From Phytoseiulus persimilis (taxonomy: Eukaryota > Arthropoda > Arachnida > Mesostigmata > Phytoseiidae): 64,000 bases of DNA. The DNA lies in NCBI GenBank assembly GCA_037576195.1, contig CM075102.1, positions 45,814,745 to 45,878,744 on the forward strand, in the 5' to 3' direction. How positions within the stretch are numbered: position 1 is the stretch's first letter; every line of letters begins with the position of its first letter. The translations under genes were made by a program, and so were the position numbers. The notes below the pieces were generated by a model. It saw only the letters and a list, made by a program, of their open reading frames with translations, did not search any database and was not told the DNA's origin. This document shows positions 1 to 64,000 of this stretch, piece after piece.

Positions 1-3000
1 TCGACAGTTGGTCGACCAAAACCCGCAAACAGTTGCGGCGAAAAGTCTCGACGAAAGGATTGAATCGGGCGGCCACCCATATCTAGAAATCGGAACTACG
101 TTTTGAATAGGAAAGCTCCAGGCATATGAATGTTTAGCCGTGCCGCTCACGGTGAAATACGGGTGGCAGCAGCAATCATTAAGCGAGAAACTATAGCGGT
201 CCTCCGGGATAGGTCGTTTGACACTCGCCTTCAAGAACAGTCGCCGAAACGGAGCCTATGGCACATCCGTTTAAGGGCATGCGTTCAGTTACGAGCTAGT
301 TCGGAGTGGCTTCCCGTAATTCAAACGGACGCGCGTCTGGTCGAGCTGACTTGCACGGCCGTTAAAGTTTTCTGCCCGAGACTGTCACCCGGTACAGGAG
401 CTGAATATTTCGACGAACGTATATTGCTCATGGCTCCTGATTCCTATTCATCAGTTTGATGAAGACCTATTGAGAAATGAATTGTCCGCACCTCGGGGAG
501 CTCTCAAAGGATAAGTCCTCGACTTTTCCGCTGGATTCCTAAAGATTCGATGACAGCGAACGAGAAATTAAGCGCGTTTCGATGGGTTCGGCTCTTCAGT
601 CTACTGTTCGAGGCGTGTCATGTTCGCACATCCGGACGTGACCTTTGCGGGTTCCGGTGCACCTTTCCCCGGCTATGACGTGGCATCTACGACCTCGTTC
701 TACGCACTTGTTGTTATTGTGTCCCTTGACATCATATTGCCCAGTGGCTTCTCTCGGAATGCTGAGCGAAGGCCGTTCCCGCTATAGAGGCTTCCCAAGT
801 CTCGTCGTGGAGTCCGTGTCGGATTGGCTAGGATACCGGAAGGCCGATCCCAGGTTGTTACTCGGCGTGGGTGACGAAATTGGCGGGCTTGCGACTGTCG
901 CATTCTACGAGAGTGAAAAATCGGTTCAGATGGTCGGCCGATTACATTTCAGATCCGAATTTCTGCAGCATATCGGACGGCTCCGAAGGTTCGCCTCGTT
1001 CTGATCCTACCGGCAGTATTCCAAACCAATGAACACCCTCCGCGGGACATCACGTAGTATGTTGAGGGCAGGAGTTGAGAATTTTCATCTGTGGAATGCC
1101 CTCGTATAGATAAGAAGCGACTCACTCCCATCAGTCGGACTCCCGTTCGCTCCCTTGCTCCGCCGTTTAGCCGTTTGGTCATATGCGATGGTGATACGCA
1201 TTCTACTTCGTCTGCCTGCTCCGTTTGGGTGGTGTCGTTGATCTCCGGCCATTGTAGTGGTGAAGTGGCGTTGAGCCGTTCTTCCAGTATTTCGGTTCCA
1301 GAGGAGACACCAGGCGCGTGGGCAGGCCGATCGGGCAGCGCCGCATATGACGATGACGGGTAGTTCGACTGAATGCCACACTACGAAAAGCTAGTTAAAA
1401 CTCGTAATCGTTCAAGAAATGGCAGATGGCTCAACCAGTGATTGAAAGGAGAGGATATTCGAGCTCGGAATGGAACTATTCGTGGACTGAAAATGAATTC
1501 AATGCATCTTCAGGAAGAATCGAGGGCGCAAGGGACGCTTTTGTCGTTGCCTCGGTGTGAGAAGGCGAAAAAGCGACCGCTCCTGGAGCTTCAATCTTGG
1601 GATCCAGGGTTGTTTTTCTGTGAACGCCAAATATATCGCTATATCCCGGGAATCCAATGGACCAGTCAATTAGATTCCGGGAACCTCGAGCATTGCTAAG
1701 GGCTCTTGTACTTTAACCTGTCAACTCATCGAAGCTGGGTTCCGCTCTCAGGCTCATGATGCATCTCCGGGTACTCCATTAGGATGACCCGCGCCGCGTG
1801 ATTCACGATGGTCGTCTTCCCTGACTGCTTGGAGGCAGTCCTCGTCCATTTAAATGGGAAGAGAAATACGGTGGAGCCTGACGAATCTACTGATTCCAAC
1901 TTGAGATACGATCATGTGACGATATAGCAGTGTGACGATGATCGAGCGCAGCCTCTTGAATCTCTCGAATCGTTGGAGCCCCGAATTCGATGCTTCGGGA
2001 GTTCGATTGTGTTGCATAACGTGAATCACAGATATGGCGCGATGACGTCGTTCCTAGCAAACGACCGGGCCGAGCGAAGGGAAGCGCAACAGAGTACTCT
2101 GAACTATGGCTCCGTTGTTTCAGTTCAATAAATACTCAATCGCTGTTCGCTGCTCTGTATGCCACCCGCTGCTGCAGCAACCGCGGTGTGAGCCTCCGCG
2201 ATGTACGAGCTGGATCGTTGTCAAGGAAATCGCTGTCAGACGATTCTGCGCACTGAGGCCATAAATCGGGTGGAAAACAAAAGTCATCCTCCCGAGCTGC
2301 TGTTGAACAAGTTTCCCTCCCGCGATTGCAGTCTCTAATTCTTTCGCAGTACATGATTCACTGATCGCGCTTCTGAAATACGTTTACAACGGGATGAGCG
2401 CGTCGACGTGAGCCGCTGCTGTGAGTCAGAGTGGTGGAATGCTGCGCAGAGCTCCAATGTAGAATGTGACAGTGAATTTTTCGTATCGAAAGCAAAGCGA
2501 GAAAATACGTCGGATGTCGCTTCTGTTCCGCCTCCGACATATTTCCCGGATGCGAACCCTCTCTTTTGAGATTTGAACTTTACCTAATCGGAGTTCCTTC
2601 TCCAAGCCTGAGCCCCGGAAGCACTTGTCAGCTGAACGGAGGCATTCGAGGCAGCATTCAAAATAACATGAGACTCCTTTCTCTTCTCCTAATTGAATTG
2701 TGCCCCTGATCACTATCAGTGGAGCAGTCGGCGAGTCGCATTGGGACCTCGAACGAAGCCTCGAGACTTCGTTTGTCATCGAATGCACACCTGCTGTGTC
2801 GGATGATGCTCACCTCGGAGCTATCGAAGCGTGCTTCCCGATGAGGAGCGACAACGCGATTCGGCGAGGAGACCCGATCGACAACAGCTGCTAGATATAC
2901 GAGGGTCAAAGTGTGATTTGGGGTACCTCAGCTGTGGATGGGGAGCAGTCCGCTTCGCTGCCGGTGAGGGATTTCAGAAAGCAAATTGCTGACCCTCAGA

Positions 3001-5529
3001 CGGGCTCCTCATGCATCCACTCCCCGGACAATGGCGTTCCGGAATTAGCAACATTTCGAGGAAAACTCAGGACCAATCGTCCCTGATCAGCGCTTCAGAG
3101 GGGTTTCAACAGAAATCCGATTTGGAGTGGAAACATTTTGAACCTATTCGTGGTCCAAAGAGTTCACTATGCAAGACTGATTCTGCTCGAAACTGAGCTA
3201 ATCCCAAGTCTGCGCTCGTCCTTGGTCCGGGGGACAACCCTCACCACCATCCTGGAGGAGACGCGGGAAGCTCTGGGGGACTCGAGTTCCAAGGTTCCGT
3301 CAGACGCTAGTCTTGGCCGGCCAACGGATCCAAGCATTATGAGAGGTGGCTGGTGCGCTGTCTGGCAACCGCATGGGTCGGTCGCTCCGCCGTTCGGTCG
3401 GTCGGTACGTCCGTCTGGGTGGCCGACTTGACTGGGAGCAGCTTTTGCTTGGCGCACGTTTCGAATAGCCACACCACCAACGCAGTTTGGGGTCCCGCGC
3501 GGGCGGAGGAGATCACAACGAAGGAGCGACAAAACGGACAATGGGCCCAATTCACGGCACAGCATAGCCACGATGGTGAAGCCGCGGAAACGACGACAAG
3601 CTTCACTTCCGAGGCTTCATGAGGGAAATCCCTCGAGCGAGAAAGCTGGCGGGAACTGGGAGCACTCGATGCCTGTGCGAGGTCGAGAATTCCAGACGCA
3701 TGGAAACCCCTAGCAGAGAAGTTCTGCGCTGAGCTGAACATATTGGCGTCACTCGAGGGAGCGGCACAGCCACCCTAAAGTCTGGGGCTATCCGATTCCT
3801 GCATCGAGGCTCACTCACGTGTATTCCTGGAGTCCAGTTTGTCAACATAGGTCACTTGAAGTCCAGACCGACCAGCCATGGCCTCGCAGACGCCCCGGAG
3901 AGCGTCATCTGTTTTCCGAGAGTCAGCTTTGACTGGCGAGTCAAAATACCATCCAGAGAACTCGCTCGATGCGAGGCTTTGGAAACCGCAAGCTTCCCGT
4001 TGATACCCGGCTTCCCGTCGAGAGCCATCCACCACCAACCGCGGGTTCCTGGGAGACGAGTACTCCGAGGTTGAATACAAGAATCAAACGCAAATGGAAA
4101 ACATGAGAGACCACACGCAACTGTCCCCCACAGCCTCGACCGTGGAACGAGAGCCCGGAAAGGTGAACTCAGGAGACGTGGCTTCGTGGAGAAGTTGGAA
4201 TCGGGAAACAGTCGTCTGCAACGGTCGCGATAGGCCATCTCTCCGGATTCACGATATTCTCTGAAAGGCGAATCCGTATCGTCCTTTCAAGAATTTGGAA
4301 TCTACGTTTTATTCTGGGAACTCAGTTCTCCCGATCGATCAGCTCTCGCGTCGCGCGCAGTGGGAGCTCGTTTCTCTGGTCCTTCTGCAAAACGAACAGA
4401 AACGGCAAGTGGACAAAACCGTGCAGGGATCCACAAAAAATCGTCGAATCTCTTTTTCATTCGATTCGGGTGTCACAGGCGTGGGCAGTGTATGCTGGGC
4501 CAGACCGGGGACGAGTGTTAACGACAATAAATTCTATTATGCATCATCATGATGATTATTTCATGTTCCCCCGCGCATTCATTCAAACTCGGACTCGTCT
4601 GCGACCTGCGAGGATCCACTCCGCACCGCGGCCAGCAAGTGAAAATCTATGTTGGAACTTGAGCGGTCGCGAATGATGCCTCGATTGGCTCCACGCGCCG
4701 AAGGCAGTGTTTCAACTCCGCGAATCAAGGAGCCCCTTACTTGTCACACGGTTGTGTAGCAAAATTTAAAGCTGGCTCTCGGGACAATTTCAAACGCTCC
4801 GAAGCCGCATCGAAGTCGGGACCGCTCAGTTTTGCAAATTCTGTCGGATGGCACGTGGGTAGTCTGGCGCGAGATCTGGAACGAAGAACGCGCGAAAGAA
4901 TACAGCTATCGTCCCCCGTGTGCGGAAAAGTTTCATCGTTGAGCATGCTCTTCGCTTTCAGCGTTCACATAGCAGCTAGCGATGCTCTCAATAGCTCCAC
5001 TAGCATGCGGGAGTGCATTCGGGCTCGATTGATTATCGCTGCTCGACACGAAGTTTTTTTCTGGTCGACGATTTGTAGGGATCTCGCCCTCGATTCATGA
5101 GTTGCTGGAGAGTATGCGTTGGGCGCTAGCCTGGAAGCTATGGTGCGAAAAATCGCGGACGCCACCGTGGCGTTCAGCGTGGGACGAACAGCAGCGCACT
5201 TGTCATCTTCGCCGTCAGCAGTGGCGCCGGCGATATCGATCGTTTTCCCATGATGAAGATGCGTCATAATTGTAGGTTTCATCTGACTTTCTGTGATCGG
5301 ATGCGGAGAACTGTTTGAACAAACACTTTAAACAGCCAGCTGTCGATCAGCGGCGTCGATTTGGGCGCAATGAAATCATCTGGTGGTTGCGTCGTTTCTC
5401 CCCTCGTGAAGCCACCCCCACTATGTTGACGGACGAGCTCAGCTCGATTTAGTTTCGGTCAAATCATCCGAAGCTTTCTGAGTAGAAATTCCACAGAAAT
5501 GACCTAACGAGTCCACGATTCCTCCACAG
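1..5529. other. Region without recognised exons; probable upstream intron or 5' region of the myosin gene
   Basis: No stretch here translates to a protein I recognise on either strand. The myosin exon starting at 5530 is internal: it has an acceptor site before it and opens at the TYSGLFC motif, so the N-terminal exons must lie upstream. I looked for the expected SH3-like N-terminal motifs of myosin II (for example KKLVWVP or a DMAELTCLNEA-like stretch) and did not find them, so they probably lie left of the window. The longest frames (134 codons, about 3167-3741, minus) overlap GGTCGGTCG-type short repeats and look like chance. A 14-bp perfect palindrome (ATCATCATGATGAT) lies at 4543-4556. 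Confidence 0.5.
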
Positions 5530-14081
<8,552 letters not shown>

Positions 14082-17000
14082 AAGCCTTCTCCGCTTCCCT
14101 CTGTTGAGAGACAGCGGAGCTCCCTCGTGGAAAATGAATTCGTTGTCTGCAATGATGCCAAGTGACTTCAACTTACTACGTAATGTAATGCAATGCCAAC
14201 ACGACGAAGACGAAACATGGAACGCAGATATGCTGAAGACGACGGGACGACTGTTATCCAACCTTTTTTCGGAAAGATTGATTGCCACCTGAGACAATTG
14301 GGGGAATTTCTTTGACTGAACTTTTTAATATAAATTGGTCATCTTTATAACGCTATAGGAATGGCGCGATCGATTCTCATGAACTCTTCACAGGCGACGG
14401 GTCCGTTAACTAGCTGTGCTTCTTCTACGGCTTCCATTCGTTTCCCCCATTGTCAGTCCCGGTTCCCGGAGTAAAGGCCTTATTTACTGACCGAGGAATT
14501 CGCACACGGCCGTCATCGTCCATGGATCGCTATCGATCTGTGGGGAAGACTGCTGCTGCGCGGAAACAACTTCCCGGTTTCAAACAGTCACTCGATAAAC
14601 CTGCGGTGGGGGAAGTAGATAGCGAAACAGCATGCCGAGTCGCTTCATCCGATCGTGCACAACTCCGGCGGACATTTTATTCTGTCGCGCAGCGCTGAGA
14701 ATATGACCATCGAAGTCACCATTTTACAAGCCACGCACCTGTGAACTGAGACAGCAATATTTCTCTCTCGGAGGGACTTGAAATATCCTCGAGCATGCAG
14801 AGCGAACCCACGCTGAGCCAACGGACAGGAATAGGAAGAAACCCCTAGCGACGGCCACGCGAAATTTCCGCGACCGCTTCAAAAAGGAGTTTCGTGTATT
14901 TTGAGTCTACAGTATATACACTTGGAACACCTCCTCACCTACAGCGCATCCACAGTGCAAAAGTTGTAGGTTATTTCGATACACTGCTGCTACCATGAAC
15001 ACATCGAAACACCTACCACGTATTGAATTCCGCCTCCGCTATCAAGAGCCGAATCAACCCGCGAAACCAAGTAATTCAGCGTATTCCTGATGAGTTCAGC
15101 GGCGAATAATGACAGTTGTAGCGCATGAACAAATCAATCTAACGTGCTCAAACAAGAAAATCGATGAAGCAATCCGTTGGTGATAATTGGATACAACTTC
15201 TCTGAATTCGATGACGGCCGTTGGGCGGACAATTGAGCTAAGTTCCGGTGACTGCAGCCATTTCTCGAAGAGACTAATCTAGAGCAAGAAAGTCCTCAGT
15301 GACAACCTCCTGATCATAGTTTTAGACGTCCAGTGCAAATCATTCATCATTCGAAGCAAACCCGGGATCTCGCCCCGGTTGCTTTTGGTGCTTCCGTTCT
15401 CCCCGAGGACGGTCAAAAACGCCTGCGTCAGAATTTCACCGCGAATCGGGAGATCGCCGGTGTTCTCAGGCCCTGTCCTTGGAATCGAGTTCGGCGCTGT
15501 GAGCCCCACCGGCTTAGTGAAAGCAATCGGCGACGACACGGTGCTAGTAGCTGACTACTTCTGTCTGGTCAACAGAAGTGCTCAGCTGGATGTCGATCGC
15601 GTCTTGTTCTCGATTCCTCGAGAAGAGCATTCCTACACTCGTAGACACTTTCATGCCGTTTTCTTTTGCCCGATCATTCCAGTCCCTGATCCGCCGCTTC
15701 TGTTAGCAAAACATGGCCATTGGATCGTCGTGTTTCTCTCTTCTGATCTGAAAGCCACCGAGGATTCTGGTTCGTGAATGGAATGATGTCATCAGTGCGT
15801 GCTGCTTTCACACGAACACATACGACTTCGACAGTGCGAGCGCGGATTTGATGTTGGGCGGACGAGTTCCGAGTGGTTCGGCCGCGAGACTCTCTTGTGG
15901 TCTCGCTGCAAAATCATTTCAAGCTTACCTGGCAAGGAGATAGCGAGAACTACGAATAAATTCCTTACGACGTGGTTTCACATTCCTCTGTGTGGATGGA
16001 TACAATATTACTGTCGAGACGTAATTATTTAACCTCCCTTCCTCCTATTATATGGATATATACACGCGAACATGAAGAGAGTTTGAATAAAATGATTGTT
16101 TTCCAGAGGCGCTTGTGTTATGTCTGATCCGGAAACACACTCGATAGACCGAGCAGAGTGTTCTGATCGCCATTAGTTACGGTTCTGAGGCAAGTGAGTT
16201 AGGCTGCGCCAGGCGTATGGCCGAGTGAGGCCGAATCGGAAAGGCTCGAGACTCGAGAGGAAGTCACCACCGAATGACATTCCAAGGTCTCGGATCAGCT
16301 GGGCACACGTTTTTATTTTTAACTCATCGTTTCGCGCCTTGACATTCCGAAGCGAAATCTGATCTCGACCTGTCTTCCTATGACATCGCTCGCCTGTCTA
16401 CGTACTTGATTTTTCTTTTCTTTCATTTCGATCTTCCATATGCACATTTCTCTTCGGCCCAGACCTTCCCATCCACTACAGAGACCGTAGAATTGCGGAA
16501 TAAATCATCATCGAAGAACGTCCGCTTGACAACCTCCGTCCACCTCAGAATTTATTAAGACGTCAGTATTTACAGTGCAGTACAAAGGAACATTGATTGA
16601 ACGAATGATCGTTTGTAAGTGACTTTTTCTACGGCTTGCCGAGTTGGACACAGCGAACGTCCGATTTCCGGGAGAATCAAACTTCTGTTCGCTTCGCTCA
16701 AAACTTTTGCAGGAGTTGTGGGATTCTTCACTGGGGTCGTTTTTGAGCGTCGTTCACTCCCTCTCAGGGCGCCACCATTCCTAAGATAAACTACCATCGA
16801 CCAAGTTAACACAACTACGAGGAACAGACGTCCCTGATTTATTTCTTAGTCGAATCCTGAGGCTTTCGGCTTTCTTGTCTGGGTGAACCGAGAGTTCAGG
16901 TGATGAATTATAAGTCTAAAGGTGAAGTCGATGAAAGTTTGTCTTGGTTTGTCGCCGATTAGTTTCCTTGTAGCTGAGTTCCTGAGCCGCGGGCTTGAAC

Positions 17001-17321
17001 ACTTTCGCATAAGTGGAAGTTCTGACGTTCGTTCACATTCCCATCCTCGCTATTAGAATTTCCCGTCATTCGGCTTCTATCTGAGAATTCCATCTGGCCG
17101 AATTCAGCGATAGCAGCTGGGGCAGAAAGCGACGATCTCGTTTGACCGCTCGTGATCCAGGAGACGTTCTACAGAGTGCAGGATTGCTCGATTCCATTGA
17201 CTGATTGAACTGCGGACTGGGAACCGATCGACCACCAATTATTATTCTCTCTCTCTCTCTATTCGACCGAATTTCTAGCCGAAGTTCAAGATTGCAGCCA
17301 CTAAGGGATGGTGTTTGGAGT
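14082..17321. other. Convergent intergenic region, 3' UTRs of myosin and Miro
   Basis: The myosin gene ends on the plus strand at 14081 and Miro ends on the minus strand at 17322, so both 3' UTRs fall here. On the plus strand AATAAA hexamers occur at 15954-15959, 16086-16091 and 16499-16504; none lies close to the myosin stop. On the minus strand AATAAA (plus TTTATT) occurs at 16838-16843 and 16551-16556, suitable for Miro. A CT-dinucleotide run lies near 17245-17260. The 132-codon plus-strand frame at 15379-15777 and an 86-codon minus frame at 15279-15539 match nothing I know. Confidence 0.5.
16838..16843 (-). promoter_or_regulatory. Candidate poly(A) signal for Miro
   Basis: TTTATT on the plus strand is AATAAA on the minus strand, about 480 nt downstream of the Miro stop codon. 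A second copy at 16551-16556 is an alternative. No transcript evidence is available. Confidence 0.35.
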
Positions 17322-19361
17322 TCAGTTCGCAGTGTTGGCGTTCTTCAAGGTTCTCATGAGTAGAAGTCCCATAACTGTTACTGCAGCAGCCCCCAAGCCG
17401 ACCTTCATCCAAGCGGTGACTTCAGGCGGCAGCTCCATCATCTGGTTCGTGTACTCCCCTATCCAGCTGGGGCGGCTCTGTAGCACATGGACCAGTCGTT
17501 TGAGGTTTGGATATGCTGCCATTGTCGCAAGACGGATATATATATCTTTCGACACTTTCGCTGGCTCGCCGGCCGTCGCGGGGGTTGTAGTGAACATTTG
17601 GGGGGGTGGTAGTTTGTGCAAATTGCAGAACTCCTCTGGCTGCATGGAGTAGTCCTGCTTCACCGGACTCCGATCACACTTAGAAGCCACGACAAGCACC
17701 GGAACTCGACTTTTCTCGAAGTACTTCTTGTATATACGGGCAATGTACTCAAAGCTCTTGGAATTCGACGCATCGTACAACAGGCACACGACGTCGCAGT
17801 GCAGTTCGGGTGGCGTGAGTACATCGTGCATGCTGAAGATATCGATTTCGTGAAGTACCAGGAACTTCTCCTGAGAGTAGACAGGCACTGAGGATATCGT
17901 ATATCGAGGGAGGTGCGCTCGGGGAATTTCGTCCGTCTCCTGAGCAGTTCGGCCGAGGAATCCTTGCAGGAAGGATGTTTTACCCGCGCCTTGAGGCCCA
18001 ATGATGCGACAGTGGAAAACGTTCCGCATTGTTTGCTTCAGCTGCAGATCTAGCTGCTTATCACGAGTAACAGTGACGGCGTCGAGCTGGCTCTCGGAGT
18101 TTGTCACAGACATAAATCCAAGGTAGGCGAAATACTCCATGACTTTCGGAACATCAAGGGCGGCTGTCAAAGTCCACATAGCCATGTAACCCGACTTGGT
18201 AAGGTAGCGGCGTTCGTTCGTTGCCACTGTGTAGATCACTTCTGGTCCCCAAGGCACGACAGGGCAGACGGCGAATAGCTGTTCAAGTTCTCGTGGACAC
18301 AGAGCTTCGTCATGATCCAGATCATGCTTCTCGAATAGCATCTTCAAGAAATTGTACCCTTTTTCAGTCAACTCGGTCGTTGTTCCCGCCGGCACTCGAA
18401 TTTTCGGAAAAAGGTATTCCCTGCTCAAGTAGAGAGAATCATCGTAGCCGAACTTCCGCAGAATGGTCCATGTCGTTTCATGCCGGCCTCGTTGAATGAA
18501 TAATTTATGAAGGAAAAGAAAGCCTGCCAATGTTAGGCCACCAGTTTTCGGATCTCCCTCCTTCTCTCTGACACCTTCGGGAAGCTGACGGGACACCAGC
18601 GCCTTGAGATCTTGCAACGCTTGGGGCTCCAGAGGGGTGTTGAAACACTTCTGTTGGAAACGATCGAGCTCGAAATCGTTGAGTGCACCATCGTTGTTGA
18701 AATCACAAATTCGGAATACCCTCGTCAGAGCTTGCTTGCATTTCTCTGTCAGCTCACGTTCGTGTGGTACATACAGTGGCCCCGTCGGATGCAGAACGGC
18801 CTTTTGGGCGTAGTAAAAAAGTTCGGATATATTCTTCAGCGTTTTCGCACTGCACTCGACGCAGGTTTCCACCTCTTGATTTTGGTTCATGATGGGTAAA
18901 ATGAGCTCCAGCGAAGAATACTCGACCAGGTCAACTTTGTTTCCCACCAACACAACGGGGGTACTGTGCTCCTCTCCCAGGACTCCTCTGATGAGCGGAA
19001 GCCAATAATCCGTGATCCGGTCGATCGTGTCATCGTCCACGACCGAGTAAACGATGCAGATGACATTCGATTTCAGAATTTCCTCTGACAGCTCCTCGGC
19101 CGTCTGTTCTTGATTGCTGAAGTCGACAATATGAGTGGGGACTTTCTCAGGCGTCACGTCGGCAGGTATAGTAATCTCTTCAGCGCGAGGGGGAACATCT
19201 TCGGGGAATTCTTCTCCCACCAAACTGAGGATCAGAGATGTTTTCCCCACTCCTGGCTCCCCGACGAGCAGGATGCGAACATCGCATTTAGTTCCGCGTT
19301 GCCCGCCCCCCATGGGCTGAGACTCACAGTCGCAATCACCGCGACAGTTTTTCTGGCACAT
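17322..19361 (-). CDS. Miro: Mitochondrial Rho GTPase Miro (RHOT), single exon
   Basis: One uninterrupted frame of 679 residues. Order of domains: N-terminal GTPase with P-loop GEPGVGKT (residues 34-41), NKVD and ECSAK guanine-binding motifs; first EF hand around residues 215-230 (DFNNDGALNDFE, all calcium ligands present); second EF hand around 340 (DLDHDEALCPRE, Glu instead of the usual Gly at loop position 6); C-terminal GTPase with P-loop GPQGAGKT and SKCD; C-terminal membrane anchor in the last 28 residues (VGLGAAAVTVMGLLLM). This is the full Miro architecture, which sits on the outer mitochondrial membrane and links mitochondria to Milton/TRAK and kinesin. Two starts are possible: Met1 at 19361, or Met17 at 19313, which gives the short leader (MGGGQRG) more usual in the family. 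The complete lack of introns is notable. Confidence 0.97.
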   Translation of the reverse strand: MCQKNCRGDCDCESQPMGGGQRGTKCDVRILLVGEPGVGKTSLILSLVGEEFPEDVPPRAEEITIPADVTPEKVPTHIVDFSNQEQTAEELSEEILKSNVICIVYSVVDDDTIDRITDYWLPLIRGVLGEEHSTPVVLVGNKVDLVEYSSLELILPIMNQNQEVETCVECSAKTLKNISELFYYAQKAVLHPTGPLYVPHERELTEKCKQALTRVFRICDFNNDGALNDFELDRFQQKCFNTPLEPQALQDLKALVSRQLPEGVREKEGDPKTGGLTLAGFLFLHKLFIQRGRHETTWTILRKFGYDDSLYLSREYLFPKIRVPAGTTTELTEKGYNFLKMLFEKHDLDHDEALCPRELEQLFAVCPVVPWGPEVIYTVATNERRYLTKSGYMAMWTLTAALDVPKVMEYFAYLGFMSVTNSESQLDAVTVTRDKQLDLQLKQTMRNVFHCRIIGPQGAGKTSFLQGFLGRTAQETDEIPRAHLPRYTISSVPVYSQEKFLVLHEIDIFSMHDVLTPPELHCDVVCLLYDASNSKSFEYIARIYKKYFEKSRVPVLVVASKCDRSPVKQDYSMQPEEFCNLHKLPPPQMFTTTPATAGEPAKVSKDIYIRLATMAAYPNLKRLVHVLQSRPSWIGEYTNQMMELPPEVTAWMKVGLGAAAVTVMGLLLMRTLKNANTAN

Positions 19362-21943
19362 TGATGTGTTGATACAGTTCGAATAAGTTTCGTGCTTGCC
19401 TCAGAAAGCGATCGGCTCTTCCTAGCAACCGTCGCCGCAATGTGATCTTGACTCACGCCGCGTCCAACATCACGACAGGTGCACTAGTGCGGTCAGCTAA
19501 CAGAAATCCGACAGAGCGCTCGGAAAACTCAGTTCGGAGCGTGGAGCCTGAAAGTTGTTGGCACACCACTTCGTCCTCTGCAAAGCGATGTCTCCTTCGC
19601 CACCCCAGACACGAGCGCACCGCGGTTCACACACCACACACCACCTCACTCACTCCACCTTGACCGAGAAGTTCTCACAGACATAGGATTTCCAGGAACG
19701 GAGTCATGTTGCACTTCGGAACGTTTGAAATCGTATCAGAGTTCTTCCTCCAGGAGAGATGGGAGGGAAGGTCCACGAGAAGGGATCAAAAACCTTTTCT
19801 CCACTGCTGGGCAGGCAGGCTGGGTAACCTTTGATAGCAGACAAGCTGGAAGACAGCGCTGATGACTATGATTTCTGCTGGAGCAGAGCGGGGCCTGTTG
19901 AGCGTCCGAGTCTCTTAATTTTCTCGTCAGGATACTGCAACTACGAGAAAGGGGGGACGGGTGGCTCCCTTGTGGACATTCGCATCCTAAGCGATGAGGA
20001 TCGTCGGACATGGGATGCGCACACAACGAAATTGATCGTTGCATTATTACAGCCCTCTTCCTCCAGTGCTGGGCGCTCCAAGAGCTCCGACTGACCCGTT
20101 GAGGCATCGATTGCTTCGAATTCGCCCGCGATCTCTTCCCGGCTGGAGTCGAACTTTAACCTGGCGTCTCTCAAAGATCCGAAGCAAAAGCGGCATCGGA
20201 GAGCCGTTCCCCCCTACGGCGTCGAGTCCCTGGGATATCGAACTGCAAGTTTGTACCAGAATCATACACCGACGACATCACTCCAGTGCAGTCTTAGCGC
20301 CGCACTGTGGCCAAAAATGGGGTTCTAGGTGGACAAATGTATTTTTAGCCATTGCGGTCCGCACCGGGCGGCACATCTCAGGGGGACATTTTCGCTTCTG
20401 GCTCTTCCATCAAGGAGCTCAGGTTGATAGGCTATTGCAGAAGTGAGAATGATGAGCTGAAGGGGAGTGAATCACCTGTGGCGAATCAATGAACTACAAA
20501 AGGAGATTCGATGGAAAAACGACGCGGGCTGAGCGGAGCTAATCCCACTCAATTCGTAGATTCATTTCTACTGGGGTAAAATCCAAAACGTTATGCCAGT
20601 GATCGTGAAAACAGAGCGAGAGTTGCATTCGAACCAATAACGACAGTTTTCGCAAAATGATTGACGGTCAATACACGCGATCTAGCGGCTTCGTCAATTG
20701 GAATGCATCCCTTCATTCCGCTTCATGGAGACCTTCCCCTCATCACGATCTCGAACAAGAAACACATTGTTCAAACTCAGGTGAGGCCTCCGAAGTCTCC
20801 CTCCCAGTACTTTGCTTGGATTATCGGGTTATTTGAGAACGCCGGCACCCCAGTGTTGCGGAAATGACGCTAGGAAGTGAATGCAAGTGTGCCACACGTC
20901 GCAAACGATTCGAAATGAAATGATCGCCCACCTGGGGAACCATCTTCGGAGAAAATCGGAGAAAACAGCACGGCAAGAGTGTCGCGTGACGATCAGATGC
21001 GCAAGATACTTCGCTGTGTGAGAGTCGGTGGATCCCCTATCAGCGTAGTCCAATCTTCCGCTCATTTCATCGAAGCGGAGGGTGAATCTGCAGAGTAGCT
21101 GACACAGCTGATCCTACAGAAGACTGACCAGACACCTTATACATCATTCAATAAATCACGAGCCAGGTGGACAGAGTCTAACAATCGCTATATAAACGGG
21201 GAAGAGTTCAAAGTCGAGTCAAAGAAACTTCCAAAACATATTGCAAGCTGTTCAACGCAGGGAAGAGAGGCGATCGTCGGGAGGAGTCCGCTTCAGCATC
21301 TGCAGTTCGTAATGAACCACGGGCTTGACATTCGTGGAGCAAACCTGATCGTTTGCTTTCGAACTCCCTTGACTTTGGCGATGAGCTCTGCTGGCTATGA
21401 GGGATTTTCGTGTGAAATCTAGCGAGCCTCTCCGTTGATAACGAGCCGTCTAATAGCATCGACGTATTGTAAGCGTTACGTGAATTCGCAATCTTCAGAG
21501 CTCGGCGGATGGAAATGAAATGATACGTTGTGCGAAGGATTCGCTCGCGGTATTCCCGTCATTGGTGTTCCCGATGTGTGCTAGCGGTCGATCGACAAGG
21601 CTACCGAGCTCGCGTCGGACTTCCTCTTGAATCCTTGCTCGATTGGCTTTGATAGCGCTGCTGATTATCACTGATTCGAGTTCTCGAAACGCACCTCGTG
21701 GAACTAATGCATCGGCTCCCAGTCCGTATGGACTGCAGGCGTCATGCGCTCCCCATGAGCGGGCGTTGGCGGATCCCAGCGAAATATGGGGAGGGAGCCC
21801 GCTGTGTCAGCGGAGTTTCCGATGGGCTCAAAATACCAACTTTTAAGAGGAAAGAAACTATATCTCCGCGAATTTCCGCAACTAAGTACCGGTGCGGTTG
21901 GAAGCCGGGGAGGATGGGCTAATGCATGGTATCAAACTCGTCA

Positions 21944-21982
21944 AATCCGAGTTGAATCATCCTCTTGGAGTAGGTCGATTCA
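21944..21982. repeat. 39-bp direct repeat, copy 1
   Basis: Begins AATCCGAGTTGAATCATCC and ends GGTCGATTCA. It matches copy 2 at 22240-22278 at 38 of 39 positions (one A/G difference). The unit contains short inverted ends (TGAATC near the start, GATTCA at the end), so it could fold as a small hairpin. Flanks of the two copies do not match. Confidence 0.85.
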
Positions 21983-22239
21983 GGTTAGGTGTTAGAAAAA
22001 CCCAGGGCGAGCGACCCTGACAGAGTCTCGGAATCTTTCCAAGTCCCACCTCGAGAAGACTGAACATCGGCAATCAAGCTGACACATCGATAGCAAGTCG
22101 ATTCGGAGTCGAGCCGAAGGGCTGCGGTCGGGATTCTTTCTGAGCCCACATTTGGGAGTCAGTCATAGTGGGGATCCAATTGTCACAAGTCGTAGACTCC
22201 AATAGACAAGAGAAAAACTCGACCCGGGAGAGCAATATG

Positions 22240-22278
22240 AATCCGAGTTGAATCATCCTCTTGGAGTGGGTCGATTCA
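22240..22278. repeat. 39-bp direct repeat, copy 2
   Basis: Second copy of the unit at 21944-21982, same orientation, 296 bp downstream, one mismatch. It could be a fragment of a small dispersed element; nothing in the window identifies it further. Confidence 0.85.
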
Positions 22279-23717
22279 CCTGGCTCGCAAATGACCGCAA
22301 ACATGTTTCCCCCACTCCTCAATATCGGCGAGTTTGGGGGGTCAATCAAGGGTTGGTGAAATTCCACTGATTTCCATAGGGCTCATACGAATGCCAGAGG
22401 TCAACTACCGGTCGGCTGAGTGGCTCGGTGTCTCATCTCAGATCTCAAGAGAAGTATCAAATCGACACCATCGGAACCTCATCGTTTCCGATTTTCATTC
22501 CCGGTGAACAGTCAAACAAAGGAAAAAGTGGGTGCTAGTTTTTGCTCATCTCGCGGGGCGCAGGGGGAGTGGGAAAACGACCTCGGGTTGAGAATGAAAG
22601 TGGCTTCTGGCTCCTCACGATATTGGGTAAATTATCCGATTCTCAGAATACCGAACTTCCGTTACGAATTTTGTATCGGTAGGCCCCATGTTTGATCCTA
22701 CACTCATGAGACACACGAGAATTGCGGTTAAGGATTCAAGTGACAGGTCTCGATTTGCGGAGAAAGCCATTTATTGACACTCCAATCAATTAAAACAATC
22801 TTCGTCGTTCTTCAGCGAGGGTATTGATTGTACTCTACGATTGGGAAGGCTGCCATTGAGCTGAAACTTACGTGGTGTTAAAGTAAAGGGATTGTACAAT
22901 TGAATATTCATAGTTGGATAAGAACCCTCTCTCGATTACTCATCGGTGAGTAGGTGGTCTGCAGTAATACCGGCACAAAGGCAGAGCAGCGGTTCTAGCG
23001 GATGGTTCATCTTTACTTATGATGTTGACCGTCTCTGCCGATTCTCGACCACGATTTGGACTGGGAAGTGTGCTTCTCTCGAGTCCGATATCTTTATTCT
23101 ACACCCTGAACTTGAAACATCAAGTGGAGCGGCTCCGTTTCTGACGGCCGGCTCACAGGCTAAACCAATATTAAATTCAGTAATTCACCGCGTCCTCTCG
23201 AGACTTCGGGGCTCATCTGCGCTCCGCCAGAGAGTTTCGGGCCGTCAACTTATTATGACGTTATTCAACTGTCAAGCATCGGTACGAAATTCTCCGTTAA
23301 CCACGTTGCATTCGGATCGTCAGAAGCACATCCTTCAAGGCACTGCTCAGTTCATGACGATGACCGACAGAAATATCGAGGATGTCTTCTTTGCTCACGG
23401 GGGAAGTTGAATCATTCTCCGCTTCATCAAACGAATCAAGAGTCGAAACAATGGGAGGGAATACAACGGACAGGTTTCCGTTCGGACCTCCGATTTACAT
23501 GTTATAGTCACCAGCAGTGTGTGTCCATAGGTCGACTGGGTGGATGAATTTTCACTTGGATTACATCTTCCTCCGATCGCTTGGATCAGCTCGAGCCTCG
23601 AGATGGTGAGAGCACTCAATCGTCGAGGAGCTCCTGGACGTCCAGGTGGTTGGATTGACGGCTCGCAATTTAGGAACAGTGCTGTCCACAACAGGCTGTC
23701 GGATTCGTTTGTGAGCT

Positions 23718-26670
23718 CTAGGACGATTGCCCGAAAGATGCTTTGCAGTCCAGAAAAATCCCCCGGACGACAGCGTTCTGGTCTTCCAGGAAGGCCTTCA
23801 ACTCCGAGATACCACGGAAACAAAGCCTGTCCTGGACGAAATCCAGTGGCAGATCTGGACGGAATCTACAAAGACCGAGAGATATTTAGTGAGCATAGAT
23901 CACGGCACACCGTTCCACGAATCAACCTCATTTACTCTGCGTATGCAGTTTGGAAGGCAGATTCCTCATAGTATGCATCCGTCCGAGCGGTGACGATCTG
24001 CACATATACAGGGTTCTCCTTTTGGCCATAACTACGCCGTTGGTGGATATTCTTTGGATGGGAATAGGTGAGTTGAGATCGTGTCCATATCGTTTTCCAC
24101 TCTTTTTCGACCCCTAAAAAGTGGATCATCGGCGCAGTGCGTTGCTATGATGATCGGTGTAAAGTTTTTTTCGAATTCTTCGACTTCGTGCTGGATCCGC
24201 GCGTTCATTATCATTACAGGGATATCACAGCCTGATGGAAGAGGAATCGAACATACTGAGAATAGCAAGTACCTCGAGAATCGACGATTTGAAAGCCTTT
24301 CGAAGTTGGGAGTCGAAAAAAATGCAAAGTCGACTTCGACATGCTCCCGAATCACCAATTCACAACCTAGCTTTGACAGCGATAACGGAGAAGATATGTC
24401 GAAAGAAAAAAACAGATCCGAAAACTATCCACTTGCGGCTAAGTTATAGCCGGGAGAAGGGAAACGACGATCGAGGCTTAGCTTACAGCTGACACCTTGT
24501 ATGTCTATGAATAGAGTTGGGAACTGGTCGGGGCAAACAATTAGAGATTCCCGATGCCATTGACGATGCAAGATTCGAACCGCGATTCGGAAGTAAGTTC
24601 ACTAGCACAGAGAGCACCAGGCAGAGCTCTATTGAAGTTTTCCCGCGTTCAAGGAAGTGCATTTTCATCATCAGCTTCTATACGAGAAAGGCATGCGCGC
24701 CTTCCTTCACAACCTCCCGAAGGATGCCCGTCTACCGGACAGCACCCCTAAATCGGAGAGATCACACTATGTTTGACTGAGTTACGACGGGGAATCCTTC
24801 AGTCTACGGTAGACTCTCAGTGAGAAGCTCCAAAGCAGAATGACCGGTGTTAAGGGTTTTGACCTTTGCCATGGACGCCGAAGTTCCCCGCGAACGATGA
24901 CGAAACCCTCCCAAAACTCAATTTTGCATCAGCGGAACTTGTTTAAGAACAGTACATACGCTTTGATCAGAGCCTTACAGGCCGCGATACGCTCCCTTCT
25001 CAAGAACCACTCCATGACATATGGTGACATGGAAGGAGCTGATCGATACAGATTGATTAGACGATGGAAGTTCCTCGTGTTCCATGCCGAAACCACGCGC
25101 AACGCATGGGCGATCACCGGGCCGCTGCGCTCGATGCTTTTCATCGTTGAGACTGTTTCGTTTATATCTGGAACGGCAGAGTGCCGAGCCGTTATTCAGG
25201 CCAAAAGTCTCACTCCCCTAGGAAAATTATGCCTTCCTCGACAAGAGGATAATGCGAAACTCCTCGAAACGCCATTGCATTTCGACGGTAGTTCTGTTGT
25301 GCTCACCTGTGACATTTTCGGTGAATACTTGGTAGAGCAATTTGTAACCGATGAACTCGGAGCGATTCTCGGCCTCCGGGAACTCCTCATAAAGAGACAT
25401 CAACTGTGTCTGGCATTGGTTGAATTCCTCGTGGTCGCCTTTCTCTAAAGCGATTCGCGCATGGGTTTCGTAGACTTCGATAGTGAAAGGCGTTCGAACG
25501 CACTGGACGGTGAGATCTTGACGGAGTGACTTGAGCTGGTCGCAAGCGTAATGATAGTCCTGCTTTTCGATCCAGTGCTTCTTGACTGATGCCAAGGACA
25601 TTCTCAGAATATGAACGGGTCGCACCGTGCTAGGATTGGGGGCGGACGTAAGTCGGAAGTAGGCCTTCTCGATAACGGTGCAACTGCCTTCAATGGCGCC
25701 CTTCTGCCAATCCCTGCCTGGAATCAGTGTAGAGTTCATGGACATGTCTGTTTTCCTAGCCTTAACGAACAGCTCCTCGCTGAATCGCCTCGCACGTTTC
25801 TGCAAAACGCTTGGATCTCGATCGGGGTCTTCATTATCGAGCAACTTCCCGTTGATTTTCTTTCTTTTCAGCGACGGAGAAGCATCGCTGTTCAAAACTT
25901 CGGCATTGGGGTCCTCGCCTCTACGCCGTGCTCCGCAGTGTTTCCTATGGACGACCACCTTGGCCTGTTTCGATGGAGGCGTCGAAGTAGCGAGAGATTC
26001 ATTCCTAGGACTTTTCGATTTTGTATCGGTATTTTTCCGGCCTGCTCTCGCATTCCTGGTGACTGCGTCATGAGCCCGCTTTGCGCTGGGACTATCATTC
26101 GGAGAGTTGTGGGCCACTTGTGTACGCGAAACCTCAGGATTGATCTTCCTCATCATCTCTCCCAAGAGCTCTTGGCTTCCCCGCTTCGATCCCAGCCGTT
26201 TCTCTCCTATTCCAGCGTCTCCGTGGGGGTGTTTCTCGCCCCAGTCCATGGTGAAGTGCCGGTCCGTTCCGACGGCCTTAGAATTTTTTTCTGTGAGACA
26301 AGATATCGTCCTTAAATGCCAGTTACAGCGTTTGGAAGGATCTAGAAGCCCATAGCCCTCTGAAGGCTCAGAGATGCACATCTCGTCATGGCTGCTCTAA
26401 ATGACTCACCTCGACGAGGATTCTCGCCTGGCTCTCGTCAAATCGAGATCTGAGTTTTTCGAAAGCTTGCTTCAAGTACTTACTCATTCTCGGCGCCCAA
26501 AGAATTCCGCTGTTTGACTCCTCGTTCCCCGATTCCGTTTTCGGAAAAGCCGCCATGCTCTTCTGGTGTTTCGAGCGGGTCCTAACCTTTGGCTGTGTCT
26601 CTTCGCTGATCGGAGAGGCTGTTGCTTGTTTTCCATTTTTCATCCTTCTCGTCGCAAGAGGGCTAGGGCG
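23718..26670 (-). CDS. LENG8: LENG8-type SAC3/GANP domain protein, 5' end unresolved
   Basis: Four exons in transcript order: 26670-26410, 26276-25307, 25167-24960, 23865-23718, with phases agreeing at each join and a TAG stop at 23718-23720. The first part ([13 protein letters not shown], then FTMDW) matches the conserved block before the low-complexity middle of leukocyte receptor cluster member 8. A basic, Ser-rich linker with several KRKK-like stretches follows. The SAC3/GANP/PCI domain then shows [41 protein letters not shown], and ends with KALIKAFRPDLP, FLEDQN and LDCKAS. The family is nuclear and related to the mRNA-export factors SAC3 and GANP. The acceptor of the second exon must be AAG at 26277-26279 to keep phase, since the better-looking CAG nearby would break the frame. 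Upstream exons are not assigned; a 118-codon minus frame at 27103-27459 is a possible but unproven source. Visible product about 529 residues. Confidence 0.9.
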
Positions 26671-29600
26671 CTGAGGAATAGGATCTCAAGATCCAAGAGA
26701 GAACTGAGTTCAAGCATGAATCTTGCGGAACGCCGCATCGAACCAATTTTTCCGTGAGTTCCATTGGAGTCATGTTCTGAAAACTCACGGTTTCGAAGCA
26801 GAGCGACCATGGCTTGAGGGCGAGATGATTTTTCTATTGGAGAACCCGCATGCCAGCCCCAAGGCGGGGGAGATGGAGTGGAATGGGATTCATGTGCGTA
26901 ATCGTCAGCTAGAGCCCAATCAACGCCCTCCTGGCCACCACGGGCTTGTATCGGCATTGTTGGGAGAAGGCGGCTGATGGAACTCCTTGAACTTACAATA
27001 GAAAACGGAATCATGACCTATTCCAAGTTGCCATGGAGGAGCTCCAGGTGTAGACTGCTGCCGGAAACAGAGTTGTGGATACTGAACATGAAAGCTCCGA
27101 AATTAGGGAGCCGTAGTCCAGCTTCCCGAAAGAGTGGACTTTCGCTCCCTGGGATTGTGGACAGGACTGTGCGTTGACGGGGGAATCTTCGCAGACAGTG
27201 ATTGAAGCGTGGGATCAATTTTCATGGTGAAACAGGAGCTGTCAACACCTAAAAGCTGATGATTGGCCCCAGGGCTACTTCTGAATCCTCCAGGGCATCG
27301 ACGCTGGAAGCAATCGCCAACGTCCGCGCCCGATGTTGGATCTGTGCGACTGCCAAACGGAACAGACGAGAATGGGAGCACATCCGTATGATACCTGTTG
27401 TGGTCCCGATCCAGAGGATACTCGCCTTCGACCAAGAGGCACTTGGTTGAAATGTTCACAGTGAAGTCGACAAAAGTACCGACTGTTTTGAAATATAAGG
27501 TACGCTGCTCCTTGGAATCCTTCCATGGAAAGAATTTGAGGACGCCTTGACGCCGTGAAATTCCTAAAATATTTTACCGCGAATTGCCCTGCCTACCAAC
27601 CTGTTTCTTGTGGAGAGATCCGGCGAATCTCAATCTAAGAGCAACGAGGCCCGATCTGCGGCTCGACTGCGATCCAACGCCTCCTTTCCGGCATGACAAG
27701 AAATTACACGCTTATTAACTCAAATCGACGAAGGACAGTGATTTGCACCGACCCGCGCGCGTCGTAACTTGGAGCGGGAAAGTGTGAATGCAGCGGCCGT
27801 AGCTTTTCAGGGAGTCGGGATCGTCATGAACGGAGGAATGGTTCTTTCCAGATCGAGATAACACTGTACTGAGACACCGCTCAAGAGCTATGAAGGTTGC
27901 GGACCTGGACACTTTGATAGAAAAACCGGGTTTTCAGAAGTTTGAAAAAAGGGGTCTGCTAACCAGAAGACGATGACAATGATCACGATGATCTTGTCGG
28001 GCCGAATGAGATCGCATCGCCCGCCCTGAGGAGCCCCGGAAGTCCCGGAAAACATCAGCTGGGCGTAAGAAAGGAAAAGACATATTTTCGAACTGGAGCT
28101 GTGAACGAGACAATGCAGCAGCATTGGAGTATTCTGAATCCAGAGCAGTTGTCTCGAGAAGGGTCAGGAAGTGCTGTAGTGATCGACTGACGCTTACGGG
28201 GCGTCATATCCAAGGGAAATCGGGGGTCGTCCTCCATTTGGGATGGGCATCGTTGAGCAGATGAGCACGGATGACCTTATGACAATTCAGATATATCACT
28301 CGCGTGCTGCTAATGCTCGAATCCGTCACGATGGACAGAAGAAAAAACGGGGGAAAAAACACTGGCCCGAATTCTCTTCTTCGGCTTGTGATTCTAGTGA
28401 AGCGGCCACTGACCACATGTTCAGCTCACTGCCTCTCGAACACCATCCAGAGGTTAATAGAAGCCTTCTATGTAGAAATCCAGAAAGATTTACCCGCTCG
28501 AAATCAGGCGACATCGATACAAAGTCAGTTCATATTTAGAAGCGGCCGGATCAAACGATGTGGACTGAATATTTCCATCAATTATGGCGGTAACATGAAT
28601 CAATGTATGGTGGAAGATGGAGCTTTGGCGTGGTCCTATCCGTATCTCCCCATCTCCGAAATCTATCCGGGGCCGACTCCCTCTTGTTTATCCCCCTATT
28701 CCTTGGGAAGCCCTGGTCGCCTGACACTTCGTCGTCTTGGTTTTAGCCAGCGGCTTGCTCAGGTACGCTTCCAGATGCTTGATTCTCCGGTGCGAATGTT
28801 CTTGGTGAATTCTTGGAAACTCTTGGTAGTGATCTGTCGCCGCTACCATTCTTTCGAAGTCGTTCAGTGATGATCGATGGTCGCCCAGAGTGGTCGACCT
28901 GGTTAGTCTATGAGCCAAGATTGACTCATTCTCGTTTTGCGGCATGAGGAAACCCGGCATGGAATGTCGAATTTCTCGCTCATCAGCGGGGTCTTCCTTT
29001 GGCGCCTGCATTCAATGCTTTAACTATTCGGATACTCGAATTCGCCACCATGCCCTGAAGCGAATTCGCCCTCGTTGGCTCCTCCTGAATACGCCCCGGA
29101 TAACTCGATATCGGCCTTCGCTACGAGATCATGCATCATGCGAATCTTCAGTCTCCCACTTCCATTGGAAAACTGTCCTGGACCGTTTTTCCGCCGAATG
29201 AACAACTCCAAGCGTTCACACATGCTTGAGCGCTTTTTTGGCCCACGGAACTCGTGAAGTGCCATCAGGAAAACTGAAAATACGATTCCCCTATGCATGC
29301 ATTTACAGTTTGGTGGCGTTTTCGACATGCGATGAAATCGAAAATCGAGGCATTCTGCGAATCCGTTCAGTAGAATTCCATACGGACCCACCCTATTTCT
29401 CGGCTTTTGCGGGGTGCTCGGAGCCTACTAGCGAAATGGAACACTCATATTCGTCCGAGCATTGAAAAAGATAAGTGCGGCTTGCTCGGAGGCCTCGATG
29501 GAAATGGGCTACAACTGCAGAATGTGCGAATGAACACAGTTCGATATTCTCGTACCCATGGCTCGGAGGAGTCGCTTGGGAGAACGGAATAGTTGGAAAA

Positions 29601-31855
29601 GCTCTGTAATTAGGTAGAGGTATGGAGAGCGTTGACCAACCGACCTCCCTAAGAGAGCCACGTCTAGACCCGCCGAGAACCATCGAGCTCTAGGGGGAAT
29701 GGTACCTTCGACCATGCTCGGGAACCGAGGAAGTCATCTCTGTATTCCTATTCAAAACATGAGTCAAGTTCCTTGATAGCGCGGGGCGTATGAGTCGCAA
29801 ACAAGGGTCCCGATTTTGAACAATCGAGTCAAATTATTCGATCGGACTGTTTTGCTCGTCGACCCCACGCTGAGGCCCTTCCAGCTGATATGATTTTTTT
29901 CTTTGGCCTCACGGTTCGACGGAAAACGGAGAATCATACTTTTATAATATTTATTTGTTAATAATTATCATTTGAGATATAAAGAAATTTCGTTTCTATC
30001 TCTCACGATGCTAGGTAGCAGAGAATGATGGAGAATAATTCTGTTCAGCTGTGTTGCATAATTTTGACCATAACATTTCTCCGGTCACGTTCCATCGTTT
30101 CGGTTCGAACTTGAAACTCCTGGGAACGTTCTAGTCTTATTTTTCGCACTTCCTATATCCCATATAGATACCGCACTTGAAATTTATACCTCTAATCTAT
30201 ACTTAGAGTTGTTTAGAGGGGCAAGGAAATTCTCAAGTCACGGTTAGAGATAGAGGGGAGAGTGTCACGACCGAAATTGTTCATCCCGGTGACCTGGACG
30301 AAAATGATCCTCATCCTTTCCTTGTATCTGGCAGCATTACGAAGGAAGCTATAACAGGGAGAAAGCGGAAACAACGAAAAAATATTTCAGGGCTTGTTGT
30401 GATGGACATTTTTGCTCATGCGACATAGTAGTTCAGCCTCAATGGACTATAAATTTCCGTCTTCCGATGAATGGGAATGCACGTCAAGCTATGATCCCGT
30501 CATGTTTCAGAATGGCCTCCCAGCCGAGGTGGCCTGTATGGGGTTGGGCTTCCGTCATTCATGTCTCACAAGCCGTCAGTCATCCAATATCAGATCTCAG
30601 GCATTCGTTTCACTGGATGAACATCGAGCTCAGGGAGCAATTCAAAGCTGGATGACTGTTGGCAGACATATGTGCGGTGTTGCTCTCGACAACCATACTT
30701 TCTCGTCTCCCTTACACATCATTGCGTAGGAGCTATTGCATACCTTTAAACCCTCGAGGGCAACGACAAAGATGTGATGTCGTCATCATTCCCCTCTGCG
30801 GAAAATTGGTGTGCAGGAGTTAGAGAAACCTGTCGAACCGAACGGATCTGGCAACGAACTCCTGGGTTTTACCTCGCAAAGTTCATTTTTGAGTGAAGTC
30901 GAGAGTGTGCGCCAGATTTCGGCAAAAATATTCTCGATTTTGAGGAAGCTCCCCGAGAACTTCGTCTATGTGCTCATCTGTGAATGACCGCCACTGAGAC
31001 CTCGTCAATAATGCAGAAGGCGTTGCATGTGATTCTCTTCTCCTCGGTCGTCACAAGGACTGCTTTGTAGTTTCGTGCGAATCGAGCTGTCTCAAAAACG
31101 AGGAATCGCGCACTATTGATAATCAGGCGCTCGACCAGGTGTTTTCGAGATTCACGTTCAACGAATGACACAGACCGGGGCTCGAAGATGAGTTCTAGCT
31201 GGAGTCCGAGAGAGTGGAATAACCTACGAACACCGTCACTGCCGAATTTCTAGGAGCGCGGGAGATTCGCCTTCATTTGGTGAGAACTGAGTGTTCTTGA
31301 GCCAGCATGTTGAGTTTCTTCCCCCAGCCTTTTCTCACCATCTCTATGAGCCCATCTCTTTGAGCAATCGCTGGCAGCCCCCATTCTGAAAGGTCAGATC
31401 TAATCTCAAACTTTCCACCGCAAGAGTGCGATAGAAAATCAGGTCGCAATCAACTTCGGAGTCGTTTTTTTGGACCGAAAACCAGCTCGGACCGCATCTT
31501 TCTGGCTCCACGAATGAGTCAGCTTGGAAGCTCTCTCGATCTTCGGAGCCGGTCGGAGGAACTTTCCCCGTAGGATTCTGCGGACAGGAATCGTCCATGA
31601 TACAGCCATGTTGAAGACTTGTTGTTGGATCTCGTTTTCCGCCTCTAGCAGACCGGCAGAGTGATGCGGTTACTGTTTAGGTGGAACGTCGTCTGCAAGG
31701 GGTCGCAGAAGTGGAAGCAGCGGCTGTCGCAGCAACTACAACAGACATCGACTTGTTGGGCCGTGCGTAGAGAACGATCCAATTGACAGCGGTTCTTGGT
31801 CAACGTCAAGTGAACGAGAAGTTTCAACATCTACGTTCCTCGCAGAGAACGCGTC
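26671..31855. other. Divergent intergenic region and unresolved 5' ends
   Basis: Between the LENG8-type gene (minus) and the TPD52 gene (plus). It should contain the missing 5' exon or exons of the former and the promoter and 5' UTR of the latter. The tiny frame MIPFSI followed by a GTAAGT donor at about 26990 is in phase with the 26670 exon and could be a first coding exon, but it is too short to trust. Frames on the minus strand at 28688-29011 and 29020-29391 look protein-like in composition but match nothing I recognise and do not join in frame. The stretch 29930-30000 is AT-rich. Confidence 0.4.
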
Positions 31856-34800
31856 ATGTCGAGTGCTGCAGAACATCCCGCTGAATTGAACTCACCAAGT
31901 AAGCGCAGATTTCTGTCAAGTGTTCGTTCCGAAATCCCGGTACCCACTCGCAAGACTCACGTTCATGCGACTCCCAGAGAAACAAACTGTCATCGTGGAC
32001 CTCAGAAGGGAGATGGATGGAACGAACACACCATTGAAACGAATTCTCTTCGTGAATAGTCGTCTCCACAGCTAATCTTTCGGGAATTTCACTGACAAAC
32101 AAATAGTTACGTGGCTGATAGATGTTTCCATGACCGTTACGTCTACGGTTTGTTGCCCTCAACCCTCGATTGTGCTGTGCTGTGGGCGGAATCGCACAGA
32201 TACTCGACGATCTCATTTTTGACGCTATTTTCTTGCGTCCCACCGAATCTCCTTGGATTCTCGGATGTGATCGGAAGAGTCAAGTAAAAGTACATCTCGT
32301 GGGAGGATTTGAGAGAGCCAGCTGTGCGCGTTGCTCAAGTAGCTTGGTAGTCACGTCGCTCGATGAAGCGGCTCTCTGAGTAACAGCGTTTGGGATGTTG
32401 AAGCCAGCAAGGTTCGACGTTCCGAGGATTCATGCCATAGATGCTGAAAGATCTAATGCAGACACCATCGATTTTCTGTGGAAACATCTGGGGCTCAATC
32501 GGCAAGTCCTCGAGGAAATTTCGAATCCTGGAAAAGCTGTTTGCAGCCGGAGTTATCGTCTCCCAATCAGCTAGAAGCTTTGATACGTCTAGATCGCAGT
32601 ATTGAGTCATAGAACTTCTGTGTTCACTTGTATGTATACGCGTTCTATGCCGTCTGTCGCTAAGGCTTACGGTTGCGCCGTTGGAGACAGAATATGACCA
32701 TGTCGTGATTCCGATAGAGCGCAGACAGGACTTCAGTTCTGGGGAACTGATTGGGGGGAAGTGAGAGAACAAGTGTTCGTTTCTTACAAATCACCCCAAA
32801 AGTTCCTCCGAATCTCCCATTGCGCACGGAATGCGGCCACTGCTTTTATCAAAGACCGGTGAATTTCGGTGAACTCTCAACTTCCCCCTAGTTCATGACC
32901 GATAATGAGCCAGGGAGAGGAATCGAATGCATGTTCTCCATTCGGGTTCGCCCATCCTGCAAGACTGAATCAGATTGCTCGAACCATTGCGCGTGTACAG
33001 ATAGACGGAAGATAAATGCTGATTATTCGAGGACTTTCACCTCCAGGAAACAGAATCTCGTTCGGGGCTCCATCACGCCCGCTTATTTGAGCCGATGCGA
33101 AATGGGAGCCTCGATGATAATAAAAAGCCGTGACACTGTCTTTAGGTCTATTCCCGAGCGCTTTGATCTCTCAGTTCATCTGCATCACAGAGTCACCAGA
33201 GGGATCGAGGCGGTCAGGACTATTTTGGACGCAATAGTTCAGCGTAGAGCTATATCGCTAGCTGCGAAGACCAATTCGCGAATTCGCCGTCTATAGGAAG
33301 TCCACCAGAAGTAGAACATTTCCGAAAAGCAGCGGGAAAACTGGGGCGACGACGGAGAACTCACCGCCGCTGAGGTTTCCACGCACAAGTATGTAGTTTC
33401 TTCAGTACGGATGAAAATCCGCGCCTAGCTCGCTGACTAAGATAGGACCTCGACATCCGGTTTTCGTTTCCGATCGCCTGGCACGATTCAACGGTGACCA
33501 GATCAGCCAGCTTCTCGCAGAGCTTGGAGTGTTCCGTCTCCGAGTTCGGTTTGTACAAGCCTGCTTTCGCGGAGCTCGGTGTATTGCTATCATCCTCATA
33601 TCGGCTGACGCGGTTTTGCCGTGAGCGGACCACAGTGTTTTCGAAGCGGGGCCAGTCGACAGAGCCGATGCGACTATTTGTCGGCGAGGAGAAGTGATCT
33701 CTACCGGGATGCGCGCTGAGAGTTCTCAGACCAGCCGCGTTCGGATGGTGTTCGGAGAGGGTCTGTTCACAATGATGAGTACGTGTGCTAGTGCGAATTT
33801 CCGTTTGCACGGACTCATTGCGCAAGTCTAATCCCTCAGTGTAGATGTGAAGACTCGACCTGACCAGCTCCAATCATTGTCATGGGCTGAAACTGCAGCA
33901 GCTCTGAGCTATCAGCCGATCTACGTGATTCGTCGAGTTTTTCTGACCAATATTCCATCGTCTGACGATTCGGAGAGAGTTCGGCAGCTGTGTTCTTCCG
34001 CATCGAAACTGAGCTGTTACCAAACCGTAACCCTCGCACTCGCTGGAGCGGGGATCGGATCAGTCCATTGTCAAATACGTTGTGCTCGAACACTCTGCAA
34101 ATTAACGCGATGGCTTTGTTATTGTGATCGCTCGTCCAAGCCAAGCACCGAATCAAGGAAGTTCGACAACACACCTGTGTCGCGTCCGGCTCTCGCAGAT
34201 GCAGAGATTCTGTGAAATATTTCTAAGCGAGTAGACTAACCGCCGAATCTGTTCTGGGAGAGCTCTCGGCTCAATGATCCAACTGTCTTTTTATTTACAG
34301 CTGCGACTGAATCCTCGGGTGTAGCTAATGCCTTGGAGCAAGAAGAACTCCGGGCCCAGCTAGCCGAGCTCGAGAGAGAGATGGAAACTCTGAGAGCTGT
34401 CTTGCAATCGAAGCAAGAGAAAGCCCAAGAGATCCGCAGAAAACTCGGAATCAGTCCACTTAGCGAGCTCAAAAGTGATATCGAACAGTCGTTCAAGAAC
34501 ATTCAAGACACGCAGGCGTAAGTTGTATCTTCAGAATCAATATTTCAGATCGCCCCTCCAACCCCGCTTGTTTTAACTAACCAAGATTCTGGCGGACGTT
34601 CATTACTGATGAGAACGCTTTTTTCCCTCCTGCGATCAGCTATCAAAAAACTACGGACGTCGTGAAAGTAGCAGGCGAGAAAACAACTCAGTTATTCGGG
34701 AGTATTGGACGCAAACTCGGTGAAATGAAAAACTCGCCAACCTACCGCTCTATCGAAGAACGCATGGGATCTGCCTACACCAACGTTAGGTGAGTTGATT

Positions 34801-35075
34801 GCGGTCGACCTTGAAATCCGAAAGTTTAGACAGAGCCTGGCACTGTTTGCCGTCGCTTGGCGCGGGTTGGAGCGTAGCTCCGTATCTGTTTTCAATATGT
34901 AGCCGCCATTGGTGTCTCTGAGTTTCAACCTTGAGCCTGAGAATCGCTGTCGTCTTCCAGGTCGAGCATTTCGTCCCGCAGCAACAGTTTGTACAGCTTC
35001 AATGGAGACGGATCCGCTGTTCCAACTCCCGCACAGGAAGAGAAGCCCATCGTGGCCGAGGAGCCTCTCAAGTAG
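31856..35075 (+). CDS. Tpd52: Tumor protein D52 family member (TPD52-like), complete
   Basis: Exons 31856-31898, 34301-34517, 34640-34789 and 34961-35075 sum to 525 nt, giving 174 residues with a TAG stop at 35073-35075. All phases match: exon 1 leaves one base (A), exon 2 supplies CT. Exon 2 carries the family coiled coil (LEQEELRAQLAELE through KAQEIRRKLGISP), exon 3 the AYQKTTDVV and KNSPTYRSIEE blocks, exon 4 a Ser-rich tail (RSSISSRSNSLYSF) and an acidic end. TPD52 proteins form homo- and heteromers through the coiled coil and act in vesicle trafficking and lipid-droplet biology. Exon 1 encodes only 14 residues and is separated from exon 2 by a 2.4-kb intron; it was chosen because its ATG, its A|GTAAGC donor and its phase all fit. 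Alternative first exons are possible. Confidence 0.92.
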
Positions 35076-35289
35076 GAAAATCAAAGATGACCGCAACGAC
35101 AAACTGGAGGAAGTTTCCGACATTTGCCACGGGGGGCTCTCACAAAGTAGTTAGAGAGCCTGTTGGTGATCGATCTGCCGAAAATCTCCTGCAGTTCCCG
35201 GCAGCGACGGCTGCGTGTCGCCTGTAGTCAGCCCCTCACGCTCGTCAGTAGACGCAAACAAACACGAAAGCGAGAAGAAAAAATGTCTG

Positions 35290-35295
35290 ATTAAA
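35290..35295 (+). promoter_or_regulatory. Candidate poly(A) signal for TPD52
   Basis: ATTAAA, 215 nt after the stop codon and followed by an A-rich stretch. An AATAAA at 35811-35816 is a later alternative. Confidence 0.35.
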
Positions 35296-35714
35296 AGAAA
35301 AAAGAAAGGGCTGTTGTGTCAGCCATTGATTCCGAGGATGCTTCATCTAGACCTTTCCTTCCCGAGTTTATTTCACTTCGAGATCTCGTTCCCTTAGATT
35401 TGATCTCTCGTCATACCTAGAGATCACCACACTCCGAAACCGATAACATCCATTATAATGTTCAGGAGCAGTTCATCATATTTCGGCATCTTCGCTGCTC
35501 GATGCAAGCTTCGGGGCTCTTTGGACAAGATACCTCAATCATGGGGACTTTCAACATGAGGAGGAGAGGGACGAGTGGGTTTCTTGGCAAAGAAAATGAA
35601 TCTTCCGAATGCAATCGTATCTCTCATGGTTGTCCGAACACGGCGGTCTCTTAAGAAGACAACAGTGCTGTATGCGACTTAAAAGCAAATCTATTTTACT
35701 GATCTTGAAAGATA

Positions 35715-35720
35715 TTTATT
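35715..35720 (-). promoter_or_regulatory. Candidate poly(A) signal for the DEG/ENaC gene
   Basis: Plus-strand TTTATT, that is AATAAA on the minus strand, 209 nt downstream of the channel stop codon at 35929. It lies between two convergent genes. Confidence 0.4.
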
Positions 35721-35928
35721 GAAACTCGAACATCTACGAAAATAAGCAGCGAAAACTTCCGACACTACTATCATTATTCTGGTAACACAAGAATGTTTAA
35801 GCGGAGGTCTAATAAATACTGTAAACTGCCTCCGGCAACGCCGAGTCTCTTCACTTTTTTCACAGCGGCTGGATCCGAGCTCTTCCTGAATTCAGTATCA
35901 AAGCCCGCAATCGACGGTCGGCAGATCT

Positions 35929-38234
35929 CTAGATGTTGAGAAAAGTGTTCTGGAGGCGATGGATGAGATTGAGAATTGTGTCCGGAGCCGACCCCATGAT
36001 GGACACGTCGAGCCACATCGTGATGTGACCACTCAGATAAAGGATGAAGTCTGAAAGCTGAATCAGTGATTGCATCAGTTGCATTCTTCACTCTGGAGAA
36101 AGCCCGATAATGTCTTATTTGTTATGTGACCTTGAATGCACCTTGATTTTTGCGAAGTTCGTCACTTTTTTGACTGTGGTTGACCCCAGGAAAACTCTTA
36201 TCTCGCATTGATCTGGACTGGAAGAGATAACTCAACGTGAATTGGTAGTAGCATCGATCGTGTCCGATTTTCTCTCGAGAAGTTCTGTGAAGTTCCAGGG
36301 AATTTTGGAGCGATACGCTCCCTGAGTTTAGGCCACGAGAGTCCACGTGCGTACGACATCCGGAATTCGAATAACAGGGTGCTTTTATCCATGAGTTCAT
36401 TCCATTGGTTTTGCAAACGCAAGGAGATCCTCGTTCAGTGTGTCCCGATTCATACTTAGGCGAACCGTCCAGAAGATTCAAGTAGCCTATCTGATGCATC
36501 AGGCCTCGGTAACGCTTGTCGTTGCATCCTTGAGTACAGCGCCCCTGGCAGCCGACGGACCACTTGTTTTGGATCATGCGATCGATGCATTTCACTTGCG
36601 AGGAAAAAATGGTTTTTGTAAGTTCACCCGTCCCACGATATATATTCGCGTCTCGTCAGAAGCATACCTAGGGGAGAGGGCGAGACTACCATGTCCTCTG
36701 TCCCCCAAGACTCTTCGATCGTACTGGGACGGTTGGATTATCCTACTTGAAACGATGAGAGAGAGGGACCCGGGACGGTGCAGTCTGATCAGGAACAACC
36801 TAACAGCTTTGAAAACTACGTTGAGTGCGTCATAGAGAGCATCCGGCAGCCCATGTTATACGTACGATGGGTAACATAGTCACACACGTTTCCGGTCATT
36901 TTGTGCTTGACTGCATACATCTTGGAGAAACATCCACAGTGTTTGAGCCACGTCGCTGCCACGCAGGCTTCACAGCATTCTTCTTCTTGAATGACATGCC
37001 GTTGATACAAGTGTTCGTTTTTTCCATCCTTCTCGTAGTCAACGCATCCAGTTTCGTACGGCTTCGGCAAGGATTCAAGGTGGGTCTGCAACGAAGCGTT
37101 CTGCTTAAAAATGGTGTCACCAGAACCTCCGTGAGAGAAACAGAAGCAGAGACCAACAACAGGAGAGCTGTGAGCCGTGCTCGGTGACGATCCACTACCG
37201 ACGATACCTGAGCGACCGTCAAGTAGTACTTCCTGCCCGGCTCGAAACGGAACGAGTGAATTATGCCAGACGTGTATCTGTTTTGCTCGTGAACTAGTGC
37301 CGTCATCGTCGCACCTCCGCCGACCTTGGCCCCGAAGCTCCTCACTTTGAATCTCAGATCTGGAAAAGTTGCAGAAACGTCTCACTCCCGCCCAGCCTCA
37401 CCGACGTTCGTCTCACGTGGACACCGAGTGAGCTTCGATGGCGAATGTTGGTAGAACTCACTGTATTTGAACTGTTCTTTACACTTCCAGAACGCATGAT
37501 CGGGCAGCGTTGTCATGTCCAACGTATAACAAGATCCAGTCTTTACGTAGGTGAATGTTCTATTCCACAAATCGGTACAATCGAACGATTCACAGAGATC
37601 CGAGCGAGATTCCATCATGCAATCGGTGACGACTTCTTCGGGCAGGTAAGTGAAGTTTATAATGAACTTCATCAAGACGATGTCGTTCCCAACCATGGAT
37701 TCCTACGAGTTAAAAGCTGCCTTCAAATGTAAATTCGTGTCGGTAAGATGGAGAAGCATGTGAGAGAAGGGCGTCAGCTGAACCTTACAAAATTAGGCTC
37801 TCGGTTGGCGCAGTTCTCGCCCAGGTAAGTCGAACAGATGTCGCTGTAGTTGATTCTGTAGGAAAGACTCGCGGTTCAGGAAATTCACGGATTCGAGCTG
37901 AGCGGAGACGTAGGTTATGAATTAGGGTCAAGGATGGCTACGATAAATATTATTAGGAACGTCTCCAACGAGGAGAGACACTCTTGCCGACATATCTCTC
38001 GTCGTCATGTACGATTCCTTTGCCAAACGTATTCTACCCGTCAAGAAGACAAGCAGTTGTCGCTGGGAAGGCGGCCCCGTCCATTGAGTCCTGTGAGTAG
38101 TAGACCGTGGTGGGATATCTTCTGTACTCGTAGAACTCGCGGATGCAGCTCACGCCGCATGCAATTATCGTACTCAGCAGGAGACACTGCAGCAGCGAAG
38201 TAAGACCTGAGTAGAACCAGACTTGCGTGCCTGC
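35929..38234 (-). CDS. DEG/ENaC channel, second unit (probably fused to the first)
   Basis: Exons in transcript order: 38234-38038, 37855-37789, 37702-37417, 37359-37208, 37085-36866, about 36594-36456, an unresolved segment, and 36050-35929 with stop TAG at 35929-35931. The first six joins agree in phase. The first exon holds transmembrane helix 1 (VWFYSGLTSLLQCLLLST) followed by YRRYPTTV and FPATTACLL, the equivalent of the family FPAVTICN. The ectodomain shows NYSDICSTYLGENC, GSCYTLD, the LPKPYETGCVDY block and a Cys-rich segment (CCEACVAATWLKHCGC). The last exon encodes helix 2, but with LSGHITMWLDVSI in place of the family GG..GL..GxS pore motif. DEG/ENaC proteins are trimeric amiloride-sensitive sodium channels with cytoplasmic ends; in arthropods they include the pickpocket family. 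The 36594 acceptor is AAG. The exon carrying the strand before helix 2 was not identified, so a partly degenerate copy is possible. Confidence 0.85.
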
Positions 38235-38351
38235 CTGACGCGAACAATCTTCTGCTCGATGTTCAAGCCCGTCGTGCGACCGCTCAGCGTGCGAATGACG
38301 ACACTCATCAATGGGCCCTCGGCGACTCGAGACGTAGATTCGATGACTCAC

Positions 38352-41300
38352 AGTTTTGATCGATTTGTGGACAACGAGGTACCGCATCATCCCCAAAATT
38401 GAGAACGTCTCGTAGGCTTTCATCAGGAGTTTTCTTGCGCAGACAGCTCCGACTTTGTAAAAAGACAACCCCATCCAGAAGCCGATGTAGCCTCCGATTA
38501 TCCCGAGGATCTGTGTCGACTTGGGATTGAGAGAGAAATTCATTTTAACACGCGTCCAGGAATACTTCCTCGACCCCGTCCGCAGCCGCTGAGAGACTCA
38601 CAGTCAGCATGGGAACGAAGTGTAGAACATCGACTTGACGGGACGTTACGATGACTTTGACGTTCACGTACTTCAGACTGGAATTGACAAGAATGAATTG
38701 GGAGGAAGGATTCCGCTGTCCTGGAACCTCCATTCGAAATGGATGTCTCTGTCTCTCGAAGAAGCGGGGAGCAATGAATGATTCAAAAGCTCACTCGCTG
38801 TCATCGGACCCGATCTGACGCCAGATGGACTGCGTTGCTTTGTACGTGTCTTCTCTGCAGGCGGCGGGACATTCCGTCGGACAAATCGTCGTGTACATTT
38901 CCCGAGCATGAGCTGAATAAGAAGAGGTGTTCCTGCTTTGCATTCAGTGTATTATTTCGGAATTGGGGAGCGGCACCAGGTCGGCCGAACCTTGCACGCA
39001 GTTTTCAGTGGCATTCGCGTCGCAGACGAGCCCGCTAATTTTATTCCGGTAGATGTAGTTCGACATGAGGCACCCGCAAACTCGGAGAACCACCTGCATC
39101 TTGCAGTCTTCATTGCACATCTGGCGCAGAAAATCTCTAGGTTATCTTACGATGGGTTCCCCTCCCACGATACACGATTCGCCGTTTCGAAGAGAATTCC
39201 CGACTCGAAGATTAGAAGAGGGGAGGTTTACTCACGTCTCTGGACCATCTGACCGTGTATCCGTCGTCAAATGTTTTCATTTCGCTGTAGTCTCGGCACA
39301 TCGTGTCGTAAGGCGGCGGCAGGGTTCGCGTTCCTGTAATTTAATTATTCCGCTCAGGATGCAATCCTCGAATAACGCAGAAGCGCTGCGCAGGAATATC
39401 GGATTGGTTGCTCGACATGATATGTGCTTACCTTCCTGAATTACTCCGAATACGTAGTCCCCCGATGGGCGCAGGACGATCGCGTGTCTCTGGCCAGCCG
39501 TGTTCGTATCCACATAATGGAAACCGAGAGTCAGCTCGTAGGGGGACGCTTGTATGTGCTCATCATCCGGCCAAGATACCATCATATTCATCTCTTGTGA
39601 AACCATGAAGCAGGGATTTTGAGCCAAATGTCAGAAATATTTTCACAAAGAAGGAACCCTCTTCATGCCCTCGGCAACCCATGGATCTTTTAATAAAACG
39701 GATACGCTTGCTCTCGCCCAAAGCAGGCTGTAGCGAGTAAGTTCACTGATCAGTTCGGACAATTTGGGTCCGCATTTCCCGCTCGGCTCGTGCCAGTTTC
39801 CGCAGCGCGTGAGCAAGTGGATCGCGAGCAGAAGGAGGTTGCCAAGGCTTGCTCTGAAGCGTTCGTTATGCGCTCACCGAATGCGATGATATTCTGATGA
39901 ACTGCCTCCATTTTCGTGTCAGTTCGCCAGTTCATTGTGTAGCACATGTGAGTCGGCAATAGAGAGTACGACACCTGAGTGATGCTATAAAACAAGAGCT
40001 GTGGAGTTGTACGTGCCTATATTCCGTCCTGATTGTGCCTGAATATTCGGGTTCCTGCGCAGGACCAATCTCCGCACAGGGCTGATTCCAACGCCTTAAA
40101 GCGGGAAGCTACGGACCGAACGGTGCGGGAGCCAGAAACGGATTTCTTGATTTTATCCAGTAGTTGGTAATTGCCGGCGGATGAGTGGAAAAGGCCTCCC
40201 TCGGGGTTGCTCGTGACGAGATGGTCTTCTGAGATGAATCGGGTTGCTGAAGTCGTATCACAGCCATTTCAAACGCAGCGGTGTTTGCGATGGGATCAGC
40301 CCTGAGCGGGAATCGGCCTCACGCAGTCCTCATCGCATGCTTCGAGTAATACTGCTCGAACCGCGTCGGGTTCAGCTTGACTTTGCTGAGCAAAGTGGGA
40401 TGTTTGGGACGACGCAAACTCACTCAGTATTTAGGTAGAACTCGAAGTAGTATTGCGCGGGGTTCACGAAACCGATCTGTAGGATGTTGGTCGGGTCCAG
40501 AGCGATGTCAGAGAGATTTCCTTCGGTCATAACGATTCGTTGCACCAGTGACATCTTGCGGGTAATATAAAGTATCGTATTATGTCACGATCGTTCCGAG
40601 GTTTCTCTTCCGACACTCGCCGATGAGTTTATGGGGGTCGGAGCACTATTTCCCAATATTTTTCCATGAGCTGGGCGTACAGAGAGTCGCGGCAAGGAAG
40701 TGCGGGCCCGTCAAAGGTTCGAGTCGATTATTTCAAGCAGAATCGAGAAATAGCGGGATTCGAGTTCTTCGAAACCTCCCTTGGTCTGGAGTCTCGCGAG
40801 GAAATTCGCGCGCTGCATCCAAAGGACCACAACTCGACAAGGTACCTCACCCTTCAAATCAACAGCCAGCACGCTCTAGAACAGGACTTTCCGATCTCTC
40901 GCCCTGTCGGAACCACTTCCAAATTTATCGACTGCTCTCCGGCCCACGGGATGTCACCTAATCAGCCTCAATGAATGAGGCTCTTCGGATTCGAGCTTTT
41001 GGAGTCATCCCGAGTCGAAGTTGTAGATTATGTTTTGTCTATTCCAGAGGTCGTCAAATTCTTCCGACATTGCTGTCGGGTGCGGTACTTCGGGGTGTCT
41101 CGACACACAGTTCGACGACCCCTGGTCTATTCCTATCTTCCGGCGACAATTCCTACAACGCGACGCGCAGTTCAACTCATGGGGATTTGCCTCAGAGTCT
41201 GGTTATGACCTCTATTCGAATATCGGAGGGTGGGAGAGGAGAGCAAGAGAATACGTATTTGGAACGCAGTTCAGAACTTCGGAAACGCCAGTCTGCCTTC

Positions 41301-42019
41301 CTTTCGGTCGACGCGTGCTCCCTGTCCCGTCTCGTTCTCCTCATAGGGAGGAAATGTTCCAGATTGAATTGGAGCAATAGTTCATCCGGAGAAGGAATGC
41401 ATTGGGATCTCCAATCAGGCACACAGTATCGACTAAAGCATCGAGCTATTGTTTCGCGCAGCGCACTATGAGTTGGAGATCTCCGCGGTCCATTTCGGCC
41501 GTGATACGCCTGGATACCTTCTGGCCCCCGAGAATCGCGACCGAGCCCGCTTTTTGGCCGAGGCCCAGGCTCCACTCTGGGGATCGTTGCTCTGGCGGCA
41601 GGAAAATTTGAGCGAAATTTCCCAATACATACCTCAACCGTGTCGTTGCATGCGTCTTCAAAACGCTCGCACAGCTTCGTCTTGTCAATCCTGCGTAGCG
41701 GAGCACTCGAAAGTAAAAAAATGCGTCCTTGAATCCGTTTGGTTCCTACATAAGTCGGAGGGACAGTCGGTTTACCAGTTTGTTATGCAGAATGACAACC
41801 CAGGATACAACAGGGTTCCTTCGCCTTCCGTTCGAGCGTCGACAGTACTTGGATATTTCCAGTAGTCCATCATGACCTAGATATGAGGAACGAAAATTTA
41901 CATCGGGCTCGATTCTCCCGAAGTTGAGATCACAGCCACTCACCTGCAATCCTTGGTAGAAAAATGCTGCCACTGAGCAGAGGAACATGAAGATGCGCAG
42001 AATGCTTGAGGCGTCCAGC
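38352..42019 (-). CDS. DEG/ENaC (pickpocket-like) channel, first unit, 5' partial
   Basis: Exons in transcript order: 42019-41944, 41876-41776, 41432 to about 41255, 40554-40424, 39984-39878, 39593-39432, 39333-39236, 39120-38991, 38912-38795, 38752-38602, 38510-38352. Phases agree at the joins, although the third exon's donor is uncertain. Helix 1 is in the first exon (ILRIFMFLCSVAAFFYQG), followed by DYWKYPSTV and LYPGLSFC. Later come HMCYTMN, YELTLGFHY, the diagnostic TRTLPPPYDTMCRDY, the Cys-rich MCNEDCKMQVVLRVCGC and CPTECPAACREDTY blocks, and helix 2 with IIGGYIGFWMGLS, retaining the GxS selectivity motif. The intron 38753-38794 would be only 42 nt. The cytoplasmic N-terminus and start codon lie upstream of 42019 and were not found. 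The frame continues past 38352 into the next unit, see findings. This is a membrane cation channel; ligand or stimulus cannot be told from sequence. Confidence 0.93.
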
Positions 42020-42737
42020 CTGAAATCATTCAGAGCATAGATCCAATAAATCGGATTGGGGGAAACATCCAATGCTCAGTGAAGATTTCCTCGGACGATC
42101 CCCTGCATCATCGAATTCAACAGGAGGAGAACATCTGCGACAAACTCGATGTAAGGCTGATTCGCGATTTCATCCTCCAGCCGACCCACCATTTTCGGAT
42201 GCTGTGGATAATAGCAACCATCGTCACCGACCAGTTCACTCGCGGCAGTGCGGTCCGCAAGACGAGCCACCTTGATGCATGGCGCACTCAAGGGTGGATT
42301 CGTTGAAACAAATATCGAGTGCATACATCGCATACATCCCGAGTGGAGTTGGAGCACGAGTTTGTCGTGACGGGTACCATATAGCGTGACTATTAAAAGC
42401 AAGGGGCATTTCTCTGACGCGGCCCACATTACTGCGTCAAAATTCAGCGGCGATAATTGATGGTGAGACGTATCATTTACCGATGTGAACGTACCAAAAC
42501 GGGACCAGAAATAATGACGGAGTGGCCGGACTCGAAGCGCCAGGGGCGTGACAGTTCCCTGTCCGTGAAGAGTTGTGAAGCAATGGAATCTTCGTTAGAG
42601 GAGGGACTCGATGAGTTTAACGAAGGGAAATGAGCTCTCCAGCTTGTAGAATAGAAAGGGATTGCAAAAAATTACGGTCGTTGCAATTTTCTGTATTCGA
42701 GAATGCCGAATCCCTCATTCGACTTGAAATCAATCCA

Positions 42738-43454
42738 TCAATTTCCCTGTATTGCTCTCTGAAATTGCCTCTCCAAGCCCTCCTCAGGCCACAGTCGTAT
42801 CTCCAGTTTGAGGCCAACGAAACCAATCCAAGTCACCAAACCACTCGCAGCCAATAAGTTCACAAAATCACATTGAGCTTCTTCTTTTCTATGGCCACCA
42901 AGGGTGAACTTCAGGGGCGTGTCACCGAATACCGGCACCTCCAGGTGCGCTGGACGACTCATCTGAATATTCATGCTTTCACTGCAATGCATGGGTCCGG
43001 ATTCGAGCAAGATATTTATTTCTGCGCCTGGTGGCGCGTAAAGAGGTCGGGCTATTTCAATCGAGTTGACTTGCACCCCCAAATGTCTCGGGAGGAAAGC
43101 ACCAAGTACATGGCGAAACACTTCCAAGGCTTTACTCCGATCCCGCCCCTGTTTCACGTACTCCAACTGCTTCCGACGGGAGGCCAGGTACGCATCGAGG
43201 TCGAAATATTTGCTCAGACCATACGCTTCGTAGAACCAAGCTTGGAATTTCTTTGCTCTACTCAGCGTTTCGTTCGTCTTCCCCGTCAGCTCGTGCTCAG
43301 CGGATAATTTCGCGTCAAGTTCTTCTTTCTGCTCCTCGAGCCTTCCAACGATTCTCAGGATCATAATGTGCGTTCTGTGCTTGAGCCAGTTCCTATCGGA
43401 GGCTTCGAGTTGACCTATCTTTATAGCTATTGGCTCGAAGATGTGCGCCATCAT
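42738..43454 (-). CDS. Unclassified 238-codon ORF
   Basis: I do not recognise this protein. It has an N-terminal hydrophobic/charged stretch, a heptad-rich segment (RLEEQKEELDAKL), an aromatic stretch (FQAWFYEAYGLSKYFDL), a basic segment, and a C-terminal half with mixed beta-like hydrophobic pattern. Upstream of the first Met the same frame stays open to 43688 except for one TGA at 43497-43499, and a possible 60-nt GT-AG intron (roughly 43489-43548) would remove that stop in phase. It could be a real gene, or the coiled-coil plus RRM-like first ORF of an old non-LTR retrotransposon; no reverse transcriptase is visible nearby. It sits between the channel gene and the P450, on the channel strand. 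Confidence 0.4.
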   Translation of the reverse strand: MMAHIFEPIAIKIGQLEASDRNWLKHRTHIMILRIVGRLEEQKEELDAKLSAEHELTGKTNETLSRAKKFQAWFYEAYGLSKYFDLDAYLASRRKQLEYVKQGRDRSKALEVFRHVLGAFLPRHLGVQVNSIEIARPLYAPPGAEINILLESGPMHCSESMNIQMSRPAHLEVPVFGDTPLKFTLGGHRKEEAQCDFVNLLAASGLVTWIGFVGLKLEIRLWPEEGLERQFQRAIQGN

Positions 43455-43688
43455 GACTCCGAATTCGTTGTTTGTGCCCTCCAGCTTGATTGCTTTTCAA
43501 GTTTGCCAGGTTTCCATGGGATCGTGGCCCATTCCCCTGTTGACGTAAATGTCGTTCCCTGTGGCTTTGCTGCACTCTGCTAGTACTTCGTCAATTATGC
43601 AACGAATTTCGAGGCCCCGGTTTGTCCTCAGACTTCGCTCGTGATGAACCGGAAACGCTTCGCTTTTTTCCCCTTCGACGAATGGCTC

Positions 43689-45480
43689 TCAAATTCACGG
43701 GAGAAGCCCTCATTCAATTTCGGCATGGAACCCTTACCGATCCATATGCTTGTCATTTATCAGACCTCTCATTTACAGCCCAAATAACACCTACCTCATG
43801 TCGTCCGAATAGCGGTTTCCGGATTTAACTGGAGAAGTATGCGCTCTCGAGAAATGGGTGCTTCTCGTTATAACACCCTCCAGAGCCCGAAAAATCGCCT
43901 ACATTATATGCGTGAGCTGGTGACCTGACATACTCTCCAGTTTCTACGATCTGTAACGAATTTTCTCTCTAATCTGGGGTTCAACCCTCGATGTTCCCTC
44001 AGCAGAATGTGGTCGGGATGGCACACACAGGAAATGCACAGGACTCGTTCACCACAAATGCATCCTCCCTAGGGAAGTCAGCCCGGAAAATGATGATTCC
44101 TGTCCGATTCGAATTAGGATCATTGATATTCGATTGGTTCCCTATATCAGGCCTTGAGACATTCCTCGAATTCCAGCGTTCCTCTCTCGCTCCCATGTTA
44201 GGGATCAATATTTCCCGACTCAGATATCTCAGAAATCATGAATGTTGGGAGGGAATTTCTGGGAACAATTCTCGCTCAGAACACCTAAACCTCCTGATCC
44301 TAGGAGCTTTTGGAGGAGTTTCCTTGGAGAATGAGAAAGTTTGGCGCGGAATCTCGGGAGCCAGTGAGTGAACGAGGTCGGCTACAAGCCCGTCATGTGT
44401 ATTTACGGATTGCGACGGAGGAAGCATCCATAACGAAGTTATGTCTGTCTTAGTTGACGCACCATAGCTGATCAACAGCTCCAGCTGAATAATTTACCAA
44501 TCGGAAGTTTGGCTGAGAGATTTGTTCAGACGTCAGTGGTTGCGTCCAGCAGAAGGAGTGAATTCGTTGCAGGAGAGCAGCAGTCGAGCCATTCCCATAA
44601 TGAATGAGCACTCCAGTGTAAAGCTTTCCTCGACCGAGGGCGTTTCAATTCGACGGAAACCTCGTTAGCTCTCACTCACTCGAAGAGCAGGGAAGCCGGA
44701 TTCGAAAATGGCTTTCAAATATGAGCAAGCGTTCGAGGAAACGCGTTCGAGAGCTTTCGCTTCGCTCGACGAGGGCGTTGCTGAAATGCGATCTCCCGCG
44801 TATCGGAAAAAGAGAATCATGAACTTTCTCCAGCCCATCAGTCAAGAAGGTATGGTAGTGATCATCCATCTTCAAGGAATCCCCGGAACATTTTCTGGGC
44901 GTCATGTTCATCCCGGAGTCTCTCGGGGTTTCTATGTGTGAGAAGTGGACGGCGATTCGCGGGCACTGCGAGCACAGAAAATGTTTCTAATGTCTACCAC
45001 ATCGTTACACGCCGGCCAGAGATCAGCCGCACGACCGCCACCATTAGTCGTCGCCGCCGTTACGCACGGAAGAGCCTGTTTCTCGAATAGATCGGAACTA
45101 TCAGATGGAACCTTCCCTCGATGGTACTTCAACGCCGTCGTTAGTATCAAGAAAGAGTCATGGAGATGATTTCCTCGAGTTTGGCAGAATTATCATGGAA
45201 TCAAATTTCGGAACAGCTGATGCGCACTGCTGTTTTCGGATAACGAGAGAGGGAGAGGGAGACACTTCCATTCCCCACTGTCGCCTGAATCACAGAATAA
45301 TCGACGGAGTCACTAAACCATCATGCCCTTGGGTCCCTTCCAAGAGAGAACACCGGAGCCAGCAGAGGGAGAGAGGTGGAAATCACGCTCTCTGATTGCG
45401 AGCCGAATACTTTCGGTCAGGACGGCGTGAAGTCTCAAACAGTACTGATCAAGTTGAGTCGCTAACTGCCGCACGCCGAA
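43689..45480. other. Intergenic region upstream of the P450 gene
   Basis: No recognised gene. It should contain the promoter of the plus-strand P450. A plus-strand frame starting at 44708 with a good start context runs 48 codons to a GTATGG donor-like site, but no partner exon was found. Confidence 0.4.
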
Positions 45481-47067
45481 ATGGCGTGGGCATGGTATGC
45501 TTCGGACCTTGTGTCTGTTTTTGTGATCATTTCGCTCATGCTTGCCGTGAAACTTATTCGACCCCAGTGGGAGCACCACCGCTACATCAAGAAATTCGGC
45601 GGGCGGTACGATCCATTCTACGGGTTGGTCTTGGCTCAGGTGGTTTTCACCGCTCTCAGAGACATGGTGCGCGGCGGCGATCTGTACACCTCGACGTTCC
45701 GTTCCCTGGTACAGCTAGCAGAGGAGGAGAAAGCGCATTTTGTAGTTTACAGCGGATTGGAGGCGAACATTGCCATATACCGAGCTGAGGAAGTCGAAGC
45801 GTTCGTGAACCACAGTGAGAACATCAGCAAGCCCTTCATAGTCTACGACATGATCGAACCGTGGCTCAAGCGCGGTTTGCTCACCAGCACCGGGAAAAAA
45901 TGGAAAACGCGCAGGAAAATGCTGACGCCCGCGTTCCACTTCAAGATCCTTGACCACTTCGCAGCATTGATGAACGGTCACGCCAGAACTTTCACGAAAC
46001 AGCTCGCTTCGAGATCGAATCACGATATCATACCGGATGTTCAGACTCTCACTCTGAAAATCATCTGTGAAACCGTGATGGGAGTGAATCTAGATACCTA
46101 CGATGAAGCAGCGACGCGGGACTACCTGGACGCCATGCGAAGGATGGGAGAATTGCTGCTGATTCGAGTGGTCTCGCCCTATCAGTGGCCGGAATGGCTT
46201 CACCGCTTGACTCCGAGCGGTTCTGAAACCTACGATGTCGTGAGACGGCTCCACCACTTCAGCCGGACCGTGATTGAGGAGAGGCAAGCCCACTTTGAGA
46301 GCGACCCAGACAAACTGGAGAAACTCTTGCAGCTCGACATCGATGAGCCAGCCAAGTGCCAGAAACCGTTCTTGGATCTGTTGCTGAAGGAACACTTCAA
46401 GAATAGCATCGAGTTCTCGATCGACGACATTCGAGAGGAGGTCGACACGTTCATGTTTGAAGGACACGACACGACAGCCATGGCTCTGTCGTTCGCTTTG
46501 TTCCTCATCGGACACCATCCGGAAGTTCAGAGAAAAATCCACGCGGAGCTCGATGACGTTCTTGGCGTAGACAACCCCGACAGCGATATCAGTCTCTACC
46601 AGCTCCGAAAACTGAAGTATCTCGAGTGTGTCACCAAAGAAAGCCTGCGTGTTTACCCCTCCATACCTGCCATCGGTCGGAAAATCACCAAGGAGTATCA
46701 ACTGAATGGAAAAACAGTCCCCAAAGGAAATAATGTGTACTGCTTCATATACGCGCTGCATCGTGATCCGAGATATTTTCCGCAGCCGGAACGCTTCGAT
46801 CCAGATCGCTTTCTACCACAAGAATCTATCGGCAGGCATCCATTCGCATTCTTACCTTTCTCAGCTGGAACGAGAAATTGTATAGGACAACGGTTTGCGA
46901 TGCAAGAGGAAAAACTACTCCTAGCTTGGATTCTGCGGAAATATAGCCTCGAGTCATTGATGTCACGTGATGACATCAAGCTGTACACCGAGTTGGTTCT
47001 GAGGTCGAAGAACGGTCTACCTGTGAAATTCATTCCACGCTCTCGCGATTCCGAAGCTAACAAGTGA
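45481..47067 (+). CDS. Cytochrome P450, CYP4 family, single exon
   Basis: An uninterrupted 528-residue frame, normal length for a microsomal P450. It starts with a hydrophobic signal anchor (residues about 8-26, ending before IRPQWEHH). Diagnostic motifs are all present: WKTRRKMLTPAFHF helix C region; I-helix FEGHDTTA (residues 326-333) with the EVDTFMFEGHDTT context and Glu typical of CYP4; ExxR in helix K (E387, R390); the PERFDPDRF block; and the heme loop FSAGTRNCIGQRF with ligand Cys467. CYP4 enzymes in the endoplasmic reticulum membrane oxidise fatty acids, hormones or xenobiotics using cytochrome P450 reductase; the substrate here cannot be inferred. Closest known types are CYP4C/CYP4V-like. 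There is no intron, although many CYP4 genes are intron-rich. The ATG is preceded by an in-frame-neutral leader with no other likely start. Confidence 0.96.
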   Translation: MAWAWYASDLVSVFVIISLMLAVKLIRPQWEHHRYIKKFGGRYDPFYGLVLAQVVFTALRDMVRGGDLYTSTFRSLVQLAEEEKAHFVVYSGLEANIAIYRAEEVEAFVNHSENISKPFIVYDMIEPWLKRGLLTSTGKKWKTRRKMLTPAFHFKILDHFAALMNGHARTFTKQLASRSNHDIIPDVQTLTLKIICETVMGVNLDTYDEAATRDYLDAMRRMGELLLIRVVSPYQWPEWLHRLTPSGSETYDVVRRLHHFSRTVIEERQAHFESDPDKLEKLLQLDIDEPAKCQKPFLDLLLKEHFKNSIEFSIDDIREEVDTFMFEGHDTTAMALSFALFLIGHHPEVQRKIHAELDDVLGVDNPDSDISLYQLRKLKYLECVTKESLRVYPSIPAIGRKITKEYQLNGKTVPKGNNVYCFIYALHRDPRYFPQPERFDPDRFLPQESIGRHPFAFLPFSAGTRNCIGQRFAMQEEKLLLAWILRKYSLESLMSRDDIKLYTELVLRSKNGLPVKFIPRSRDSEANK

Positions 47068-47675
47068 TTGTAGGAATCTGTCGGAGCTGAGCTTTGTTTT
47101 GTCAGCTCTGCTTGGAGCACTCTGCGCATGCGGCCTACGGCCAGCGAAAAAAACGCTTGCGGGAGCCCCGAATCATTCAGAAGATGGAAGACAAGGAACT
47201 AGAGCTGTTCGGATGTCAGCGAAATTCCTCCTTAATTGAAATGATCTGCTACCCCGTGCGAGTCGGCGAAGCCCTCATTCGATCATAGTCAAAGACCTCC
47301 TTTTCTCTCCGTTCTCGGGCTCAAGGCCGAATGACTTGTCCCTTTCGTGTCAGACGTCCCCTTATTTCTGTTAGATGGACCTCGCTAATGACCGCAGCTA
47401 AGGAACAATTTATAGAAGTGTGTTTTGGAGTGATTGATGTATCCCAGGAGACTTTCATGTCGCGAGAACTTTCAGTGGAATAGGCAGGTTAATAAGATCT
47501 CGCACATCAGGTTACAATGTCTTCCGGTTTCATCAGATGGGAGTCTCACATTTTCTGCAGCGTGAACGCACAGCGTTAGAGAGGTAGTTCTCAGCTCCGA
47601 AATCTCAGCCCTCACACGAGATTGCAGGCTATATCCGAAGGGTCCTGAGCGGTTTTCAAAAGGATACTGCGGATG

Positions 47676-47681
47676 AATAAA
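47676..47681 (+). promoter_or_regulatory. Candidate poly(A) signal for the P450
   Basis: AATAAA about 610 nt after the stop codon; the first canonical hexamer that I see downstream. Confidence 0.35.
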
Positions 47682-50600
47682 ACAGTTCGAAGGTGTTACA
47701 ACGAGTTGAGTTCCGCTCGGAACTGGCGATCGTCACTGAGTTCCTCTCAACACAGCTGGGTTAGCCTTCTAGATATAAAGTTCCTAGCTCGGTGACTATT
47801 GGTGACTACCCCCTCATCCGATGGCGTAATCACGCTCCAGCTACACGGCGACGCTACACCGACGTAGGCACGGCACACGAGCCCACCCACGTGCATATAC
47901 GGAGACATTGTTATTTGAACACGGCTGTCACCGAGACTGACTCGCGCGGTGCTATATGGGACGCGATCTGCATACAATATGGGAACGGAGTTAGGCGAGC
48001 CGCCTGTGTCAGCGGTCGGCTGCCTACACCGGATTTGTCCTGCACAGCTGGCTGAAGGGACGTCGTACTTATCCGAACCGAGCTCTCTCTCTCTGTCGAG
48101 TGGCTACATTTGAATATCAAAGACGCTCTCATTGGCCAACAAGCGGACACGAAATTTCCTTCAGTTCAGCCCAAGCGGCGGTCAGCTGCAGTTTGGGGCA
48201 GATGAGTGAAAGTCGCTCACTGGTCATCCAGGCGATCGCATTCATGGGAGAAAATTGGAGCGCAGCCATCAAATCTCAACCGGTCGAATGAAGGACTGAC
48301 TCCTATTCCTCTCGCTCAGCTGTTCTTGCGAGGGAAAAGGAGCGGAACGGACTCTTGAAGCGGTGATTATTTTAGCAGATTCAATCACGCCACCGAGGAA
48401 AGAATCGCTCTCAGGAGTGATACCCCGCGAGTGCGGGCTCTTCAGTTCCGGAGTGGATGGTGGCATCAGGCATTGTTCAAAACCACAATCAGCGAAAAGC
48501 GGCGAGCATCGGTCCATTCTCCTGTTCCTTTTGACTGAGACAAAAGCTTCGTTATCGCCTATCATTGGAGAAGTCGGTCCGACTGATTGACTGCTGGCGG
48601 CCATAGCGCGCCAGCGTGCACCGAGAGAATCCAGGGTTCTGTTCGAGCGCTGCGACTAGAACTTTCCCGTCGGACCTCACTCGCTGCCCCCATCCCCCCC
48701 CCCTCTCCTCCCCGCTCTTCGTAAACGTTGTACGGGAACGTTGGAGGGCAGGCATGTTCTCGCAAGACTGACTGGAACCCGTCGTCGAACGACAGGTTCC
48801 GCTCGAGCTACTCGCGATCTTTGATGCAGGGCAAGCGAGTTTCCACGGGAACGGGGTCGGTGTTTCTTGGCGATGGATCTGCCGCCTTAAATTCAGCCAA
48901 CGCAAACAGCCCCGCTCAGTGTAAACACGACACTGTGCATTGACGTGGACGAGAGGAAATGCAGCTGCGCTCCAGTATTATATCGGCGGCTCGGCCGATC
49001 GTTGCAGCTGACCGACCGATGTAGTGAGAGCGTCAAAAGCAGCAGGGCTCGTGGAGGCAGTACAAGCTGCGATGCGCGTTGTTCACCCCTGGGGTTAGCG
49101 AGAATCGGGACGGGCGACGCAGCAGCGATGCAAGAGACGAGTGCGAGCGAGAGATGGATGGATGGATGAATCGTACGCTCCGATGGCGATTGCTGCTGTC
49201 GGCGCTGGAGGCCGGGGCTGGAGAATCGACCGTCCGTGAATCTGTCAATCTTATTAAACCGAGAAGAGTCGATTCGATCATCGGTCCGCTCGTTGTCGTT
49301 CGTTTCCCTGTGCGTCCCGCTGTCTGTCATCCAGTCAATCAGTTCTTCGCCCGCTCCGTTGCTCTGTTTGTCATCGTGGGCCCATATGGACATCGGAGGT
49401 GGTTTTTCAAGATCGCTTTCAAAATTGAATGAGCTTAGCGTGGCGTTAAGCTACTGGCCCCTGCCCCTCATTTCCTTTCACGCAACGGATTCAGACAACC
49501 TATACAGGAACGGAGCGCTCGTAAGAGTCACGGACTCTCCATGCGCCCTACACCGAAGACGAAATCGTATAGAATCCGCCCTCCATTGGTCAACTCTTGC
49601 TCCGCCTCCGTGCACATGATGCGACGGTCATCCTGGTTTGTATCAATTGGTGGAATCGGTCGCCGAAAAATTCCTGGGACCGTAGCAACTCGGACACGTC
49701 CGGATGGAGTGACGTGTGCAGCTCGTGGTGTCTGAGATGCTTCTTCCAAGCGTCCGTCCTTCTGTAACTCAGTTCCCCCTGTCGAGAAATCAGCGCCCTG
49801 TCTTTTTGTCGCGCTCCTCGGTGTCAGCAGAAGCGACGCAAAAGGTCCTCAGGATGAACGCCATGCTTGACGCTCTCTTGTTTCGCGATCTTTTGATCTC
49901 TGATGAATCGGGCGGTGATGCCGTTGTCGTTATCCCTGTCGTGATTTCACTTGTTTCCGAACGAGCAGCTCTTCGCGGCATTATACAAAGTGCGTGCTGT
50001 TTCTGAAATGGAAAAAGCGAAATGCTCGTGCATTATTGGAGCTCTTGTGGAGGGGGATGATGTATGTTTTGACCGGTAAAAGCCGCAGCTAAGCCCTGAG
50101 GAAGCAATGCGCGTAGAGGAGGGAACGTTGGAGGAAGGCAATAAAGAAGCGATTTTATTCAAAAATACGCAAAGCCAATATTTGTCTTTCGCCCAGATTT
50201 GTTCTCACGATGGGGGAGGAGCGAATTAATTCCACCACAATGAACAGGCGCAACCGAACAACAACATATTCCCAACTCTTCTCTTTGGTCTCTCCGCATC
50301 CTAGGCACTGCACCGCGGAGGATGGATTTCAAGATGCCCGACCGCGATTGCATCGGGTCCAAAGTTTTCTGTTGTTCTAGGATTCTCGAAAGTGTCCGAT
50401 GGCTGTGCTGTTCTCGTCCTGGAGTGAGACTAGTTAACGCTCCCAGCTATTCCCACCCCTTAGGTTTGGGTTGTAAATCTTCCCCGGTAAGGAGCGACCG
50501 AATCGAACGAAGGGAAGCACAAACGCGAGGTTTCGCTTCCAGCAGCTCACTGTAATTTCTGAGGGGCAGCGGACGGAAATGGGGTCATCCCTTCAGTCGA

Positions 50601-53600
50601 CGGAATATTCAGGTTACCCTTCTATTCCGTGGGGATTGCATGAAGCTCCCGTCAGGGAAGTCGCGTTCGGCCCTCTGCAAGATTGACCAGTGAGGTTGAA
50701 GTTTTCGTCGTTTTCGAGAGCCATGGAGTTATCAGGAAGTCTTCCTTCATCACCTTGTTTTTTCGCCATCTCTTCTCATCGGCGCCAGGATGTTCCTCAT
50801 TCCAGTTCCGCGGCCGCTCTCATGCTCGAACTGGTTGCTTGTGGGTGGTCGAATTAGTTAGGGACTTTTTCTTCCTCATTCTGCTCACACCTTTGTGAAC
50901 AACAGTCGGATTCGAAATTGCATGTGTCGGTTTTTCATTCGCGTCAATCGGTGTAGGAGCGAGCTGTAGCTTGATCACTGTCATCCTCAATTATGGCCTT
51001 CCCCAATCGACGCAACATCGACAAATCCGTTCCTCTTCCGGCAGTAATCGAAGTGCATCATCGGGATGAATAGTTAACGCGTCTGCTCGAGAGCTTTCAG
51101 ATAGTTTTCGGAGAAATTCTGAGAGCCAATTTGTGTCGGAGATACGGGCTGTCATAGATTTTTCCTCCGAGGAGTATTTTCGGTATCGTTTCGCACAGTT
51201 TCGCTCATCCAGCCCCGGAACGTCAGAAGTAGAATCGATCGAGTTGATCTGATTCGTCCAGGATCCCACTCTATCGCCATTGAAACAAGCGAGAATCGCT
51301 TCAGAGATTGGAATAAGGCGAGCAATCGTGTCCGCCTAGAAATCCCTGATGTCTCGACAGAATGTAGACCTCCATGCGTTGCTCTCCATGCCTTCTCAGG
51401 GATGCTGAATCGGAGAATTTACATCAGTGGGAAGTTCTCGCATTCATCTGAATTTCCCGGCACCTCTGCTTTCGTGACTATCCGACTACCTCTCTTTCTT
51501 TCGAAAGTCCAGGTCTTCCTCTCGGAATCTGGGAACAGAACTCGCGTGGTTTCCAGGTGGAAACGTTTTTAGATCGATGTGGAAAAAAGCATAGTCGGGT
51601 CGTCCGGAACCTCTGAAGAAGTTCTCATCCGTCGAACATATTCCGGATTCGGACTCCCTGGGAAACCTACCGTGGACGAGGAATCGTCAAGAAATCAGCG
51701 ACTCCGCTCTCCTTATTCTCAGTTCTGGCGCTATCGACACGAGTAACGAATTCGATCATTTCTCAAAACGTAACGAGCAAAAGGAGGAGGACGAAAAAAC
51801 TTGCCTCCTAACTTGACCATCCTGTATATCTGGAATCAGTGTATCCAATTGGTCCAAAGTAGCTCTCCGTACGGAAAGCCTTGGAGAGGGAATCGAGGAT
51901 CGTCAAACTCTTCCCGACAATTTTTTGTTTGGTTCGAATAAGCGATCCGAGAATCTCAGAACTCGCTGCTGATGGGAACTGAATAGCTGTATGTTCCGAC
52001 CGCATTTCCTGAATCTGATCAACGGAGGCCGGAGTTTTCTGAATCCCCTCTGGAGCTCGAAGAATCCCAAGGGTCGACTAGCACCAACGAATCTACGAGA
52101 AGAAACGGTTTACTGGAAGAGCTGATGCGAAATGTTTTTCCACCTGTGGCGATAACGCTGCGTAAGTAGGGTCGAAGTCATCGTTCACAGAGTTGTCTTG
52201 CCTACGTGATATTGGTGGCTTCTGAAATGGTTTAAATCAGATATTTTCGGGGTGAATGCGGAGGAAAATATTGCTGCCCGTCCTCGGGCGTGTTGAATGG
52301 ACAGCCGCACGAAGTCCTGTTTCCTCGGGAATCCATGATTGGGTCGCGATGATCCCCCAAGATGGATAGCGATGGCCTTGAGCGGAATACGGGATAGGTC
52401 ACTACGGGCGCCTCGCTTAGTTTCGATTTGAAACCAATCGAACAGCCATTTTGGTATCGGAATTTAGAGGAACTAAACCATGACTCTTCACTTTGCGAGC
52501 GCGAAACTAATCCACTTGGGAACCAGACATTGTTAAAGCTGTTGCACAAGATGCGTCGCTTCAGCGGAGAGTCGTCCCCGTCGAAAAGCAAAGCCGTCCG
52601 CGGAGAAGCCAGTTACATTTTGACCGAGCCAAAAACCTCGGAGGTCCGGACCAACTTTTTGCGATTCATCGAGCTGGAACGTGATTATTGACTTGAGTCG
52701 ATGAGGGGCTTGGCAGGTTACTTTTGAGTTGAGAGCGGGAGTCGAATACCAGCGTGAACAGGCTGTGAGTTGAGCGCGCAGTAACAACTTTCCGTTGAAT
52801 ATGTCGAGCATAGATGCCGTGTTACACAGATTGTTGAGCTGGTGATTGATGAGACCGGTGTAGCCGTACAGCAACAGAGTTCTTTTGAGTGGGCGATTCA
52901 TTCCAGGAGTAGGCGCTGGAAAAGCTCTCGAAACTATCAGGAACGTGCCCTCATGTACCAGGATGAAGGAGCGAAAACGTGTAAGGGGAAAAACGCGCTT
53001 CCTAAATGGGAGTTGTTGAGATTCCTTGTCAGGGCCGACTCCGCCCCGTCGTGTCCTGCGCTCAGCCGGTGCTCCATAGTGCTCCGCTAGTCGGTTCGCC
53101 CACGCGTACAACGTGCCAAGATCGTTCCGTCCTGTGGCAAATGAGAGACTCCCCACAATGAGGCGCTACTCATCCGAAGTTATGAGCCGAAGTGGGTTCA
53201 TGTATCCTCTTATCCGATAGAATGCACGGAGTGTTGCATGCCTCGCGGCTTACACGCGGTGCCTGCGGAACCGGAAGTTCCTGAACAACGAAAGCATATA
53301 TCGAATGAAACGTCGACATTTTCTCGATCAGTCTGGGGAGAGGAGGGTAAACGAGTTTTGGCGATTCGTCCTCTTGATTTCGCTAAATTTTGTGATCTGA
53401 GCCAGGGTGCTGTACCTCTGCTCGCCATCATCACTCCACGCAAGCACAAGCGTGATGCAGAGTAGCGGTACAAGAGCGAGCGCTCAGATCTCTGAAACGG
53501 CATTCGTCCTCACTTGAATTCGTGTGCGCTCAGCCCAAGTGTCGTTGTTGTCGTGGAGGAAATAAGATAGCGTGCGCAGTGAACTCAAGAGTAACGGAAA

Positions 53601-55011
53601 ACGTGACAGTGAACGGAAGCACTGAGTTCGGAGTTCACTCTGCTCCAGGGGGGAACATGCACTGTGTGACAAAGGGGAAGCGGAACCCTGTAATAGTCAT
53701 GACACCAGTGCGGTCTACGCTATGTCATGAAATTTGTGCAAAGAATGTCTCTCCGACCATGCGCCCGGATTTCTGGCCCTGGCTGAGGTTCCAACGATCT
53801 CTCAACAGCGCAAACGAAGGACTCGGCTGAGCCAAGCTTTCGCATTCCTGAGCTATGACCTTGGAAAGGAAAGAACACGAGTGCGTTGGTGGACGCTACG
53901 AAATTAGTCGAAAGATTGTTGTCGCAGACCTGCCGGATCCTCGATCTCTGTCTGATATGCATGATTCTCGCGTCTGGCAGGAATTACATCCAAACACAAA
54001 ACGTTTTCCACATCGAGAACCCGACACTGCTGAGCTAGAGCAATCGAGGAAAAGAAATCGGTTCAAGCTTCGAGCATTTTTACTCGCGCCATACGGCGAG
54101 TTCACTACAATGCCATCTTCCCGTTTCATAAAAGCTCCACGATGAGATTTTTATTATCGCTCGCCAGCAAGGCCCGCCCTAGTTAAGAACAGTGGTGCGC
54201 ACTGCATCTGCTGCCAAGTAACGGCGCTGTTCGCTCGTCCTAGTTCCCAACCACTCTCGGTGGCTGCCTCACTCCATGGGTCGAGTCGTTCCGTTTTGAA
54301 ATACGGATTGCGCAATAGATCAGGACATCCGGAAGGAACGCCCTGCGGAATTTCATGCATGTCTGAATTTCCGCGCGAAGTGAATTTCTCAATTCTGTTC
54401 CTTCTTTTTCGAGCCATATCCGAGAGTGAATCGCCCCGCAATCGATATCAATACCGTCGTTAAGATGAAGAGGAGCAATCGGTTTTCGAGAGTTCTTGTC
54501 CGCGCGCGACGGTATCGGAAGAGCTTTGAGTTAGCGCCTTGGAAGAATTCGGAGAAGCTCCGAGAACGAATTTGAGAGCGACCAGCACGGCCCTCAGAGC
54601 CGAGAGCTGGTCCGGAAAGTTTCAAAACCCTCCGAATGCGCCTCCTCCGTATTTTCCTTTTCCAATAGAATTGGGGCCGATCAACATCATATGATCCTCG
54701 AAGCGGGAACAAGAAGTTGGGGGAACCGAAAGCATTATTGGTGCCGCTGTTGACGACAGCCCCCCATGGCCGTTCTCGCGGAAATTGTGCTGAGAAAAAT
54801 ACGCTCCGGACCCCGCTCAATTTTCGCCGGTGGGCCGATTCAAATCACGAGCAATCATTGATTTCCCATCCGTCAGGAAACGTGAAGACACGGGAAGGGC
54901 CCTTGTTCGACGACAGCTCCGCGTTGGCAGCCGAACGAGACCGTCACGTTTCGGTAATTTTTGCGACCAACGGGAAACATAACTTGCGGAAGGCATCGAC
55001 AGACAGAGGGC

Positions 55012-55028
55012 GGGGGGGGGGGGGGGGG
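55012..55028 (+). repeat. G17 homopolymer tract
   Basis: Seventeen consecutive G residues, read directly. The exact length may be affected by sequencing error. Other long G runs lie at 57332-57343 and 58918-58927. Confidence 0.9.
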
Positions 55029-57331
55029 AGAGCGCTCCTTATTCCTGCCTCCGCTCCATCAGAGTTTTCAACGGAATCCCCCCGCAGTGCTGCTTCATCA
55101 CCTCCCATGGACGAAAGAACTTCTCCTAGAAGGAAGCTGAACTTCATGAAATGAAACCTGAGATGGGCCCAATCGCTCCACCTTATGCTACTCGGGAGAC
55201 CTCAGGGATTCTTGTGGCTCTGCGGAGCCACAGTATTTCTGAACCGTTCTCTCATCTACGACCAAAACTCGGTTTCCTTTCATACTGTGTGACAATTTTA
55301 TTCGGTATAATCCAGTTCAGTATCAATCGTGAAGTAGTCGTGGTAGTACTTATTATCATGTTAAAAAGTGTTGATCTTGGCGATTTCCTCCGGCTGTCAT
55401 CGAATGTCACGAAGCTCAATCCACGAAATCATCTTTACAAGCTCCGAAAACAACTTCAGCACTTGGCAGACCCAACGAACTGATGATGTCCCCATACATT
55501 CGACTGCCGGCCACGAATCAATAACTTATACAATCCGTTTTCCCTTTCCGGATCTGATGATCATGGTTCTCGTTTGTTTCTTCGGACCGATTGTTTGGCA
55601 CGAGGGAGGTTGAATCGATGAGACATCTCGGGGAACACTCCGAAAGACGAGCAGTGTCATATTTACAATGCATGGTATCCAGTATACGATGAGGGTGCGG
55701 CCCAGTAAAACGATTGAGAGATCTACGCAACGAATGAGTGGGATCGACTGAAGCTTTGCACGCCTCTACGTGAACTTCGATAGTTCGAATGATTCTACTT
55801 AAGCTTGATGTTTTGGCACTCCAGTCAACAGCTTGTCTGTAACCTACCCGATATGTACAACACGACGACACCTGTGAACGAATGCGTGCATGGAACGAAG
55901 AGGAACGTAAGTGGGAATGGAGAATATGTTTGCTATGAATTGAGAACGTTGGAGGATGAATTCGCTCGCTTGCTCGTTTCCTAAACATGTGCTATACGAA
56001 TACCATCTGGGCCGGCGTATCACAATGTAGCGGCAGCGCAAGGCGCACATCAGGACGCTGTCAAGTCGAAGCTGTTTGCTCAGCACATAGAGAGACAGAG
56101 AGCAAGCAACTAACCCGAGCGAAAACCGACCGGATTGAAGATCTTGGAGATTGAATCAAAAGGGCGATCGGAGCCTTTGCCTTCATTTGCAAATGAAGGT
56201 CTCTGTGCGGGTCTCGCACAGTTTGCAAGTGACGTAGCAGCACCAATGGAACTGACAGTCGCATCGTTCAGTTATCCGTTTGACCTGGAACGTTGAATGT
56301 CTCAGATTTATTCCGCGGCTTTTCTGGAAGCTGCGAGAAACGCATCGTCTGCAACAGACTCCTCTTCGTCATGAGCTTCGGAGGAACGCTTCAGAATCTA
56401 CTCACGATTCTGCGGGAACCCCTGCCACAGCAGAGGGAGTCGCAACTGTCGGAACCTTTCGAGTGTTTGTTGCACACTCGACCACTTGTGCCGAGTATTT
56501 TCTTCTTAGCGTTTCTCTCACAAAAATCGGGAGAATCATGAATGTGAACCAAAGTATCCCTCGAAACTGGAACTCTGCGTTTCCCTCTTTTTCGTCGTTT
56601 CAGTGCTTCGGCCGTTATCTGCAATGAAATCGGTCTTTAGCTCCAATCCCTCGAAGCTTCGAGCTCTCACGTGATCTCTGAAGCCTCCGGTTCGCTGCGG
56701 TGAGATGACATCGAGAAAGTCTCAGAACGACGAGACATTGTGAGAGATACTCGATGTTCCCGGAGCAAACTGGAGATAATCGCTCTCAAGAGAAAGAAAA
56801 ATCATGAGATTCTGCGTTTTGGGAATGATCTAACAATGTATTCCAGTGATACGGCGGGGCAAGGACATCGGAATCGTCATGAATTGATGATCTCTCGAAA
56901 ATCAGTGGGTCTTTGATCGTTCGCCTCGGGCAGAAGTCCGGCATTATTGATATCTGCGTCAATTTCGCATTCTTATAGGGAATCGTTGGAGCGCGATGAT
57001 GCTTGCCAACTCAACCGATGGCCAGCTCGCCCGATCGTCCCCTGAACTCTCGTCAGTCAGAAGCTGATATATAGGATGGTGACGGTCGCAGCATCTCGAT
57101 CGATTGATTCGCCGAAAAAAGGAATCTAGAAACGGGAGGTCACTCGTCTCGTTCGGAGGCTTCCTGCAGTCTGAGACGTTTCTGTCGTTTCTATTTTCTC
57201 TCGACTACGTTCTGGTGGGAAATTTCGATTTTGAACCCATTGTAATCCGAGATTTGTCGTCTGCCCATCCTTCCCATCTTCCTCCCGTCAACGCTAGCTG
57301 AAAGGCTGAGTGTACCCTCGAGAAGGGAGGA

Positions 57332-57343
57332 GGGGGGGGGGGG
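57332..57343 (+). repeat. G12 homopolymer tract
   Basis: Twelve consecutive G residues inside a purine-rich stretch (57322-57346). Read directly from the sequence. Confidence 0.9.
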
Positions 57344-60300
57344 AGAACTCGAATGAAATCTGATCTGTTTTATTGAAAAGCTTCCACGTCGTCTTCGCAT
57401 CTCCTCGAGGGAAAATCTAGCCAGCGTCTCAAAAGTCTCGAGGAGCTCCGACCGCGACGGGTTCGGCATTGTGTAATAACTCTTTATCGGGGGACCGAGC
57501 CCACGGGCCGATGCATAGGCCTTGATGAATAATATGTTCTGTTCAGTTTGCAATCGTTTGCTCGGAGCGGCTGCAGCAGGACGTCTGGGTAGAAGTTTTC
57601 CAAGCTTTCTTGACTTCCAATGTTTCATCGAGCCGAAGGCGGAATCTAATCAGATGTTTATATGAATCTAAGTAAGCAGATAGCGGACACGCGAATTCGC
57701 AGCAATCGTGTTGCGCCTAGACGGTACGCCATTCAACCTTGCCCCTTCCGCAAGATTAAGCCACAGATGGGACGACGTAAGCAAAAGAGAATCTTTGACA
57801 AACTCGACAGCGAGATTCGCTGATGTGGCAAACTCGTTTTTCTTGCTTCGATCGAGCCAGCGGGGGAGGAACTGAAGGGAAGCGAACCACCGGATTCGCC
57901 TAAATCTTCCCTGCCTGTCGCTGCCGCCGTTGCTGCGACGGAAAGAACGGCAGCCAGCCCTAGCAGGGGGAGAATCTTGGAAGTGCCGGTCTCCTCCACG
58001 CTTCGAGTCCTGAACTAGCTCCGGTGTCCTGAGTTGGCATAAAGGATAGGACGAGCAGGATATTTGACCTGAGCAGCCGGGCCGCTCTACACACTGCCCG
58101 ACCGGAGCCGCTTGTGGAGTCCCGCTCGAGGGATCTCGCTTGTTGGCCGAGCTGTTTAATACGCACCGTAAAGCCGAGCAACTGGAGGAAAACATTTTTA
58201 CAGCTAGGAGCGGCAGCAGCGTCAGCGTCGGTGGCAACGACGAAGACAACGACTGCAAACGCTTGGGGTGGGGTAACTTAGCAAACAACAATCTCGTCTT
58301 CGTCATGCGCCCTTACTGCCGCGTTTCTCACTCCTGCGAATCTCATCCTTCGCTCTTATGGCTGCTGTTATTGTTGTTGCTGCTGCCGCTCTGTTCCCGG
58401 CGGCAGCCGTTCTGGGGCTCTAGACGGGGAACATTCGGAAAAACGGCTTCGGTGTCGCATTTGTGCAAACATGCAAATTGTATTCGCTGACATGGATTGT
58501 ACTCCTGTTGGATTCATCAGCTGAGGAATTTTCATCACACGAGCTTGCGTCCAGTTACACTCACAAGCGGGTGATGGTTGACAACTGTCGGGTGTTCTCG
58601 TGATAAGCAACGCGTGGAAGACACGAATATTCCTCAGAAAGGATTCGTGTATCTCAACCGGTTCATTCCCATTGTGATAGAAGTTCGTTGCGTGATTGCC
58701 AGCCCGAAAGACAACCGGCCGACCGAACGGAATGGCTCCTGAACGCCGTCCAGAGCCGCCTCATCTCATTCCACGAGTTCTCAGAGCGTATTATCAATCC
58801 GATTTGATGATAATGAATCAGACGAAAATGAGCCCCGATACGTTATCAGCATGAAAAATATGAGTATCTGACGCCGAGAAGTTATTCGAAATGCACTAGG
58901 CCGTTCCGGCGACTCATGGGGGGGGGGAGTTTTTCCTCTGTATGGGTGCATGCTGTCGGTTGGCTGCTAAGAGTGACATGGGCTGCGGCGTTCTCCGACA
59001 AGAACAGCATCCATGGTGTGAGGTTCGGTTTTCCAGTTCGGGGAGGGGCTTTCAGCGTTGTTAGATTCAGACGGCCAAGACAAGAACGAAGTCTTGAATT
59101 TTTATTTGCAGAGACTGAGTTACTGATTTGTGCCTTGGGAAACAACGGCTCTGATTGAGGGTTCTGCCGGCAGATGTGGATTCTACAACGTGCAAACACT
59201 CATTCCGTGCAATAATTACTTCCGATTCTCCGGAGAGAACTAAGAGGGAGAGAGAGAGCTCTCTCCGTCAGATTGGAGACTCCGGTTTCCGAAGTTTATG
59301 GTTTTCCCGTCTTGGAACCGGACGATGAGAGAGAAATGAAGATCGCATGGTGTCACGTTGCAAGCTCTCGAGCATTGTTCCCGGGACTTCCCGGCAGCAA
59401 ACGGGAAGCGGAACAAATGAAAGGCGGAAAAACTCATTAAGGCGTTCTTGAGCGATTCAATCGTTTCCTCCGCTCGTGCATCGGTTAGTTTGTACGTTCA
59501 TTTTCTGATTCGCGACTCAGGATGCGTCAGCAGTTGCTTGCCTCACAATTGTTTCTCACTTTCGGAAGAGAGGAACAGCAAAAAAGAAGGCGCACCGCCG
59601 GCCGACTACGAGCGCGCCGAAGATATCGACCTCGGTGGAACTCTCTTGCTCGAGTCGTTTTCTTGCTGCTGCACTGGCTCCATCGAGCGAGTCTCCTTGC
59701 TCTAGCTAGTCCCGCTGGCTGGATGCTCCGTTTGAAAGTTTATTATCATAATATAGTAGTGAAAAGAGGCTTGGAAAAGTTCTCCAAGTTTTCAACGAGC
59801 CGGTCAGCGCCACCAACGCCCATCTCATATCTGTCGTGGGTAGAGCCACCGACACCGCTGCCGTCGTCTCGCTGGTGAAGAGCCCGCCGCCGCGTTGTTC
59901 GACATGCAGCAACAGAAGCAGGCGGTAGTTCGCGGATATTGGAAAAAGATGAAGATCATATCAGAGTGGTTGAAGCTTGCTACGACCGAGCGAACTAGCT
60001 GGCGTGACTGGCGTGTCACTCACTCACTCATATGAGGCGGATACCCAGCGTGCCAGCCATCACCTCCAACGCAGAATCACCAAGGGTGAGGATCCGTACG
60101 GGGCCGGTGTCAGGTACGCTCCCCGATGTGCATGTTAATGAGCGCGCGCCGCAATGAGCCAAGGCACCAACCGGTTGACCATTTCTCCACCGCGTCCCCA
60201 TGGGTAAGCGCCAACGCTCTCAGCTCCGTCGTTTTGACGTGAAACGATGTCTAACTCCGTACTCGCTCCTCTCCCCGTGTCGTCCTTCAGGCTGACGTTC

Positions 60301-63300
60301 AAGAAGGAGCAAGCCCCGTGTCCCGAGAGAACCGAACTGATGGACCTCATCTGGAGTTTCGACCCATGGAACCCAGAGAATCGTTGCTTTCTACCGAGTG
60401 GGTTCTCCCATAGGGGTCCCCTCCAAGTTAGCGGTTAACCCAGACCGGTGCGCTGCGTGTTTATTGCTCTATAATTCACTCGGGGAGACCTGGCTCATTA
60501 GATGACTGTGATGGCTGTGGCTGTAAAGGACGAGTCTGCTTTGTGTTTTTTGGTCGAAAAGGGGCCGGGGATCCCACTCCTCGCTCTGGTCCCCTGTTCG
60601 TCCCCTTTTTACTAGGCAAAACGAACCTCCAATGAATGGACGGACGGACGAACTCGCAGAGGAACAGGAGGCAAAAAGGGGCACAGGAGTAACTAGAACG
60701 AAGTAATTGTCAATGAACGCATTAGTGAGGAGGGAGAGGCAGCTGTGGGACATTGAGCGGCCGATCCCGAGAAGGCCGGCGGGCAAGCCTAACGAGCAAA
60801 CGGGAAGCGGAAACGCGCGTTCTGAGGGAGACGAAACGCTCGACGAATGAACGCTGTGTCCCCTCCAGCCTGAATTCCGTCGCCATTGTCTCTTTTTGGT
60901 TCCTACTTCGTCTCTCGGCTGTTCTTTATCGTCTCCGCTTAAAGTCTACATCCCAGCGCCGAGCGCCCGAAGCTCTCCTCTGTTGAGGCTTCCGTGATTC
61001 CTTACCACCCTATGCCTTTTGAAACCGAGGCGCGTCTCCGGACTCCGAGAGTACTGACTAGCTTTTCCCTCATCCCCGACGGGCTGCCTTCGCATTGAAG
61101 AACAGGTGTGTTCGCAGTTTGTACTCGCGGGCCAGGGAGCTAGCGGATGGTTCCTTGATTGTATGGCCCCCGCTCAATGTTTCTTGAGCTCGTGGGCGTT
61201 GAACCCTCTGCGCCGCATCGAGCGGAACCTCCTATCCTAAGCGATCAGCGAATCCACTCAAGAGCCGGCGTTGCTGAATTGACAGAAGTTCTTCGTTCCC
61301 CGCAGATCTGGCTCACTGTGCTCGCGTTCCCACGCTGTTAGAGACAAGCTCTTTCCGATATAAACGCTGTCATTGAGACCGTCTCACTCAGCTCAATGTT
61401 AATGAGCCCAGAGAAGCTCATGAGTGTAGAATAAGAGAGAAGAAAGATATATCTGGGCATATTTATAGCGAGCCTTCAGGCCGAGTGATTATCTTGTCTA
61501 TCGAGGGAAAAAACCTTCTCCACTTCGCCTGGCTCACCCGTGGTGGATGCGACGCCTCCAACGGTCCGCTAATTGTTACTCAAAGAGGCAGGAAACCCGT
61601 TCCCTTAGGCTGATGACTCGGCATCTCATCCCAACGCTCTTTTCGGTACCGTCGGCTAATGGCGATCACGAAGAGTAACAACAACGAAAACGACAACCAC
61701 TGGCGGGCACACAACAGATCAACAGGCATGCGTTGTCGTGCACACGACGATCAGCCCCGCTTAGGGAAGCGGTGGAAGCGGCACAAGTGAGAAATGAGAC
61801 TGAGCTCGCTCGATATCGGGGCTCGCTCAACGGACGTTCCAGACGCATCCTTGAGCGGGCTGAATCCGCAGAAAAGTCGTTGCTCCTTCCTCCAGAACTC
61901 CGTCCGGACCCATTGGTTTTCCATTCGCCGTATTGTTTACCTACATCGACCATCCGTGCACAAGCACAAGCCCAGTCGCGAAGACGAGCGGACCGAAACC
62001 GTTCTTCAATCGAGTCGGCAGCGTGCTTCGAGACTATTCGCAACATCCTCATTTCACCGAGTACTCTCAGCGGCTCCCGAAGAAGTGAAGCTTGACGCGC
62101 TCGTCCATTTTCTATCCGAGGCTCTTCTCAACTGGAATCGGAAACTTTCTGATTCCCTGAAATCCGCCGCAACTCCCCTCCCGGCTGGATCCCGTCGAGG
62201 GACGAGCAAACCCGCGGATACCCGCGGATGCTGCTCAGTCGTGCGCAGGAAGCATCTCGACCCAGCGGAAATGAGGAATCGAGCGTCGGATACTGAAAAA
62301 TGAACCGAGGAGCTCTTACGTTCCTAAATCCAGCGGCGTTCCTCCATTCGCAGGAGCAGAGACAATTATGCTTGTTCTTCCGCTGTTTTTTATATTCCTC
62401 ATGCGGAAGGGCTCGGGAGCGCAGCCGTGCACGGTCGCGCACGTCTATGATCTCATCGAACCTTCTTATCGTTCCGACGAGAACAAGCCCGGCGAGCTCC
62501 TAAATATAAATCGCGCGGGAGTAGCGAGATTGCATGAGATTTCCGGGACGTAACACGCTCCCGAAACACAGGGAGGAATTTCGAGCTTGCTCCAAAGAGG
62601 GAAGAGGCCCGAGAGCAGAATCGTAGGCGCGCATCCCATGAGCGCTTCGGCCCCGTCGTTGAAGATTTGAAGCGAGGAAGGTCTGCCGCTCTGTTCCTTC
62701 GTTTGTGCGCCCGGCTGGCACCGTGGAGACGAACGTCGTCTTCCGATGGTGTATATCACCGCTTCGGATGACAACGCTTTAATATCCGTCCCGACAGCTA
62801 TGCAACTCCGCACATGATGATGCCAACAGCGTCAACGTCGGCGGTAACATCGAATTTCCCCATCCGAGGGTGAGTTTCATAACTCGCCTCACCGCTGTTC
62901 GTCACGGGTGGGAAGGGCCGCTCGGCCGGACGAGAACCGCGGCCTCGAGATCGAGAGTCATGCAGGGGAAACAGGTCCGGAGAATGGAGAGAACATCATC
63001 TCCTGAGAAAGTTCTATTCTCAGAGGGGATGGATGTCGAGAAATTTGAGATTCTTGGCGGATCCTTCAGAGCTTATTAGCTATGTTCGCGATATCCGGCC
63101 TCTCGGGCCGCTAATCGAGAGCACATCCGCCGCAAACACTCCACATCCATGAGTCACACGCGGATCTGTCAGTGGTCTTTTGGAAAAGCGCCGTCAAAGA
63201 ACTTCTCAGTGCAACATTCGAATGCACGTCCCCGAAACGAATTAACGACCCGGAGTCGGCTTCAAAAGTAGGAGTGGAAGGAAGCATTTGCAAATGGATT

Positions 63301-64000
63301 GTGCACACATATAATGATTGTTTGTGCCTTCGGCTGAAGCATCAGCTAATTGAATTGTTCCCAGCGATCTCGCTCCAGTGACAAACGCTCTTTAATCCAA
63401 TAATCATCTTAGCCTTAATGTGAGGAACATTCAAATGAAGAGTCTCTATGCCGCGCTAATTTCGTTTCGTAGACGCTCACGAAGCGGCTTATGGCTGTCA
63501 CAGGGGCTGTCGCGCGTGCTCTCGTCGGCTCATGAGCTTGCTATATTCTCCTATATCGGTGCACCCAATTAGAGGGCAGACCTTCGAGACGAACCGTCGG
63601 CGGCTGCTGGTTGACTTGACACATTTCTGATGTGCCGTGGGGCAGACGCCTGGCTCTAACCCGCTCGTTCGTCCAATATATCCGTTCGACTGCTAGTTGT
63701 GAGTTTGTGTGCACCGTTCCGTTCGACCTGGGACAGGAGATCGAAGTATCACGAGGGCGACGAGATATTCGACGACCGACCCGGAAAAATCACGAACTCA
63801 CTACGCCAATCAGCGCGAGGGGGAGGGGGGGCGTCATAGATACGACCAAAGCCAATTGTTCTCCTCGATCTGGAGCAGTCGATAACTATTAGGCACAGGA
63901 GGTGAATCCTGGCGGAGTAGGAGGATGAGCATATCCCGTTGCTGATTCGTCACAGCGATACATTAACCAGAAGCCTAGCCCCGATTCCTCGAGGGGATCG

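Follow-up and report, generated by a model that had tools for sequence, protein, structure and literature searches.

A predicted natural tandem DEG/ENaC channel subunit in the mite Phytoseiulus persimilis

Introduction

Subunits of the DEG/ENaC/ASIC channels (ASC family, PF00858), including the arthropod pickpockets, consist of two membrane helices and a cysteine-rich ectodomain, and the channels are normally built from three subunits. To our knowledge, known DEG/ENaC subunits carry one such unit per chain. Concatemeric ASIC and ENaC constructs, in which subunits are linked end to end via their cytoplasmic ends, have been engineered in the laboratory. Pore units are repeated within one chain in the K2P, two-pore and four-domain Na/Ca channels, where the repeats fill a tetramer-like pore evenly, whereas a two-unit chain cannot tile a trimer. 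In Drosophila, the DEG/ENaC gene llz and its neighbour CheB42a form an operon-like, co-expressed pair, as described in PMC2827562.

We analyzed a window of 64,000 nucleotides from Phytoseiulus persimilis (contig CM075102.1, positions 45,814,745 to 45,878,744), in which an earlier note had predicted two DEG/ENaC units joined in one reading frame. Each unit of this locus, designated C2, has the two helices and cysteine-rich ectodomain of known subunits, but the locus differs from them in having two units in one frame, and in that unit 2 has DVS in place of GxS and no clear HG motif. Compared with the engineered concatemers, the C2 tandem would be natural and its two units are different; compared with llz and CheB42a, which are two genes, C2 comprises two channel units in one open frame. 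Among the matches listed in openly licensed papers, there was no report of a natural DEG/ENaC tandem.

Results

Gene model of the C2 locus

The C2 model comprises 20 exons on the minus strand, extending from 42221 to 35929. All 19 introns have GT-AG boundaries, and the spliced frame of 822 codons contains two DEG/ENaC units and one terminal stop, with no internal stop or frameshift. Unit 1 putatively starts with a coding exon at 42190-42221 (MVAIIHSIRKW, phase-2 donor), which was placed by GT-AG and phase fit and is the least certain of all; its addition moved the start of the Pfam match from profile position 26 to 8 and the score from 14.4 to 15.6 bits. It is followed by the helix 1 exon (41944-42019), by exons at 41776-41876, 41633-41690, 40424-40554, 39878-39984 (the last two placed by comparison with the paralogous locus C4), 39432-39593, 39236-39333, 38991-39120 and 38795-38912, and by the exon preceding helix 2 (38602-38677). 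The joining exon (38352-38510) carries unit 1 helix 2 with its GLS filter and the linker as far as the donor, including 37 coding-like codons after the filter. Beyond the joining intron (38235-38351), the exon at 38038-38234, whose start may instead be 38186, carries unit 2 helix 1 and matches PF00858 at positions 27-73; the helices that the earlier note had assigned to these two exons were confirmed. Unit 2 continues with exons at 37789-37855, 37462-37702, 37208-37359, 36866-37100 and 36466-36594, the exon preceding helix 2 (36142-36212; frame and GT-AG fit), and the last exon (35929-36057), which encodes helix 2 with the DVS sequence, a 23-residue tail and a TAG stop. A hexamer scan placed an AATAAA/ATTAAA site past this stop, at 35715-35720.

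First-pass exon guesses had met in-frame stops in unit 1 (TAG, 40019-40017) and unit 2 (TGA near 36235), and Asp replaces Gly in the C2 unit 2 filter, features that would suit a gene pair in decay. However, both stops are intronic in the final, uninterrupted model, so that the pseudogene reading based on them was rejected, and the cysteines and other landmarks do not vary between C2 and its two paralogous loci (see below). An assembly artefact fares no better, since one assembly error does not explain the same order at three places, and we regard decay or artefact as very improbable.

Family membership of each unit

Both units could be aligned with family members through the two helices and the conserved cysteines, in keeping with a cysteine-rich ectodomain flanked by a membrane helix on either side. 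Unit 1 matched PF00858 with 72.6 bits (curated cut-off, 23.6); the unit 1 chains of all three loci matched the family, and two of the three unit 2 chains also did (best E-value, 3.6e-25). The whole C2 unit 2 chain gave no match to PF00858; pieces containing its helix 1 scored 20.7 to 26.6 bits, rising to as much as 29.8 bits when unit 1 helix 2 was included, while a 407-aa joined piece gave no Pfam match although shorter pieces did. In a hydropathy scan, unit 1 passed the threshold with both of its helices, and unit 2 passed with helix 1 but not with helix 2. Profiles of the units retrieved the structures of ASIC5, ASIC1, ENaC and FaNaC. At the position of the G-x-S filter, unit 1 reads GLS at all three loci, and unit 2 reads DVS (C2), GVS (C3) and GIS (C4). 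An HG motif precedes helix 1 in DEG/ENaC proteins, according to PMC10148893. At this position the putative first exon of unit 1 has His-Ser, and no clear HG motif was seen in C2 unit 2, whose Pfam match begins at 26-27, short of the motif region; a missing motif does not exclude divergent members of the family.

The joint between the two units

The frame through the two joint exons is open on the minus strand from 38597 to 38037 (187 codons), which includes the open stretch seen in the earlier note from 38510 onward. The splice sites that the note had named were also found, namely a donor at 38351 (ACT/GTGAGT, the slash marking the junction) and an acceptor at 38235 (GCGTCAG/G). Because both are in phase 0 and 117 nt apart, the frame is kept whether the interval is spliced or not. 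The donor scores 8.7 bits, against -1.8 to 10.8 for 34 other donors evaluated by leave-one-out. Another acceptor in phase 0, at 38187, has a slightly higher score (6.7 versus 5.55 bits) and would define an intron of 165 nt (38351-38187); the chain is then 806 instead of 822 aa, its frame is equally open, and fusion results with either acceptor. Between the filter of unit 1 and the Cys-Gly within helix 1 of unit 2, the linker spans 62 residues with 38235 and 46 with 38187.

Codon use distinguishes the parts of the joint. The interval 38351-38235 lies at the 0.1 percentile of coding windows and the 22.4 percentile of open intronic windows, whereas the exons flanking it are coding-like, and the segment 38234-38187 leans toward coding (43.0 percentile of coding and 93.2 of intronic windows). 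The earlier statement that one polypeptide results either way holds for the frame, but codon use disfavours the unspliced form. As the interval 38351-38235 is intron-like, we rejected the form that is open straight through as the probable main product.

An alternative is that C2 represents two close genes, perhaps sharing one operon-like (dicistronic) transcript and translated separately, with co-transcription accounting for the short spacing; the operon-like co-transcription of llz stated in PMC2827562 offers an example in this family. Against this, none of the three splice forms examined at C2 has a stop between the units, and codon use after the donor is not that of coding sequence. In agreement with the earlier note, 38351-38187 contains no in-frame ATG just before helix 1 of unit 2, and the closest upstream in-frame ATGs lie inside the helix-2 exon of unit 1. 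Its observation that no poly(A) hexamer separates the units was also borne out: AATAAA and ATTAAA are absent from the linkers of C2 and of both paralogous loci, and consecutive sites in the minus-strand scan jump from 39045 to 35720.

Paralogous two-unit loci

The same genome contains two further loci, C3 (at 4.96 Mb) and C4 (at 5.87 Mb), in which unit 1 is followed by unit 2 on a single strand. The distance from the filter to the next helix 1 is 309 nt at C2, 262 nt at C3 and 320 nt at C4, and an in-frame, phase-matched splice pair is present in the linker at all three. The best such pair was reached by 5/2000 shuffles at C2 (for the pair with acceptor 38187, not that with 38235), 90/2000 at C3 and 175/2000 at C4. 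Speaking against the tandem reading, the junction phases differ across the loci (0, 2 and 0). At C3 the spliced alignment, made by a script with hand-set weights and C2 as the query, picked a GC donor, the GT donor coming from a separate matrix scan. At each predicted donor codon use changes from coding-like to intron-like, falling from 77.5 to 0.1 (C2), 91.4 to 3.0 (C3) and 35.5 to 7.3 (C4) in percentiles of coding windows.

With acceptor 38187, the joined linkers of the three loci are 46, 47 and 48 residues long. In sequence, the C2 linker showed no significant likeness to that of C3 or C4 with either acceptor, a further point against the tandem reading. The whole joined linkers of C3 and C4 matched each other (0/5000 shuffles as good), most of the signal coming from helix 1. 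The idea that the tail of C3 unit 1 corresponds to the start of C4 unit 2 with a moved intron was not supported, as 1081/5000 shuffles were as good for the part between the junctions alone.

These loci bear on the dicistronic alternative in both directions. Without splicing of this intron, translation of unit 1 would run into a stop 38 codons (C3) or 29 codons (C4) past the filter, within the range of 21 to 65 codons in five other genes, and C4 unit 2 has its own upstream ATG. An initial pattern-based search of the loci for helix-2 tails had matched at only five places. On the other hand, the frame of C3 unit 2 contains no ATG from its last stop to helix 1, and codon use after the donors of C3 and C4 is not coding-like either. 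Taking both sides together, we consider two close, separately translated genes unlikely.

In a tree of the units, which omits other family loci and carries a long-branch warning (L007 foremost), the three unit 1s form one clade (100/100) and the three unit 2s another (98/99), with an identical branching order in both; L005, L008 and L009 were left out because their longest frames fail to cover the domain. The separate clades and shared branching order indicate that the pair was duplicated as a pair.

Donors after helix 2

A donor of at least 5 bits lies between the filter and the stop in all three unit 1s, in none of the three unit 2s and in none of five single-exon genes. A strong donor (7.85 bits) also follows helix 2 in a related single-unit gene, C1:48788551. 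This gene was rejected as a fourth tandem, since neither unit scored above shuffled sequence in the next 2240 nt, whereas the positive controls for this second-unit search (C2, C3 and C4) did. The strength of its donor means that the unit 1 donor alone is no proof of fusion, and slightly lowers the odds of fusion; the intron after helix 2 may be older than any fusion.

The donor of C1:48788551 would also fit a reading in which unit 1 is a separate gene spliced from 38351 to a tail exon of its own, the 5′ exon of unit 2 lies elsewhere, and the open joint is one splice choice or an accident. An open stretch of 117 nt is in itself not rare, and 22/2000 dinucleotide shuffles of the 303-nt C2 linker were fully open. 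Yet we recognised no such tail exon, the good acceptors that come next preserve the unit 2 frame, only a short gap follows the donor at each of the three loci (in a contrast of spacing with n = 2 pairs of other tandem genes), and the pair is still adjacent after two duplications. We consider this reading unlikely as well.

Discussion

As a prediction from the gene model, the tandem-subunit interpretation of the earlier note is supported by the intact frame, the strong donor, the codon-use switch and two diverged paralogous loci. Judged from sequence, we give a probability of about 0.73 that C2 is a single gene encoding a natural tandem DEG/ENaC subunit from whose transcript the joining intron is spliced out. 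What the sequence shows directly is the frame, the splice signals, the switch in codon use, the architecture of the paralogous loci and the tree; a single mRNA, and the assembly, stoichiometry and function of its product, are what we infer.

The predicted chain would consist of two complete two-helix units, with the linker joining cytoplasm to cytoplasm, and the origin of the pair would predate the duplications that yielded the three loci in this genome. Such a chain may fold as two adjacent subunits of a trimer, with either a further DEG/ENaC chain or one half of a second tandem in the third place, and unit 1 and unit 2 would be fixed at 1:1. We lean, with modest confidence, toward a concatenated DEG/ENaC subfamily that formed once and persisted across at least two deep duplications. 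Its two unlike units would occupy fixed neighbouring places in a trimer, require a third partner and make obligate heteromers, with one half (here unit 2, with its altered filter) possibly regulatory.

If correct, the tandem arrangement would limit the assembly of channels that normally have three parts. Since two-unit chains do not tile a trimer evenly, it would pose a directly testable question of stoichiometry, namely whether a tandem assembles with a third partner or halves are shared between channels. It would also be a natural counterpart of the concatemers with which physiologists set the order of subunits, and its three diverged paralogues could be compared.

Gene model at the window locus

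In the window, the exons, donor, acceptor and open frame that the earlier note described on the minus strand for two successive DEG/ENaC (PF00858) channel units were all present in the sequence. A paralogue was used as a guide in choosing exon boundaries, together with the reading frame and the splice sites. The resulting model comprises 20 coding exons running from 42221 to a stop codon ending at 35929 (822 codons), with GT-AG boundaries in 19 of 19 introns and no internal stop, so that both units lie in one spliced frame, as had been predicted. The first coding exon (42221-42190, minus strand) is the least certain of the 20. The frame remained open when acceptor 38187 was used in place of 38235 (806 aa) and when the joining intron (38351-38235) was retained (861 aa), and in terms of frame one polypeptide is predicted either way, as claimed.

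The minus strand also carries, a short way upstream of unit 1, an open frame of 252 codons (42741-43496) with no Pfam match at E 0.001. An intronless open frame of 533 codons (45466-47067, plus strand) matches cytochrome P450 (PF00067, 334 bits). Beyond the unit 2 stop, and opposite in strand to the channel units, a frame at 34240-34521 (plus strand) matches the TPD52 family (59.4 bits). Strong AT skew (0.33 and 0.32) was observed in 10001-14000, and no tandem repeat array was found in 9000-15000.

Identity of the two units and their paralogues

Unit 1 matched PF00858 with 72.6 bits over profile positions 23-446. The whole unit 2 chain had no Pfam match and its helix-1 pieces scored 20.7 to 26.6 bits; judged by sequence, unit 2 has diverged further than unit 1 at this locus. 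A search of the 181-Mb assembly with each unit as query identified two paralogous pairs, at C3:4958575-4962334 and C4:5872265-5876540, and at each of them spliced alignment recovered both units on one strand, in the same order as at the window locus (C2). Unit 2 chains matched Pfam at two of the three loci (best E 3.6e-25). One profile was built from the unit 1 chains of all three loci and another from the unit 2 chains; these matched ASIC, ENaC and FaNaC structures (best values: ASIC5, 3.6e-8; ENaC beta, 4.5e-6), and each other over 363 columns with a probability of 99.8. The helix 2 selectivity filter was GLS in all three unit 1s; in unit 2 it was GVS at C3, GIS at C4 and DVS at C2 (exon 36057-35929, minus strand), where Asp-Val-Ser replaces the Gly-x-Ser of both unit 2 paralogues and of unit 1.

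The three loci (C2, C3 and C4) have 309, 262 and 320 nt, respectively, between the filter and the Cys-Gly of the following helix 1; two other pairs of same-strand neighbours in end-to-start order are separated by approximately 1.4 kb (at C2:7.76 Mb) and 1.8 kb (at C3:8.14 Mb). A 13-chain tree placed the unit 1s in one clade (100/100) and the unit 2s in another (98/99); within both, C2 grouped with C4 and C3 lay outside, with support under the starred level (87/81 and 89/91). Separate clades with matching branching suggest that the units were most likely duplicated as a pair; the C3 and C4 copies now share 29-40% identity with their C2 counterparts. Two single-unit genes, L007 (G000:C3:17652184; on a long branch) and L062 (C1:48788551), grouped with the tandem units (100/100). 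At another family locus, L004 (G000:C4:4861509-4865576), the DEG/ENaC match lies in an intronless open frame of approximately 900 codons, far beyond the usual single unit.

The joint between the units

On a splice-site matrix trained on 34 other introns of the three tandem loci, donor 38351 scored 8.7 bits, acceptor 38235 5.55 bits and a second phase-0 acceptor, 38187, 6.7 bits. Dinucleotide shuffles of the linker (unit 1 filter to unit 2 helix 1) equalled or beat the best observed frame-compatible pair, which at C2 uses acceptor 38187, in 5 of 2000 cases at C2, 90 of 2000 at C3 and 175 of 2000 at C4. Codon composition was scored with seven long open frames from this genome as the coding training set and 34 introns as the contrast. 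At C2, the 37 codons that precede the donor fell at percentile 77.5 of coding windows; 38351-38235 (39 codons) fell at percentile 0.1 of coding and 22.4 of intronic windows. Coding percentiles before and after the donor were 91.4 and 3.0 at C3, and 35.5 and 7.3 at C4, where residues past the acceptor reached 91.9; four known exons used as controls gave 42.2 to 87.8. These scores support splicing at the joint rather than prove it, because membrane-helix composition raises them and because the stretches scored include short ones of 11 to 18 codons. Junction phases were unlike among the loci (0, 2, 0), and the C2 linker had no significant similarity to that of C3 or C4.

The units at C3 and C4 may instead be expressed separately or dicistronically. 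If the intron were kept there, unit 1 would stop 38 and 29 codons past the filter, respectively, and five single-exon genes stop 21 to 65 residues past their own filters; an ATG also lies upstream of C4 unit 2, and operon-like co-transcription has been reported for a Drosophila DEG/ENaC gene (PMC2827562). Separate translation at C2 would call for internal initiation or for additional exons, since all three splice forms examined lack a stop between the units. The earlier note had also reported no poly(A) hexamer between the units, and indeed AATAAA and ATTAAA were absent from all three linkers. Alternatively, unit 1 may end on its own tail exon, apart from unit 2. L062, the sole intron-bearing single-unit relative examined, has a donor right after helix 2 (7.85 bits), with no second unit seen in the 2240 nt beyond; given this strong donor, an intron after helix 2 may be ancestral in the tandem-related group. 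Donors of at least 5 bits between filter and stop were found in all three unit 1s and in none of the three unit 2s or the five single-exon genes. We read the C2 locus as probably encoding a natural tandem subunit. No report of one appeared among the literature matches listed, and the word "fused" was absent from the passages on Aculops (PMC7738191) and Varroa (PMC11534843) DEG/ENaC genes.

Proposed working of the tandem chain

The linker measures 46 or 62 residues from the filter to mid helix 1 of unit 2, part of it membrane helix. A DEG/ENaC subunit has both its termini in the cytoplasm, and a linker of either length should be long enough to bridge neighbouring subunits. DEG/ENaC subunits assemble as trimers, according to passages of PMC10148893; one tandem chain would occupy two places, and a third partner would be needed or chains would be shared. 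The altered filter suggests that the unit 2 half of the C2 protein may be regulatory.
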